NCBI GenBank assembly: GCA_031291075.1
Contig: JARLJS010000123.1
Coordinates: forward strand, 1 to 64,000
Length of the DNA: 64,000 nt
Origin: Nevskia sp.
GTDB lineage: Bacteria; Pseudomonadota; Gammaproteobacteria; Nevskiales; Nevskiaceae
Direction: 5' to 3'
The first letter of the stretch is position 1, and the number at the start of each line of letters is the position of its first letter. Below, piece by piece: positions 1 to 64,000 of this stretch. The notes under the pieces were generated by a model. It saw nothing but the letters and a program-made list of their open reading frames with translations. It ran no database searches and was not told the DNA's origin. The translations under genes and the position numbers were made by a program.

Positions 1-2
1 AG

Positions 3-371
3 CAGAGCGGCGGCATCGAACAGGTCAACCAGGCCATTACCCACATGGACGAAGCCACCCAGCAGAACGCCGCGCTGGTGGAGCAGGTCTCGGCCTCGGC
101 CCAGGCCCTGGAGCAGCAGTCCGAGGGGCTGGTCGCCTCGGTACGGCGCTTCGTGCTGGAGCAGGAGCCGGCGGCACCGGAAAAGCCTGCCGCACCGCCT
201 GCCGCCAGGCTCAAGGTCGTCAAGCCCGTGGCCGCCCCGGCCGCAGCGCCACCGGCCAAGGCGGCGCCTGCCGGGTCCAGGCCGTCGGCAAAGCGCATGG
301 CCAACGGCAAGGGGGGCGCGCAGCCGTTGCCGCCGTCCGCCGCTGGAGGGGACACCTGGACGGAGTTCTGA
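3..371 (+). CDS. Methyl-accepting chemotaxis protein, C-terminal fragment (5' end outside window)
   Basis: Open from the window edge; QSGGIEQVNQAITHMDEATQQNAALVEQVSASAQALEQQ is the MCP signalling/methylation helix; ends in ...DTWTEF, resembling a CheR/CheB tether pentapeptide. Confidence 0.9.
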   Translation, partial: QSGGIEQVNQAITHMDEATQQNAALVEQVSASAQALEQQSEGLVASVRRFVLEQEPAAPEKPAAPPAARLKVVKPVAAPAAAPPAKAAPAGSRPSAKRMANGKGGAQPLPPSAAGGDTWTEF

Positions 372-711
372 GATGGACGTATTCCGGAGGGATCGACTGT
401 TGTCCGCTTCCCTCCAGCAGACGGTTTCGCCGGCATCGACGAAATCTGGCGCCGGGTGGCCCAAAGGCCTCCCGGCAAAGTTTATTGTGCAGCAGGTTGG
501 GCGTTGGACATGAAAAAATTACTGCCGGTCACGCCATCGGTCAGGACGCCCAAGCTGGTTGCCATGAATCCCACCAGGTCCAGGGGCAACGGCTCCGCGC
601 TGGCTTGGTCCAGCCGCGGCGCGGCCATTGCCGCCGACGCGTGGGAGGAGATCTGAACCTCCTCGTCGCCAGCACTGCGATTCGCAGCGGACCGTGCCCG
701 GAGGGCAGGCC

Positions 712-1548
712 GTGAGCGAGGTCGCCGCCAACCGAGAGTTCGAATACTCGCGGCAGGACTTCGAGCGGGTGCGCTCGCTGATCCGCGCCCGCGCCGGCAT
801 TTCCCTGGCCCCCGGCAAGGAGGACATGGTCTACGGCCGGCTGGCGCGGCGGCTGCGGCAACACGGCCTAAGCAGCTTCCGCGAATACCTCGACATGCTC
901 GAGCATTCGGACGGCACCGAGTGGCAGGCGTTCACCAATGCGCTCACCACCAACCTCACCGCATTCTTCCGCGAGCCGCATCACTTCGACGCCTTGCGCG
1001 AGCTGTTCGCGCGACTGTCGCCGCACCGGCCGTTACGGGTGTGGTCGGCGGCGGCGTCGACCGGAGAGGAGCCCTATTCGCTCGCGATGACCGCGGTCGA
1101 GCATTTCGGCAGCTTCACCCCGCCGGTGACGATTCTGGCCACCGACATCGACACCAACGTGCTGGACACCGGCAGCCGCGGCGTCTATCCGCTGGAGCGC
1201 CTGGACAAGCTGAGCCTGGAGCGGCGGCGCCGCTTCTTCCTGCGCGGCACCGGCCAGAACGAAGGCTACTGCCGGGTGGTCGAGGGCTTGCGCCGGATGA
1301 TCGAGTTCAAGCCAATCAACCTGCTCGATTCGCAATGGCACCTGCGCGAGCCGTTCGACGCGATCTTCTGCCGCAACGTGATGATCTACTTCGACAAGGC
1401 CACCCAGTACAGTATTCTCAGCCGCATGGTGCCGCTGCTGGCGCGCGACGGCCTGTTCTTCGCCGGGCACTCGGAAAGCTTCTTCCACGCCACCGACCTG
1501 CTGCAGTCCTGCGGCCGCACCATCTACCGCCGCGTGCAGGCAAATTGA
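712..1548 (+). CDS. cheR: Chemotaxis protein methyltransferase CheR
   Basis: ORF 628-1548; GTG at 712 fits the family N-terminus. Contains [42 protein letters not shown]. Confidence 0.93.
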
Positions 1549-1549
1549 A

Positions 1550-2170
1550 ATGTACGTCATACGCAAGGCGCGGCAGGCGGGGCAGAGCGGCGATGGCACG
1601 CTAGGCGGCTACTATGACCCCAAGTTCGGCGCTCACGCGATCAAGGTGCTGCCGGGCGAATACATCGTCACCGGCGAGGACGTGATGCTGGTGACGCTGC
1701 TGGGCTCCTGCGTGTCGGCCTGCATCCGCGATCCGTTGTCGCGTATCGGCGGCATGAACCATTTCATGCTGCCGGACCGCGACAGCGGCGACGGCGGCTC
1801 CGCCCGCTACGGCGCCTACGCCATGGAGATGCTGATCAACGACCTGCTCAAGCGTGGCGCCGCGCGCGACCGGCTGGAGGCCAAGGTGTTCGGCGGCGGC
1901 GCCGTGATGGCCACGCTCAGCAGCAGCAACGTGGGCGAGCGCAACGTCGAATTCGTCAAGCGTTATCTGTCGGCGGAGTCCATCCCGGTGGTGGCGCAGG
2001 ATCTCGGCGATACCTGCCCGCGGCGGGTGCACTATTTCCCGTCTTCCGGACGCGTTATGCTCAAACGGCTGCCCACGGCCCAGAAGGCCGAAGTGGTGGC
2101 GGGCGAGACGTTGTACCAGACCCGTCTGAGGCAGGAGCCGAGTTCGGGCGGAGTGGAGCTGTTTTCATGA
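1550..2170 (+). CDS. cheD: Chemoreceptor glutamine deamidase CheD
   Basis: [25 protein letters not shown] and KVFGGGAVM are CheD motifs; lies between cheR and cheB. Confidence 0.93.
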
Positions 2171-3261
2171 CGCAGGCGATCCGTGTGCTGGTGGTGGACG
2201 ATTCGGCGCTGATGCGCAAGATTCTCGCTGAGTTCCTGTCGGCCGACCCCGACATCAAGGTGGTCGGCGCCGCACCGGATCCCTATGCCGCCCGCGACAT
2301 GATCAAGCAGTTGCATCCCGACGTGCTGACCCTGGATGTCGAAATGCCGCGCATGGACGGCCTCACCTTCCTCGAGAACCTGATGCGCCTGCACCCGATG
2401 CCGGTGGTGATGGTGTCGTCGCTCACCGAAAGGGGGGCCGAGGTAACGCTGCAGGCGCTGGAGCTGGGTGCCATCGATTTCGTGACCAAGCCCAAACTCG
2501 ACGTGGCGCGTGGCATGGCGGCGTATGCCAGCGAACTGATCGCCAAGATCAAGGCGGCGGCCAGGGCGCGCATACGGCAGCGCGGCGCGGCGCCGCCGCC
2601 GGCCGCGCCCCGGCCGGCGCGGCTGTTCGGGACCACCGAGAAGATCATCGCCATCGGCGCCTCCACCGGCGGTACCGAGGCGATCCGCGAGGTGCTGGAG
2701 CAGATGCCGGCCGACGCGCCGGCCATCATGGTGACGCAGCACATCCCGCTGGCCTTCTCGGCGGCGTTTGCCGCCCGCATGGACAAGCATTCGGCGATGA
2801 AGGTCTGCCAGGCGGAGGACGGCCAGCAGGTGGTGCCAGGGCACGTCTACATCGCCCCCGGCGACAGCCACCTGTTGCTGACGCGCAGCGGCGCCCGTTA
2901 CGTCTGCCGGCTCAGCAACGCCGAGCCCGAGAACCGCCACCGGCCGAGTGTCGACGTGCTGTTCCGCTCCGTTGCCGAGCAGGCCGGCCACAATGCCGTC
3001 GGCGCGCTCCTCACCGGCATGGGCGAAGACGGGGCGCGGGGGCTGCTGGCGATGCAGCAGGCCGGAGCGTCCACCCTGGCGCAGGACGAAGCCAGCAGCG
3101 TGGTGTGGGGCATGCCCGGCGCCGCGGTGCGGCTTGGTGCGGCGCAGCAAGTGGTGCCCCTGGTGATGGTTGCCAACGCCCTGCTCGACCTGGTCAGCGG
3201 ACGGACGACAGGTCCTTTAAATGGTTCAAACGGTTCAAGAATGGCGGCCGACAGCCGCTAA
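2167..3261 (+). CDS. cheB: Protein-glutamate methylesterase CheB (receiver plus methylesterase)
   Basis: Receiver [12 protein letters not shown]...[13 protein letters not shown]; catalytic [31 protein letters not shown] overlap with cheD. Confidence 0.95.
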
Positions 3262-3297
3262 CGTTTTCACAAGTACGTGCTTCCAAGACCCTCCAAA

Positions 3298-4458
3298 ATG
3301 CATACCCTGATCTACAAGCCGTTCCTTCCGCCGCTGGGGCTGGCTCTCGCCGCACTGGTCGCCAGGCTTTACCCAACGCCACCGGTCCTGTATTGGGCCT
3401 TGCTGGGCGCGACCTTCGCGGCCTGGCTGTGGACCACCTGGAAAGTGGGCGGCATGCTGGCCCAAGCCCAGGCACAGGAGCGCCAGCGACAGGAGCAGGC
3501 GGCGCAGCGCGGCAAGTCGCTGGAGGAGCTGTGCAACGGCCTGGCCGGCGACGTCCACGGCGTGCAGAAGGAAGTGATGCGGGTGCGCGGGCTGATCCAG
3601 GACGCCACGCGCGAGCTGTCGACCAGCTTCGAAGCCATGAACCGCCAGGCGCGCGAGCAGGAGTCGGCGGTACAGCACATCGTCAGCCAGACCGGCGACG
3701 ATGCGCGCGGCGAGGGCGTGCGCCAGTTCGCGCAGCAGGCCGGCAAGCTGATGGAAGGCCTCGTCAACGTGCTGGCGGAAGCCAGCCGGCAAAGCGGGAC
3801 CAGCGTGCAGATGATCGACGCCATGGTCAAGCATTTCGACGCCATCTTCGAGCTGCTGGGCGACGTCAAGACCATCGCCGACCAGACCAACCTGCTGGCG
3901 CTGAACGCCGCCATCGAAGCGGCCCGCGCCGGCGAGGCCGGCCGCGGCTTCGCGGTGGTGGCGGAGGAGGTGCGCAACCTGTCCGAGCGCTCCAACAACT
4001 TCAACGAGCAGATCCGCAAGCTGGTGTCGAGTTCCAAGGATGCGATCGCCGGCGTGCGCGAGACCGTCGGCACCATGGCGGCGCGCGACACCACCATGAG
4101 CCAGCAGGCTCGCGGCGAGGTGAGCGATCTGCTGCAGAAGATCGAGCGCGTGGACCACAACCTCAGCATCAGCATGCGCGAGGTTTCCGCCGCGGCCGCG
4201 CAGATCGGCCAGGCGGTGGCCAAGGCCGTACGCTGCCTGCAGTTCGAGGACATCAGCCTGCAGGCCCTGGCCGCCGCCGACACCCATGCGCAGCGCCTGG
4301 TGCAGATCCACGGCGAGACCGCCCAGCTGGTGTGCGGGCACGTGCCGGCCGCCCTCGGCCACGGTTTCCGTCACGACGCCCTGGGCGACTGGCGGCAGCC
4401 GCCGCACAACCCGGTGGGCCAGGTGACGATGCAGGAAGGTTCGGTCGAGTTGTTCTGA
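3298..4458 (+). CDS. Membrane-anchored MCP-like signalling protein with C-terminal CheZ-like DxxxQ motif
   Basis: N-terminal hydrophobic hairpin; MCP hairpin tip [40 protein letters not shown]; near the C-terminus [15 protein letters not shown]; ends GSVELF. Confidence 0.85.
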
Positions 4459-4525
4459 AAGCCGGCCGTCGAGCGGACACAAAGAGCGCGGGGGCAACCC
4501 CGCGCTCTCTGCTGGTTCGAGTGAT

Positions 4526-4579
4526 GTAGGGCGGGCCATGCCCGCCAATTTCCTCAACGGCGGGCACGGCCCGCCCTAC
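4526..4579. repeat. REP/BIME-like inverted repeat between convergent genes
   Basis: Arms GTAGGGCGGGCCATGCCCGCC (4526-4546) and GGCGGGCACGGCCCGCCCTAC (4559-4579) are reverse complements with 1 mismatch in 21; each arm is itself palindromic (GGCGGGC/GCCCGCC). Confidence 0.85.
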
Positions 4580-4597
4580 CAACGGACCGGAAACCGC

Positions 4598-5863
4598 TTA
4601 CTGCGGTATCTGCTCCAGCCCCAGCAGCTCCAGCAGTTTCTCCGGCGTCACCACTTTGTAGAACAGGTAACCCTGGGCGTAGTCGACGCCGATCTCGCGC
4701 AATATCTCCAGGTTACGGCGGTCGTCGACGAACTCGGCGACAGTCTTCTTGCCGGTGGCCTGTGCCACCTGGTGGATGGCGGTGACGATTTCGCGGGAGG
4801 TGTGATCGGTGGCTACTTCGCGCACGAAGCGGCCGTCGATCTTGACCTCGTCCACCGGCAGCGACTGCAGGTAACCGAAGGAACACAGGCCGGAGCCGAA
4901 GTCGTCCAGGCTGAAGCCGCAACCGAGCGAGCGCAGCTCGGCGATCACCTCGGAGGCGACGTCGAGGTGCTCGATGGCGGTGGTCTCGGTGATCTCGAAG
5001 CGCAGCTTGCCGCGCGGCACGCGCGCGTAGCGCACGTCGTTGAACAGCTTGTACATGAAGCTGCCGTCGGCGATGGAGCGGGCCGACAGGTTGATGGAGA
5101 CGTTCTCCAGCCGCTGCATGGCGGCGCCGTTGTCGTCGAGCCAGTCGAGGATGAAGCGGGACGAGAAGCGATCCAGTTCCGTGATGGAGCCGAAGTGCTC
5201 AAGCGAATCGATGGTGCCCATAGGCAGCGGCGCGAACGCGCCATTGACCTCGGTGCGCAGCAGGAACTCCGCCTTGGCGAGCCGTGTGCCGCCGCCGCCG
5301 ATGTCGAAGATCGGCTGCGGATGCAGGGTCAGCGCGCCGGAGGACAGCAGGCGCCGGAAGTCCTCGACGTAGTCGATCTTGACCAGGCTGGTGCCACGTT
5401 CCCGCGACGGGGCACGGGTGACAATCTGGTTGGTGCCGCGGCGCTTGGCCTCTTCGCAGGTCAGGCCCGCCTGCTGCAGCACCTGGGCCCAATCGGCGCC
5501 GGGCTTGCTGCAGGCCACGCCGATCGACACCGCCAGGGTCCAGCCGGCCAGGGCTCCGGGCAGCTTCAGCGACAGCAGCAGCTCGCGCAGCGACATCGCC
5601 TCGTCCACCGCGCTCTGCGCATGGTCGATGGCCTTGGCGACGATGAATTCGTTGCTCCACAGGCGGCCGGTCACGCCGCTTTCGCCAGCCCACGCGGCGA
5701 TGGCCTTGCCGACCGCGGTGATAACGCGGTCGGCCGCCACCGGCCCGGCACTGCGGTTGAGGCTGCGGATGTCGTGCAAGTCCACGTGGTAGAGGGCGGC
5801 GCAGGGGCCGAACTGCCATTGCTTGAGGCGCAATAACAGCTTGTCGTAGGCGGAGGCTGACAT
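4598..5863 (-). CDS. Degenerate-GGDEF / EAL-domain protein
   Basis: GGDEF position reads RLWSNEF; EAL-domain residues KAEFLLR, NLS, EITET, SLDDFGSG, VKIDGRFV, AEFVDD, YAQGYLF. Confidence 0.88.
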   Translation of the reverse strand: MSASAYDKLLLRLKQWQFGPCAALYHVDLHDIRSLNRSAGPVAADRVITAVGKAIAAWAGESGVTGRLWSNEFIVAKAIDHAQSAVDEAMSLRELLLSLKLPGALAGWTLAVSIGVACSKPGADWAQVLQQAGLTCEEAKRRGTNQIVTRAPSRERGTSLVKIDYVEDFRRLLSSGALTLHPQPIFDIGGGGTRLAKAEFLLRTEVNGAFAPLPMGTIDSLEHFGSITELDRFSSRFILDWLDDNGAAMQRLENVSINLSARSIADGSFMYKLFNDVRYARVPRGKLRFEITETTAIEHLDVASEVIAELRSLGCGFSLDDFGSGLCSFGYLQSLPVDEVKIDGRFVREVATDHTSREIVTAIHQVAQATGKKTVAEFVDDRRNLEILREIGVDYAQGYLFYKVVTPEKLLELLGLEQIPQ

Positions 5864-6105
5864 CTGGAATCTGGACAGAGTGTTGGTGCTGTATCGGCAA
5901 AGCCGCCCCGAACTTGAACGGTTCCGTCCGTTCGCCGTCCGTATATCGGGTTTGGAGCTACCGCCGGTCCGTTGACTTGCTTTAGTAGGAGTAATCTACT
6001 GCGCCGCTGCCGCTAACCATGGATCATGTTGTATCAAGCGGCTGTGTGGCGGTACGGTGCGATCGGGGGATCGAGCGCCGGCCTGTTCCCGAACCGGAGT
6101 AAGGA

Positions 6106-7608
6106 GTGATTCATCAAACCTGGGCCCGCCCGCTGGCGGGAACACTGTTTTCCACCGACGGTTTTCTGCCGCAGGGGTATTGCATCGCCTGGTCGCCGGA
6201 CCTGTTGTGGACGATGGCCAGTTCCGACCTGCTCATCGGCTTGTCCTACTGGTGTATTCCGCTGTCGCTGCTCTATTTTCGCCGGCAGCGCCGGAAGCGG
6301 CGCGAGCTGCGGATCGCCGGCTTCGACGGGCTGGTGGTGATGTTCTGCCTGTTCATTTTCGGCTGCGGCACCATCCATTTGCTGGACGTCCTCAACGTCT
6401 GGCGGCCGGCGTACTGGGCCCAGGCGGGGATCAAGGCGCTGACCGCGGCGATGTCGGTGGGCACCGCCGTGGCCTTGTGGCGCATGGCACCGGTGGCGAT
6501 CCGGTTCATCCACGAACGCGAGCGCAACGGCCGCGAGCTGGAGTCGGGCAACCTGCGCCTGAAGGAATCGCTGGAGCTGATCGAGCAGCAGCGCGAGGGG
6601 CTGGAACGGCTCAACCGGGTCAGCCAGCTGATGCAATCCTGCCGGGACGCGGGCGAGCTCGCGCTGCTGGTCACGCATACCGCCCGCGAATGGAGCGGCG
6701 CGCCTTCCGGTGCCCTGTTCATGGCCGAGCAGCCCGGCGGCCGTGCCGAATTCGCCAGCGGCTGGGGCGACCTGTCGACCCCCAACCCGCCGATCGACGG
6801 CCTGGCCTGCTGGGCGCTGCGCCAGGGGCGGATGCACCCGGACGCGACCAGCCAGGCCACGCCGCCCTGCCGCTATTTCGCCGCCGGCGACACCCGGCAC
6901 CTGTGCTTCCCGCTGGTGGCCGAGAACCAGAACAGCGGTGTGCTGCAGCTGCGCGGCGTGCAGAGCATCGAGGACCCGCAGCTGCGCACCCTGCTGACGG
7001 CGTTCGTCGCCCGCGCTGCCCTGTCGCTGGCCAACATCCAGCTGCGCGAGCGGCTGCTGGCGCAATCCATCCGCGATCCGCTCACCGGCATGTTCAACCG
7101 GCGTTTCCTGGAGGAATCGCTGCGCCTGGAGGAAACCCGGGCCCGTCGCAACGGCGGCAGCTTCGCCGTGATCATGTTCGATCTCGACCATTTCAAGCGT
7201 CTCAACGACCGCTTCGGTCACGAAGCCGGTGACCGGGCCCTGTGCGCGCTGGCGGAGATCGTCCGCTGCCAGTTGCGTGGCGGCGATGTCGCCTGCCGCT
7301 ACGGCGGCGAGGAGTTCGTGCTGGTGCTGCCGGGCGCAGCCGTGCAGGTCGCGCTGCAGCGTGCCGAGGCGATCCGGGTCGAGCTGGAGCGGACCGTGCT
7401 TGAGCATCGCGGCGAAACCTTGGATACGATCACCGCGTCGGCCGGTGTCGCCGCCTTCCCCGACTTCGGCGACAGCGCTGACGCAGTGCTGCGCAGCGCC
7501 GACGCCGCCCTGTACCGGGCCAAGAGCCACGGGCGCAACCGCTGCGAATGCGCCCTGGCCGAGCAGCCCCATATGGCCATGGCCGTGGCCGTGCCGGAAG
7601 GCGACTGA
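6106..7608 (+). CDS. Diguanylate cyclase with N-terminal ETR1-like (ethylene-receptor-type) transmembrane domain and GAF-like region
   Basis: N-terminus SSDLLIGLSYWCIPLSLLYF...FIFGCGTIHLLDVLNVW...IKALTA resembles the ETR1 membrane domain; GGDEF domain with CRYGGEEF and RGGD I-site. GTG start. Confidence 0.85.
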   Translation: MIHQTWARPLAGTLFSTDGFLPQGYCIAWSPDLLWTMASSDLLIGLSYWCIPLSLLYFRRQRRKRRELRIAGFDGLVVMFCLFIFGCGTIHLLDVLNVWRPAYWAQAGIKALTAAMSVGTAVALWRMAPVAIRFIHERERNGRELESGNLRLKESLELIEQQREGLERLNRVSQLMQSCRDAGELALLVTHTAREWSGAPSGALFMAEQPGGRAEFASGWGDLSTPNPPIDGLACWALRQGRMHPDATSQATPPCRYFAAGDTRHLCFPLVAENQNSGVLQLRGVQSIEDPQLRTLLTAFVARAALSLANIQLRERLLAQSIRDPLTGMFNRRFLEESLRLEETRARRNGGSFAVIMFDLDHFKRLNDRFGHEAGDRALCALAEIVRCQLRGGDVACRYGGEEFVLVLPGAAVQVALQRAEAIRVELERTVLEHRGETLDTITASAGVAAFPDFGDSADAVLRSADAALYRAKSHGRNRCECALAEQPHMAMAVAVPEGD

Positions 7609-7726
7609 GCCTCACCGGGTGCGCCACTGCCGCGAGTAGGAGGTCCCAGGGAATCCCGGGTCGTCGGGGCTCGCGTTTGCCGCTAGATTGAGAAAAAACA
7701 GCGACATCACCGGCGGAGGGGAAGTC

Positions 7727-9673
7727 ATGCATTCGCGCATCGCGGTCGTTCTGGCGGCGGCTGTCGCGGCCGTTCTTGCGGGTTGCGGCGACAGTTCGCA
7801 GGTTGGCGGGACCGGCGCCGGTTCCAACCCGAATGCCAGCACCTCGGCGGCAGCCGGGTGGACCACCCTCGGTACGCGCGCCGCGCCAAGCCTGCCCCAG
7901 CCGGCGCCGTTGTCCGGTGGCGGCACCGCGTGGACCGACTACAACCCCGCGACGCTCTACCCCAAGACCGTCACTGTGGACAACCAGTTCATCACCATGA
8001 AGGATGGGGTCAAGCTCGCTGCCAGCGTCACCTTTCCGGCCGATGCCGGCGGCAAGGCCGTGACGGGGAAGTTTCCCGTGATCCTCACGCAGACCGGCTA
8101 CAACAAGGACATCGGCGCGGAAGTGCCCGCCCTTGGCGGCGGCAATCCCTACCTGGTGGAACACGGGTATATCCACGTGGTGGTCGACACGCGCGGCACC
8201 GGGCGCTCCGAGGGCGAGTGGACCGCCTTCGGCGACACCGAGCAGGGCGACTACTACCCCACGGTGAACTGGGTCGCGCAGCAGTCCTGGTGCGATGGGC
8301 GCATCGGTCTGTACGGCGCCTCGCTGCTGGCGATCACCGCCACGCTCACCGCCGGGAAGCAGCATCCCGCGGTCAAGGCGCTGTTCGCCATCGTGCCGAT
8401 GGGCGACGGCTACCGCGACATCGTGTTCAACGGCGGTGAGGTCAACATCGGTTTCATCCCGCTGTGGCTGGCGCTGGTCACCGGGCTGAGCGTGATCGAT
8501 CCTTCCATCCACCAGGACCCCGTGGAAGGTATCGCAGCGGAACTGGAGCACCTGCTCGGCGCGGTGACCAACTTTCAGGTACCGACGCTGCTCAAGGCGG
8601 TCGCCGGCGATCCGAACACGGTTTACGACGGCGACTTCTGGAGCCAGCGTTCGCCGATCGAAGGCACGCCCATGATCACGGTGCCCACTTTCATCGTCGG
8701 CGGCCTGCACGACATCTTCCAGCGCGGCGAGCCCAATCTCTACGAGCAGCTCAAGGGCCACACCACCGCCAAGATGCTGCTCGGGCCCTGGACCCACGTG
8801 CAGGCCGCCTTCGGCAGTGGCCTGCCGGCGGACGGCGTGCCGGTGCTCGACCACATCGCCTTGCAGTGGATGGACCAGTACGTGAAGAGCATGAGCGCCG
8901 GCGCCGACGCCCAGCCCAATGTCACCCAGTACGTCTATGGGCAGGGGCACTACGTCACCGCCGCCGACTGGCCGCTGCCGCAGGCCGGCGCCCAGCAATG
9001 GTACCTGCACGGCGACAAGAGCCTGGACACGACCCAGCCCGGCACCGATGCCGCCATCCGGCTGCCGCAGGAGCCCCTCGAAGGCATCTGCTCGGAGAGC
9101 ACCGCGCAATGGACCGCCGGCCTGGCCGGCTTCCTGCCGCTGCCGTGTTTCACCGACGACAACAAGGCCGAGACGCTGGAAGTGAAATACGACAGCGCGC
9201 CGATGCCGCAGGATTTCTACATCAACGGACCAATCATGGCCGACGTCTGGATCTCCACCACCGCGCAGGACGCCGGCGTGGTGGTGAGGGTGGACGACGT
9301 CGACCCGCAGGGCCGGGCTTTCGCCCTCACCAACGGCATCCAGGACGCCGCGCTGCGCGCGGTCGACAGCAGCCGTTCGCGCTACCTGGATGGCGTGATG
9401 ATCCAGCCCTGGCATCCGTTCACCAAGGATTCGCTGCAGAAGGTGGGTAGCGGCGACGTGGTCGAGGTGCCGGTGGAGATCTTTCCCACCAGCGCGCTCA
9501 TCCGCGCCGGTCACAAGCTGCGGGTGGCGGTGGGCGCGAGCGATTTCCCGCATGGTCTGCCGCCGCTGCCGGAGCTGCGCCAGTCGGCGGTCGGTGTGTT
9601 GACCGTCTACAGCGACTCCACGCACCTATCGTCGGTGGTGTTGCCGGTCGTACCGGCGAGCGCCATCCAGTAG
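7727..9673 (+). CDS. CocE/NonD (X-Pro dipeptidyl-peptidase S15)-family hydrolase, predicted lipoprotein
   Basis: Lipobox AAVLAGCGDSS; MKDGVKLAASVTFPA; VVDTRGTGRSEGEW; GLYGASLLAITATL; C-terminal jelly-roll-like region. Confidence 0.85.
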   Translation: MHSRIAVVLAAAVAAVLAGCGDSSQVGGTGAGSNPNASTSAAAGWTTLGTRAAPSLPQPAPLSGGGTAWTDYNPATLYPKTVTVDNQFITMKDGVKLAASVTFPADAGGKAVTGKFPVILTQTGYNKDIGAEVPALGGGNPYLVEHGYIHVVVDTRGTGRSEGEWTAFGDTEQGDYYPTVNWVAQQSWCDGRIGLYGASLLAITATLTAGKQHPAVKALFAIVPMGDGYRDIVFNGGEVNIGFIPLWLALVTGLSVIDPSIHQDPVEGIAAELEHLLGAVTNFQVPTLLKAVAGDPNTVYDGDFWSQRSPIEGTPMITVPTFIVGGLHDIFQRGEPNLYEQLKGHTTAKMLLGPWTHVQAAFGSGLPADGVPVLDHIALQWMDQYVKSMSAGADAQPNVTQYVYGQGHYVTAADWPLPQAGAQQWYLHGDKSLDTTQPGTDAAIRLPQEPLEGICSESTAQWTAGLAGFLPLPCFTDDNKAETLEVKYDSAPMPQDFYINGPIMADVWISTTAQDAGVVVRVDDVDPQGRAFALTNGIQDAALRAVDSSRSRYLDGVMIQPWHPFTKDSLQKVGSGDVVEVPVEIFPTSALIRAGHKLRVAVGASDFPHGLPPLPELRQSAVGVLTVYSDSTHLSSVVLPVVPASAIQ

Positions 9674-9703
9674 CAGGCAGCGCCGGCGGTGGGCCGTTAC
9701 CGG

Positions 9704-10465
9704 TCAGGTCGGAGGCGCTTTGCGCCGGTTCAGGAACTGCGTGACGCGCCGCTGCGCGTCCGGCGCCAGGCCTTCATTCTTGAACAGCTCCAGAGCGTGC
9801 GCCTGGGGCAGGGGCAGGCTGTCGCAGGCAATCAGCGCGCGCTTGTTGACCTGGTTCGCGTACCAGGAATTGGCGAGGATGTCCTTGGTCAGCGCCGCCA
9901 GCTCGGGTTCGAAGCGGTCGTCGGGGAAGCAGAAATTGACCAGGTGCATGTCCTGCGCCTGCACGCCGGAATAAGTGCGGGAGGTGTACATCATTTCCGC
10001 CGCCTTGGCGGTGCCCACCCGGTGCGGCAGGCGCAGGCTCAGGCCCCAGATCGGCGTGAGGCCCCAGCGGGCGTAGACGTCGGAGAACTGCGCCGACTCG
10101 GTCGAGACGATGAGGTCGGCCGCCAGCGCCAGTTCCAGCGCACCGGTGCAGCACAGGCCCTCAACCGCGGAGATCACTGGTTGCGGCAGGTTCGAAAGTT
10201 TGTCGATGACCTCGGAGTGATAGTGCGGCTTGGCGTGCGCCTTGACGTGCTGCAGCACCTCCGCCATGTCGTAGCCGGCCGAGAAGTTGCCGCCGGCGCC
10301 GCGCAGGATCACCAGGCCAACCTTGCGCGTATCGCGTGCGATCGCCTCGATGTGTTCGTCCAGGGCCTCGAACACATCCTTGGTGAGTGCGTTCAGCTTG
10401 TCCGGACGGTTCAGCGTCAGAGTCGCCGCGCCGTCCTCATCCTGCCGCAGGACCAACTCGTTCAT
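9704..10465 (-). CDS. Enoyl-CoA hydratase/isomerase family protein
   Basis: TLNRPDKLNALT, LRGAGGNFSAGYDM, AVEGLCCTGALELALAADLIV. ATG at 10465 overlaps the stop of the upstream efflux gene (ATGA). Confidence 0.88.
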   Translation of the reverse strand: MNELVLRQDEDGAATLTLNRPDKLNALTKDVFEALDEHIEAIARDTRKVGLVILRGAGGNFSAGYDMAEVLQHVKAHAKPHYHSEVIDKLSNLPQPVISAVEGLCCTGALELALAADLIVSTESAQFSDVYARWGLTPIWGLSLRLPHRVGTAKAAEMMYTSRTYSGVQAQDMHLVNFCFPDDRFEPELAALTKDILANSWYANQVNKRALIACDSLPLPQAHALELFKNEGLAPDAQRRVTQFLNRRKAPPT

Positions 10466-11931
10466 TTGAAAGCCACCTCGCGATTCCACCAGCCCCCACC
10501 CAGTGCCTGGAACAGGCCGGCCGTGTCGGAGTAACGGCTGGCCTGCGCCTGTACCAGGGCCAGTTCCGCCTGCCGGTAGGCGGTTTCTGCGTTCAGTACC
10601 GCCACCATGCTCACCGTGCCGAGTCCACGCTGCTGTTGCGCCAGGTCGAACGTCGCCCTGGCGGCGCGCTCGGCGGCCGCGCTGGCCTTCAGCGCGTCGG
10701 CATCCGACTGTAGTGCACGCAAGCTGTCTGCCACGTTCTGGCAGGCGAGGATCACCGCAGCCCGGTATTGGGCGCCGGCCTGGTCGAGAGCCGCGTCGGC
10801 CGCCCGTCGTTTGTGCAGCAGCGCCCCGGCGTCGAACAGGGTCTGGCTGAGCGAGGCGCCCAGGTTCCAGAAGCCGTTGTACGGCGTGAACAGGTCGCCG
10901 AATCTGAGTGCGCTGGAACCCACGCCGGCGTCGATCGAGAATTGCGGCAACATGTCAGCCACGGCCACTCCGACCTCGGCCGAGGCGAAGTGCAGGTTCT
11001 CCTCCGCTTGGCGCACGTCGGGGCGCTGTTCCACCAGCTTCGACGGCAGGCTGACCGGAATATCCTGCGGCAGGGTCAGGTCCTGTAGCGCGAAGGTTTC
11101 CGCCGGTTCGTCCGAGGGCAGGCGGCCGAGCAGGGCCGACAGGGCATCGCGCGTCTGCCCCAGTTGTTTCTGCAACGGCGGGAGATTCTGCGCGGTCTGG
11201 GCTTCGGCGGCCTGCTGCGCCAGCAGGTCGAGCTCGCTGGCGGTGCCCAGGGCGCGCTGCCGCCGCACGGTTCCGGTGAGCTGCTGCTGCACCTGCAGCA
11301 GCCGTTCGGTGGCGGCGATCTGCCCACGCAGCGACGCCTCCTGTACCGCCGTCACCACCACGTTGCTGCTCAGGGTGAGATAGGTGGCCTCCAACTGGAA
11401 GCGGCTGCTTTCCGCTTGTGCCTTGGCCGCCTCCACCGCACGTCGCGTGCCACCGAAGACGTCCGGGGCGTAGCTCAGAGTGAGCTGCGCGGTGTAAAGC
11501 GAGTAGAACGGATTGACCGCCACAGTGGGATTGGCGATCGAATTGTCGGCGTTCTTGGCGCGGTTGGCGCTGAATCCGCCTTGCACTACCGGAAGCAGGC
11601 CCGCCCATTGCGCCGAATACAGCTCATGCGCTTGCCGCAGCGCGGCCTGCGCGGCGGCGACATCCGGGTTTGCCTTCAACGCCTCCTCGACCATCCCGCT
11701 CAGCGCCGGCGAGCGGTACAGTGTCCACCATTGCGCGGGAATATCCATGCCCGCCGCGAAATGTTGGGCGCTGCCGCCGGTCGTTTCGGCCGAAGCGGTT
11801 TCCCCCTGCTGCGGCGCGCTGCCGTAGCCCCCGGCTGCGGGCGGCGCGGGGCGATGGAAGTCGGGGCCGACGGCACAGGCGGACAGGCCGGCGATCAACA
11901 AGCATGCTGCGGGACGTGTCATCAGTTCCAT
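10462..11931 (-). CDS. RND efflux outer-membrane lipoprotein (NodT/OprM family)
   Basis: LLIAGLSACAVGPDFHRP lipobox; two outer membrane efflux repeats (PDVAAAQAALRQA, RPDVRQAEENL). Annotated ORF runs further upstream; ATG at 11931 preferred. Confidence 0.9.
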   Translation of the reverse strand: MELMTRPAACLLIAGLSACAVGPDFHRPAPPAAGGYGSAPQQGETASAETTGGSAQHFAAGMDIPAQWWTLYRSPALSGMVEEALKANPDVAAAQAALRQAHELYSAQWAGLLPVVQGGFSANRAKNADNSIANPTVAVNPFYSLYTAQLTLSYAPDVFGGTRRAVEAAKAQAESSRFQLEATYLTLSSNVVVTAVQEASLRGQIAATERLLQVQQQLTGTVRRQRALGTASELDLLAQQAAEAQTAQNLPPLQKQLGQTRDALSALLGRLPSDEPAETFALQDLTLPQDIPVSLPSKLVEQRPDVRQAEENLHFASAEVGVAVADMLPQFSIDAGVGSSALRFGDLFTPYNGFWNLGASLSQTLFDAGALLHKRRAADAALDQAGAQYRAAVILACQNVADSLRALQSDADALKASAAAERAARATFDLAQQQRGLGTVSMVAVLNAETAYRQAELALVQAQASRYSDTAGLFQALGGGWWNREVAFK

Positions 11932-14900
11932 CAGCTCCACCTGGCCTTGCCGTGTCGTTGTTCGGCCCAGTGCTCGATCACATGGTACATGGAGGGCAGC
12001 ACGAACAGCGTGAGCAGGGTGGAGATGGCGAGACCGCCGACCACCACCGTGGCGATGCCGCGCTGCACGTCGCTGCCGACGCCGGTATGGATCGCGGCCG
12101 GCAGCATGCCGAGCGTGGCCACCGTGGCAGTCATCAGCACCGGGCGCAGGCGCTCGGTGGCGCCCTTCATGATCGCCTCGTGCAATTCGAAGCCGGCCTT
12201 CCGCATACGGTTGAGATTGGCCACCATGATGATGCCGTTCTGCACCGCCACGCCGAACAGGGCGATGAAGCCGACGCCGCTGGCGACGTTGAGATGCTGC
12301 CCGGTCAGGTGCAGGGAGATCAGGCCGCCCAGGGTGGCCAGCGGCACCACGCTGAGGATCAGCAGCGCCTGGCGGAAGGACTTGGTGCCGATGGTGAGGA
12401 AGATCAGCATCAATCCCATCACCAGGCCCAGGATCACCACCAGCCGCGACTCGGCACGCCGCTGGTTCTCGAACTGGCCGCCCCATTCCAGGCGGATCTT
12501 GTCCTTGTCGAAATGCACCTGGGTGGCGATTTTGGACTGCGCTTCCTGCAAGTAGGAAGTCAGGTCGCGGTCCCGGTTGTCGATGCGGATGGTGAGGTTG
12601 CGCTGGCCGTTCTCGCGGGTGATGGTGCTCTCGCCGGAGCGTACCTGGATGTCGGCGAGCTGTGACAAGGGAACCTGCGCGCCGCCGCTCGTGTTGACCG
12701 GCAGGTTGCCGAGCGCGTCCGGCCGGTCGCGGCTGGCGGCGACATAGCGCACCGTCAGCGGATAGGTCCTTTCGCCGACGTAGACGGTCGACACCGGCGC
12801 CTGGCCCACGCCGGTCTGGATCACGTTCTGCACGTCGGTCATGTTGATGCCGTAGCGAGCCGCCTTCTCGCGGTCCAGCTTGACGCTGATCTGCGGGATC
12901 GGGGGTTCCTGGAAGATCGAGGCGCTGGAGGTGCCCTGTACCGTGTACAACACATCCACGATCTGCCGGCCGATGTCGCGCAGCTGGTCGAGGTCGTCGC
13001 CGTAAATCTTGATCACCAGCGGACTGTGCGCGCCCCCGATCATGTCGTTGACGCCGTCGATGATCGGCTGGCTGATGCCGATGTCGTAGCCCGGCAGCTC
13101 CTTCGCCAGGTCCTTGGCCAGCCGGTCGACGAACTCCTTTTTCGGCTCGCCGGCCGGCCAGGTGTCATAAGGCTTGAGGCCGACCGGAGCCTCGATGTGG
13201 GACATCGTCCAGGAGTCGGTGCCGTCGTCGTTGCGGCCGGTCTGCGTCACGATGTAGGACACTTCCGGATACTTCAGCACGGCCCGGCGCAGGTCGCTGG
13301 CCATGTCGCTGGCCTTGTTCAGGGCGAGGCCGGTGGGCATCTGCACTTGCAGCCACAGCGCACCTTCGTCGAGGTCCGGCAGGAACTCGCGGCCGATGGT
13401 GCCGCCGAAACCCACCACCGCCAGCAGGGCGAAGGCCGCTACGCCGTAGATGATCCGCGGCTGTTCCAGGCAGGCCGCCAGCACCTTGTCGTAGGCCTCG
13501 GTCAGGCGTTCCAGCCAGCGGTTGTGGTAGACCTTGCCCGGTTTGCGGAACGCGATGTAGGCCAGCCCCGGCACCAGCGCCAGCGCGCACAGCAACGCGC
13601 CGAACAGGGCGTAGGCCATGGTGTAGGCCATCGGCGTGAACAGCTTGGCCTCGGCGCGTTCGAACGAGAACAGCGGCAGGTAGGCGGTGATGATGATCAG
13701 GCTGGCGAAGAAAATCGGGCGCGTTACCTGCAGCGTGGCCGCCTTGGCTTCGCTTTCGCTCAGTTCCTCCTCCGGCATCGCCTCGCGCCGGCGCAGCACC
13801 GCCTCCGTCACCACGATTGCGCCATCCACCAGGATGCCGAAGTCGATCGCCCCCAACGACAGCAGGTTGGCCGAGACCTTGGTGAGGTTGAGCAGGGAGA
13901 ACACCGACACCAACGCCATCGGGATCGCCACCGCCACCACCAGCGCGCTGCGCGGGCTGCCAAGGAACAGGATCAGGATCAGGAACACCAGGGTCACGCC
14001 TTCGGCGATGGTATGCCCGACCTTGTCGATGGTGGAGCGCACCAGGTCGTCGCGGTCGACATAGGGCACGATGCGCACATCCTTGCTGGCGAGCTGTTTG
14101 TTGAGCTCAGCCACCTTGGCATGGACCCCCTCCAGCGTCTTGGACGGGTTCTGGTACTTCAGCATCAGCACGATGCCTTCGATCGTGTCGGGGTTGTTGT
14201 CCTTGCCCAGGATGCCCTCGCGTTCCTGGTGGCTCAAGGTGGTGCGGCCGAGGTCGCGCACCAGCACCGGCGCGCCGTTAACCTGGGTGATGACAATCGA
14301 GCCGATGTCCGCCAGGCTGTGGATCAGACCCACCCCGCGGATGACATAGCTCTGGTCGCCACGCGACACCCGTCCGCCGCCGGCGTTGGTGTTGTTGGCG
14401 TTGATGGCGTTGATGACGTCGGTGATGCCGAGGCCGTAGTGCTGCAGCTGCGCCGGGTCGAGGTCGAGCTGATATTCGGTGGTGAAGCCGCCGAAATTGG
14501 TATCGTCCACCACTCCCGGCACCGACTTCATCGCCGGGATCACGGTCCAGCGCTGGATCTCCGACAACTCCTGCAGGTTGCGGGTGTCCGATTCCAGGGT
14601 GTAGCGGAAGATTTCGCCGGCCGGGCCGGCGACCGGGTCCAGCGACGGCGAGGCGCCCGGCGGCAGCACGGCCTGGTTGATGCGCTCCAGCAAGCGCTGG
14701 CGCGCCCAGTAATCCTCATAGCCGTCGCGGAACAGTACCGTGATCAGCGACAGGCCGAAGGTGCTGGTCGAACGCATCAGCAGCAGTCCCGGCGTGCCGT
14801 TGATCTGGCGCTCCAGCGGCACGGTGATCAACTGCTCCACTTCCTCCGCGGCGAGACCCGGAATTTGCGTCGTGACCTGGGCAGCTACATCGCCCAGGTC

Positions 14901-15020
14901 CGGATACGCTTCCACCGACAGGGTTTTCCAGGCGTAGGCACCAAAGCCGCACAGCAGCAGCGCCAGCACGAACACCGCCATCCGCCGGTGCAGGCAGAAG
15001 CCGACGAACTGGTCAATCAT
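11931..15020 (-). CDS. CzcA/CusA-type heavy-metal efflux RND permease
   Basis: ~1029 aa; AYPDLGDVAAQVTTQIPGLAAEEVEQLITVPLE; DFGILVDGAIVVTE HME-RND motif; repeated RND topology. Confidence 0.93.
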   Translation of the reverse strand: MIDQFVGFCLHRRMAVFVLALLLCGFGAYAWKTLSVEAYPDLGDVAAQVTTQIPGLAAEEVEQLITVPLERQINGTPGLLLMRSTSTFGLSLITVLFRDGYEDYWARQRLLERINQAVLPPGASPSLDPVAGPAGEIFRYTLESDTRNLQELSEIQRWTVIPAMKSVPGVVDDTNFGGFTTEYQLDLDPAQLQHYGLGITDVINAINANNTNAGGGRVSRGDQSYVIRGVGLIHSLADIGSIVITQVNGAPVLVRDLGRTTLSHQEREGILGKDNNPDTIEGIVLMLKYQNPSKTLEGVHAKVAELNKQLASKDVRIVPYVDRDDLVRSTIDKVGHTIAEGVTLVFLILILFLGSPRSALVVAVAIPMALVSVFSLLNLTKVSANLLSLGAIDFGILVDGAIVVTEAVLRRREAMPEEELSESEAKAATLQVTRPIFFASLIIITAYLPLFSFERAEAKLFTPMAYTMAYALFGALLCALALVPGLAYIAFRKPGKVYHNRWLERLTEAYDKVLAACLEQPRIIYGVAAFALLAVVGFGGTIGREFLPDLDEGALWLQVQMPTGLALNKASDMASDLRRAVLKYPEVSYIVTQTGRNDDGTDSWTMSHIEAPVGLKPYDTWPAGEPKKEFVDRLAKDLAKELPGYDIGISQPIIDGVNDMIGGAHSPLVIKIYGDDLDQLRDIGRQIVDVLYTVQGTSSASIFQEPPIPQISVKLDREKAARYGINMTDVQNVIQTGVGQAPVSTVYVGERTYPLTVRYVAASRDRPDALGNLPVNTSGGAQVPLSQLADIQVRSGESTITRENGQRNLTIRIDNRDRDLTSYLQEAQSKIATQVHFDKDKIRLEWGGQFENQRRAESRLVVILGLVMGLMLIFLTIGTKSFRQALLILSVVPLATLGGLISLHLTGQHLNVASGVGFIALFGVAVQNGIIMVANLNRMRKAGFELHEAIMKGATERLRPVLMTATVATLGMLPAAIHTGVGSDVQRGIATVVVGGLAISTLLTLFVLPSMYHVIEHWAEQRHGKARWS

Positions 15021-16179
15021 TGAGCAGGACTCCGCCCTTCACCACCACCTGCTCACCTGCCTTGACGCCGGAATCGATCGCTACCGAGGCGCCTTCCTCG
15101 AGCTGAAGCTGGACGGTGCGGCGCTCGAAAGTCCAGGGCGCGGTGGCGACGAACACGCTGGTGCGGTCGTTGTTCATCAGCAGGGCCGAACTGGGCAACA
15201 TAACCTGGCTGCGCTTCGGGCCCTGCAGCGTCACCGTGGCGAACATATTCGGCTTGAGGCGGTAGTCAGGATTGGTGAAGGCGATGCGGATCTTGTTGCG
15301 GCGCGAATCGGGTTCGACCACGTCGGCCACGAACAGCACCTTGCCGTGCAGCGGCTGGCCCGGATAGGCGCTGAGATCGACATCGGCGTCCTGGTTTCTG
15401 GACACCGAGGCCAGATCCTTCTCTGCCACCAGCGCCGTGACCCACACCGTGCTCAAGTCGGCGATCGTCATCATCGGCTGGGTCGGATCGTTGATCATAT
15501 TGCCCGGCGCGACCGACAGGCTGGTGATGCTCCCGCCGACCGGCGCCCGCACCAGGAGCTGGCGTGCGCCATGCCTGGTGTCGGGCGATGCCCCCAGCGC
15601 GTGCAGGTGCGCCTGGGTCCTGGCGTATTCCGCGGCGGCCTGCGCGTGGTCGCTCCTGGCTTGGTCCAGGTCGCGATCCGAAGCGGCGCCGATCCCGGCC
15701 TGGCCCTGCTGGCGTTCAAGGTTCTTCTGGGTCAGGGCAAAGCTGTCCGCGGCCTTGTCGTTATCGTCGTAGGCCTGGGCAAGGTCGGGCGAGTCGATCA
15801 CCGCCAGCACCTGGCCGCGGGTCACGCGCTCGCCCAGCGCGACCTTCAACTCCAGCAGGCGGCCGCTCAACGGCGACAGCACGGCGGCCGTGCGGGAGGG
15901 CTCGGCCTCGACGACGCCGGGCAACATCAGCCGTGCACTGACCTCCTGCTCCGACGCCGCCATCACGGTCAGTCGCTCGCGCAACGGGGAACCTTCCGGA
16001 ATTACGATCTTGTCGCCCTGGCGCACCATTGCCGCCGCTTCCGCCGCCGCTTTCTTGTGGCCGGCGAACAAGCCGAAGCCATTGGTGAAGAGCGCCGCGA
16101 CCAGCAGCAGCCCCAGCAGGATCCCGCCGAGCAGAAAGGCGCGCCCGCGAGGCGACGGCGTGTGGTCGTGAATCGGCAT
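15013..16179 (-). CDS. HlyD/CusB-type RND periplasmic adaptor subunit
   Basis: Single N-terminal TM; lipoyl/barrel motifs LSPLSGRLLELKVALGERVTRGQVLAVIDSPDL; VRAPVGGSITSLSVAPGNMI; overlaps the RND gene. Confidence 0.92.
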   Translation of the reverse strand: MPIHDHTPSPRGRAFLLGGILLGLLLVAALFTNGFGLFAGHKKAAAEAAAMVRQGDKIVIPEGSPLRERLTVMAASEQEVSARLMLPGVVEAEPSRTAAVLSPLSGRLLELKVALGERVTRGQVLAVIDSPDLAQAYDDNDKAADSFALTQKNLERQQGQAGIGAASDRDLDQARSDHAQAAAEYARTQAHLHALGASPDTRHGARQLLVRAPVGGSITSLSVAPGNMINDPTQPMMTIADLSTVWVTALVAEKDLASVSRNQDADVDLSAYPGQPLHGKVLFVADVVEPDSRRNKIRIAFTNPDYRLKPNMFATVTLQGPKRSQVMLPSSALLMNNDRTSVFVATAPWTFERRTVQLQLEEGASVAIDSGVKAGEQVVVKGGVLLND

Positions 16180-16384
16180 GGTGAGGGTCCCTGAACGGCT
16201 TTCAGCCCAAGTTTGGACACATCATTTATTGGCGCGCCAGCCCTCCGGCCGACTCCCGAGTGGATGGCCGTCGAGCGCAACGCATTAAATTTCAAGGATA
16301 AATGCGAATTATGACAATTTGATGCCGGGCGGTCGATTCTCTGGCCGGGTCGGGAATGGGGCGGTCCCTCCAGCGCAGCCCGCG

Positions 16385-17908
16385 CTAGTACTCGAGATGG
16401 ATCCGGAACCCGATCACGTTGGCCGGGCCACGGTCCTTGTTATAACCGGGGTTGTCGATGCGCTGGAAATCGCCGCTGAGCTGCACGCCTTTGAACGGCT
16501 CGAATCGGTAGTAGCTCTCCAGCACGCGCTCCGCGCCATAGTCAATCCTGCCGTCGCCGACCACGAAGCCCAGGCCACCGGCGGCCAGGTACTCTTCCTG
16601 CGGCCCCGACAGATTGCCGATGACGTAAGCCAGGCCGAGACGATCGCTAGGCCGTGCCCAATGCACGCCGTCGAGCTGGCCGCCGAACGTGACCAGGCGG
16701 TCCACCTGGGTGAAGGCGAACGACTCGGTGCGGCCGTCGTTCCATCCCACGCGTGCGAACAAGCCGGTTTCGCCGTCGTCCGCCAGCGGCAGTTCCCCGT
16801 TCAGGGCAAAGCCGTACTTGCGGCGGTAGGGCTTGTCGTCGGCGACGATGTCCGGCGTGGTGCCGTTGGCCTGGCCAATGGCCAGGGCTTCGCGGTACAG
16901 GCCCATGCGCGCCGTGTTCTGGTAGACCAGCGCCCGCACCACCCAGCCGTTGTCCCGCGGCTGCTGCAGCGTCAGTTCCAGTTGCTGGCCGTTGGCATGG
17001 GTGATGGGGCTGTCCAGCGGCTGGCCGTTGGCGAACCTCGGCATCTGGTAGATGCCGTAGCGCAGCGACCAGGCCGGGCTGATGTAGCCGATCATGAGCC
17101 CGCCGCTGTAGCCGCGCGTGTCCGCCGCGTAGTCCCAGGCCGTGTTCTGGAACAGGCTCCAGTTCTCGAACTGGGTGCGGGTGGAATTGGCGTAGCGGTT
17201 CTTGTCGAAATCGTCCGGCGCGGCCATGGTGCCGAGCTTGAACTCCAGGCGCGTGTCGGCCTCCTGGCCGGGCAGGCTGTCCTGCGCGCGCTCGACCTCG
17301 TGGCTGGAATCGCTCAGCGGCAGCACGTAGCGCAGGTACTTGCGCGCGGCGTAAGGGGTCTTGGGCAGGCTGGATGCGCCCTGCCGGATGGGGTCGCCGT
17401 TGGTGAGGCTGCCCAGGCCGGTGACGTTGCCGATGCCGCCACCCTGGAACAGCTCGATATCCAGGTAAAGCTGGAGATGCCGCAGCGGCTCCCAGCCGGT
17501 ATAGACCCCGTAGGTATAACTGTTCGCCGTGTCGCCGTCGGCCGGCAGGCTCAGGTTGCTGGCGTAGGGAGAGTTCAGCGGATACAGGTGCTGCCGGATC
17601 ATGGTGAACTGCAGTCCGGTCAGCATCGGCAGCGGCACGTGCTCCAGGCCGAGCCGCGCCAGCCAGTCGGCCAGTTCCGGCGCGGTATCCCGCGGGGATG
17701 CTCCGGCGCCCGTCGCGGCACTCGTGCCATCCGCCGCGGCCAGCCACGACGTGGCGCCAAACGCGAGGATCGCCGCCCGGATCGTGTCCGGCCATGGGCG
17801 GCGTCGACGCGGGCTTCCGTCCCCGTTGTTTGACCGGGCTTTGCGGCCAGGCTGGAAATCCGGGTGCGACAGGCCGGCGTCCGCTGTGACGCACTGGGTG
17901 TGCTGCAT
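16385..17908 (-). CDS. Carbohydrate-selective porin (OprB-like) / outer-membrane beta-barrel protein
   Basis: Signal-like N-terminus; GVYTGWEPLRHLQLYLDIELFQGGG; amphipathic strands ending IGFRIHLEY (terminal aromatic). Confidence 0.65.
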   Translation of the reverse strand: MQHTQCVTADAGLSHPDFQPGRKARSNNGDGSPRRRRPWPDTIRAAILAFGATSWLAAADGTSAATGAGASPRDTAPELADWLARLGLEHVPLPMLTGLQFTMIRQHLYPLNSPYASNLSLPADGDTANSYTYGVYTGWEPLRHLQLYLDIELFQGGGIGNVTGLGSLTNGDPIRQGASSLPKTPYAARKYLRYVLPLSDSSHEVERAQDSLPGQEADTRLEFKLGTMAAPDDFDKNRYANSTRTQFENWSLFQNTAWDYAADTRGYSGGLMIGYISPAWSLRYGIYQMPRFANGQPLDSPITHANGQQLELTLQQPRDNGWVVRALVYQNTARMGLYREALAIGQANGTTPDIVADDKPYRRKYGFALNGELPLADDGETGLFARVGWNDGRTESFAFTQVDRLVTFGGQLDGVHWARPSDRLGLAYVIGNLSGPQEEYLAAGGLGFVVGDGRIDYGAERVLESYYRFEPFKGVQLSGDFQRIDNPGYNKDRGPANVIGFRIHLEY

Positions 17909-18116
17909 GGGTCTTCTTTGAGATTGCCGGGAATAAGGCGTCATTGTCGCGCAGTTCCTCTCCGCCAGAGCGTAGCCCACGGTTCGCGAGCCGACGCGCC
18001 GCTGGCGTAGACTGGCGGCGGTCGGCCGGGACAACGCGTCGACCATCCTGGCATGGTGCATCCGGCACGCAAGGTGCAGGTCCGGCGCCCAGGGAACATA
18101 CCGGAAGGATGCTTCG

Positions 18117-19112
18117 ATGCTGATCGCGATCGTGCTGCTGCTGGGCGCCGCCGGCCTGATCTACGGCGCCTGCGAATTTTTCGTCAACGGGGTGGAGTGG
18201 TTCGGCCGCAAGGCCGGGGTGGGGCAGACCGCGGTCGGCACCGTGCTGGCGGCGTTCGGCACGGCCCTGCCGGAGAGCGTGGTGACCCTGGTCGCGGTCG
18301 CCTTTGGCCGCGACGGAGCGTCCAAGGACATCGGTGTCGGTGCCGCGCTGGGCGGGCCGCTGGTGCTGAGCACCGTTGCTTATGCGGTGGTCGGGCTGAC
18401 CACCCTGGCTGCCCGCCCCGGCGGTTCCACTGCGGTCACGGTCAACCGCGAACGGCTCGGTCGCGACCAGTTCTGGTTCCTGTTGATCTTCCTCTGCAAA
18501 ATGGCTCTCGGCCTGATCGCCTTCGCCTTCAAGCCGCTGTTGGGCTTTGCCTTCCTCGCCGTCTACGCCCTCTACGTCTGGAAGGAGATCGGCCACGAGG
18601 ACGACGCGGAGCACGAGGAACTCGAGCCGCTCAAGCTGCGTCCGCGCGATACCGACCCGGCATCGGCCTGGGTGGTGGCACAAGCCGGCTTGGCGCTGGT
18701 GGTGATTTTCGGCGCGTCCCAGCTATTCGTGCGCCAGCTCGAAAGTGTCGGCCCCTGGCTCGGCATCCCCGCCACCGTCACCGCCCTGCTGCTGAGCCCG
18801 ATCGCCACCGAGCTGCCCGAGACCATGAACGCGATCATCTGGATCCGCCAGGGCAAGCAGCGGCTGGCGCTGGCCAACATCAGCGGCGCCATGATGATCC
18901 AGACCACCGTGCCCAGCGCGTTCGGCCTGTTCTTCACACCCTGGATGTTTGACGCGCCGCTGATCCTGTCCGGCGCGGTCACCCTGGCGTCCATCTCGGG
19001 GCTGTACCTGCTGCTGCGTCGGGATGCGTTGACGGCGCGACGGCTGGCGCTGTTCGGGACGTTGTACGGGGTGTTCGCGCTTGGTTTGTTGATCCTGCGG
19101 ATGCCCGGGTAG
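18117..19112 (+). CDS. Sodium/calcium exchanger (CaCA) family membrane protein
   Basis: Two alpha-repeat-like motifs: GTVLAAFGTALPESVVTL and LSPIATELPETMNAIIW; ~10 hydrophobic segments. Confidence 0.82.
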   Translation: MLIAIVLLLGAAGLIYGACEFFVNGVEWFGRKAGVGQTAVGTVLAAFGTALPESVVTLVAVAFGRDGASKDIGVGAALGGPLVLSTVAYAVVGLTTLAARPGGSTAVTVNRERLGRDQFWFLLIFLCKMALGLIAFAFKPLLGFAFLAVYALYVWKEIGHEDDAEHEELEPLKLRPRDTDPASAWVVAQAGLALVVIFGASQLFVRQLESVGPWLGIPATVTALLLSPIATELPETMNAIIWIRQGKQRLALANISGAMMIQTTVPSAFGLFFTPWMFDAPLILSGAVTLASISGLYLLLRRDALTARRLALFGTLYGVFALGLLILRMPG

Positions 19113-19227
19113 GGGCTGGGCACCGCCCAATCCCGTGTTCCCCAATGCCGGACAGCGTAGGGATGCGGCAGTCTCGTCAGCAGAGAGGGCCGCGAAGCGG
19201 CCCTCAACTACTGATCGACCAGGAACC

Positions 19228-22200
19228 CTATTGGGCCGTCGCTATCGCAAAATGCGGTGTGGTAACCCCGAGGTTCAGATTTGTCCACGCCCCCCAGGAA
19301 TTCGCGCCCACCGTGTAGTTCTGGTAATACGGACCGTAGCTGTAGCCGCTGTAGGTGAAGATATCCGAGTTGTCGGTCGTATCCCAGACGCCATTGAACT
19401 GCACGAAACCATGCGGAAGTGCACCGAGGCCGTAGGTCGCCTCGGCATAGGTCGCGGCCGCGTTCACGAAATCGAAGCAGGGCCGGAATGAATAATACGC
19501 CGGGTAGGATCCCGAGATCTGCGGGTTGCTCGCCGGCAACGTGAAGACCAGTCCACCCTTAGTCAGGGTCGCCGGATTGATCGACGTTTGCGACGCCAGG
19601 TACATATCGACCGTGAGGCCACAATTTTCGAGTGTGAACTGCGAGTCGGCCGGGCTCGCTCCGTTGACTCCGGGGGCTCGCAGCGTGATCGGTTTGTTGA
19701 AGATAAACGTGAAGTTCGTGCCGTCGAACCCGGCGGCGACCAGGAGTGGTGGCAGGAAATCACGGACCAAGAGCTTGGCGTTGCTGCCCGTATTGCCGGC
19801 CAGATCGGCAATACCGGTCAGGTCGACAATCTTGCCGCCCATTCGCGCGTCGTTGGACAGTGAGAACACGCTGCTCACGGTCGCGGTAAACAGGTTGCTG
19901 GTGATCGTGTTGTAGCCCAGCGTGTAGGTGGCGTCCTTGACGAAGCCCGGGTTGGAGAATGACGCGGTGCCCGTGCTCGGCGGGGTCGGCAACGAAGTCG
20001 GATTGAGCGGCTCGCTCACGTTGAAGCCAAGGGTCGGGGTGGGATTGAATGCCGTGGCCCCCGTGGCATCGTAGAACGTGTCGCTAGCGGGGTGGTAGGA
20101 ATTGACTACCGACCCGTACTCGGAACGCAGCACAGCAGCGCCTGCCGACAACGCTTCGAGTGACGAAGGGCCGGTTAGACTCCCGGCAGACGTATTGTTG
20201 ATATTCAGCGCCAGCGGCGTTACCGGAAACACCGCCATGCCGGCGTTTGTCTGGGTCGCCGGGATCACTACGCCACCGCCGATGCCCCTGTTGCCCGAGC
20301 CAACGGCTTTCACCTCGGCGTTGAAGACCGCCACCATCGGATCCTGCGCCACCGTGGTGGGCGGCGCAATGTCATTCAGGGTCAAAGCAGCCGCGACCGT
20401 GCTCGGGTCCGACGGCAGAGTGGGTGCGCCGATGGTATCGACGCCGCGCTGCACGATCTGCACGGTCCATCCCGGCTGGACTCCCGACAGCTCGAGTGTG
20501 ATCGTGCCGCCAGATGCGTTGGCCGGTTTGGGAGCGATGATCTGATCGTAAGATGCAAACGACCCGTCACCGTAGGGCGCGCTCATGGTCGCGCTTGCCG
20601 ACGACGAGGGATTGGCGGCGCCGAGTGCCGCGCTCGTCGTGGAAACGATTCCCACCCTGCCGCTTGTGGATATGAAGTTGCCCTTGCCGTCGGTTTCGAC
20701 GACAACATAGTCCGATGCGCCGGAAGGCTTGAACGAAACGCTGGCGACGGTTGTGTTGACAGTTTCCGCGGTACCGGCCGGAGCCGCAGCCAGCAGCCTG
20801 GCGAAGTTCGACAGGACGGCGGCAGGATCCGCCAGCGGATCCTGCGCGTTCAATTGCAGGGCGGAGAACTGGTTCCCATAAGCCGATGCCAGCCCCAAAG
20901 GATCCGGATTCGTCGCGCTGACGGTGTTGATGAAGGCGCCGGAGGTCAGATAAAACGGATCGTTGGCGGGATTCAGCGCGGTGTTGAGCTGGGCAAGGCC
21001 CGTCACCGGCGGCAGGGTAGTCACGACGTTCGACGACAGGCTCAGCAGCACATCGACGTAGCCCCCGGCGCTGCCGATGTAATTGGGTTCGACGGCGCTC
21101 ACCGGTAGCGTGTTGGGAACCGAGGGTGACAGTGGCGTGCCCGCGGCGTTTGTCACCGACTGCGGGGGGATTGCGATGGTGATCCAGTCACCTACGGCGA
21201 GCGGAGCGGTTTTGACGGTCAGGGAGTTGGTCCCGGCGGTCACGCCCGTAACGGGCACGCTGAATTCATTGCCGCCCGACGCCGGCACCTCGGTCACGAC
21301 GATGCCGGAGTTGGCCGCGATTGAGACCGGCTGGCTAAAGTTGATGGTAATGCCGGCGGTGCCGTCGGTGCCGGTGCCGAGGGTGCCGTGGCCTGCGCCA
21401 CGACCTCCCGGGTTGACGTTGCTGGAGCCGACGACCTGGGTTACGCCGGTGATGTAGGGAGCGATGCTGGACGTGACCGTGGCCGGCGCGGTGATCACGC
21501 CGCCGAGGGCGACCGAACTGCCGCCCTGCGCCCCCGAGTATACCGGTGCCGTGCCGGGCGGGGTGGCGGGTGTCGGAGCGGTCGACGACGTCGCGATCGG
21601 GCAGGCGCCACCGGCCCCGCTGGTTGCGATGTTGAGGCCGGGCGAACCGAGGAAAAAGCAGGAATGGTCGGGGAGGTTGCCGAAAGTGAAGTTACCGGTC
21701 GCGTCGACCGTGGTGAACATGGCCTGGCCGAACGAGTACAGGACCGTGGTCGCGCCGGCGGCCGGGCCGCTGGACCCGTTGCGGCCGGAGCTGACCGGCG
21801 CGAAAGCCTGGAACTGCAGCGTCAGCAGCGTACCCGGGGGAACCGGAACGCCGGAATTGTTCAGCAGCGTGCCCGACACGGTGGCCGTGGTTGCCGGCAA
21901 CTGGATGAGGCCGGCGCTTGCGACGAAGCCGTTGACGAACGTCGCGGCCGAGCTGCCGCCCGTGGTCTGGGCCTGCGGATTCACGGCGACGAACGCGCCG
22001 ACATAGCCCGCCGGCGGCGTGATCACGAGATCGATGCCGGACGTGGCCCCGATGACATTGGCGATCGTGAACTGACCGTTCGCATCGGTCGTCGCGCTGT
22101 TCGTGACCGCGCCGCCTCCGGACGAGGACGAACCCGAACCGGATGAGGACGAGGACCCGGAGGACGACGAGGAACCTGCGCTGGCGATGGCACCCGCCGG

Positions 22201-22409
22201 CGCCGTCACCACCACACCTTTGATCGGCGTGCCGCTGCCGTCGACGACGGTGCCGATCACGGTCCCAGTGGGCGCCGTCGCTGGGGTGGAGGTACCGCCG
22301 GATGTGGAAGCTGTGGCCGGGGCGAGTAGTAGTTTTTCGAACAGGCCGACAGTGTCAGCGCCACGAGCGCAGCAGTCCGCCACGAAGTTCCATGATTCGC
22401 GTAAGGCAT
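19228..22409 (-). CDS. Large surface lipoprotein with carboxypeptidase-regulatory-like and Ig-like regions; apparent frame disruption near the N-terminus
   Basis: Body GTVIGTVVDGSGTPIKGVVVTA...TTDANGQFTI, Ser/Gly linker, Ig-like segments. The lipoprotein signal MPYANHGTSWRTAALVALTLSACSKN (ATG 22409) is in a different frame from the body; see findings. Confidence 0.6.
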
Positions 22410-22511
22410 GCAGATTTCCCCGGTTGCACGGCGCGAACAGCCCGCCGTCCCGACGGGTCAATTCAGCGCGTCAAAAATGATTGCCACGATTTCGCCGCCT
22501 GGAGGAACTGT

Positions 22512-22589
22512 CGACGTTCTGCTTCCCCAAGCCCGCGTGTCCCTACGGTTCCAGGCCTGTGAAAGGCCTGGAGGAATCCCTTTACGTCG
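22512..22589 (-). ncRNA. Candidate structured leader RNA (three-way junction) upstream of the surface lipoprotein
   Basis: Minus strand: P1 CGACGU/ACGUCG, P2 UCCAGGCC...GGCCUGGA, P3 GCUU-GGGG-AAGC, with purine-rich junctions. Confidence 0.4.
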
Positions 22590-22725
22590 CCAGTATGCAA
22601 GCTGTCGCGTCGATAGTCTGCACAAGGTCTGTTTTCGTATCAACACGACCGTCCCCCAAATGGTGGAGGCTTCGATGCGTAGGGCGAAATATTGGCTCTG
22701 CTCGATCGATACGAATCAGCGCCAA

Positions 22726-22762
22726 GGACATGCGGGACAGGCAAGGCTTGTCCCGCATGTCC
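22726..22762. repeat. Perfect 14-bp inverted repeat (REP-like or terminator)
   Basis: GGACATGCGGGACA (22726-22739) / TGTCCCGCATGTCC (22749-22762), 9-nt loop. Confidence 0.85.
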
Positions 22763-22828
22763 GGCGTGGGAGTAGGCCCGGTCGTCCGGTGGGCCGGACG
22801 GTGCGGTGAGCGGTCGGGTCCGTTCCGG

Positions 22829-23455
22829 CTAGTGCTGCGGGCCCGGCTTGTCCGCCAGCAAGCCTTCGACCTGGATGGCCAGCTTGACGCTGCCGCTGCC
22901 AGTCATCTTGACGCCGTAATCGATGCCGAAGTCGCTGCGGTTGATCTCCGCGGAGGCATCCGCGCCGCAGCGTTCCACCTTGAGCATCGGATCGGGGATG
23001 CACTTGAAGGAGTTGATCTTGAGTGCGACCGGCTTGGTTACGCCGTGGAGCGTGAGCTCGCCATCCGCTTCCACCGGCGTGGCGCCGTCGAACTTGACCG
23101 TATCCGACTTGAACACTGCGGTGGGGAACTTGGCGACGTCGAAGAAGTCCGGGCTCTTGGCATGGTCGTTCATCTTCTGCATGCCGAAGTCGATGGAGGT
23201 TGCATCGATGGTGACGTCGATCGAGCCGGTCTTGGCTTCGCTGTCCAGCGTCACGCTGCCGGACTGGGTGTGGTCGAACTTGCCGCGCCAGAACGAGATC
23301 GCCTGGATGTGCGGCGCCTCGAAACTGACGTAGGTGTGCGCGGGGTCCAGGTTGTAGTGCTTGGCCTCGGCCCGGGCCGGCGAACTCAGGAACAATACCA
23401 GCGCGGCGCAGCCCAGGGTGAAGCCCGAGTTGAAGCCCAAGTTGAAACGATTCAT
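22829..23455 (-). CDS. YceI family periplasmic protein
   Basis: Signal peptide ending SSPARA; YNLDPAHTYVSFEAPHIQAISFWRGKF; ELTLHGVTKPV; NRSDFGIDYG. Confidence 0.9.
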   Translation of the reverse strand: MNRFNLGFNSGFTLGCAALVLFLSSPARAEAKHYNLDPAHTYVSFEAPHIQAISFWRGKFDHTQSGSVTLDSEAKTGSIDVTIDATSIDFGMQKMNDHAKSPDFFDVAKFPTAVFKSDTVKFDGATPVEADGELTLHGVTKPVALKINSFKCIPDPMLKVERCGADASAEINRSDFGIDYGVKMTGSGSVKLAIQVEGLLADKPGPQH

Positions 23456-23495
23456 CGTGGAGACTCCTGTAGCGGTTGGGGGGGCGGATGCGAGT

Positions 23496-24056
23496 TTATC
23501 GAGGCGGCGGCACGACGATGTGAAACTTGACCGTGACCTGGTCGGCGACCGTATCCTGCCACTGCGCGTCGCCGATGCCGAAGTGGCCGCGCGAGATCGG
23601 CACCGAGCCGTCGAACACCGTGGCCGCGCCGTCCTTGCCGACAGTCACCGTGGCGGTGAGGTTCTGATCCTTGCCCTTCAGCTTGAGCGTGCCGCTGGCT
23701 TCATAGCGGTTGCCGCCCAGCGGCTTCAGGCCGGTCGCCTCGAAACCCGCCCGCGGATAGTGGGCGGTATCCAGCCAGGCCGGTTTGCGCACTTCACTGT
23801 TGTAGTCCTCGTCGCCGAGGTCGAAGCTGGCGGTGTCGATGTCGAGGTGGGCGCGGGCCTGTGCCGGCCTGGTGGGGTCGAAGTCGACGCTGCCGGAGAA
23901 CTGCTTGAACGGCGCCTCCACCGGCACGTTCATCTGGGTGAAAACTGCGCTCAACGTGCTCCTGGCGGCGCTTACCTTGGCGTCCGCCGCCAGTCCGTCC
24001 AGCGCCGCCAGCAGCAGTACGGCCGCGCCAAGGCGTGGCAGCCTCCGTCCGGTCAT
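23496..24056 (-). CDS. YceI family periplasmic protein (second copy)
   Basis: Signal peptide; STLSAVFTQMNVPVEAPFKQFSGSVDFDP; GTLKLKGKDQNLTATVTV; SRGHFGIGDAQW. Start at 24056 within ORF 23496-24662. Confidence 0.85.
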   Translation of the reverse strand: MTGRRLPRLGAAVLLLAALDGLAADAKVSAARSTLSAVFTQMNVPVEAPFKQFSGSVDFDPTRPAQARAHLDIDTASFDLGDEDYNSEVRKPAWLDTAHYPRAGFEATGLKPLGGNRYEASGTLKLKGKDQNLTATVTVGKDGAATVFDGSVPISRGHFGIGDAQWQDTVADQVTVKFHIVVPPPR

Positions 24057-24625
24057 GGCGTGCCTTCCCTTGCGGCGCCGCGCCAGCGCAACATGCGGCG
24101 CAGCGTATCGTCGCGGTCGAAGAAGTGGTGCTTCAGCGCCGCCGCCACATGCAGCAGCAACAGGTAGAACAGCAGCCAAGCCAGGGTGGCGTGGATGTCG
24201 ATCAGGCTGGCCGCGAGCAGTTTGTTCTTCGGCACCAGGTCCGGCAGTTGCCACAGGCCCAGGTAGACCACCGGGTAACCGGAGGCCGAGCTGAAGGTCC
24301 AGCCGGCCAGCGGAATGGTCACGATCAGGGTGTACATCAGCGCGTGGCTGAGCCTGGCGGCGAAGGTCTGCCAGGGCGGCATCGGCGGCAACGGCGGGGG
24401 GCGGTGCGACAGGCGCCAGATCACCCGCAGCGCCGCCAGCCCCAGCACCGTGATGCCAAGCCACTTGTGATAGGCCACCAGCTTCACCTTCTGCGGGCTG
24501 AACGGCAGGTCGGATACCACCAGGCCCAGGCTGAAGGCGCAGACGATGATCGCCGCCACGGTCCAGTGCAGGGCCACCGCGGTCCGCGTGTAACCCGGCG
24601 GCGCGACCGCTGGCGCCTGCGTCAT
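24053..24625 (-). CDS. Cytochrome b561 family protein
   Basis: RTAVALHWTVAAIIVCAFSLGL; YHKWLGITVLGLAALRVIWRLSHRPPP; IHATLAWLLFYLLLLHVAAALKHHFFDRD with heme-ligand-type His. Confidence 0.9.
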   Translation of the reverse strand: MTQAPAVAPPGYTRTAVALHWTVAAIIVCAFSLGLVVSDLPFSPQKVKLVAYHKWLGITVLGLAALRVIWRLSHRPPPLPPMPPWQTFAARLSHALMYTLIVTIPLAGWTFSSASGYPVVYLGLWQLPDLVPKNKLLAASLIDIHATLAWLLFYLLLLHVAAALKHHFFDRDDTLRRMLRWRGAAREGTP

Positions 24626-25089
24626 CGTGCGGCGCCCGCCGGAGCAGGCAGGACGTGCTCACCGTAGCGGGGCACCCGCGCGCCGGCCTCGTTCAGCAGG
24701 TCCCGGATCGAGACCCGGCCGAGGGCGTCGCGCAGCGCCTGCTCGGGTCCGGCCAGCACGCACTCCAGCGTGGCCTGGATGCCGGCGCCCATCGGGCAGC
24801 GCGGATTGGGGCTGATCCGCCCCACCGCGAAGAGGTCGCCGGCGGCGCGGATCGCCTGGTACACCTCGAGCAGGCTGATGCGCTCCGGCGAGCGCGCCAG
24901 GCGCGCGCCGCCGCCCGGTCCGAGCTGCGTTTCCACCAGGCCGGCGGCGCGCAGCATCGAGAGCATGCGCCGCACCAGCGCCGGATGGGTCTGGATACTC
25001 GCGGCCAGTTCGTCCGAGGTCACCATGCGGTCCTGCGACAGGCTCATGAAGGTGAGCGCATAGGTGGCGACGGCGAAGCGTGTGTTCAT
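24622..25089 (-). CDS. Rrf2 family transcriptional regulator
   Basis: MNTRFAVATYALTFMSL..SDELAASIQTHPALVRRMLSMLRAAGLVETQLGPGGGARLARSPERISLLEVYQAI. Confidence 0.87.
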   Translation of the reverse strand: MNTRFAVATYALTFMSLSQDRMVTSDELAASIQTHPALVRRMLSMLRAAGLVETQLGPGGGARLARSPERISLLEVYQAIRAAGDLFAVGRISPNPRCPMGAGIQATLECVLAGPEQALRDALGRVSIRDLLNEAGARVPRYGEHVLPAPAGAAR

Positions 25090-25239
25090 TGCGTGACGAT
25101 ATTAGTAACGAATTGCTGCAGTCAAGCGGGCACCGGCGTCACCGCGGGGCCGGCTCGGCATGGCGCCCATGTCGCCCAGCCCGTAAAATGCCCGCATCCC
25201 CCTTCGACTTCGCGCACACTCACCCAGAGGCTAACTGTG

Positions 25240-26253
25240 ATGGAAAAGATTCTCCACGAAACCGCTTTGGCGATGGTTGCACCCGGCAAGGGCCTGCTGG
25301 CCGCCGACGAGTCCACCGGCACCATCAAGAAGCGTTTCGACAAGATCGGTGTCGAGAACACCGAGCCGAACCGCCAGGCCTACCGTGACATGCTGTTCAC
25401 CACCCCCGGCTTCGAGCAGCACACCAGCGGCGTGATCCTGTTCGAGGAAACCCTGTTCCAGAAGAGCTTGGCCGGCCAGCCGTTCCCGCAGCTGCTCGCC
25501 GCCAAGGGCGTCGTCCCGGGCATCAAGGTGGATAAGGGCGCCCATGCGCTGCCCGGCGGCGGCGCCGACGAAACCATCACCGAGGGCCTGGACGGCCTGC
25601 GCGAGCGGCTGCTGAAGTACCGCGAGGCCGGTGCCCGTTTCGCCAAGTGGCGCGCGGTGATCACCATCGGCCCGGGTGCTCCCACCTACGACTGCATCCA
25701 CACCAATGCGCACGCCCTGGCGCGCTATGCCGCGCTCTGCCAGGAAGCCGGCATCGTGCCGATCGTCGAGCCGGAAGTGCTGATGGACGCCGACAACACC
25801 ATCGAAGTGTGCGAGCACGTCACCGAGTGGGTGCTGGCCGAGGTGTTCCAGGAACTGTACTACCAGAAGGTGCTGCTGGAAGGCATGGTGCTCAAGCCCA
25901 ACATGGTGGTGTCCGGCATCAAGTGCCCGACCCAGGCCGGCGTGCAGGAAGTGGCCGAGCGCACCCTCAAGGTGCTCAAGCGCCGCGTCCCCGCCGCGGT
26001 CCCCGGCATCGCCTTCCTGTCCGGCGGTCAGGGCGACGAGTTGGCCACTGCCCACCTGGACGCCATGAACAAGATTGGCGGCGTGCCCTGGAAGCTGACC
26101 TTCTCCTACGGCCGCGCCCTGCAGGCCGCCGCACTCAAGGCTTGGTCCGGCAAGAACGTCGAGGCCGGCAAGCAGGCCCACCTGCACCGCGCCAAGATGA
26201 ATGGCCTGGCGGCGCTGGGCAAGTGGGACAAGAGCCTGGAAAAGGCGGCCTAA
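25240..26253 (+). CDS. Class I fructose-bisphosphate aldolase
   Basis: GKGLLAADESTGTIKKRF; GVILFEETLFQ; PGIKVDKG; LEGMVLKPNMVVSG; FLSGGQGDELATAHLDAMN. ATG at 25240 within a longer ORF. Confidence 0.95.
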   Translation: MEKILHETALAMVAPGKGLLAADESTGTIKKRFDKIGVENTEPNRQAYRDMLFTTPGFEQHTSGVILFEETLFQKSLAGQPFPQLLAAKGVVPGIKVDKGAHALPGGGADETITEGLDGLRERLLKYREAGARFAKWRAVITIGPGAPTYDCIHTNAHALARYAALCQEAGIVPIVEPEVLMDADNTIEVCEHVTEWVLAEVFQELYYQKVLLEGMVLKPNMVVSGIKCPTQAGVQEVAERTLKVLKRRVPAAVPGIAFLSGGQGDELATAHLDAMNKIGGVPWKLTFSYGRALQAAALKAWSGKNVEAGKQAHLHRAKMNGLAALGKWDKSLEKAA

Positions 26254-26272
26254 GCCCGCTGCTCCAACCCGG

Positions 26273-26309
26273 GGCCCGCTCGCACCTGTTCCGCGAGCGG
26301 GCCTTTTTG
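26273..26309 (+). terminator. Rho-independent terminator of the aldolase gene
   Basis: Stem GGCCCGCTCGC / GCGAGCGGGCC followed by TTTTT. Confidence 0.88.
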
Positions 26310-26340
26310 TTGCCGCATCCGTTCGGCCAAGGACATCGCC

Positions 26341-27135
26341 ATGACTCAGCTCGCGGGTAAAGTGGTGTGGATCACCGGCGCTTCTTCCGGCATCGGCGAA
26401 GCATTGGCGGTGCTGGCTTCGCGGCGCGGCGCCAGGCTGGTGCTGAGCGCACGGCGGGCGGCGGAACTCGAGCGGGTGAAGGGGCTGTGCAGCGATCCCG
26501 CCAAGGTCGCGGTACTGCCGCTGGACCTGGCGGACTTCGACGCGGCCGATGCCGCCGCCAGGGCGGCGGCGCCGTTCGGGCCGGTCGGGGTGCTGGTCAA
26601 CAACGCCGGCGTCTCCCAGCGCAGCCTGTTCAAGGACACCGGGCTCGGCGTCTACCGCAGCATCATGGAGCTGGACTTCTTCGCCCCGGTGGCGCTGACC
26701 CAGGCGGTCCTGCCCGGCATGCGCCAGCGCGGCGACGGCCATGTGGTGATGATGGGCAGCGTGGTCAGCAAGATCGGCGGGCCGCTGCGCACCGGTTACT
26801 CCGCCGCCAAGCACGCCCTGGCCGGCTTTACCGAGGCGGCCCGCGCCGAACTGTGGCGCGACGGCATCCGTTTCACCCTGGCCTGCCCGGGCTACGTGCG
26901 TACCCAGGTGTCGGTCAACGCGCTCGACGGCAGCGGCGGCAAGCACGGCGTGATGGATCCGTCGACCGGCCATGGACTGGAGCCGGGGAATTGTGCCGAG
27001 CGTATCTGGCGCGCGGTGGAGAAGGACCGCGAGGAGCTGCTGATCGCGGGCCGCGAGGGGGTCTACGTGCAGCTCAAGCGCTTCGCGCCGTCGCTGTTTT
27101 CGTACGCCTTGAAGCGGGCGACGAAGCTGACGTAG
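26341..27135 (+). CDS. SDR family NAD(P)-dependent oxidoreductase
   Basis: VVWITGASSGIGEALA (TGxxxGxG), VNNAG, YSAAKHAL (YxxxK). Confidence 0.92.
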   Translation: MTQLAGKVVWITGASSGIGEALAVLASRRGARLVLSARRAAELERVKGLCSDPAKVAVLPLDLADFDAADAAARAAAPFGPVGVLVNNAGVSQRSLFKDTGLGVYRSIMELDFFAPVALTQAVLPGMRQRGDGHVVMMGSVVSKIGGPLRTGYSAAKHALAGFTEAARAELWRDGIRFTLACPGYVRTQVSVNALDGSGGKHGVMDPSTGHGLEPGNCAERIWRAVEKDREELLIAGREGVYVQLKRFAPSLFSYALKRATKLT

Positions 27136-27200
27136 CCGAACCGTCGGTTAGCGGATCAACGGAACCGGCAAATCTGCCCATCACACGTCGCCCCGCGCAA

Positions 27201-27437
27201 TCACCACTCTGTGCGCTCAAACACCTGTCGGGCCGCAGCGGCAGCAAAGGTATTGCGTGTTTCGCCCATATCGTCCAAGGCTGCATTCATGGCGGCTGTC
27301 GTTTCGTCGGGTGAATGGCGCGACACGTATTCCGCCAACGCCCGACTATAGACTTCGCTGCGCGACTTCCTCATCCGCCGTGCGAGGCGCTCGGCGTTTT
27401 CAAAGATCTCATCCGGAATTGAAACGGCCGTTTTCAT
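27201..27437 (-). CDS. RHH/MazE-like antitoxin, apparently solitary
   Basis: MKTAVSIPDEIFENAERLARRMRKSRSEVYSRALAEYVSRHSPDE is a ribbon-helix-helix antitoxin N-terminus; start at 27437 within ORF 27201-27635. Confidence 0.75.
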   Translation of the reverse strand: MKTAVSIPDEIFENAERLARRMRKSRSEVYSRALAEYVSRHSPDETTAAMNAALDDMGETRNTFAAAAARQVFERTEW

Positions 27438-27507
27438 ACCGAAAGTGTAACCAGTGATTTGCTTCGGCGTCACCTCCAGCCGCCGGTGCTCGAACCGCCC
27501 GCGCCGG

Positions 27508-28509
27508 CTACAACTGCGCCAGCAGCTCCGCCACGCGTCGTTCGGTCCAGCACTCCAGCGCCAGGTTCTCGATGAAGCCGCAGTGGCCGCCGAGCGCCGG
27601 GGCGTCGAAGTTGACCACCGCGCCCCGCTCGTCAAGGCCGGCGAAGTGGCGGAACGGGATCACCGGGTCGTCCTGCGCCGTGATCACCGCCAGCGGCGAC
27701 GGCGCCGCCCGCAGCATCTCCGGGCTCAGGGTGTAGGAGGCCACGTAGTCCCCGTAGCTCGCGTAGCCGGTGAAATCGGCGACGAAGCGCCTGGTGGTCT
27801 CGACGAAGGTCGGGATCGCGGCGTAGGGGCCGAAGTCGTAACGGCCGGGCCATGCCTGGTTCTTGGCCTCCAGCGTTTTGCGCCACTTGTCCAGGAAGTA
27901 GCGGCGGATCAGCAGCGGGCCCTGGTCGATAGCCTCCAGGGTGGCCTCCGGATTGATCGCCGGCGAAATGCCGATGACCAAGTCGGGCCGGATGCCGGCC
28001 GCCGGACCTTGCAGGCCCACCCGCAGGGCGAAGTTGCCGCCCAGGGAGAACCCGATCACCGCCAGCGGCGAGCTGCCGTCGATGCGGCGGATAGCCTGGA
28101 ACGCCCCCAGCACCTCGTCCATCCGCGCCGAGTGGAACAGCTCCGGGTTGAGGGCGTGGGTGCCGCCATGGTCGCGCAGGTTGAGGCGGAACACGTTCCA
28201 GCCCTGGGCGTAGACCTGGCAGGCCATCGAGTACAGATACACCGACTCGTGGCTGCCTTCCCAGCCGTGGATCAGCACCGCCAGCCCGCGCGGCTTCACC
28301 CCCTCAGGGTGCCGCGAGTGGTAGCCGGTGAGGCGGACGCCCTCGCCGCAATCCAGGACGTGATGCTGCGCCGCCGCTTCCATGCCGTTGCCGCGCCGCA
28401 GCCACAGCCGCCGCCGCGGCCCCTTGGTGGCGAGCGCCGACTGCAGCTGGGGATGCGTCAGCACCCAGGGCGGACGGAACTGCGGGCGGTCGGAGCGGGC
28501 GGCGGTCAT
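27508..28509 (-). CDS. YheT-like alpha/beta hydrolase
   Basis: VLIHGWEGSHESVYLYSMACQVYAQGWNVFRLNLRDHGGT; VIGFSLGGNFALR; GGHCGFIE. Confidence 0.87.
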   Translation of the reverse strand: MTAARSDRPQFRPPWVLTHPQLQSALATKGPRRRLWLRRGNGMEAAAQHHVLDCGEGVRLTGYHSRHPEGVKPRGLAVLIHGWEGSHESVYLYSMACQVYAQGWNVFRLNLRDHGGTHALNPELFHSARMDEVLGAFQAIRRIDGSSPLAVIGFSLGGNFALRVGLQGPAAGIRPDLVIGISPAINPEATLEAIDQGPLLIRRYFLDKWRKTLEAKNQAWPGRYDFGPYAAIPTFVETTRRFVADFTGYASYGDYVASYTLSPEMLRAAPSPLAVITAQDDPVIPFRHFAGLDERGAVVNFDAPALGGHCGFIENLALECWTERRVAELLAQL

Positions 28510-29642
28510 GGCGAGAACAGGCGGGTCAGGGTCCTTTCGTAGATCAGGCTGAGGCGGTCCAGGTCGTCGACGATTACGTGTTCGTCGATCTTATGGATGC
28601 TGTCGTTGATAGGGCCGATTTCGACGACTTCCGTACCCAACGGGGCGATGAAGCGCGCGTCGGAGGTGCCGCCGCCGGTGAAAAGCTCGGCGGTCAGGCC
28701 GCTCACCTCGCCGATTGCGCCCTGTGCCGCTTCAATCAGGCGGCCCTGGCGGGTCAGGAACGGCTCGCCGGTGTGCCACCAGTCGGCCTCGTAGCCTTGG
28801 AGGTGGCGGTCCAGTACGGCATGCACCCGTGCCTTGAGTCCGTTGGCGGTGGATTCGGTGCAGTAGCGGAAGTTGAAGATCGCCTCCGCCTCCCCCGGGA
28901 TGACGTTGTTGGCGCCGGTGCCGGAATGGAAATTCGACACCTGAAACGAGGTCGGCGGGAAGTGCGCGTTGCCGCGGTCCCATTCGGTGGCCACCAGTTC
29001 GGCCAGGGCCGGCACCAGGCGGTGGATCGGGTTATCCGCCTTGTGCGGGTAGGCGACATGGCCCTGGCGGCCGTGCACCCGCAGGTTGCAGCCCAGCGAG
29101 CCACGCCGGCCGATGACGATCCGGTCGCCCAGCCGCGCGTTGCTGGAGGCCTCGCCGACGATGGCGTAGTCCGGCCTGATGCCGCGCGCGCGCAGCACCT
29201 CGGCGACGTGGCGGGTGCCGTGGCGGGCCATTCCCTCCTCGTCGCTGGTGAGCAGGAAGGCCAGGGTGCCGCTCAGGGTGCCGCGCGCCAGCAGCCGCTC
29301 GGCGGCACAGACCATTGCCGCCAGGCCGCTCTTCATGTCGGCGGCGCCGCGGCCGTACAGCACACCGTCGCGGATCTGCGGGACGAACGGGTCGCTGCTC
29401 CAGCGCTCCAGCGGCCCAGTCGGCACCACGTCGGTGTGGCCGGCCAGGATCACCAGCGGCCCGCCGCTGCCCAGGGTGGCCCACAGGTTGGTCACCCCTT
29501 CGCAATTGAGCCACTCGAGATGGAAGCCGAGGCGGGTCAGGCGCGCCCCGATCAGTTCACAACAGCCGGCGTCGTCGGGAGTGAGGGAGCGGCGGGCGAT
29601 CAGCTCGCGGGTGAGCTGCAGGGTGGGGGACTCGCTGGGCAT
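28506..29642 (-). CDS. dapE: Succinyl-diaminopimelate desuccinylase
   Basis: LAGHTDVVPTGPLERWSSDPF; YGRGAADMKSGLAAM; LLTSDEEG; GGTSDARFI. Confidence 0.94.
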   Translation of the reverse strand: MPSESPTLQLTRELIARRSLTPDDAGCCELIGARLTRLGFHLEWLNCEGVTNLWATLGSGGPLVILAGHTDVVPTGPLERWSSDPFVPQIRDGVLYGRGAADMKSGLAAMVCAAERLLARGTLSGTLAFLLTSDEEGMARHGTRHVAEVLRARGIRPDYAIVGEASSNARLGDRIVIGRRGSLGCNLRVHGRQGHVAYPHKADNPIHRLVPALAELVATEWDRGNAHFPPTSFQVSNFHSGTGANNVIPGEAEAIFNFRYCTESTANGLKARVHAVLDRHLQGYEADWWHTGEPFLTRQGRLIEAAQGAIGEVSGLTAELFTGGGTSDARFIAPLGTEVVEIGPINDSIHKIDEHVIVDDLDRLSLIYERTLTRLFSP

Positions 29643-29717
29643 CTAGGTGGACGGGGTTTGTAAACACATAGACTAGCAAGGCATGCTGGAGACCGCGAAA
29701 AAAACAGGGAGTCGGGC

Positions 29718-30188
29718 GTGACGGAAGTCGACCATATCGTGTCCATCGCCGACGTCATCCGGCTGGCGGTGGCGCCGGTGTTCCTGCTGTCCGGCATCGC
29801 GGCCCTGCTCAATGTGTTGACCAACCGCCTGTCCCGCATCGTCGACCGCGCCCGCCATCTGGAGACGGAGTTTCCCAGCGCCACGCCGGTCCGCATGGAA
29901 GCCCTGCGCGCCAGCCTGAACCGGCTGGCGCGCCGCGCCCGCCTGGCGAGTTGGGGGATCGGCTTGTGCACCAGCAGCGCCATCCTGATCAGCCTGGTCG
30001 TGGTGGTGCTGTTCATCGACGCGCTGATCAGCATCAACCTCGGCGGCTTGGTCGCCGCCCTATTCATCCTGGCGATGGGCACGCTGACGCTGGGACTGGT
30101 CTGCCTGCTGCGCGAGATCTACGCCGCCACCGTGCACCTGCGCATCGGCGAACCGGAGCCGGAGCACTTGCCTGCGGCGCAGCCGTAG
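29718..30188 (+). CDS. DUF2721-like membrane protein
   Basis: IRLAVAPVFLLSGIAALLNVLTNRLSRIVDRAR pattern; three hydrophobic segments; GTG start. Confidence 0.7.
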   Translation: MTEVDHIVSIADVIRLAVAPVFLLSGIAALLNVLTNRLSRIVDRARHLETEFPSATPVRMEALRASLNRLARRARLASWGIGLCTSSAILISLVVVVLFIDALISINLGGLVAALFILAMGTLTLGLVCLLREIYAATVHLRIGEPEPEHLPAAQP

Positions 30189-30192
30189 GGGT

Positions 30193-31030
<838 letters not shown>

Positions 31031-31044
<14 letters not shown>

Positions 31045-33757
31045 TCTTCTTGACCGGCGGCCTGGCGGGCTCGGCGTCTGTGAGTGTGCGGATCAGCACC
31101 TCGCGCAGCTCCTCGATCAGATCCTCGTCGGTGATCGGCTTGTGGTCGCGGGTGGTAATGAAGAACACATCCTCGGCGCGCTCGCCGATGGTGCCGATCT
31201 TGGCGGCGTCGACCAGGATGCCGCGCCGGTGGAAAATGCGGCCGATCATCGACAGCAGGCCGGGCTGGTCGGCCGTGACCAGCTCGAGGATGCTGCGGTT
31301 GCGCGCCGGCTCCTGGCTGAAGCTCACCGTGGTGGGGGTATTGAAATGGCGCAGGCGCTGCGGCCGGCGGCGGTTGACGTCGACCACCGAGATGTTGGGA
31401 TCGCCCAGCACCTGGCGCAGCGAGTCGCCGATTTCCTGGTAGCGGTGGGGGTTGTCGATCGCCCGGCCATCGCCCTCCATCACGACGTAGGAGTCGAGCA
31501 CGTAGCCGTCGCCGGTGGTGTTGATGCGCGCGTCCAGGATGTTCAGGCCCAGGCGCGCCAGCACCCCGGTGGACAGCGCGAACAGGTAGTCGCGGTCGCG
31601 GGTGTAGACGAACACGGTGGTGCCGCCGGCGTCCAGGGTGTCCACCAGCACCAGCGGCAGCTTGTCGTCGGTGGCGGCCAGGATCGCCGGCAGGTGCCAG
31701 GCCAGCTCCTCGGGCGAATGACGCAGGAAGTAGTCGTTCTCGAAGCGCGCCCACACGGCGTCGGCCGCGGCCGCGTCGATGCCCTTGCCGTCGAGCAGGA
31801 CCAGCGCCGCACGGCGCCGTTCGGACACCCGCTCCGCCTCGCTCACCGGGTTGTCCAGGCCGCGTTCGATCGCCTGCGCCGCCGCCCGGTACAGCTCGCG
31901 CAGCAGGCTGTCGCGCCAGGAGTTCCACAGCGCCGGATTGGTGGCGCGGATGTCGGCCACGGTCAGCAGCAGCAGGTAGTCGAGCCGGCAGCGGTCGCCC
32001 ACGCGGCGGGCGAAGGTGGCCACTACCTCGGGGTTGCTGATGTCCTGCCGCTGGGCGGTGAGCGACATCACCAGGTGGTCGTGCACCAGCCACGACGCCA
32101 GCGCGGCATCGGCATGCGACAGGCCGTGATTGAAGCAGAACTTCTCCACGTCCTGCGCGCCCAGCTCGGAGTGGTCGCCGCCGCGGCCCTTGGCCAGGTC
32201 GTGGTACAGGCCGGCGATGTACAGCAGCTCCGGGCGCGGGATGCGCGCCATGACTTCGCTGTAGTAGGGCAGCTCGTGGCGGAACCTCTCCATCGCCATG
32301 CGCCGCAGGTTGCGGATCAGGTACAGCGTGTGCTCGTCGACCGTCAGCGTGTGGAACAGGTCGTACTGCATATGGCCGATGATGCGGCCGAATTCGGGCA
32401 GGTAACGGCCCAGCACGCCGTAGCGGTTCATGCGGCGCAGGGCGTGGGTGAGGCCGTTGCCTTGCTGGAACAGGCCGATGAACAGCGTCCGCGCCCGCAC
32501 GTCGTCGCGGTGCCCTTCGATCAGCTTGCGGTCGCCCCGGATCAGCCGCAGGGTGGCGGCGCGCACCCCCTCGATCTCGGGATGCCGCTGCATCAGCGCG
32601 AAGATCTCGATCAGCGCCGCCGGCTGCTTCTGGAACACGTCGTCGGCGCGCACCTCGATGTAGCCGCCGCGCAGCTGGAAGCGCGCGTTCAGTGGCCGCA
32701 CCGCCGCCGCCTCGCCCTTGCCCAGGATGTCCTCCTCGAACAGCTGCAGCAGGAGGTCGTTGAGGCAGGACAGCGACTTGATCGTGCGGTAGTACAGCTG
32801 CATGAACTGCTCGACCGCCTTGTTATGGTCGGAGTCGACGTAGCCGAACAGTGCCGCCACCTTGATCTGGTGGTCGAACAGCAGCCGGTCCTCGTGGCGG
32901 CCGGTGATCATGTGCAGGGCGAAGCGGACGCGCCACAGGAAGTCCTGGCCGGCGAACAGCTCGTCGCATTCCTGCTTGCTGAGGAAGCCGCGGTTGCGCA
33001 GCTCGGTCAGGGTGATGGTGTTGAAGTGGCGCTTGGCCACCCAGGCCACGGTATGGATGTCGCGCAGTCCGCCGGGGCCTTCCTTGACGTTCGGTTCCAG
33101 CTTGTAGCCGGTGTCGTCATACTTGGCGTGGCGCCGCCGCTGCTCCTCCAGCTTGGCGCGGAAGAAGGCGTCCACCGGCCACATCTTGTCGGGCGTCATC
33201 GCCTCCTGCAGCGCGGCGAACAGGCCGGCGTCGCCGCACAGCGGCCGCGCCTCGATCAGGTTGGTAATGACGGTGATGTCCTGCGCCGCCAGTTGCGCGC
33301 ACTCCTGCACCGTGCGCACACCGCTGCCGACCTCCAGGCCGATATCCCACAGGAAGGCGAAGAACTGCTCCAGCGCGGTCTTGTTGGCCTCCAGCGCGTG
33401 CTCATCGTGCAACACGAGCAGATCGATGTCGGAATGCGGCAGCAGCTCGGCGCGGCCGTAGCCGCCCACGGCGATCAGGGCCAGGCCTTCGGCCGACGCC
33501 CCGGAGGCGTCCTCCGGCAGGAACTGCAGCCAGGCCTGGCGCAGCACCTCGTCGACCAGGTGGGCACGGGCGTGCACCAGCGAATCCGAGGCGGCACCTT
33601 CCTGGAACAGACTCACCAGACGTTCGCGCCCCCAGTCCAGGGTGGCGCGGAAAGCCGCCACCGGCTTGAGCCCCTCGGTGCGCAGCCGCGCGCGCACCTT
33701 GCGCGCGGAGAAAACCGTGGAGGCCTCGTCGCCGGCCAAATCCAGTTCTGCTCCCAT
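31031..33757 (-). CDS. glnD: Bifunctional [protein-PII] uridylyltransferase/uridylyl-removing enzyme
   Basis: [20 protein letters not shown] nucleotidyltransferase; [21 protein letters not shown] domain; two C-terminal ACT domains. Confidence 0.96.
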
Positions 33758-33799
33758 CAGGATGGTTTCCGTTTCCGTGGACGCACGGGCAGCCGGGAT

Positions 33800-34603
33800 T
33801 TAACCACGAAACGGCTCCGGCACCTTCTCGTCCGCCCGCAGGGTGAGGACCTGGTGGCCGGTTTCGGTCACCAGCACGGTGTGCTCCCACTGCGCCGACA
33901 GCGAGTGGTCCTTGGTCACCACTGTCCAGCCGTCCGGCAGCAGCCGCACTTCCGGCCGCCCGGCATTGAGCATCGGCTCGACCGTGAACGTCATGCCCGG
34001 GACCAATTCAAGACCCGTGCCGGGCCGGCCGTAATGCAGGATCTGCGGCTCCTCGTGGAAGACCCGGCCGATGCCGTGGCCGCAGTACTCGCGCACCACC
34101 GAAAAACCATTGGATTCAGCTACTTGCTGCACTGCGTAGCCGATGTCGCCGAGGCGCGCGCCGGGCCGCACCTTGGCGATGCCGGCGAACATCGCGGCGC
34201 GGGTGACGTCGCTCAGCCGGCGCGCCAGCACGGAGGGTTCGCCGGCGAAGAACATCTGGCTGGTGTCGCCATGGAAGCCGTCCTTGATCACGGTCACGTC
34301 GATGTTGATGGCGTCCCCGCGCTTGAGCTGCTTGTCGCTGGGGATGCCGTGGCAGACCACGTGATTGACCGAGGTACAGATCGACTTGGGGAATGGCGGG
34401 CGGCCGCCCCCGCCGCCATAATTCAGCGGCGCCGGGATGGCCTTGAGCTCATCGACGATGAAGTCATGGCACAGCTTGTTCAGCGCCTCCGTGGTGACCC
34501 CGGGCTTGACGTGGGGGCCGATCATGCTCAGCACCGACGCGGCGGCGCGCCCGGCTTCCAGCATGAGGCGCTGTTCCTCTTGGTTCTTGATCGAAACCGG
34601 CAT
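33800..34603 (-). CDS. map: Type I methionine aminopeptidase
   Basis: CTSVNHVVCHGIPSDKQLKRGDAINIDVTVIKDGFHGDTSQMF; CGHGIGRVFHEEPQILHYG; ATG at 34603 (ORF extends artefactually upstream). Confidence 0.95.
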   Translation of the reverse strand: MPVSIKNQEEQRLMLEAGRAAASVLSMIGPHVKPGVTTEALNKLCHDFIVDELKAIPAPLNYGGGGGRPPFPKSICTSVNHVVCHGIPSDKQLKRGDAINIDVTVIKDGFHGDTSQMFFAGEPSVLARRLSDVTRAAMFAGIAKVRPGARLGDIGYAVQQVAESNGFSVVREYCGHGIGRVFHEEPQILHYGRPGTGLELVPGMTFTVEPMLNAGRPEVRLLPDGWTVVTKDHSLSAQWEHTVLVTETGHQVLTLRADEKVPEPFRG

Positions 34604-34834
34604 GTCCTGCGCAGGTACGTTGGGAGGGGGTGCGGCGGAAACTGTTGTTCCGCCAAGCTTTCTATGGTATAAAGCGCGCCGCCGCAAGGCAATAACGCGG
34701 AAGTGGTTTGTACGTTCGTAGTGTACTTCACTTCCGTGAATCCATCCGCGCCCGTCCCAGGGTGTCCGGCACGCCTCAACCAGGAACCGGATTCCGCGCG
34801 CGCGGTAAGCAATCAACCCTAGGAGAAGCAAGCA

Positions 34835-35629
34835 ATGGCCAGCATCACCATGCGCCAGTTGCTGGAGGCCGGCGTTCACTTCGGCCACCGCACGCGCTAT
34901 TGGAACCCGAAGATGGAATCCTACATTTTCGGCTCCCGCAACAAGATTCACATCATCAACCTCGAGCATACGCTGCCGTTGTTGAAGGAGGCCTGCTCCT
35001 TCGTCGGCAAGCTCGCCGCCAACGGCGGCCGCGTCCTCTTCGTCGGCACCAAGCGCGCCGCGCGCGAGGCGATCGAGGCCGAGGCGCAGCGCGCCGGCAT
35101 GCCCTACGTCAGCCAGCGCTGGCTGGGTGGCACGCTGACCAACTTCAAGACCATCAAGGGCTCGATCAAGCGCCTGACCGAGATGGAGAAGCGGATCGAG
35201 GACGGCAGCATCAACCGTCTCTCCAAGAAGGAGCAGCTGCTCTTCACCCGCGAGCTGGAGAAGCTGCGCAAGTCCTTGGGCGGCATCAAGATTATGCCGA
35301 GCCTGCCGGACTGCCTGTTCGTCATCGATACCGGCTACGAGAACATCGCCGTGTCCGAGGCGCGCAAGCTCGGCATCCCGGTGGTGGCGGTGGTCGACAC
35401 CAACAACAACCCGGACGGCATCGACGTGGTGATCCCGGGCAACGACGACGCCACCCGCGCCATCAAGGTCTACGCCCAGTGCATCGCCGACGCCATCATC
35501 GAAGGCAAGGGCACCAATACTGTCGGCCATGCCGAGGAAGTGGTGGAATTGGCGGACGACGCCAGGCCGGCCGGCAAGCCGCGCCGCCCGCGCAAGCCCG
35601 GCGCCAAGCCCGAGAAGGCCGAAGCCTGA
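34835..35629 (+). CDS. rpsB: 30S ribosomal protein S2
   Basis: [48 protein letters not shown]. Confidence 0.98.
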
Positions 35630-35638
35630 CGAATCGTT

Positions 35639-35663
35639 CAGGCCCGGGCGCCGCCCGGGCCTG
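35639..35663 (+). terminator. Intercistronic hairpin between rpsB and tsf (possible attenuator)
   Basis: CAGGCCCGGGCG-C-CGCCCGGGCCTG perfect palindrome; no clear T-tract. Confidence 0.6.
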
Positions 35664-35731
35664 ACACGTTCTCGCCTCGTGCGGCCGCTAGGCTGGGAGG
35701 CGGGCACCCCAACGACTGGAATACTGGAACT

Positions 35732-36622
35732 ATGAGCACACCCGTAACCGCCGCACTGGTGAAGGAACTGCGCGAGCGCACCGGCGCCGGCATGAGCGAT
35801 TGCAAGAAGGCGCTGGAAGCCACCGCTGGCGACATCGACGCCGCCGCCGAGAAGCTGCGCATGGATGGCGCCGCCAAGGCCGACAAGAAGGCCGGCCGCA
35901 CCGCGGCCGAGGGCGTGATCGCCATCGCCGCCAACGCCGAGGCGGTGGCCCTGGTGGAAGTCAACTCGGAAACCGACTTCGTCGCCAAGGGCGCCGATTT
36001 CCGCGCCCTGGCCAACGCCGCCGCGCAGGCCGCCCTCAAGCACCGTCCGGCCAGCCTGGAAGCCCTGGTGGCGCTCAAGGACGGCGGTCAGACCCTCGAC
36101 GAGAAGCGCCGCGAAATGGTGGCGAAGATCGGCGAAAACATCACTATCCGCCGCTTCGAGGTGGTGCAGGCCGCCGGCGGCGCCCTGGCGACCTACGTCC
36201 ACCCCGGCGACAAGATCGCGGTGGCGGTGGCCTTCGAATCCGGCGAGACCGAGCTGGCCCGCGACGTCGCCATGCACATCGCCGCGATGTCGCCGCGCCA
36301 TCTGGACGCCGCCGCGGTCCCGGCCGACGTGGTGGAGAGCGAGCGCAAGATCATCGAGGCGCAGACCGCCGAGCAGTCCGCCGGCAAGCCAGCCGAGATC
36401 GTGGCCAAGATGGTCGACGGCAAGCTGCGCAAGTTCCTGGCCGAGATCACCCTGCTGGGCCAGCCCTTCGTCAAGGACCAGGACCAGACGGTGGAGAAGC
36501 TGCTCAAGTCGAAGAATGCTGCAGTGAAGCAATTCGTGCGCATGGCGGTGGGCGAGGGCATCGAGAAGAAGAAGACCGACTTCGCCGCCGAGGTGTTGGC
36601 GCAGGCAGGTATCAAGCAGTAA
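35732..36622 (+). CDS. tsf: Elongation factor Ts
   Basis: VTAALVKELRERTGAGMSDCKKALEATAGDIDAA; LVEVNSETDFVAKGADF. Confidence 0.98.
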   Translation: MSTPVTAALVKELRERTGAGMSDCKKALEATAGDIDAAAEKLRMDGAAKADKKAGRTAAEGVIAIAANAEAVALVEVNSETDFVAKGADFRALANAAAQAALKHRPASLEALVALKDGGQTLDEKRREMVAKIGENITIRRFEVVQAAGGALATYVHPGDKIAVAVAFESGETELARDVAMHIAAMSPRHLDAAAVPADVVESERKIIEAQTAEQSAGKPAEIVAKMVDGKLRKFLAEITLLGQPFVKDQDQTVEKLLKSKNAAVKQFVRMAVGEGIEKKKTDFAAEVLAQAGIKQ

Positions 36623-36698
36623 CTGCCCCTGTTCAGCTGCGATTCACGCAAGACTTGCGAATCTTGCGTTAGAATTCGCGCCAAGTCGTTGAGTATCA

Positions 36699-36728
36699 AG
36701 GCAAGGCCCCGGCGACGGGGCCTTGCTT
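36699..36728 (+). terminator. Rho-independent-type terminator after tsf
   Basis: GCAAGGCCCC-ggcgac-GGGGCCTTGC followed by TTT. Confidence 0.75.
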
Positions 36729-36758
36729 TAAGTGTCGCCCCATAACCGGAGTCCATCC

Positions 36759-37481
36759 TTGAGTCCGCAGCCCGCCTACCAGCGCATCCTCCTCAAGCTC
36801 TCTGGAGAAGCGTTGATGGGGGCCATGGACTACGGCATCTCGCCCGAGGTGATGTCGCGCCTGGCGCACGAGATCAAGGAAGTGATCGACCTGGGGGTGC
36901 AGGTCGCCGTCGTGGTGGGCGGCGGCAACATCTTCCGCGGCGAAGGCCTCGCGCGCGCCGGCATGGACCGTGTCACCGGCGACCAGATGGGCATGCTGGC
37001 CACGGTGATCAACGCCCTGGCGATCCAGGACGCGGTGGAGCGCATCGGCCTGTCGGCACGGGTGCAGTCCGCCATCCGCATCAACGAGGTGTGCGAGGAC
37101 TACATCCGGCGCCGCGCCATCCGGCACCTGGAGCGCGGCCGGGTGGTGGTGTTCGCCGCCGGCACCGGCAACCCGTTCTTCACCACCGATTCCGCCGCGG
37201 CCCTGCGCGCGATCGAGGTCAACGCCGACCTGCTGCTCAAGGCGACCAAGGTGGACGGCGTCTATACCGCCGATCCGCACAAGGACGCCCAGGCCAAGCG
37301 CTACGACACGCTGAGCTACGACGAGGCGCTGGACCGGCGTCTCGGCGTGATGGACCAGACCGCGCTGGTGCTGTGCCGCGACCACAAGATCAAGCTGCGG
37401 GTGTACGACCTGGACCGGGCCGGCGCGTTGATGCGCATCGTCACCGGCGACACCAGCATCGGCACCCTGGTAACCACGTGA
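36759..37481 (+). CDS. pyrH: UMP kinase
   Basis: [44 protein letters not shown]. Likely TTG start at 36759 preceded by GGAG; GTG 36732 is the alternative. Confidence 0.95.
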
Positions 37482-37565
37482 GACGTGAGACGTGAGACGG
37501 CAAAAGCAACGGCGGGACGGCAGCGCTTTTCGCTTGCGTCTCACGTCTCACGTCTCACGTCTCAC
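37476..37565. repeat. Palindrome with tandem heptamer arms (ACGTGAG)n ... (CTCACGT)n
   Basis: Left arm ACGTGAGACGTGAGACGTGAGACG (37476-37499); right arm CGTCTCACGTCTCACGTCTCACGTCTCAC (37537-37565); inner AAAAGC/GCTTTT stem. Confidence 0.9.
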
Positions 37566-37605
37566 ATAATCCAGCAATGCGCCATGATCATGGCGGAGCC
37601 CCACA

Positions 37606-38163
37606 ATGATTGACGACATCAAGAAAGACGCCACCCAGCGCATGCAGAAGTGCGTGGACGTCCTCAAGCAAGCCCTGACCAAGCTGCGCACCGGCCGCGC
37701 CAACACGGCGCTGCTCGAGCACGTGCGGGTCGACTACTACGGCAACGAGACCCCGCTGACCCAGGTGGCCAGCGTGGTGGTCGAAGACGCCCGCACCATC
37801 TCGATCTCGCCATGGGAGAAGAATCTGGTGCAGACCATCGAGAAGGCCATCCTCGCCTCCGACCTCGGCCTGACGCCGAACACCGCCGGCACCACCATCC
37901 GCATCAACCTGCCGCCCCTGACCGAGGAGCGCCGGCGGGACCTGATCAAGGTGGTGAAGGCGGAGACCGAACAGGCCCGCGTCGCCATCCGCAACGTGCG
38001 CCGCGACGCCAACCAGGACATCAAGGACCTGGCCAAGGAGAAGCTCATCACCGGCGACGAGGAAAAGAAGGGCGAGGCCGAGGTGCAGAAGCTGACCGAC
38101 CAGTACGTCGCCAAGGCCGAAGAGGTGATGGCGGCGAAGGAAAAAGAGCTGCTGGCCGTCTGA
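37606..38163 (+). CDS. frr: Ribosome recycling factor
   Basis: RMQKCVDVLKQALTKLRTGRANTALLEHVRVDYYGNETPLTQVASV. Confidence 0.98.
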   Translation: MIDDIKKDATQRMQKCVDVLKQALTKLRTGRANTALLEHVRVDYYGNETPLTQVASVVVEDARTISISPWEKNLVQTIEKAILASDLGLTPNTAGTTIRINLPPLTEERRRDLIKVVKAETEQARVAIRNVRRDANQDIKDLAKEKLITGDEEKKGEAEVQKLTDQYVAKAEEVMAAKEKELLAV

Positions 38164-38182
38164 AGTCCGCGCCGACCCCGAC

Positions 38183-38902
38183 GTGACCCGCGAACCGCTG
38201 CAACTGACGGAGCCGCGCCTGCCGCGGCACGTCGCCGTCGTCATGGACGGCAACGGCCGCTGGGCCAAACAGCGGCACAAGGCGCGAGCGCTCGGCCATC
38301 GCGCCGGCGTCGGCGCGGCCCGGCGCATCGTCCGTGCCTGCCATCGGCGCGGCGTCGAGGTGCTGACCCTGTTCGCCTTCAGCCAGGAGAACTGGCAGCG
38401 CCCGCCGCTGGAAGTACGCCTGCTGATGGAGCTGTTCGTGCGCACCCTGCAGCGCGAGATCGAAAGCCTGCACAAGAACCGGGTGCGCATCCGCTTCATC
38501 GGCGACCATCACGACTTCCCGCCATCGCTGCGCGAAATGATGCGCAAGGCCGAGGAGCGCACCGGCGCCAATGACGGCCTGCTGCTGCTGATCGCGGCAG
38601 GCTACGGCGGTCAATGGGACATCGCCCAGGCGGCCCAGCGCCTGTGCGCGGAAGGCCTGCCCATCACCCCCGCCAACCTGGAAACACGGCTGGTCACCGC
38701 CGGCTTGCCGCATCCCGACCTGCTGATCCGCACGGGCGGCGAGCGGCGCGTCAGCAATTTCCTGCTGTGGCAGCTCGCCTACAGCGAACTCTACTTCAGC
38801 GACGTGCTGTGGCCGGACTTTGACGAGGCGGAGTTCGACAAGGCCCTGGGCTGGTATGCCGGGCGCGAGCGCCGCTTCGGGCGGGTTCCGGAAAGCGCAT
38901 AG
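38183..38902 (+). CDS. uppS: Undecaprenyl diphosphate synthase
   Basis: HVAVVMDGNGRWAKQRHKARALGHRAGVGAARRIV; LTLFAFSQENWQRP; LIRTGGERRVSNFLLWQLAYSELYF. Confidence 0.97.
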   Translation: MTREPLQLTEPRLPRHVAVVMDGNGRWAKQRHKARALGHRAGVGAARRIVRACHRRGVEVLTLFAFSQENWQRPPLEVRLLMELFVRTLQREIESLHKNRVRIRFIGDHHDFPPSLREMMRKAEERTGANDGLLLLIAAGYGGQWDIAQAAQRLCAEGLPITPANLETRLVTAGLPHPDLLIRTGGERRVSNFLLWQLAYSELYFSDVLWPDFDEAEFDKALGWYAGRERRFGRVPESA

Positions 38903-39720
38903 TGCTGCTGCAGCGCGTCATCACCGCCCTGATCCTGCTGCCGCTGGTGCTCGGCGCCATCTGGTACGCCGGGCCGGCCGGGCTGTACCTCCTGTTCGGC
39001 GCGGCCGCCCTGCTTGCGGCCTGGGAATGGACCGCCCTGATGGGACTGGGCCAAGCCGCGGCGCAGAGGGTTCTGTACCTGCTGTTGAGCGCGGCGGTTC
39101 TAGCCGCCGCCTGGCTGGTGCGCGCTGCCTGGCCGTGGATCGCCGGGGCCGGCGTGCTGTGGTGGCTGTGCGCCCTGTGTCTGTTCCCGGGCTTCCCCGG
39201 CAACCTGCAGCGCCACCGCCCGGGCGCGGTCGCTCTGGGCCTGGTCGGACAGGTGCTGTGGGTGCCCGCGATCCTCTCGCTGTCCGTATTGCGCGGCATG
39301 CCCGACGGCGCGCTGCGCCTGATCTACGTGTTCGCCCTGGTGTGGGCCGCCGATGTCGGCGCTTACCTCGCCGGCCGTAACTTCGGCCGCAACAAGCTGG
39401 CGCCGAACATTTCGCCGGGCAAGACCCGCGAAGGTGTGATCGGCGGGCTGCTGCTGTGTGCGGCGTACGCCGTGGCGGCGGGTGCCTACGTGTTCCGGCC
39501 GGCCTCCCCGGCGCAGCTGCTGCCGGTGGTGGCGCTAAGCCTGGCGGTGGCGGCCCTGTCGGTGGTCGGCGACCTCGGCATCAGCATGTTCAAGCGCCTG
39601 TCCGGCATCAAGGACAGCGGCAAGCTGCTGCCGGGTCACGGCGGCATCCTCGACCGGGTGGACAGCCTGCTCGCCGCGGCGCCGGCCATGGCGCTGGGCC
39701 TGCGCTGGCTCGGCCTGTGA
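38902..39720 (+). CDS. cdsA: Phosphatidate cytidylyltransferase
   Basis: ISPGKTREGVIGGLL and SVVGDLGISMFKRLSGIKDSGKLLPGHGGILDRVDSL (CDP-alcohol synthase signature). Confidence 0.96.
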   Translation: MLLQRVITALILLPLVLGAIWYAGPAGLYLLFGAAALLAAWEWTALMGLGQAAAQRVLYLLLSAAVLAAAWLVRAAWPWIAGAGVLWWLCALCLFPGFPGNLQRHRPGAVALGLVGQVLWVPAILSLSVLRGMPDGALRLIYVFALVWAADVGAYLAGRNFGRNKLAPNISPGKTREGVIGGLLLCAAYAVAAGAYVFRPASPAQLLPVVALSLAVAALSVVGDLGISMFKRLSGIKDSGKLLPGHGGILDRVDSLLAAAPAMALGLRWLGL

Positions 39721-39893
39721 CATCCGGCGCGGCCCCGCCGTCGCCGCTTCGAGCGCGCGGCGCGGTTCTTGGGTATCTTTGCGGGGTTCGAGGTCCTGCA
39801 GCGGCGCCGGCCCGCGGTTCGCGGCCGGCCGGCGGCATTTTTTGCAGGCCGGGACCGGCGTTCGTCGCCGGCGTCCGGCCAGGAGCGTGGTGA

Positions 39894-41273
39894 ATGTTGG
39901 TCGATTTTTTCCGCAGCGTGGCGGCCTTCGTCGTCGCCATCGGCGTGCTCGTGGCCTTCCACGAGTTCGGTCATTTCTGGGTGGCCCGGCGTTTCGGCAT
40001 CAAGGTGCTGCGTTTTTCCGTCGGCTTTGCCGGCGGCGCATTCAAGCCCCTCTGGCAGTGGCGCGGGCGCGACGGCGTGGAATACCAGATCGGGTCCATC
40101 CCGCTGGGCGGCTACGTCAAGCTGCTCGACGAGCGCGAGGGACCGGTGGCCGAGGCGGAGCTGCCGCGTGCCTTCAACCGCCAGCCGGTGGGGGTGCGCA
40201 TCGCCGTGTTCGCCGCCGGCCCCGCTTTCAACTTCCTGCTCGCGGTCTTGTTCTACTGGGCGCTGTACGCCGCCGGGATTCCCGATATCAAGCCCTTGCT
40301 GGGCGAACCGGGCAAGGCCACTCCCGCCGCCGCCGCCGGGCTGCACGAAGGCGACGAGGTGGTCGCCCTGGATCAGCGCAGCATCGCCGGCTGGGACGAT
40401 CTCCACACGGCGGTGCTCGCCGGTTCGCTGTTCCGCGACCGGCTCGGTCTGGCGGTGAAAGACCGCGCCGGCACTTTGCGCGAGGTGTCGCTCGACCTGC
40501 GCAAGGTGCGTGTTGATCCCCAATACCTGTTCGAAGACCTTGGACTGCAACCCTACGAACCGCCGCTGAGCCCGGTGCTCGGCCGCATCGTCCCGGGTGG
40601 CCCGGCGGACCAGGCCGGACTCAAGAGCGGCGACCGGGTGCTGTCGATCGACGGCAACCCGGTGGTCAAGTTCCAGCAGCTGCACGGGGCGTTCGCCGAC
40701 CGCGGCGGACAGGTAGTGAAGCTGGAGGTGCAGCGGGGCCAGGAGCGGGTGCAGGTCTCGGTGATCCCGGGGCCGCTCGACAACGGCAAGGCCCACTACG
40801 TCGGCATCGGGGTCGAACGCCAGCAGATAGCGGCGGACGAAGAGTTGTGGCACGATCTGCAGTCTCGGCAGCAGTACGGTCCGGTGACCGCGCTGCGCGT
40901 GGCTTTGCGCAAGACCGGGGACATGACCGTGCTGGTGGTCGGGTTCCTGTACCGCATGGTGCTGGGCGACATTTCCATCAAGAACATCGGCGGACCGATC
41001 AATACCGCTCAGGCTGCCGGTTATTCGGCGAGCATTGGCTTGTCGGCGTTTCTCGGTTTCGTGGCCTTTGTCAGCCTCAACCTAGGCATCGTGAACCTGC
41101 TGCCGGTGCCTCTGCTGGACGGCGGGCAGATTCTTTACGGCCTGGTGGAACTGGTGAAAGGGTCGCCACTGTCGGAGCGGGCTCAGACGTTCGGAATGCA
41201 GATTGGGCTGACTTTGCTGGTGCTGTTGATGGGGCTGGCTTTCTACAACGATTTAGCGCGCCTTATAGGATAG
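39894..41273 (+). CDS. rseP: RIP metalloprotease RseP
   Basis: HEFGH zinc motif; two PDZ regions; NLLPVPLLDGGQILYGLVEL. Confidence 0.96.
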   Translation: MLVDFFRSVAAFVVAIGVLVAFHEFGHFWVARRFGIKVLRFSVGFAGGAFKPLWQWRGRDGVEYQIGSIPLGGYVKLLDEREGPVAEAELPRAFNRQPVGVRIAVFAAGPAFNFLLAVLFYWALYAAGIPDIKPLLGEPGKATPAAAAGLHEGDEVVALDQRSIAGWDDLHTAVLAGSLFRDRLGLAVKDRAGTLREVSLDLRKVRVDPQYLFEDLGLQPYEPPLSPVLGRIVPGGPADQAGLKSGDRVLSIDGNPVVKFQQLHGAFADRGGQVVKLEVQRGQERVQVSVIPGPLDNGKAHYVGIGVERQQIAADEELWHDLQSRQQYGPVTALRVALRKTGDMTVLVVGFLYRMVLGDISIKNIGGPINTAQAAGYSASIGLSAFLGFVAFVSLNLGIVNLLPVPLLDGGQILYGLVELVKGSPLSERAQTFGMQIGLTLLVLLMGLAFYNDLARLIG

Positions 41274-41284
41274 GCTGACCCGGA

Positions 41285-43600
41285 ATGGGCTTTAACAGAT
41301 CTGGACGACGCGGGGTTGTTTTCGCCTTTGGTCTCATCGCCGCCCTCGCGCTGCAGGGCGCCGCGTGGGCGATCGAGCCGTTCAAGATCCGCGAGATCCG
41401 CGCCGAAGGCCTGCAGCGCCTGGAAATCGGCACGGTGCTCACCTACCTGCCGCTGTCGGTGGGGGACGAGCTCAACGATGCCACCTCGCGCGAGGCGATC
41501 CGCGGGCTGTACGGTTCCGGCCTGTTCCAGGATGTGGAGCTGACGCGCGACGGCGACGCCCTGGTGATCAAGGTCAAGGAACGCCCCGAGATCGCCAGCT
41601 TCAGCCTCAAGGGCAACGACAAGATCGGCGGCGACGAGCTCAACAAATCGCTGAAGGACCTCGGCCTGGCACAGGGCGAGCTGTACAAGCGCGAGCTGCT
41701 CGACCAGGTGGAGCAGGAGCTGCGACGCCAGTACATGGCCAACGGCTACTACGACGTCGACGTCGATACCCATGTCGATCCGCTGCCGAACAATCGCGTC
41801 GACATCAAGATCCAGGTCACCGAGGGCCACGTCTCCAAGATCAAGGAGATCAACGTCCTTGGCAACAAGGCCTTCCCCAAGGAAGTGCTGCTGCAGCAGC
41901 TCAAGCTGCAGACCAGCACGTGGTGGAAGCTGTTCCAGAAGAGTGACCGCTATTCCAAGCAGCAGCTGGGCGGCGACCTGGAGAGCCTCAGCTCCTACTA
42001 CCAGGACCGCGGTTACCTGCAGTTCAACATCACCTCGGTGCAGGTGGCGCTGTCGCCGGACAAGAAGGACATCTACATCACCCTCAACGTGGAGGAGGGC
42101 GACAAGTACACGGTCAAGGACCACCGTTTCTCCGGCGACATCATCCTCAACGAGGAATTCCTCAACCGCCTGGTGAGCACGCCGGACGGCAGCCAGTTCT
42201 CGCGCAAGGAGGCCACCGAGAGCGCCGACCGCGTCGAGGCGGCGCTGTCCGACATCGGCTACGCCTTCGCCAAGGTGACACCGCTGCCCGAGGTGGACGA
42301 ATCGAAGAAGCAGGTATCGCTCAACTACTACGTCGAGCCCGGCAAGCGCGCCTACATCCGCCACATCAACTTCTCCGGCAACGCCGGTACCAACGACGAA
42401 ACGCTGCGCCGCGAGATGCGCCAGCTGGAGGCGTCGCCGTTCTCCAAGAGCGCGGTGGAGCGTTCGCGCGTGCGCCTGCAGCGCCTGCCGTTCATCGAGT
42501 CGGCCGAGGTCGAGACCAAGCCGGTGCCCGGCACCGACGACCTGGTTGACCTGGAGTACAAGGTCAAGGAACGCCAGCCCGGCCAGATCCAGTTCGGCGT
42601 CGGCTATTCCGGTTCGCAGGGCTTCCTGATCAGCGCCAGCGTCAGCAACTCGAACTTCCTCGGTACCGGCAACACCGTCGCCATCACCGCGGAGAACAGC
42701 TACCTGTCCCGGCAGCTCAACCTGAGCTGGACCAACCCGTATTTCACCTCGGACGGCATCAGCCAGACCATCTCCACCTATTACCGCCGGTCCAAGGGCG
42801 TGATCCGCTTCAGCTCTGGCTTCGATTACGACGTGCTGGGCGCCGACCTCACCTACGGCATCCCGCTGTCCGAATTCACCTTCCTGCGCCTGGGCGGCGG
42901 CGTATCGCGCACCGCGCTACAGACCTTCCCGACGCTGTCCTCGGACCAGGTGCTGGACTTCGTCATCAACAACGGCACGGTGTTCAACGAATACCAGCTC
43001 CGCACCGGCATCGCGCGCGATACCCGCAACCGCACCTTCTTCGCCAGCAGCGGCTCGCTGTCGCGTCTGAATGTCGACATCTCCATTCCCGGCAGCGACC
43101 TGCTGTATTACAACGCCAGCCTGCAGCAACAGCAGTATTTCTCGCTGCCGTACAAGTTCTTCGTGGCGTTCGACGGCACCGTGGGCTACATCAATGCCTA
43201 CGGCAAGAGCCACGCGGTGCCGCCGTACCAGAACTACTTCGCCGGCGGTCCCAACACCGTGCGCGGCTATCGCGACGGCACGCTGGGCCCGCGGGATACC
43301 CCCAACGGCAATCCGTTCGGCGGCAAGCTGCGCAGCACGGCCCAGACCGAACTGGTGTTCCCGCTGCCCATCGTCAGCGACAACAAGACCACGCGCATGG
43401 GCTTCTTCTACGACGTGGGCAACGTCTTCGCCGAGGGCGGCGATTTCAAGGCGGCACAGTTGCGCCAGTCCACCGGTCTCGCCTTCGCCTTCTTCACGCC
43501 GATCCTCGGTCTGCTCGATTTGAGCTACGCTTTCCCCCTCAACGCCAAGCCGGGCGACCAGACCGAGCACTTCCAGCTGACCTTCGGCCAGGGCTTCTGA
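41285..43600 (+). CDS. bamA: Outer membrane protein assembly factor BamA
   Basis: Five POTRA-like repeats and C-terminal barrel; VRGYRDGTLGPRD (VRGF/Y motif); terminal Phe. Confidence 0.97.
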   Translation: MGFNRSGRRGVVFAFGLIAALALQGAAWAIEPFKIREIRAEGLQRLEIGTVLTYLPLSVGDELNDATSREAIRGLYGSGLFQDVELTRDGDALVIKVKERPEIASFSLKGNDKIGGDELNKSLKDLGLAQGELYKRELLDQVEQELRRQYMANGYYDVDVDTHVDPLPNNRVDIKIQVTEGHVSKIKEINVLGNKAFPKEVLLQQLKLQTSTWWKLFQKSDRYSKQQLGGDLESLSSYYQDRGYLQFNITSVQVALSPDKKDIYITLNVEEGDKYTVKDHRFSGDIILNEEFLNRLVSTPDGSQFSRKEATESADRVEAALSDIGYAFAKVTPLPEVDESKKQVSLNYYVEPGKRAYIRHINFSGNAGTNDETLRREMRQLEASPFSKSAVERSRVRLQRLPFIESAEVETKPVPGTDDLVDLEYKVKERQPGQIQFGVGYSGSQGFLISASVSNSNFLGTGNTVAITAENSYLSRQLNLSWTNPYFTSDGISQTISTYYRRSKGVIRFSSGFDYDVLGADLTYGIPLSEFTFLRLGGGVSRTALQTFPTLSSDQVLDFVINNGTVFNEYQLRTGIARDTRNRTFFASSGSLSRLNVDISIPGSDLLYYNASLQQQQYFSLPYKFFVAFDGTVGYINAYGKSHAVPPYQNYFAGGPNTVRGYRDGTLGPRDTPNGNPFGGKLRSTAQTELVFPLPIVSDNKTTRMGFFYDVGNVFAEGGDFKAAQLRQSTGLAFAFFTPILGLLDLSYAFPLNAKPGDQTEHFQLTFGQGF

Positions 43601-43642
43601 AGCACCACACCATTGGACGTACCAACCAGAGAGAAGAGAGTC

Positions 43643-44164
43643 ATGATGCAACAGCGTATTTGTGCAGCCTTTGCTTTCGCCGCGGTGATGCTGTTTGCGG
43701 CCGCCCCGGCTTCCGCCGACGACAAGATCGCCGTGGTCCGCTTCGGCGACCTGGTGCAGAACTCGCCGCAGTACAAGGGCGCGGCGGTGAAGATGAAGGG
43801 CGAGTTCGACAAGCGCAAGGATGAGCTGGACGCCCAGGGCAAGCAGTTCAGCGAGGACGCGCAGAAGTTCCAGCGCGACGCCGACACCATGACCCCCGAC
43901 CAGCGCGCCAAGATGGCCAAGGACCTGGACTCCCGCAAGGTGGATCTGGGCTATGCCCAGCAGAAATTCCAGGAAGACCTGCAGGCCCGTGACCACGAGC
44001 TGTTCCAAGGGGTCATGAGCAAGATCAAGGACGTGATCTACCAGGTCGCCAAGGAGAAGGGTTACGACCTGGTGATCCAGGACCCGGTGTACAGCACCCC
44101 CACCATCGACATCACCGATGAGGTGCTCAAGCGCCTCACCGCCCAGGCGGCCCCCGCCAAGTAA
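43643..44164 (+). CDS. skp: OmpH/Skp family periplasmic chaperone
   Basis: Signal peptide; IAVVRFGDLVQNSPQYK; coiled-coil Lys-rich helices; between bamA and lpxD. Confidence 0.92.
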   Translation: MMQQRICAAFAFAAVMLFAAAPASADDKIAVVRFGDLVQNSPQYKGAAVKMKGEFDKRKDELDAQGKQFSEDAQKFQRDADTMTPDQRAKMAKDLDSRKVDLGYAQQKFQEDLQARDHELFQGVMSKIKDVIYQVAKEKGYDLVIQDPVYSTPTIDITDEVLKRLTAQAAPAK

Positions 44165-44196
44165 ACGCGGCGGCGGCCCGCAAAGCCAGTGGCGGC

Positions 44197-45270
44197 ATGG
44201 CCGCGGACACGGCAGGCGCCATCCATACCCTGGGCGAGCTGGCGCAGCGCTTCGGCCTGAAGCTGCGCGGCGACGCCGGGCTGCGGATCGCCGGGGTCTG
44301 TTCGCTCAGTCCCGGCAAGCCCGATTGCCTGGGTTTCTGCGCCGACCCACGCCTGCGCGGCGAATTGGCGCAGACCCGCGCGGGGGCGGTGGTGCTCGGC
44401 GGCCGCGACGCGGAAGCCTTCACCGGCAACGCCTTGGTAGCGCAGGATCCGGCGCTAGCCTTCGCCCGTGTCGCCGCGCTGTACGACCCCAGCCGGGAAT
44501 TCCAGCCGGGGCGGCACCCCAGCGCGGTGGTTGCCGCGGGCGCTCAGATCGGCGCCGGCTGCTGGATCGGGCCGCTGGCGGTGATCGAGGACGGCGCCCG
44601 GATTGGCGACAACAGCTTCATCGGCCCGCATTGCGTGGTCGGCCGGGACGCCGAGGTCGGGCCGGACAGCCGGCTGGAGGCCCAGGTGTACCTGGGCGCG
44701 CGCAGCCGTCTCGGCGCGCGCTGCCACGTGCAGCCCGGCGCGGTGGTTGGCGGGCGCGGCTTCGGCCTGGCGCGTACGCCGGCGGGCTGGGAGGAAGTGC
44801 CGCAGCTCGGCGCGGTGGTGGTGGGCGACGACGTCGAAATCGGCGCCAACACCAGCATCGACCGCGGTGCGCTGGACGACACGGTGATCGAGGACGGCGT
44901 CAAGCTCGACAATCAGATCCAGATCGCGCATAACTGCCGTATCGGTGCGCACACCGCCATCGCCGCCTGCGTCGGCATCGCCGGCAGCACCGTCATCGGA
45001 CGGCGCTGCATGATCGGTGGCGCGGCCGGCATCGGCGGCCACCTGCGAATCGCCGACGATGTGGTGATCCTGGGGCGGGCGATGGTGACCAAGTCGCTGA
45101 CCGCGCCCGGCGTCTACGGTTCGGGCCTGCCGGTCATGCCGGCGCGGGAATGGCGCAAACTGGTGGCGCGCGTGCGCCGGCTGCATCATTTCGAGCAACA
45201 GCTGGAAACGATCAGGAAGAAACTCAGGCTTGAAACATCCGGAGATGCGAGTGAGCCAGACGATTTTTGA
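44197..45270 (+). CDS. lpxD: UDP-3-O-(3-hydroxyacyl)glucosamine N-acyltransferase
   Basis: Hexapeptide repeats; HPSAVVAAGAQIGAGCWIGPLAVIEDGARIGDNSFIGPHCVVG; NTSIDRGALDDTVIEDGVKLDNQIQIAHNCRIG. Confidence 0.96.
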   Translation: MAADTAGAIHTLGELAQRFGLKLRGDAGLRIAGVCSLSPGKPDCLGFCADPRLRGELAQTRAGAVVLGGRDAEAFTGNALVAQDPALAFARVAALYDPSREFQPGRHPSAVVAAGAQIGAGCWIGPLAVIEDGARIGDNSFIGPHCVVGRDAEVGPDSRLEAQVYLGARSRLGARCHVQPGAVVGGRGFGLARTPAGWEEVPQLGAVVVGDDVEIGANTSIDRGALDDTVIEDGVKLDNQIQIAHNCRIGAHTAIAACVGIAGSTVIGRRCMIGGAAGIGGHLRIADDVVILGRAMVTKSLTAPGVYGSGLPVMPAREWRKLVARVRRLHHFEQQLETIRKKLRLETSGDASEPDDF

Positions 45271-45748
45271 CATCCGCGAGATCATGGGGATGCTCTCGCA
45301 CCGCTACCCATTCCTGCTCGTCGACAGGGTCATCGCCTACGACAAGGGCAAATCGCTGGTGGCGGTCAAGAACGTGTCCTTCAACGAGCCGTTCTTCCCC
45401 GGACACTTCCCCGAGGTGCCGACCATGCCCGGCGTGCTGATCCTGGAAGCGCTGGCACAGGCCTGCGGCGTGCTCACCTCGCAGGAGACCGGCATCCGCG
45501 ACGGTTCCGGCGTGATCTTTTATTTCGCGGGCATCGACAACGCCCGTTTCAAGCGCATCGTGGTGCCCGGCGACCAGCTGGTGCTGCACGTCAAGATCGA
45601 CAAGATCAAGCGCAACCTGTGGCGCTTCATTGCCAAGGCCACGGTCGACAACGAGCTGGCCTGCGAGGCCGACCTGATGTGCGTGCTCAAATACCCGGCC
45701 AACTACGAAGCGGCCGCCGCCGCCGTGGTCGAGACCCAGGCCGAATGA
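45245..45748 (+). CDS. fabZ: 3-hydroxyacyl-[ACP] dehydratase FabZ
   Basis: [40 protein letters not shown]; start overlaps lpxD. Confidence 0.96.
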
Positions 45749-46554
45749 GCGCGGAACGGAACGGCGGCGGCGGCCAGGGCGGGATCCATCCGACCGCCGT
45801 CATCGATCCTGCCGCCGAGATCCATGCGGGGGTGGAAATCGGCCCCTACACGGTGATCGGGGCGGGCGTGGTGGTGGGCGAAGGCTGCTGGATCGGCCCG
45901 CACGTGGTGCTGCAGGGGCCGATGACGCTGGGCAAGCGCAACCGCGTGTTCCAGTTCGCCTCGCTGGGCGAGATCTCGCAGGACAAGTCCGCCCGCCGGG
46001 AGGACCCGACCCGGGTCGAGATCGGCGACGACAACACCATCCGCGAATACGTCACCATCCAGCGCGGCACGCTCAAGGATCAGGGCGTGACCCGCATCGG
46101 CAACGACAACTGGGTCATGGCCTATTCACACATCGCCCACGACTGCCGCATCGACGACCACACGGTGATGGCCAACGGCTCGACCCTGGCCGGCCACGTC
46201 CACATCGAGGACTACGTGGTACTGGGCGGAGCCACCCTGATCCACCAGTACTGCCGGGTGGGCGCGCACAGCTTCTCCGCCGGCGGCAGCGGCATCACCC
46301 GTGACGTGCCGCCGTTCGTGGTGGTGCAGGGCAACCCGGCGGCGCCACGCGGCATCAACATCGAGGGCATCCGCCGCCGCAGCTTCACCGCCGACGACAT
46401 CAGCGACATCAAGCACGCCTACCGCACGGTATTCCTGGCCGGCCTGCGCATCGACGAGATCCGCGCCGAGCTGGCCGAACCGGCCGCGCGCTCGGCGCAC
46501 GTGCGGCGCATGCTCGAATTCGTGGAAAGCTCCAAGCGATTGATACAGAAGTAG
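45745..46554 (+). CDS. lpxA: UDP-N-acetylglucosamine acyltransferase
   Basis: IHPTAVIDPAAEIHAGVEIGPYTVIG; RNRVFQFASLGEISQD; MAYSHIAHDCRI; ATGA overlap with fabZ. Confidence 0.96.
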   Translation: MSAERNGGGGQGGIHPTAVIDPAAEIHAGVEIGPYTVIGAGVVVGEGCWIGPHVVLQGPMTLGKRNRVFQFASLGEISQDKSARREDPTRVEIGDDNTIREYVTIQRGTLKDQGVTRIGNDNWVMAYSHIAHDCRIDDHTVMANGSTLAGHVHIEDYVVLGGATLIHQYCRVGAHSFSAGGSGITRDVPPFVVVQGNPAAPRGINIEGIRRRSFTADDISDIKHAYRTVFLAGLRIDEIRAELAEPAARSAHVRRMLEFVESSKRLIQK

Positions 46555-46576
46555 CGACGGCCGGAGCGTCGATTGG

Positions 46577-46662
46577 CAGTCCGCAAATGAACGCAAATAA
46601 ACGCAAATGCAGAGAAGTCATAGCCACATGATTTGCGTTCATTTGCGTTTATTTGCGGACTG
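46577..46662. repeat. Palindrome with tandem decamer arms (NCGCAAATRA)3, copy 1
   Basis: Left arm CAGTCCGCAAATGAACGCAAATAAACGCAAAT (46577-46608); right arm ATTTGCGTTCATTTGCGTTTATTTGCGGACTG (46631-46662). Confidence 0.93.
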
Positions 46663-46692
46663 TTTTGGCTTGCGAGCGGCATAGCTCAACAG

Positions 46693-47844
46693 ATGAGCTC
46701 AAGCGCCATCCGGTTCGCGATCGTGGCCGGGGAAGCCTCCGGCGACATCCTGGGCGCGGCCCTGATCCGCGCGCTGCGCGTGCGCTACCCGCAAGCGCAG
46801 TTCTACGGCGTCACCGGGCCTCGCATGCGCGAGGCCGGCTGCGACAGCGTCGCCGGTATCGACCGCCTGTCGGTGATGGGACTGGCCGAGGTGCTGCCCA
46901 AGCTGCCGGACATCCTGCGCCTGCGGCGCGATTTGCGGCGGCGTTTCGCCGGCGACCGGCCGGATTGCCTGATCGGCATCGACGCGCCCGATTTCAACCT
47001 GGGGCTGGAGCGCGGCCTGCGCCGCGCCGGCATCCCCACCGTGCACGTCGTCAGCCCGAGCGTGTGGGCCTGGCGGCCGGGCCGCGTCAAGGGCATCGCG
47101 CGCGCGGTCGACCTGATGCTGTGCCTGTTCCCGTTCGAGCCGAAGTTTTACGCCGCGCACCGCGTGCGTGCGGTGTATATAGGCCACCCCCTGGCCGAGG
47201 AGCTGGACCAGCCGGTCAGCCGCGACGAGGCACGCCGGCGCCTCGATCTGCCGCCGGGACCGTGCGTCGCGATGCTGCCCGGCAGCCGCGGCGCCGAGCT
47301 CAAGTACCTGGCGGAGCCGTTCGCCCGGACCGCCGCCTGGCTGGCACAGCGCCAGCCGGAGCTCAGCTTCGTGGTGCCGCTGGCCAAGCCCTCGCTGCGG
47401 CCGCTGTTCGAACAGGCGGTGGCGGCGCACGCGCCGGGGCTGCGCTGGCGCCTGGTGGACGGCCATTCGCGCGAGGCCATGCGTGCCGCCGATGCCGTGC
47501 TGCTGGCGTCGGGCACCGCCACCCTCGAATGCCTGCTGCTGGACCGGCCGATGGTCGTCGGCTACCGTGTGTCGGCCTTCAGCGCCGCCCTGGTGCGGAC
47601 GCTGAAGCTGATTAAAATCGACCATGTGAGCCTGCCCAACCTGCTCTGCCGAGAAGCCGTGGTGCCCGAATTCCTGCAGGAGCAGGCCGATGCCGCGCAA
47701 ATGGGGCCCGCGCTGCAACACCTGCTGACCGACGCCGCGGCGCGCGAGCGCCAGACCGCGCAGTTCGCCGCGGTGCGGCAGGAATTGAAGCGTGACGCCG
47801 CCGCCGCCGCGGCGGCGGCGATCGGCGACCTGATCGGGAAATGA
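46693..47844 (+). CDS. lpxB: Lipid-A-disaccharide synthase
   Basis: [68 protein letters not shown]. Confidence 0.96.
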
Positions 47845-48443
47845 CCGGACTCAGCGCGGGTATCGACGAGGTGGGCAGGGGCTGTCTGGCCGGGCCGGTG
47901 TTCGCCGCCGCCGTGATCCTGAAGCCCGGCCATGGCATCGCCGGCCTGCGCGATTCCAAGCAGCTCACCGCCTTGCGGCGCGAGGAGCTGGCGCCGCAGA
48001 TCCGGCGCAACGCGCTGGCCTGGGCGATCGGCATGGCCAGCGTGGAGGAGATCGACCGGCTCAACATCCTGCGCGCCACCTTCCTGGCCATGTCCCGGGC
48101 GGTGCGGGCGCTGGCGCCGCGTCCCGCGCTGTGCCTGGTCGACGGCAACCGGGCGCCGGAGCTGGGCCTGCCGGTGTGCACCATCGTCGGCGGCGATGCC
48201 ACCGAGGAATCGATCATGGCCGCCTCCATCGTCGCCAAGGTGGCCCGCGACGCCGAGCTGCGCCACCTGGACGGCCTGTTCCCGCACTACGGCTTCGCCC
48301 GCCACAAGGGTTACGCCACCGGCGAGCACCTGCGGGCCCTGCGCCGGTTCGGTCCCTGCGAGCTGCACCGGATGAGTTTCGCGCCGTGCGCGCAGACCGG
48401 TTTCCAGTTCGGCGCGGACATCAAAGCGGAAGCGGCAAGCTGA
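47841..48443 (+). CDS. rnhB: Ribonuclease HII
   Basis: [49 protein letters not shown]. Confidence 0.96.
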
Positions 48444-51400
48444 TGTTCGTCCACCTGCATCTGCACACCGAATTCTCGCTGGTCGACAGCCTGATCCGGG
48501 TCGAGCCGCCAGCGCGCAAGAGCCCGGGCAGCAACGTGCAGTCGCTGACCGCCCGCGCGGCCGAGCTCATGCTGCCGGCCCTGGCCATCACCGACCAGGA
48601 CAACCTGTTCGCGATGGTCAAGTACTACAAGCTGGCGGAAGGCGCAGGCATCAAGCCGATCGTCGGCGCCGACGTCTGGCTGCAGGAACGGCAGGAAGGC
48701 GAGAGCCCGGAGCGGGTGACGCTACTGGTGCAGAGCCAGACCGGCTACCGCAACCTCACCCGCCTGATCTCGCGCGCCTACGGCGAAGGCCAGGGCCGCG
48801 GCCGGCCGCAGCTCCGGCGCGAGTGGCTGGAGGAGGCAAGCTCCGGCCTCATCGCGTTGTCGGGCCGCCACGGCGGCATCGGCATGGCCTTGCTGGCCGG
48901 CAAACTGGAGCGGGCGGACGAAGCCGCGGCCTGGTGGCAGCGCGCGTTCCCGGACCGCTGCTATCTCGAGATCACCCGCTGCGGCCGGCCCGACGACGAG
49001 ACCCACCTGCAGGCGGCAGTGGCCTTCGCCCGCCGCAGCGGCCTGCCGGTGGTGGCCAGCAACGACGTGCGTTTCCTCAAGCGCGAGGACTTCGAGGCGC
49101 ACGAAGCACGCGTATGCATTGCCCAGGGCCGCGTGATCAACGACGAACGCCGGCCGCGCGAGTACTCGCCGGAGCAGTACCTGAAATCGACGGAGGAGAT
49201 GGCCGGGTTGTTCGCCGACCTGCCGGAGGCGCTGGAAAACTCGGTCGAGATCGCGCGCCGCTGCACCCTGAGCCTGAAGTTCGGCCAGGTCTACCTGCCG
49301 GACTTCCCGGTGCCGGCGGGAATGAGCACCGCCGAGTACCTGCGCCAGCGTGCCCACGAAGGCCTGCGGCACCGCCTGCAGGACCACCCGCCGGCGCGGC
49401 CGGAGGAGGATTACCGGCAGCGGCTCGACTACGAGCTGGGCGTGATCGAGAAGATGGGCTTCGCCGGCTACTTCCTGGTGGTGTCCGACTTCATCGCCTG
49501 GGCCAAGAGCAACGGCGTGCCGGTAGGGCCCGGCCGCGGTTCCGGCGCCGGCTCGCTGGTGGCCTACTCGATCGGCATCACCGACCTCGACCCGCTGCCC
49601 TACAACCTGCTGTTCGAGCGCTTCCTCAACCCGGAACGCGTGTCGATGCCGGACTTCGACGTCGACTTCTGCATGGAGGGACGCGACCGCGTCATCGAAT
49701 ACGTGGCGCAGCGTTACGGTCGCGACCACGTCAGCCAGATCATCACCTACGGCAGCATGGCCGCCCGCAACGTGGTGCGCGACGTCACCCGCGTGCTGGG
49801 TCATCCCTACGGCATGGGCGATCGCATCGCCAAGCTCATCCCCGGCATCCCCGCCTTCAAAGGCGAGGCTGAGAAAGCCGGCCGCTCGACGCTCGAGCAT
49901 GCCCTGATCAAGGTGCCGGAGCTGAAGCAGGTCTACGACGCCGACGAGGAGGTGCGGGCGATCATCGACCTCGGCATGGTGCTGGAGGACCTGACGCGCG
50001 GCGTCGGTGTGCACGCCGGCGGCGTGGTGATCGCTCCCAAGGCGCTGACCGAGTACACCCCCACCTTCTGCGAACCCGGCGGCGCCGGCCTGCGCTCGCA
50101 GTTCGACATGAAGGACCTGGAGACGGTGGGCCTGGTGAAGTTCGACTTCCTCGGCCTGCGCACCCTCACCATCATCCAGGCGGCGGTGGAGCAGATCAAC
50201 GCGCGCCGGCCCGGCAGCAGGCTGGAGGTGCTGCAGCTGCCGCTGGACGATCCCAAGACCTATGCCCTGTATGCGTCCGGCGACACCACCGCCGTGTTCC
50301 AGATGGAATCGCAAGGCATGCAGCGGGCGTCCAAGGACCTCAAGCCGACCCACTTCGAGGACATCATCGCGCTGATCTCGCTCTACCGCCCCGGGCCGAT
50401 GGAGCTGATCCCGGAGTACGTGGCGCGCAAGAACGGCAAAAAGCCCGAGTACCTGCACCCCGAAATGGAGCCTGTGCTGAGCAACACCCTCGGCATCGTG
50501 GTGTACCAGGAGCAGGTGATGCAGCTCGCGCAGCGCCTTGGCGGCTACACCCTGGGCGGCGCCGACCTGCTGCGGCGCGCCATGGGCAAAAAGAAGCCGG
50601 AGGAGATGGCGCAGCAGCGCGGCATCTTCGTCAAAGGTGCCACCGAGCGCGGCATCGACTCCGAGATTGCTTCGCAGGTCTTTGATCTGATGGAGAAATT
50701 CGCGGGTTACGGATTCAACAAGTCGCATGCCGCGGCGTACGCCCTGGTGTCCTACCAGACCGCCTGGCTGAAGGCGCACTACCCGGCGGAGTTCATGGCG
50801 GCCGTGATGTCGGCTGAAATGAACCACACCGACACGGTGGTGGTGATGCTGGACGAGTGCGAGCGCATGAAGCTCAAGGTGCTGGCGCCCGACATCAACC
50901 GCTCCGTTTACCGTTTCACGGTAAACGGAAAAGAGGAAATCCTCTATGGCCTCGGCGCGATCAAGGGGGTCGGCGAGGGCGCCCTGCAGGGGATTATCTT
51001 GGAACGCGACGCCAACGGCGCGTTCCACGACCTGTTCGACTTCTGCCGCCGCATCGACACCCGCAAGGTCAATAAACGCGTACTGGAGGCCCTGCTCTTC
51101 GCCGGCGCGCTCGATGGCTTGGGGCCCAACCGGCCGAGCCTGCTCAAGACCCTGCCGCAGGCCTTGCAACTGGCGGAACAGACAGCCGCCGGCGCCAGCG
51201 CCGGCCAGGACGACCTGTTCGGGCTCGGCGCCCCGGCCGCCGGTGCGGCGGCGACCGTGACGGCCGCGCAGGAGCCGGACTGGCCACCCAACGAGCGTCT
51301 GGCGCGCGAGAAGGAAGTGCTGGGGCTGTATTTCTCCGGTCATCCGATCCAGGTGCACCGCGAACTCATCGCCCAGATCTGTTCGGGTACCATCAAGGCC

Positions 51401-52042
51401 CTGATCGGCGATTGTGCCGCACCCACCGGCGGCTTCGGGGGCGGCGGCGACGACGAGGACGGCCCGCCGGCGCCCCGTCGTGGTGCACGCAAGACCGTGA
51501 TGCTGGCCGGCTGGCTCGCCGACATCCGCAACGTGGGGGGCGAAAGACCGGGCAAAATCATCGTCCTGGACGATCGGACCGCCCAGATCGTGTGCTGGCT
51601 GGGCTTTGACGAATGGCAGAGGTTCCAAAACACGCTGCGGAGGGATACGCTGGTGTTCGCCAGCGGTGAAATCCGGGCCGTGCAGCGGGAGGGGCGGGAG
51701 CAGGAATACCGTCTCTACCCTCGCGGTTTCTGGGATCTCGACGCGGTGATGCGCGAACGGGCCGAGCGCGTCACGCTGGTCTGGCGCAAGCCGGCCTCGG
51801 AGACGGCGGGGCTGCGCAGCCGGCTGGCCGGCTGGAAGAGCGACAGCGGCGCGATGGTGACGCTGGACTATTGGAACGGACGCGCCCGCGCCACGCTGGA
51901 TTTCGGTCCGCAGTGGCGCATGCGGGTGGAAGAGGCGGCGTTGACGGAATTGCGCCGCCTACTCGGAGACGGAGCAGTACGCGTGGACTACCGGCGTTTC
52001 GTGGCGCCGCAGTCCAGAACGGAAGTGAACTATGGCGAGTGA
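48443..52042 (+). CDS. dnaE: DNA polymerase III subunit alpha
   Basis: [23 protein letters not shown] start; [51 protein letters not shown] at 48443 within a longer ORF. Confidence 0.98.
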
Positions 52043-53042
52043 CACCAAGAACCTGGCGACCTACCTCGATTTCGAGCAGCCGATCGCCGATCTCGAGAAG
52101 AAGATCGAGGAACTGCGCTTCATGACCGGCGGCAGCGAGCTCAACCTCACGGAAGAGATTTCGCGGCTGGAAGCGAAGATCAAGGAGCAGAGCCAGCAGA
52201 TCTTCGCCAATCTTTCCCCCTGGCAGATCGCCCAGTTGGCCCGGCACCCGCAGCGGCCCTATGCGCTGGACTACATCAAGGCGATCTTCACCGAATGGGA
52301 GGAATTGCACGGCGACCGCCATTTCGCCGACGACCCGGCCATCGTCTCCGGCGTGGCGCGGCTGGAAGGCCGCGCGGTCGCCGTGATCGGCGAGCAGAAG
52401 GGGCGCGACACCAAGGAACGTATCTATCGCAACTTCGGCTCGCCGCGGCCGGAGGGTTATCGCAAGGCGTTGCGGGTGATGAAGCTGGCGGAAAAGTTCA
52501 ACCTTCCGGTGATCACCCTGATCGACACCGCCGGCGCCTATGCCGGCATCAGCGCCGAGGAGCGCAACCAGTCCGAAGCCATCGCCCGCAACCTGTTCGA
52601 GCTGTCGCGCCTGCGCACGCCGGTGCTGGCCACGGTGACCGGCGAGGGTGGTTCCGGCGGTGCGCTCGCCATCGGCGTGGCCGACCACGTCATGATGCTC
52701 CAGTACGGCATCTACTCGGTGATCTCGCCCGAGGGTTGCGCCTCGATCCTGTTCAAGAAGGCCGACCGCGCCAGGGAGGCGGCGGAGGCGATGCGCATCA
52801 CCGCGCGCGACCTGATCGAGTTCAAGCTGGTCGACGAGATCATCCCCGAGCCGCTCGGCGGAGCGCACCGCGACCCGGCGGCCATGGCCGCGACGCTCAA
52901 GGAGCGGCTGCTGGCCAACCTCGATCGGCTGTGCAAGGTGCCGATGACGCGGCTGTTGTCGGACCGGTATCAGCGCTTGATGTCGTATGGGACGTTCGAG
53001 GAGCCGCAGGTGGTAACGCCGATCAATCAGGCGACGGCCTGA
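52032..53042 (+). CDS. accA: Acetyl-CoA carboxylase carboxyltransferase subunit alpha
   Basis: [63 protein letters not shown]. Confidence 0.97.
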
Positions 53043-53160
53043 GCGTCGGGGTACGTTGCGGTCTCGCTTTGAAGCTGTTGAATGCGCAAAGCGGGAAACG
53101 GTTCCCGTGCCGAACCGTAGGGGAGAGGGGTCTTTCGGCGCCGCAGTTGCCGGCCGTCTT

Positions 53161-54480
53161 ATGACCGCCCCCCACGAACAGCTCCCCATCGAGCTTCCTC
53201 CGCTCGCTCCCGGCGCGGTGATCCACGTTGCCTACAGCGGCGGCATGGACTCCACCGTGCTGCTGCACCGGCTGGCGCATCACACGCCGCGACCGCGCTT
53301 GCGGGCGGTGCACATCCACCACGGGCTGCAGGCGCAGGCGGACGAGTGGGCGCTGCGCTGCGAGCGGTTCAGCGCGAGCCTGGGCCTGCGGTTCGAGCTG
53401 TTGCGGGTGCAGGTGGACGCGCTGGACGCGGCGGGGCCGGAGGCGGCGGCGCGCACGGCGCGTTACGAGGCGCTGCGCAGCCTGATGCAGCCGGGGGACT
53501 GCCTGGCCACGGCACATCACCGCGACGACCAGGCGGAGACCGTGCTGCTGCGCCTGCTGCGTGGCAGCGGCATGCAGGGGCTGGCGGCGATGCGGGTGTT
53601 GCGCGAGTTCGCGCCCGGCTGGCTGTGGCGTCCCCTGCTCGAGTTGCCACGCGAGCGCCTGTACGCCTATGCGCAGGAACAGGGGCTGCACTGGATCGAG
53701 GACCCGCACAACCGCGAGCCACGCTACGCCCGTTCCTGGCTGCGCACCGAGCTGATGCCGCTGTTGCGCGAGCGCTTTCCGCAGGCTTCGGAAAGCCTGG
53801 CGCGCACGGCGCGCCTGGCCGGCGAGGCAGTATCGCTGCTCGACCAGCTGGCGCGGATCGACGTCGGTGGGCAGGAGCGGGACGACAGCCTGGGGGTGGA
53901 CGGGCTGCGCGAGCTGGCCGCGCCACGACGCCACAACCTGCTGCGCTGGTGGCTGCGGCAGCGTGGCTTCGAGCCGCCCTCGGCCGAGCTGCTGGAGCGG
54001 GTCGAGCGCGAGGTGCTGGCGGCGGCCGGAGACGCCGAGCCGCTGCTGGCCTGGCCCGGTTGTGAGCTGCGCCGGTATCGCGATCACCTCTATGCGATGG
54101 CGCCGCTGCCGCCACCGCCCGACACGGACCTGTGCCTGCACTGGATCGGCGAACACCTGCCGCTGCCCGCCGGTTGTGGTGAGTTGCGGCTGCAGCGTCC
54201 GCCGCCGCAGGGTTTGAGCGTGCGTTTCGGCCGCGGCGGCGAGCGTTTCAAGCCGGCGGGCCAGGCGCATACGCGCACTCTCAAGAACCTGTTCCAGGAA
54301 GCCGGCGTGCCGCCGTGGGTGCGGTTGCGTACGCCACTGGTGGAGCAGGACGGCGAACTGGTGTACGTGGCCGGGATCGGCGCCAGCCCGCGCTGGCGCG
54401 AGCTGTGGCCGGTTGCGGATGCCGACCCGGCGTGGCTGGATCGCCCCGCCGGCGCCCCGCGCGATCACGGCGCGGGGTGA
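53161..54480 (+). CDS. tilS: tRNA(Ile)-lysidine synthetase
   Basis: VAYSGGMDSTVLLHRLA PP-loop; AVHIHHGLQAQADEW; ATAHHRDDQAETVLLRLLRGSGMQGLAAM. Confidence 0.95.
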   Translation: MTAPHEQLPIELPPLAPGAVIHVAYSGGMDSTVLLHRLAHHTPRPRLRAVHIHHGLQAQADEWALRCERFSASLGLRFELLRVQVDALDAAGPEAAARTARYEALRSLMQPGDCLATAHHRDDQAETVLLRLLRGSGMQGLAAMRVLREFAPGWLWRPLLELPRERLYAYAQEQGLHWIEDPHNREPRYARSWLRTELMPLLRERFPQASESLARTARLAGEAVSLLDQLARIDVGGQERDDSLGVDGLRELAAPRRHNLLRWWLRQRGFEPPSAELLERVEREVLAAAGDAEPLLAWPGCELRRYRDHLYAMAPLPPPPDTDLCLHWIGEHLPLPAGCGELRLQRPPPQGLSVRFGRGGERFKPAGQAHTRTLKNLFQEAGVPPWVRLRTPLVEQDGELVYVAGIGASPRWRELWPVADADPAWLDRPAGAPRDHGAG

Positions 54481-54591
54481 AGGTGGCGGCTACGCGGTAC
54501 ACTTGGCCGTACGGGAGCAGTTCTTGCCAAGTCTTCCAGGCGCGACCCATGCAAGCGCAGGTTCGCGTATTCCATCCGATTCCCCGATCCC

Positions 54592-55113
54592 ATGTCCGCA
54601 GCCGATCTCGATTCCTACGTCCGCGCCGTCCCCGATTTCCCCAAGCCCGGCATCCTGTTCCGCGATATCACGCCCCTGCTCAACGACGCCGGCGCCTTCG
54701 CCACGGCGATCGATTGCTTCGCCGGGCTGATCGAGCCGTACCGGGTGCAGGGGCTGGTGGCGATCGAGTCGCGTGGCTTCATCTTCGGTGCGGCGCTGGC
54801 GCACCATATGCACCTGCCGCTGCTGCTGGTGCGCAAGCCCGGCAAGCTGCCGCGGCGCACGGTGAGCGCCGCCTACGAGCTCGAATACGGCATGGACAGC
54901 ATCGAGATGCACGCGGAGGACATCGTGTCGGACCGGCCCTACGCGGTGATCGACGACGTCATCGCCACCGGCGGCACGGCCGCCGCGGCCGCCGGGCTGG
55001 TGGAGCAGTACGGTGGTCGGGTGGCTTGTTGCGCCTTCCTGATCGAGCTGGCTCTACTTAAGGGGCGCGAGCGGTTGGCCGGGCACGCGGTGGAAAGCGT
55101 GCTGAAGTATTAA
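54592..55113 (+). CDS. apt: Adenine phosphoribosyltransferase
   Basis: VRAVPDFPKPGILFRDITPLLND; AIESRGFIFGAALAHHM; YAVIDDVIATGGTAAAA PRPP-binding motif. Confidence 0.96.
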   Translation: MSAADLDSYVRAVPDFPKPGILFRDITPLLNDAGAFATAIDCFAGLIEPYRVQGLVAIESRGFIFGAALAHHMHLPLLLVRKPGKLPRRTVSAAYELEYGMDSIEMHAEDIVSDRPYAVIDDVIATGGTAAAAAGLVEQYGGRVACCAFLIELALLKGRERLAGHAVESVLKY

Positions 55114-55295
55114 CACAACTTAACCGCGATGTGCCGCACCGGGCGGCTGGCAACGGTGCGCGGAGTGAGTAAGAATTAACCACGGCAGAGGGTGTCCGGG
55201 GGGCACGACAGTGACAGCGAAGCAGCGAGGGGCGAACTTGACCGGGCCGGTGTCGGCCGGTCGCTTCGTATCCGCCGCCTTGCCGGGAGGCCGCC

Positions 55296-55712
55296 GTGGA
55301 CTTTGAGGCCGGCCTGCCGATCCTGATCGCCTCCTTCGCCGGCGTGCTGCTGTTCAGCTGGCTGCAGCTCGAGCGGCGCATCATCGCCCACAACCTGCGG
55401 ATCTATGCCGCTACCAAGCCGGCCTCGGCGGTGACCGCCGGCCTGGAACGCACCTATTCGCGGGTGCGCAAGATGGTGCTGTGGTCGAGCCTGGCGGCAC
55501 CTTCGGTGATGGCGTTCTCCGGCCAGCTCGACGAGCACGGCGTGGCCGAGGCTTTCAGCGGCGCCCTGCAGGTGATCGCCCCGTTCACCTCGGCCTGCTT
55601 CTCCGCGGCCGTCACCTGGCTCATCATCGTCTCCGCCGTGGTCGTCCATACCGCCCATTGCCGGCTGCTGGAGCAGTTCCGCTCCACCGGCCAGCGCAAG
55701 GAATTCTGGTAA
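55296..55712 (+). CDS. Small membrane protein of unknown function
   Basis: 138 aa, three hydrophobic segments, plausible GTG start; coding-like composition only. Confidence 0.5.
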   Translation: MDFEAGLPILIASFAGVLLFSWLQLERRIIAHNLRIYAATKPASAVTAGLERTYSRVRKMVLWSSLAAPSVMAFSGQLDEHGVAEAFSGALQVIAPFTSACFSAAVTWLIIVSAVVVHTAHCRLLEQFRSTGQRKEFW

Positions 55713-55880
55713 GGAATTGCGGTAATCGAAATTACCGAAGCGGCCTGATCCCGTTCGTTTCGCCACCAGGATTGGTGCAGCGCGTTATAATCCGGTTTGC
55801 CGCTCAGGGCGCCCCAAGGGTTTTTCGTTTCTGCTCGCACATGGCCTGTGCTTGCATCCCCCAACTTTTACGAACACGAA

Positions 55881-58800
55881 ATGACCGACTACCAACTGAC
55901 TGAGAGCTGGCGCGGTACCGCGGAGTCGTATCAGGACTTCATCCTCCCCTTGGTGTCGCGCACGTTCGCGCTGACCATCCCGCAGTTGCCGGCTCCGCTG
56001 GGCCGGGTGGTGGCCAATGCCTACCTGCTGTGCCGGGTGGCCGATACCATCGAGGACGACGTTGCTCTCAGCGCCGCGGACAAGCGCCGCTACGCGGAGG
56101 CTTTCGTCGACGTCGTCAACGGCCGCGCCGAGGCGGCGCCCCTGGCCGAGGAACTGGGCCCGCTGCTGTCGCTGGAGACTATCGCGGCCGAGCGCAACCT
56201 GGTGCGCCAGCTGCCGCTGGTGATCGAGATCCTGCGCAGCTTCCGGCCGGCGCAGCGTGGCGCCGTCGAGCGCTGCGTCGCCATCATGTGCCGCGGCATG
56301 CACCGCTTCCAGCAGAACGCCGGAGTGCAGGGGCTGGGCACGCTGCGCGACATGGACCGCTATTGCTACTACGTCGCCGGCGTGGTGGGCGAGATGCTCA
56401 CCGACCTGTTCTGCGATTTCGACCCCGCCATCGCCGCCCGCCGCGAAGCGATGACGCAGCTGGCCACCTCCTTCGGCCAGGCCCTGCAGATGACCAACAT
56501 CCTCAAGGACCAGTGGGAGGATCGCGCCCGCGGCGCCTGCTGGCTGCCGCGCGAGGTGTTCGAGCGTCATGGCGTCGACCTCGCGGGCCTGCAGGCCGGG
56601 AGCTACACGCCCGCCTACGGTGCGGCCCTGACCGAGCTGGTCGGCGTGGCCCATGCCCACCTCCGCAACGCCCTGTCCTACACCCTGGAGATCCCGGCGC
56701 AGCACACCGGCATCCGCCGGTTCTGCCTGTGGGCGCTGGGCCTGGCGGTGCTGACGCTGAAGAACATCCACCGCAAGCCCGAGTTCACCAGCGGTAACGA
56801 GATCAAGGTGTCCCGCGCCGCGGTGGCGCGCACCATCATGGTCTGCAACGTGGCCGCCAAGCGCGACGCGCTGCTGCACCGCATGTTCGATTTCGCCTGG
56901 CGCGATCTGCCGCTCACCCCCCTGGCCGGGTCCTGGCAGGCCGGTGAGAGCGGCGCCGGTGGTTGGTCGCCGTCCCCGCAGCTGGCGCTGGCCGGCGCCG
57001 CGGCCGCGTTCGACGGCGGCCCGGCCGCCGCTCCGGCAGAGTCCAACCGGCTCGAATTCCGCGGTTCGGTGCGGCAGGTGGCCGGCCTGGCACGGCCCGC
57101 CAGCTTGCGCGCGCCGGCGCCGCTCCGGCCGACGCCGGAGTTGGCAACGCCGCCGCTCGACCGCGCCGTCGACCGCGCACGCGAGGCGCTGATGGCGCTG
57201 CAGCGCGAGGACGGGCACTGGTGCTTCGAGTTCGAGACCGACTGCACCATCTCCGCCGAATACATCCTGATGATGCACTTCATCGACGAGATCGACGACG
57301 TGCTGCAAGAGAAGCTGGCCCGCTACATCCGCTCCAAGCAGCGCGTGGACACCCATGGCGGCTGGCCGCTGTACCAGGATGGCGCCATCGACCTGTCGTG
57401 CACGGTGAAGTCCTACTATGCCCTGAAGGCGGCCGGCGATTCCGCCGACGCGCCGCACATGCGCCGCGCCCGCGAGGTGATCCTGTCCCTGGGCGGCGCG
57501 GCCAAGAGCAACGTCTTCACCCGCATCCTGCTGGCCATGTTCGAGCAGGTGCCGTGGCGCGCCGCGCCGTACGTGCCGGTGGAGATCATGCTGTTCCCGA
57601 AATGGGCGCCGTTCCACCTGGACAAGGTGTCCTACTGGGCGCGCGCCACCATGGTGCCGCTGTTCATCCTGTGCTCGCTCAAGGCCAAGGCCAGGAATCC
57701 GCGCGGCGTCCACGTGCGCGAGTTGTTCGTCACGCCGCCCGAGGAGGAGCGCCACTACTTCTCCAGCGAAGGCTTCGTCAACAAGCTGTTCCAGGTGCTG
57801 GATAACGTCGGCCGCGCCTGCGATCCGCTGATCCCGAAGTCGCTGCGCGCCAGGGCGATCCGCAAGGCCGAGCAGTGGTTCCTGCCGCGCCTCAACGGCG
57901 AGGACGGCCTCGGCGCGATCTTTCCGCCGATGGTCAACGCGCTGGAGGCGATGGACCTGCTGGGCTACCCGAAGGACCACCCGGCCCGCGCCACCTGCCT
58001 GAAGTCGCTGCAGAAGCTGGTGGTGCAGCGCGCCGACGGCACGGCGTTCTGCCAGCCCTGCGTGTCTCCGGTGTGGGATACCGGCTGGAGCGCGATGGCC
58101 CTGCTGCGCGCGGCGGACGACCAGCGGACCCGCGACGCGGTGACGCGCGCGCTGCAGTGGCTGGTGCCGCTGCAGGAATTGGAGCTGAAAGGCGACTGGG
58201 CGGTCAACGCGCCGGACCTGGCGCCGGGCGGCTGGGCCTTCCAGTACGCCAACGGCTACTACCCGGACCTGGACGACACCGCCATGGTGGCCGGCCTCAT
58301 GCACGTCGCCCGCAAGGGTGAGTACAACGAGCGCATCGAGCGTGCGGCCGACTGGCTGGTGGGGATGCAGTCCGACAACGGCGGCTTCGCCGCTTTCGAC
58401 CGCAACAACACCTGCTACTACATCAATCACATCCCGTTCGCCGACCACGGCGCCATGCTCGATCCGCCGACCGAGGATGTGTCCGGCCGCGTGCTGGCCT
58501 GCCTGGGCGTGCTCAAGCGCGACAAGGACCGCGAGGCGATCCGCCGCTGCGTCGATTACCTGAAGCAGGCGCAGCTGCCGGACGGTTCCTTCTGGGGCCG
58601 TTGGGGCACCAACTACGTCTACGGCACCTGGTCGGTGCTGGCCGGCCTGGCACTGGTGGGCGAGGATCTGAAGCAGCCGTGGATCCGCAAGTCGATCGAC
58701 TGGCTCAAGTCGAAGCAGCACGCCGACGGCGGTTGGGGTGAAACCAACGACAGTTACGAGTATCCCCAGCTGCGCGGCAGCAACGGCGGCGTCAGCACCT

Positions 58801-59042
58801 CGCATTCCACCGCCTGGGCCCTGCTGGGCCTGCTGGCGGCCGGCGAGCACCGCTCCGACACGGTACGGCGCGGCATTGACTGGCTGGTCGCCAACCAGGG
58901 CGATAACGGGTTGTGGCAGAACCCGAGCTACAACGCGCCGGGATTCCCGCGCGTGTTCTATCTCAAGTACCACGGCTACGACGCCTACTTCCCGCTGTGG
59001 GCCCTGACCCGCTACCGGCAGCTGATGGCGCGCAACGCCTGA
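55881..59042 (+). CDS. Squalene synthase - squalene-hopene cyclase fusion protein
   Basis: One uninterrupted 1053-codon frame. N-domain: SRTFALTIPQLP, DTIEDD, YCYYVAGVVGEML, NILKDQWED (squalene-synthase Asp-rich motifs). C-domain: multiple QW-type repeats and DLDDTA at D796 (SHC protonation motif). Confidence 0.92.
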   Translation: MTDYQLTESWRGTAESYQDFILPLVSRTFALTIPQLPAPLGRVVANAYLLCRVADTIEDDVALSAADKRRYAEAFVDVVNGRAEAAPLAEELGPLLSLETIAAERNLVRQLPLVIEILRSFRPAQRGAVERCVAIMCRGMHRFQQNAGVQGLGTLRDMDRYCYYVAGVVGEMLTDLFCDFDPAIAARREAMTQLATSFGQALQMTNILKDQWEDRARGACWLPREVFERHGVDLAGLQAGSYTPAYGAALTELVGVAHAHLRNALSYTLEIPAQHTGIRRFCLWALGLAVLTLKNIHRKPEFTSGNEIKVSRAAVARTIMVCNVAAKRDALLHRMFDFAWRDLPLTPLAGSWQAGESGAGGWSPSPQLALAGAAAAFDGGPAAAPAESNRLEFRGSVRQVAGLARPASLRAPAPLRPTPELATPPLDRAVDRAREALMALQREDGHWCFEFETDCTISAEYILMMHFIDEIDDVLQEKLARYIRSKQRVDTHGGWPLYQDGAIDLSCTVKSYYALKAAGDSADAPHMRRAREVILSLGGAAKSNVFTRILLAMFEQVPWRAAPYVPVEIMLFPKWAPFHLDKVSYWARATMVPLFILCSLKAKARNPRGVHVRELFVTPPEEERHYFSSEGFVNKLFQVLDNVGRACDPLIPKSLRARAIRKAEQWFLPRLNGEDGLGAIFPPMVNALEAMDLLGYPKDHPARATCLKSLQKLVVQRADGTAFCQPCVSPVWDTGWSAMALLRAADDQRTRDAVTRALQWLVPLQELELKGDWAVNAPDLAPGGWAFQYANGYYPDLDDTAMVAGLMHVARKGEYNERIERAADWLVGMQSDNGGFAAFDRNNTCYYINHIPFADHGAMLDPPTEDVSGRVLACLGVLKRDKDREAIRRCVDYLKQAQLPDGSFWGRWGTNYVYGTWSVLAGLALVGEDLKQPWIRKSIDWLKSKQHADGGWGETNDSYEYPQLRGSNGGVSTSHSTAWALLGLLAAGEHRSDTVRRGIDWLVANQGDNGLWQNPSYNAPGFPRVFYLKYHGYDAYFPLWALTRYRQLMARNA

Positions 59043-59792
59043 GTGGCCGGGGTCGGGGTGGTGGTCGCGCTCGCCGCCGAGGCGGGCGTGCTGGCTGGGC
59101 GTCGGCTGCGGCCGGGAATGGTGGAGCGGCTTGAGGCCGGCGTGCTGGTCCAGCTCTGCGGCATGGGACCGGCCGCAGCGGCCGCCGCCGCCCAGGCCCT
59201 GGCGGATGCCGGCGCGTCCGCTCTGGCGGTGTTCGGCGTGGCCGGCGCGCTCGATCCCGGCTTCGCACCCGGCACCCTGCTATGCCCGGCACAGATCGTC
59301 GCCGAGGATGGCGACCACTACGCGGTGGATTCCGCCTGGCGCTTCCGACTGGCGGGCCGTCTCGGTGAATCCTTGAGCGACCGCACGCTGCTGACGGTGC
59401 GCCTGCCGCTGCTCACCCCACAAGCCAAGGCCGAGGCGCAGCGCCGTTTCGACGCCGTCGCAGTGGACATGGAAAGCGCCGCGGTGGCCGGGGTGGCGCG
59501 CTCGCGCGGCCTGCCGCTGCTGGTGCTGCGCGCCATCGCCGACGGCGCCGGCGACAGCATCCCAGGACCGTTGGCCGATGCCATCGACCGCTGGGGCCGG
59601 GCGCGTCCTCTCGCAGTGGCTGCCGCGCTATTGCGCCAACCGCCAATGCTGCTCCGCCTGCCGCGCTTGGCCGGCACCATGAACCGGGCGACCGTGGCGC
59701 TGCGCAGTGCAATTCGTGCGAGCGGTGCCGATCTGGCCTATGGCCCGGCATCGCATCTCGCCAATGAAGCAAACCAGGCAGTCCGCGAATGA
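59043..59792 (+). CDS. hpnG: Hopanoid-associated phosphorylase (nucleoside phosphorylase-like)
   Basis: GTG start abuts the cyclase stop; VVALAAEAGVLAGRR; VFGVAGALDPGFAPGTLL; VDMESAAVAGVARSRGLPLLVLRAIADGA. Confidence 0.85.
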   Translation: MAGVGVVVALAAEAGVLAGRRLRPGMVERLEAGVLVQLCGMGPAAAAAAAQALADAGASALAVFGVAGALDPGFAPGTLLCPAQIVAEDGDHYAVDSAWRFRLAGRLGESLSDRTLLTVRLPLLTPQAKAEAQRRFDAVAVDMESAAVAGVARSRGLPLLVLRAIADGAGDSIPGPLADAIDRWGRARPLAVAAALLRQPPMLLRLPRLAGTMNRATVALRSAIRASGADLAYGPASHLANEANQAVRE

Positions 59793-59861
59793 ACGCAAAT
59801 AAACGCAAATGAAATCCAAGACCCGCTTTTTATTTGCGTTTATTTGCGTTTATTTGCGGAC
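59779..59861. repeat. Palindrome with tandem decamer arms (NCGCAAATRA)3, copy 2
   Basis: Left arm CAGTCCGCGAATGAACGCAAATAAACGCAAAT (59779-59810); right arm ATTTGCGTTTATTTGCGTTTATTTGCGGAC (59832-59861). Overlaps the last codons and stop of hpnG. Confidence 0.93.
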
Positions 59862-59870
59862 CCTCCCGGA

Positions 59871-60878
59871 ATGACCGACAGCTCCGTCAAAACCCTGGCC
59901 CTGGTCACCGGCGCCACCGGCTTCGTCGGCTCGGCGGTGGTGCGCCGCCTGCTCGACGAGGGCCTGGCGGTGCGCGTGCTGGCGCGTCCCGGCTCCGATC
60001 GCCGCAACCTCGCCGGACTGGAGCTGGAAGTGGCGGAGGGCGACCTCAACGACGCGGCCTCGCTGCGGTCCGCCTGCGCCGGGTGCGCGGCGCTGTTCCA
60101 CGTCGCCGCCGACTACCGCACCTGGGCCCCCAAGCCGGAGGAGCTGTACCGCGCCAACGTCGAGGGCACGCGCTCGCTGCTGCTGGCGGCGCGCGATGCC
60201 GGCGTGCAGCGCATCGTCTACACCAGCAGCGTGGCCGTGCTCGGCATCCCCAAGGACGGCACGCCGGGCGACGAGGACACGCCGGTCAGCGTGGCCGACA
60301 TGATCGGCCACTACAAGCGCTCCAAGTACCTGGCCGAGGAGGCGGTACGCGAACTGGCCGGCGCCGGCCTGCCGGTGGTGATCGTCAACCCCTCCACCCC
60401 GATCGGCCCGCGCGACCTCAAGCCCACGCCGACCGGCCGCATCGTGCTCGACGCCGCGGCCGGCAAGATGCCGGCCTACGTCGACACCGGCCTCAACATC
60501 GTGCACGTCGACGACGTCGCCATGGGCCATTGGCTGGCCTATAGCAAGGGCGCCGCCGGCCGGCGCTACGTGCTGGGCGGCACCGATATGACCCTGCGCG
60601 AAATCCTCGCCGTGATCGCCGACATCGTCGGCCGCAAGCCGCCCGCGATCCGGCTGCCGCATGCGGCGGTGATGCCGGTCGCGTACGTGGCGGAAGCCTT
60701 CGCCCGCCTCACCGGGGTGGCCCCGGTGGCGACGGTGGAGGAGGTGCGGATGTCGAAGAAGCACATGTTCTTTTCCAGCGCGCGGGCGCAGCGCGAACTG
60801 GGCTATACCATCCGGCCGCCGCGGCAGGCGCTGGAGGACGCGGTGCGGTGGTATCGGGAGAATGGGTATCTGCGGTAG
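59871..60878 (+). CDS. hpnA: Hopanoid-associated sugar epimerase
   Basis: LVTGATGFVGSAVVRRLLDEG; YTSSVAVLG; YKRSKYLAEEAV; VIVNPSTPIGPRDLKPTPTGRIVLD. Confidence 0.9.
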   Translation: MTDSSVKTLALVTGATGFVGSAVVRRLLDEGLAVRVLARPGSDRRNLAGLELEVAEGDLNDAASLRSACAGCAALFHVAADYRTWAPKPEELYRANVEGTRSLLLAARDAGVQRIVYTSSVAVLGIPKDGTPGDEDTPVSVADMIGHYKRSKYLAEEAVRELAGAGLPVVIVNPSTPIGPRDLKPTPTGRIVLDAAAGKMPAYVDTGLNIVHVDDVAMGHWLAYSKGAAGRRYVLGGTDMTLREILAVIADIVGRKPPAIRLPHAAVMPVAYVAEAFARLTGVAPVATVEEVRMSKKHMFFSSARAQRELGYTIRPPRQALEDAVRWYRENGYLR

Positions 60879-60908
60879 GGTGTTTGTCATCGTTCCCGCG
60901 GAAGCCCC

Positions 60909-60942
60909 GGTAGGGCGGGCAAAGCGCAGCGTGCCCACGCGG
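60909..60942. repeat. REP-like intergenic repeat
   Basis: GGTAGGGCGGGCAAAGCGCAGCGTGCCCACGCGG; shares GTAGGGCGGGC with 4526-4579. Confidence 0.6.
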
Positions 60943-61022
60943 TTGGCGGCGGTCTCAAACTCTCGCGGCACGCGGTTCGCGTGGTGACGGTTCCCGCGAA
61001 GCACACACCACGGTATCAACGT

Positions 61023-61715
61023 ATGCGAGGAATCCTGCCGGGAGCACTCATAGGCACTGTGCTCATACTCTGCTTGGTCGCTTGCAGTGCGGCCCCGGTA
61101 GAGACGGCCTCCGCTCCAACGACGCCCACCGACGCCCCGCAGCCCCCCGCCACCATCTACGTCCTCCGCCGCGGCTGGCATACCGACCTGGTGCTGTCGG
61201 TGGATGAGCTACGTGGTCCCGTCGCAACGCTGGGCCCGGCATTCCCCGGCGCCCGCTACCTGATCTTCGGCTTCGGCGACCGCCAGTACATGCTGGCCAC
61301 CCACCGCAACCTCGGGCACCTGCTGCTGGCGCCGCTGCCGGGGGCGGGGATCTTGCTCATCACCGGCTTGCGCGATGCGCCGGCCGAGGTGTACGGCGCG
61401 GAGCACGTGCAAGCGCTTTCGCTCGGTCCGGCGCAGCTGGCGGCGCTCGACGCCTTCCTCTGGCAATCGCTGGAGCCGGACGGCGACGGTACCGTGCATC
61501 CGTACATGCAGGGCAACTACGCCGGCAACGTCTACTACTCCTCCAGCAAGACTTACGACGGTCTCTACACCTGCAACACCTGGACTGCGGAAGCGCTGAA
61601 GAGCGGCGGGTTGCCGGTACGCAGCGCCGGCGTCCTGTTTGCTGGGCAGGTGTGGGATCAGGCGCAGGCCGTTTCGCGCCGGTCGGAAGCCGAAGGTGCG
61701 ACGCCAAGGGACTGA
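61023..61715 (+). CDS. DUF2459-like predicted lipoprotein
   Basis: Lipobox LILCLVACSAAP; IYVLRRGWHTDLVLSVDEL; FGFGDRQYML; YDGLYTCNTWTAEALKSGGLPV. Confidence 0.8.
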   Translation: MRGILPGALIGTVLILCLVACSAAPVETASAPTTPTDAPQPPATIYVLRRGWHTDLVLSVDELRGPVATLGPAFPGARYLIFGFGDRQYMLATHRNLGHLLLAPLPGAGILLITGLRDAPAEVYGAEHVQALSLGPAQLAALDAFLWQSLEPDGDGTVHPYMQGNYAGNVYYSSSKTYDGLYTCNTWTAEALKSGGLPVRSAGVLFAGQVWDQAQAVSRRSEAEGATPRD

Positions 61716-61996
61716 AAATCGGTCACTTTTTCGGCAGTGGGAGCCCTAAAGATCTCGATATGGGCATATACTTCGACGGACGGGAGTGGGAATTTCGTCG
61801 CGGTCTGGCAAAGCGTTCTGCACAACGCTTCCGGCATCTCGGGGCAGCTGTTCATCGCACCGTAGCGGGACGCACCCCGCATCTGCGTCAACTGTGCACT
61901 AGCTCACGCCATTTGCGCGCCTGCTGCGTATCCTGCTCGGGACACAAGAGCAGGTGGGTGCGTAGGCGCGCGCCGTGCCTGCGGAGGGGGGAGCGC

Positions 61997-63058
61997 ATGT
62001 TCGGATCCGAGATCCTGGAAATCGCCATCGGGCTGTCGTTCATTTACCTGGTGCTCGCCACGGTATGCTCGGCTTTCCGCGAGCTGCTGGAAGCGGCGAT
62101 CAAGACCCGCGCGGTGGGCCTGTACAGCGGCCTGTGCGAGTTGTTCCAGGATCCGCAGGGCAGCGGCCTGGTCAAGGCGTTCTACGAGCATCCCCTGATC
62201 AACGGGCTGTACTTCGGCGACTACGTCGCGCCGGCGGTGCGCGGCAGGCTGTTGTCCTGGCTGCCCCGCTTTGGAGGCCAGCTGCCTTCCTACATTCCGT
62301 CGAAGAGCTTTTCCGTCGCGCTGCTCGATCTGATGATCCGCGGCGGCGGGCCGCACGCGGCCTCGGCGCCTCTCCTGGACGGCGCCCCCCTGACCATGGC
62401 CGGCCTGCGCAGCGCCGCGCTCTCGATCCAGAACGAGCCGGTGCGGCGGGCGCTGAGCGCGGCCATCGACAATGCCGGCAACGATATCGAGCAGGTGAAG
62501 AAGCAGCTTGAGGCCTGGTTCGACGCCTCGATGGAGCGTGTCTCGGGCTGGTACAAGCGGCAGACGCAGCTGGTGGTGTTCGGGCTCGCCATCCTGGTGA
62601 CCCTGGGCATCAATGTCGACACCCTGGCCCTGATCGGCCATCTCAGTTACAACGATTCGGCCCGCAAGGCCCTGGTGGCCCAGGCCGAAACGGCGCAGCA
62701 GGCGAATCCCAAGGCGCTGGACGAGGCCGGCGCCAAGGCGCAGCTGGATGCGCTGCGTCCGTTGCAGCTTCCGATCGGCTGGCAGGGGACGGAAACGGTG
62801 ACGGCGACCAGCGTGGCGGAGCACATCCCCGGCTGGCTGCTCACCGCCTTTGCCGTGTCGCTGGGGGCACCGTTCTGGTTCGACCTGCTGGGCAAGCTGG
62901 TTTCCCTGCGTGCCACCCTGAAGCCGAAGCAGGACCCCGGCTCCTCCCCGGCACCGGCTGCGGCGCCGCCGGCGACCGCCGCCACGGCGCCGGAGCAGCC
63001 GGACACGTTCGTGTCGCACCGCTGGGCGGCGGGGGACCCGCAGGAAGGCGTTCTGTGA
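61997..63058 (+). CDS. Uncharacterised membrane protein
   Basis: ATG at 61997; MFGSEILEIAIGLSFIYLVLATVCSAFRELLEAAIKTRAVGLYSGL; two further TM segments; Pro/Ala-rich C-terminus. Confidence 0.75.
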   Translation: MFGSEILEIAIGLSFIYLVLATVCSAFRELLEAAIKTRAVGLYSGLCELFQDPQGSGLVKAFYEHPLINGLYFGDYVAPAVRGRLLSWLPRFGGQLPSYIPSKSFSVALLDLMIRGGGPHAASAPLLDGAPLTMAGLRSAALSIQNEPVRRALSAAIDNAGNDIEQVKKQLEAWFDASMERVSGWYKRQTQLVVFGLAILVTLGINVDTLALIGHLSYNDSARKALVAQAETAQQANPKALDEAGAKAQLDALRPLQLPIGWQGTETVTATSVAEHIPGWLLTAFAVSLGAPFWFDLLGKLVSLRATLKPKQDPGSSPAPAAAPPATAATAPEQPDTFVSHRWAAGDPQEGVL

Positions 63059-64000
63059 GCGCCGGCAGCAGCGAGGCCTCGGCCGCGGTCAACCGCGAGC
63101 TGGGGCTGCTGGCGCCGGCCTTCCGCAACGCCGTCGAACAGGCGCTGGCCGAATGCAAGGCGCGCGGGCTCGATGCCTGGGTCTACGAGAGCTTTCGTCC
63201 GCAGGCGCTGCAGTCCCTCTACTATGCGCGCGGCCGCACCGTCCAGCCGCCGGACAAGCCGGTGACCAATGCCGCCAGCAACCTCTACAGCTGGCACGGC
63301 TACGGGCTCGCGGTCGACGTGATCTCCCGCGCCGACGGCTGGAACAAGCCGGAGGCGTGGTTCCGCGAGGTGGCCGACTGTTTCCGGAAGTACGGCTGCC
63401 GCTGGGGCGGCGAGTGGGAGATGCAGGACCTGCCGCATTTCCAATGGGGCAAGTGCCGACCCAGCCCGTCCGGGCTGGCGCGCGAGCTGATGCGCACCCA
63501 GGGGCTGCAGGCGGTCTGGACGGCGGTGGGCGCCGGTGCCGCGCAGTGGGCCAGCTTCGTTCCCGAACGCACCGGCGACACCGCGGTGGACGCGCTGCAG
63601 CTGGCGGAGCCGGCGCGGACGGCGGCACTGATCCTGCATGCCCGCTTCCCCAGCCTGGAATTCACCAGCGGCCGGCGCGACAAGCGGGGACAGGCGGAGG
63701 CGATGGCTGGCAACGTGGTGCAGAACCGCCGCTGGATCGAGCAGACCTACCAGCACTCGGCCGTGCGCGCCAAGTGCCAGCAATGGATCGATTCCCATCC
63801 GGTGGCGCAGACGCAGCCGGTGATCACCGACGGCCTGTGCTCGGTGCTGAACGCGTGCTCGGACGACGAGCTGGCCGCGCTGAGCAAGCACCTCAGCGGG
63901 CAGGCCTTCGACGTGCGTCCGGTCCTCACCCCGGACGGCGAGGTCATCAAGCAGTTCATCCGCGCGCTGCCCAAGCTCGAGCGCTTCCTGGAACAGGAAG
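63055..64000 (+). CDS. Tandem M15-family (VanY/L-Ala-D-Glu-like) peptidase, 3' end outside window
   Basis: GTG at 63055 overlapping the previous stop (GTGA); open to the window end, absent from the ORF track. Domain 1: SWHGYGLAVDVI and HFQWG; domain 2: GRRDKRGQAEAMAGNVVQNRRWI and SKHLSGQAFDVRPV. Confidence 0.8.
   Translation, partial: MSAGSSEASAAVNRELGLLAPAFRNAVEQALAECKARGLDAWVYESFRPQALQSLYYARGRTVQPPDKPVTNAASNLYSWHGYGLAVDVISRADGWNKPEAWFREVADCFRKYGCRWGGEWEMQDLPHFQWGKCRPSPSGLARELMRTQGLQAVWTAVGAGAAQWASFVPERTGDTAVDALQLAEPARTAALILHARFPSLEFTSGRRDKRGQAEAMAGNVVQNRRWIEQTYQHSAVRAKCQQWIDSHPVAQTQPVITDGLCSVLNACSDDELAALSKHLSGQAFDVRPVLTPDGEVIKQFIRALPKLERFLEQE

Follow-up and report, generated by a model that had tools for sequence, protein, structure and literature searches.

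We analysed a 64,000-nucleotide stretch of a Nevskia sp. contig (the window), in which one forward-strand gene encodes a squalene synthase (SQS)-type head and a complete squalene-hopene cyclase (SHC), joined by an Ala/Pro-rich linker (Table 1). The gene is a single uninterrupted frame of 1053 aa with no internal stop and no N, and a domain search of its product matched SQS_PSY and both SQHop_cyclase halves. An earlier, sequence-only reading had proposed this arrangement, with an SQS-like head and an SHC-like cyclase in one frame; the frame itself and the Pfam and NCBIfam matches confirm it, and the main catalytic motifs D55TIEDD, N206ILKDQWED (containing D210) and D796LDDTA are intact and, like the linker (aa 348–423), lie where that reading had placed them. 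Frame length alone is weak proof of such a gene, since GC-rich DNA gives long frames by chance; for example, the opposite strand has an open frame (55785–58973, minus strand, 1062 aa), probably a shadow frame from GC-rich coding DNA, that spans nearly all of the fusion gene. The reality of the SQS-SHC fusion, which is confirmed, rests on two full-length domain matches and on a second fused genome with a frame-keeping linker.

Table 1. Coordinates of the fusion gene, its parts and the genes directly downstream (positions in the window).
Feature	Position	Strand	Basis or remark
Whole fusion gene	55881..59042	+	ATG start, TGA stop; nearest fused relative, G003, begins at the same residue
SQS-type head (SQS_PSY, aa 25–312)	55953..56816	+	Pfam PF00494, 193 bits
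First Asp-rich motif, D55TIEDD	56043..56060	+	Asp and Glu invariant in 14 relatives
Y161	56361..56363	+	Aligns with catalytic Tyr171 of human squalene synthase
Second Asp-rich motif, N206ILKDQWED (D210)	56496..56522	+	Alignment with relatives
Ala/Pro-rich linker, aa 348–423 (76 aa)	56922..57149	+	Predicted disordered, pLDDT <50
CTG where the separate shc of relative G007 has its ATG start	57087..57089	+	Alignment, weak here
SHC N-terminal domain, aa 430–718	57168..58034	+	PF13249 SQHop_cyclase_N, 419 bits
SHC C-terminal domain, aa 728–1047	58062..59021	+	PF13243 SQHop_cyclase_C, 444 bits
D796LDDTA, DxDD proton-donor motif	58266..58283	+	Aligns with D374–D377 of Alicyclobacillus SHC
hpnG-like gene	59043..59792	+	GTG start directly at the fusion stop (TGAGTG); scores 154 bits with TIGR03468, below its cut-off of 187
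hpnA, hopanoid-associated sugar epimerase	59871..60878	+	TIGR03466, 506 bits, cut-off 368

The head exceeds the PF00494 gathering threshold of 26 bits by a wide margin and carries both Asp-rich motifs, which places it in the superfamily. Among the squalene-type NCBIfam models, the squalene synthase model TIGR01559 gave the best score (117 bits), ahead of HpnD (TIGR03465, 75.3 bits) and HpnC (TIGR03464, 54.5 bits). These values fall under the respective curated cut-offs of 287, 279 and 250 bits, and because of the first shortfall we describe the head as working like a TIGR01559 enzyme and do not file it as a formal member. Human squalene synthase has a catalytic Tyr171 (numbered by our own count along the alignment) and a Phe288 that serves the second half-reaction, and these TIGR01559-type residues align with Y161 and F281 of the head. 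The nearest solved relatives are eukaryotic squalene synthases; the human enzyme (1ezf, 3vj8), a stand-alone protein with ∼22% identity to the head, has the same fold, both Asp-rich motifs and the Tyr171 and Phe288 equivalents in common with it. The order of the scores (117 > 75 > 55 bits) and the solved relatives thus agree with the earlier assignment of the head to the SQS type and not to the HpnC/HpnD type. A genome-wide search (97% complete genome) for a second SQS_PSY gene returned the head as the sole match, and a search of the same genome for HpnE gave weak partial matches alone, the best at ∼30 bits where the cut-off is 283. Given a single SQS_PSY gene and no HpnE over the cut-off, the head is probably a one-enzyme squalene synthase that feeds its own cyclase, in line with the earlier proposal that HpnCDE is not needed.

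The cyclase part (aa 423–1051) is a complete SHC, its C-terminal 625 aa matching both SHC halves. It scores 803 bits against TIGR01507 (cut-off 431), covering model positions 17–639 of 640, and combines the DxDD motif with QW-like repeats near residues 441, 946 and 1006. Alicyclobacillus acidocaldarius SHC (1sqc, 3sqc) shares the DxDD motif and 40% identity over this part, but is a stand-alone protein. A genome search with the SHC part found the cyclase of the fusion as the sole match.

We predicted the structure of the chain with AlphaFold2, using as input a small set of relatives plus two anchor rows in which the stop was read through and which served as alignment rows alone. Head and cyclase are confidently folded, the head resembling human SQS (TM 0.78 by target) and the cyclase part Alicyclobacillus SHC (TM 0.94 by target). 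Residues 348–423 have pLDDT values below 50 and the overall pTM is 0.64, so that the relative placement of the two domains is unreliable. The linkers of the window and of G003 are homologous and frame-keeping (44% identity), with shared blocks AGGW, SP, LA, AGA, AAF, SNR and EFRG, and dN/dS between the two genomes is 0.60 for the linker, 0.35 for the head and 0.25 for the cyclase. Judged by these blocks, which stay in one frame across two genomes, the linker behaves as translated sequence. Its length differs by lineage, being 72–74 aa in the genus, 31 aa in a fused gene from another genus of the family (G026) and 27–35 aa in a second family of the order (f6, perhaps Salinisphaeraceae). A search with the linker against the genus returned the G003 fusion and otherwise weak, low-scoring matches alone, and on that result the linker seems not to be a moved domain.

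The fusion locus is a hopanoid operon, because hpnG and hpnA lie directly downstream of the fusion gene. The hpnA frame is listed from TTG 59844, with ATG 59871 as the likely start, and HpnH is encoded on the same contig (76281–77243). Upstream of the fusion gene are dnaE, accA, tilS and apt. Downstream of hpnA, a gene for a DUF2459 protein (60981–61715, plus strand; PF09601, 90 bits, with a weak TIGR02117 match) is possibly part of the operon. Between hpnG and hpnA, an inverted repeat of the decamer TTTATTTGCG occupies 59781–59861 (34-nt arms, 91% complementary, 13-nt loop), and a similar inverted pair lies at 46582–46657. Two joined decamers, with one mismatch allowed, gave ∼40 matches in the genome, several of them in inverted pairs, against 21 for a backwards control; the repeats are a dispersed REP-like element. 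An Rfam scan of 54500–61500 gave no match, promoter and terminator scans gave nothing beyond chance, and the plasmid records contained no site covering most of the fusion. Beyond the window, on the same contig and ∼12 kb from the hopanoid operon of this gammaproteobacterium, are mevalonate-pathway genes (70978–73208, L127:15979–18209): a diphosphomevalonate decarboxylase (TIGR01240, 291 bits, over the cut-off) adjoins a frame that matches GHMP kinases weakly (27 bits).

To place the fusion among its relatives, we searched 85 genomes of the order, 35 of which had some match. Besides the window, the fused architecture is present in G003 (same genus, 80% identical), in G026 and in ten f6 genomes; these ten, from two genera, are all of the f6 genomes with the gene pair. 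In the order, sixteen loci instead have sqs and shc as separate neighbours that keep the gene order and strand, and this two-gene arrangement is found in most other members of the genus. In the separate pairs, 71–359 bp lie between the matched domains. Among the nearest 80 head loci in named genomes, two of which (L031 and L033) repeat genomes of the window's order, the cyclase is next door as a separate gene in 53, and none is fused. An even sample of the class likewise contained no fusion among the head-cyclase pairs checked outside the order, all of which are separate. Genomes outside the order with listed open frames of ∼1030–1090 aa (G095, G240, G343, G293, G303 and G330) were considered as candidates and rejected, as their sqs gene is followed by a stop. 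These results uphold the earlier statement that SQS and SHC are usually separate proteins, adjacent separate genes being found in all relatives checked outside the order. In another genome, G001 (L126, G001:C252), hpnG comes immediately after sqs and no cyclase separates them; the only cyclase found lies elsewhere and is distant (37% identity), and the operon looks as if it has lost shc by deletion, although the genome is 86% complete.

The pattern of fused and separate genes points to repeated joining. On a tree built from both domains, four changes are required to explain the fused label, and the f6 fused set forms one clade (support 100); separate head and cyclase trees likewise need four. 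A single clade of all fused rows was rejected (p-AU 2e-6), as was a clade of window, G003 and G026 (p-AU 4e-6). Since a single fused clade is rejected, the trees indicate that the sqs-shc operon pair was joined at least three times within the order. The history within the genus is not a simple single gain, because unfused G007 is sister to fused G003, both in the domain trees and by DnaE (94.4% identity, compared with 86.5% between window and G003), and a grouping of window with G003 is disfavored (p-AU 0.012). Re-splitting of a fused gene appears unlikely given that G007 and G001 share an sqs ending in MQHA-stop. For the genus this leaves two possibilities: a fused allele was passed between lineages by recombination, or fusion took place in parallel across the same stretch of intergenic DNA.

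The linker itself retains possible traces of its origin. When the DNA past the sqs stop of G001 is translated in a shifted frame, the result is TPELAAPPQRAARKPHKLEF, similar to SPELAFAGAPGAAF...SNRYEF of the G003 linker, and in both fused genes (window and G003) a CTG aligns with the ATG of the G007 shc, at a place where the alignment is weak. From this resemblance and this alignment, the linker seems to be former intergenic DNA that came into frame. In the corresponding scenario, which is partly shown, the ancestral state would be adjacent sqs and shc genes in one operon; a frame change would have bypassed the sqs stop, the old intergenic DNA would have been read through, and loss of the shc start codon would have left the joined gene.

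With good confidence, judging from sequence, we interpret the product as a bifunctional hopanoid enzyme in which an SQS-type head is tethered to a hopene cyclase, derived from a joined operon pair. The head would condense two FPP and reduce presqualene diphosphate with NADPH to squalene, a one-enzyme route that would make HpnCDE unnecessary. Squalene would then pass into the adjacent membrane and be taken up by the attached cyclase for conversion to hopene or hopanol. The fusion would set a 1:1 ratio and hold both enzymes at one membrane site.

The strongest competing explanation, and one with a substantial though less than even chance of being right, is that the fusion is neutral, neighboring operon genes having lost the intervening stop by chance to leave two independent beads on a string. 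In nearly all relatives the two genes already sit side by side, the matched domains being separated by the 71–359 bp noted above, near relatives in the same genus remain separate, and the linker evolves fast (dN/dS 0.60, 44% identity), all as expected for a chance join. A chance join fits less well with at least three such events in one order, with retention in ten f6 genomes of two genera and with the lack of any fusion at the loci that were checked beyond the order. Repeated origin and f6 retention mildly favor a gain from fusion over a neutral join. The more specific proposal that the fusion arose repeatedly in one order because tethering or channelling squalene confers a real advantage is one we advance only tentatively.

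Substrate channelling, which the sequence-only reading had suggested and in which squalene is handed straight from head to cyclase and bypasses the bulk membrane, seems unlikely. The two steps are consecutive, the intermediate is very hydrophobic, and the fusion has at least three origins and is present in 10/10 f6 genomes with the pair; however, the linker is long, predicted to be disordered and variable in length (27–35, 31 or 72–74 aa), the orientation of the domains is not predicted with confidence (pTM 0.64), and most relatives run the same chemistry with separate proteins. This flexible linker, with its lineage-dependent length, argues for tethering and a fixed stoichiometry over a rigid tunnel, and together with the unreliable domain placement it makes tethering the most that the sequence supports.

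Cleavage in the linker, or a second translation start, could split the chain in the cell into two working proteins. Being disordered, the linker is where cleavage would be likely, and it contains in-frame GTG (57069 and 57078) and TTG (57105 and 57141) codons. We consider such a split improbable, as there is no in-frame ATG from codon 335 to 438, no convincing ribosome-binding site precedes the linker GTG and TTG codons, and the former shc ATG site is CTG in both fused genes. It is more improbable still that the head yields another product, presqualene diphosphate alone or dehydrosqualene, with squalene supplied from elsewhere: its score under the curated squalene-synthase cut-off leaves room for this, but the 97%-complete genome has neither a second SQS_PSY gene nor an HpnE above cut-off, the best squalene-type curated model and the best solved relatives are squalene synthases, and F281 aligns with the human Phe288 of the second half-reaction. 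Finally, an assembly or sequencing error concealing a stop between two ordinary genes, which the sequence-only reading had named as a danger and which a draft genome of 302 contigs and an unfused near relative (G007) might suggest, is scarcely credible, given that G003, a separate genome, is fused as well and has a linker that is homologous, keeps the frame and shows dN/dS <1, that G007 differs throughout the whole region and not by one indel, and that G026 and f6, including a one-contig genome, are also fused.

Among known systems, gammaproteobacteria such as Dyella and Azomonas have sqs and shc as separate adjacent genes; these are like the fusion in enzymes, gene order and strand, the nearest pairs sharing 57–61% (head) and 68–84% (cyclase) identity with it, but they make two proteins where the window makes one. 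In bacterial diterpene synthase fusions the class II part acts first, whereas in SQS-SHC the class I head does. Bifunctional diterpene synthases of this class II/class I kind are published from bacteria (PMC11469919); they resemble SQS-SHC in fusing a class II cyclase-type fold to a class I prenyl-type fold and differ in their C20 substrate and in their families. Methylococcus capsulatus provides a characterized gammaproteobacterial Sqs (Ohtake 2014, as cited in PMC5462960). Fused hpnCD genes have been published from Acidobacteria subdivision 2 and from some Actinobacteria and Alphaproteobacteria (PMC5462960); like SQS-SHC they are natural fusions of adjacent squalene/hopanoid pathway genes, but they join two members of the SQS_PSY family, each working upstream of squalene, include no cyclase and still require HpnE. 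A literature search of open-licence papers found no description of an SQS-SHC fusion, and fused proteins may well be present in public databases, labelled as cyclases. Thus the possibility, raised earlier, that the fusion was already known in relatives holds in that relatives carry it and fails in that no published description was found.

The fusion brings together in a single chain the two steps that commit to hopanoid synthesis, squalene formation and cyclization, and illustrates a simple, repeatedly used route from an operon pair to one enzyme. Triterpene engineering gains a natural template from it, and fused G003 and unfused G007, only ∼10% apart in sequence, offer a clean natural comparison of the effect of fusion. 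If the reading of a repeated advantage is true, these genes would provide a ready test of channelling of membrane-bound triterpene intermediates.
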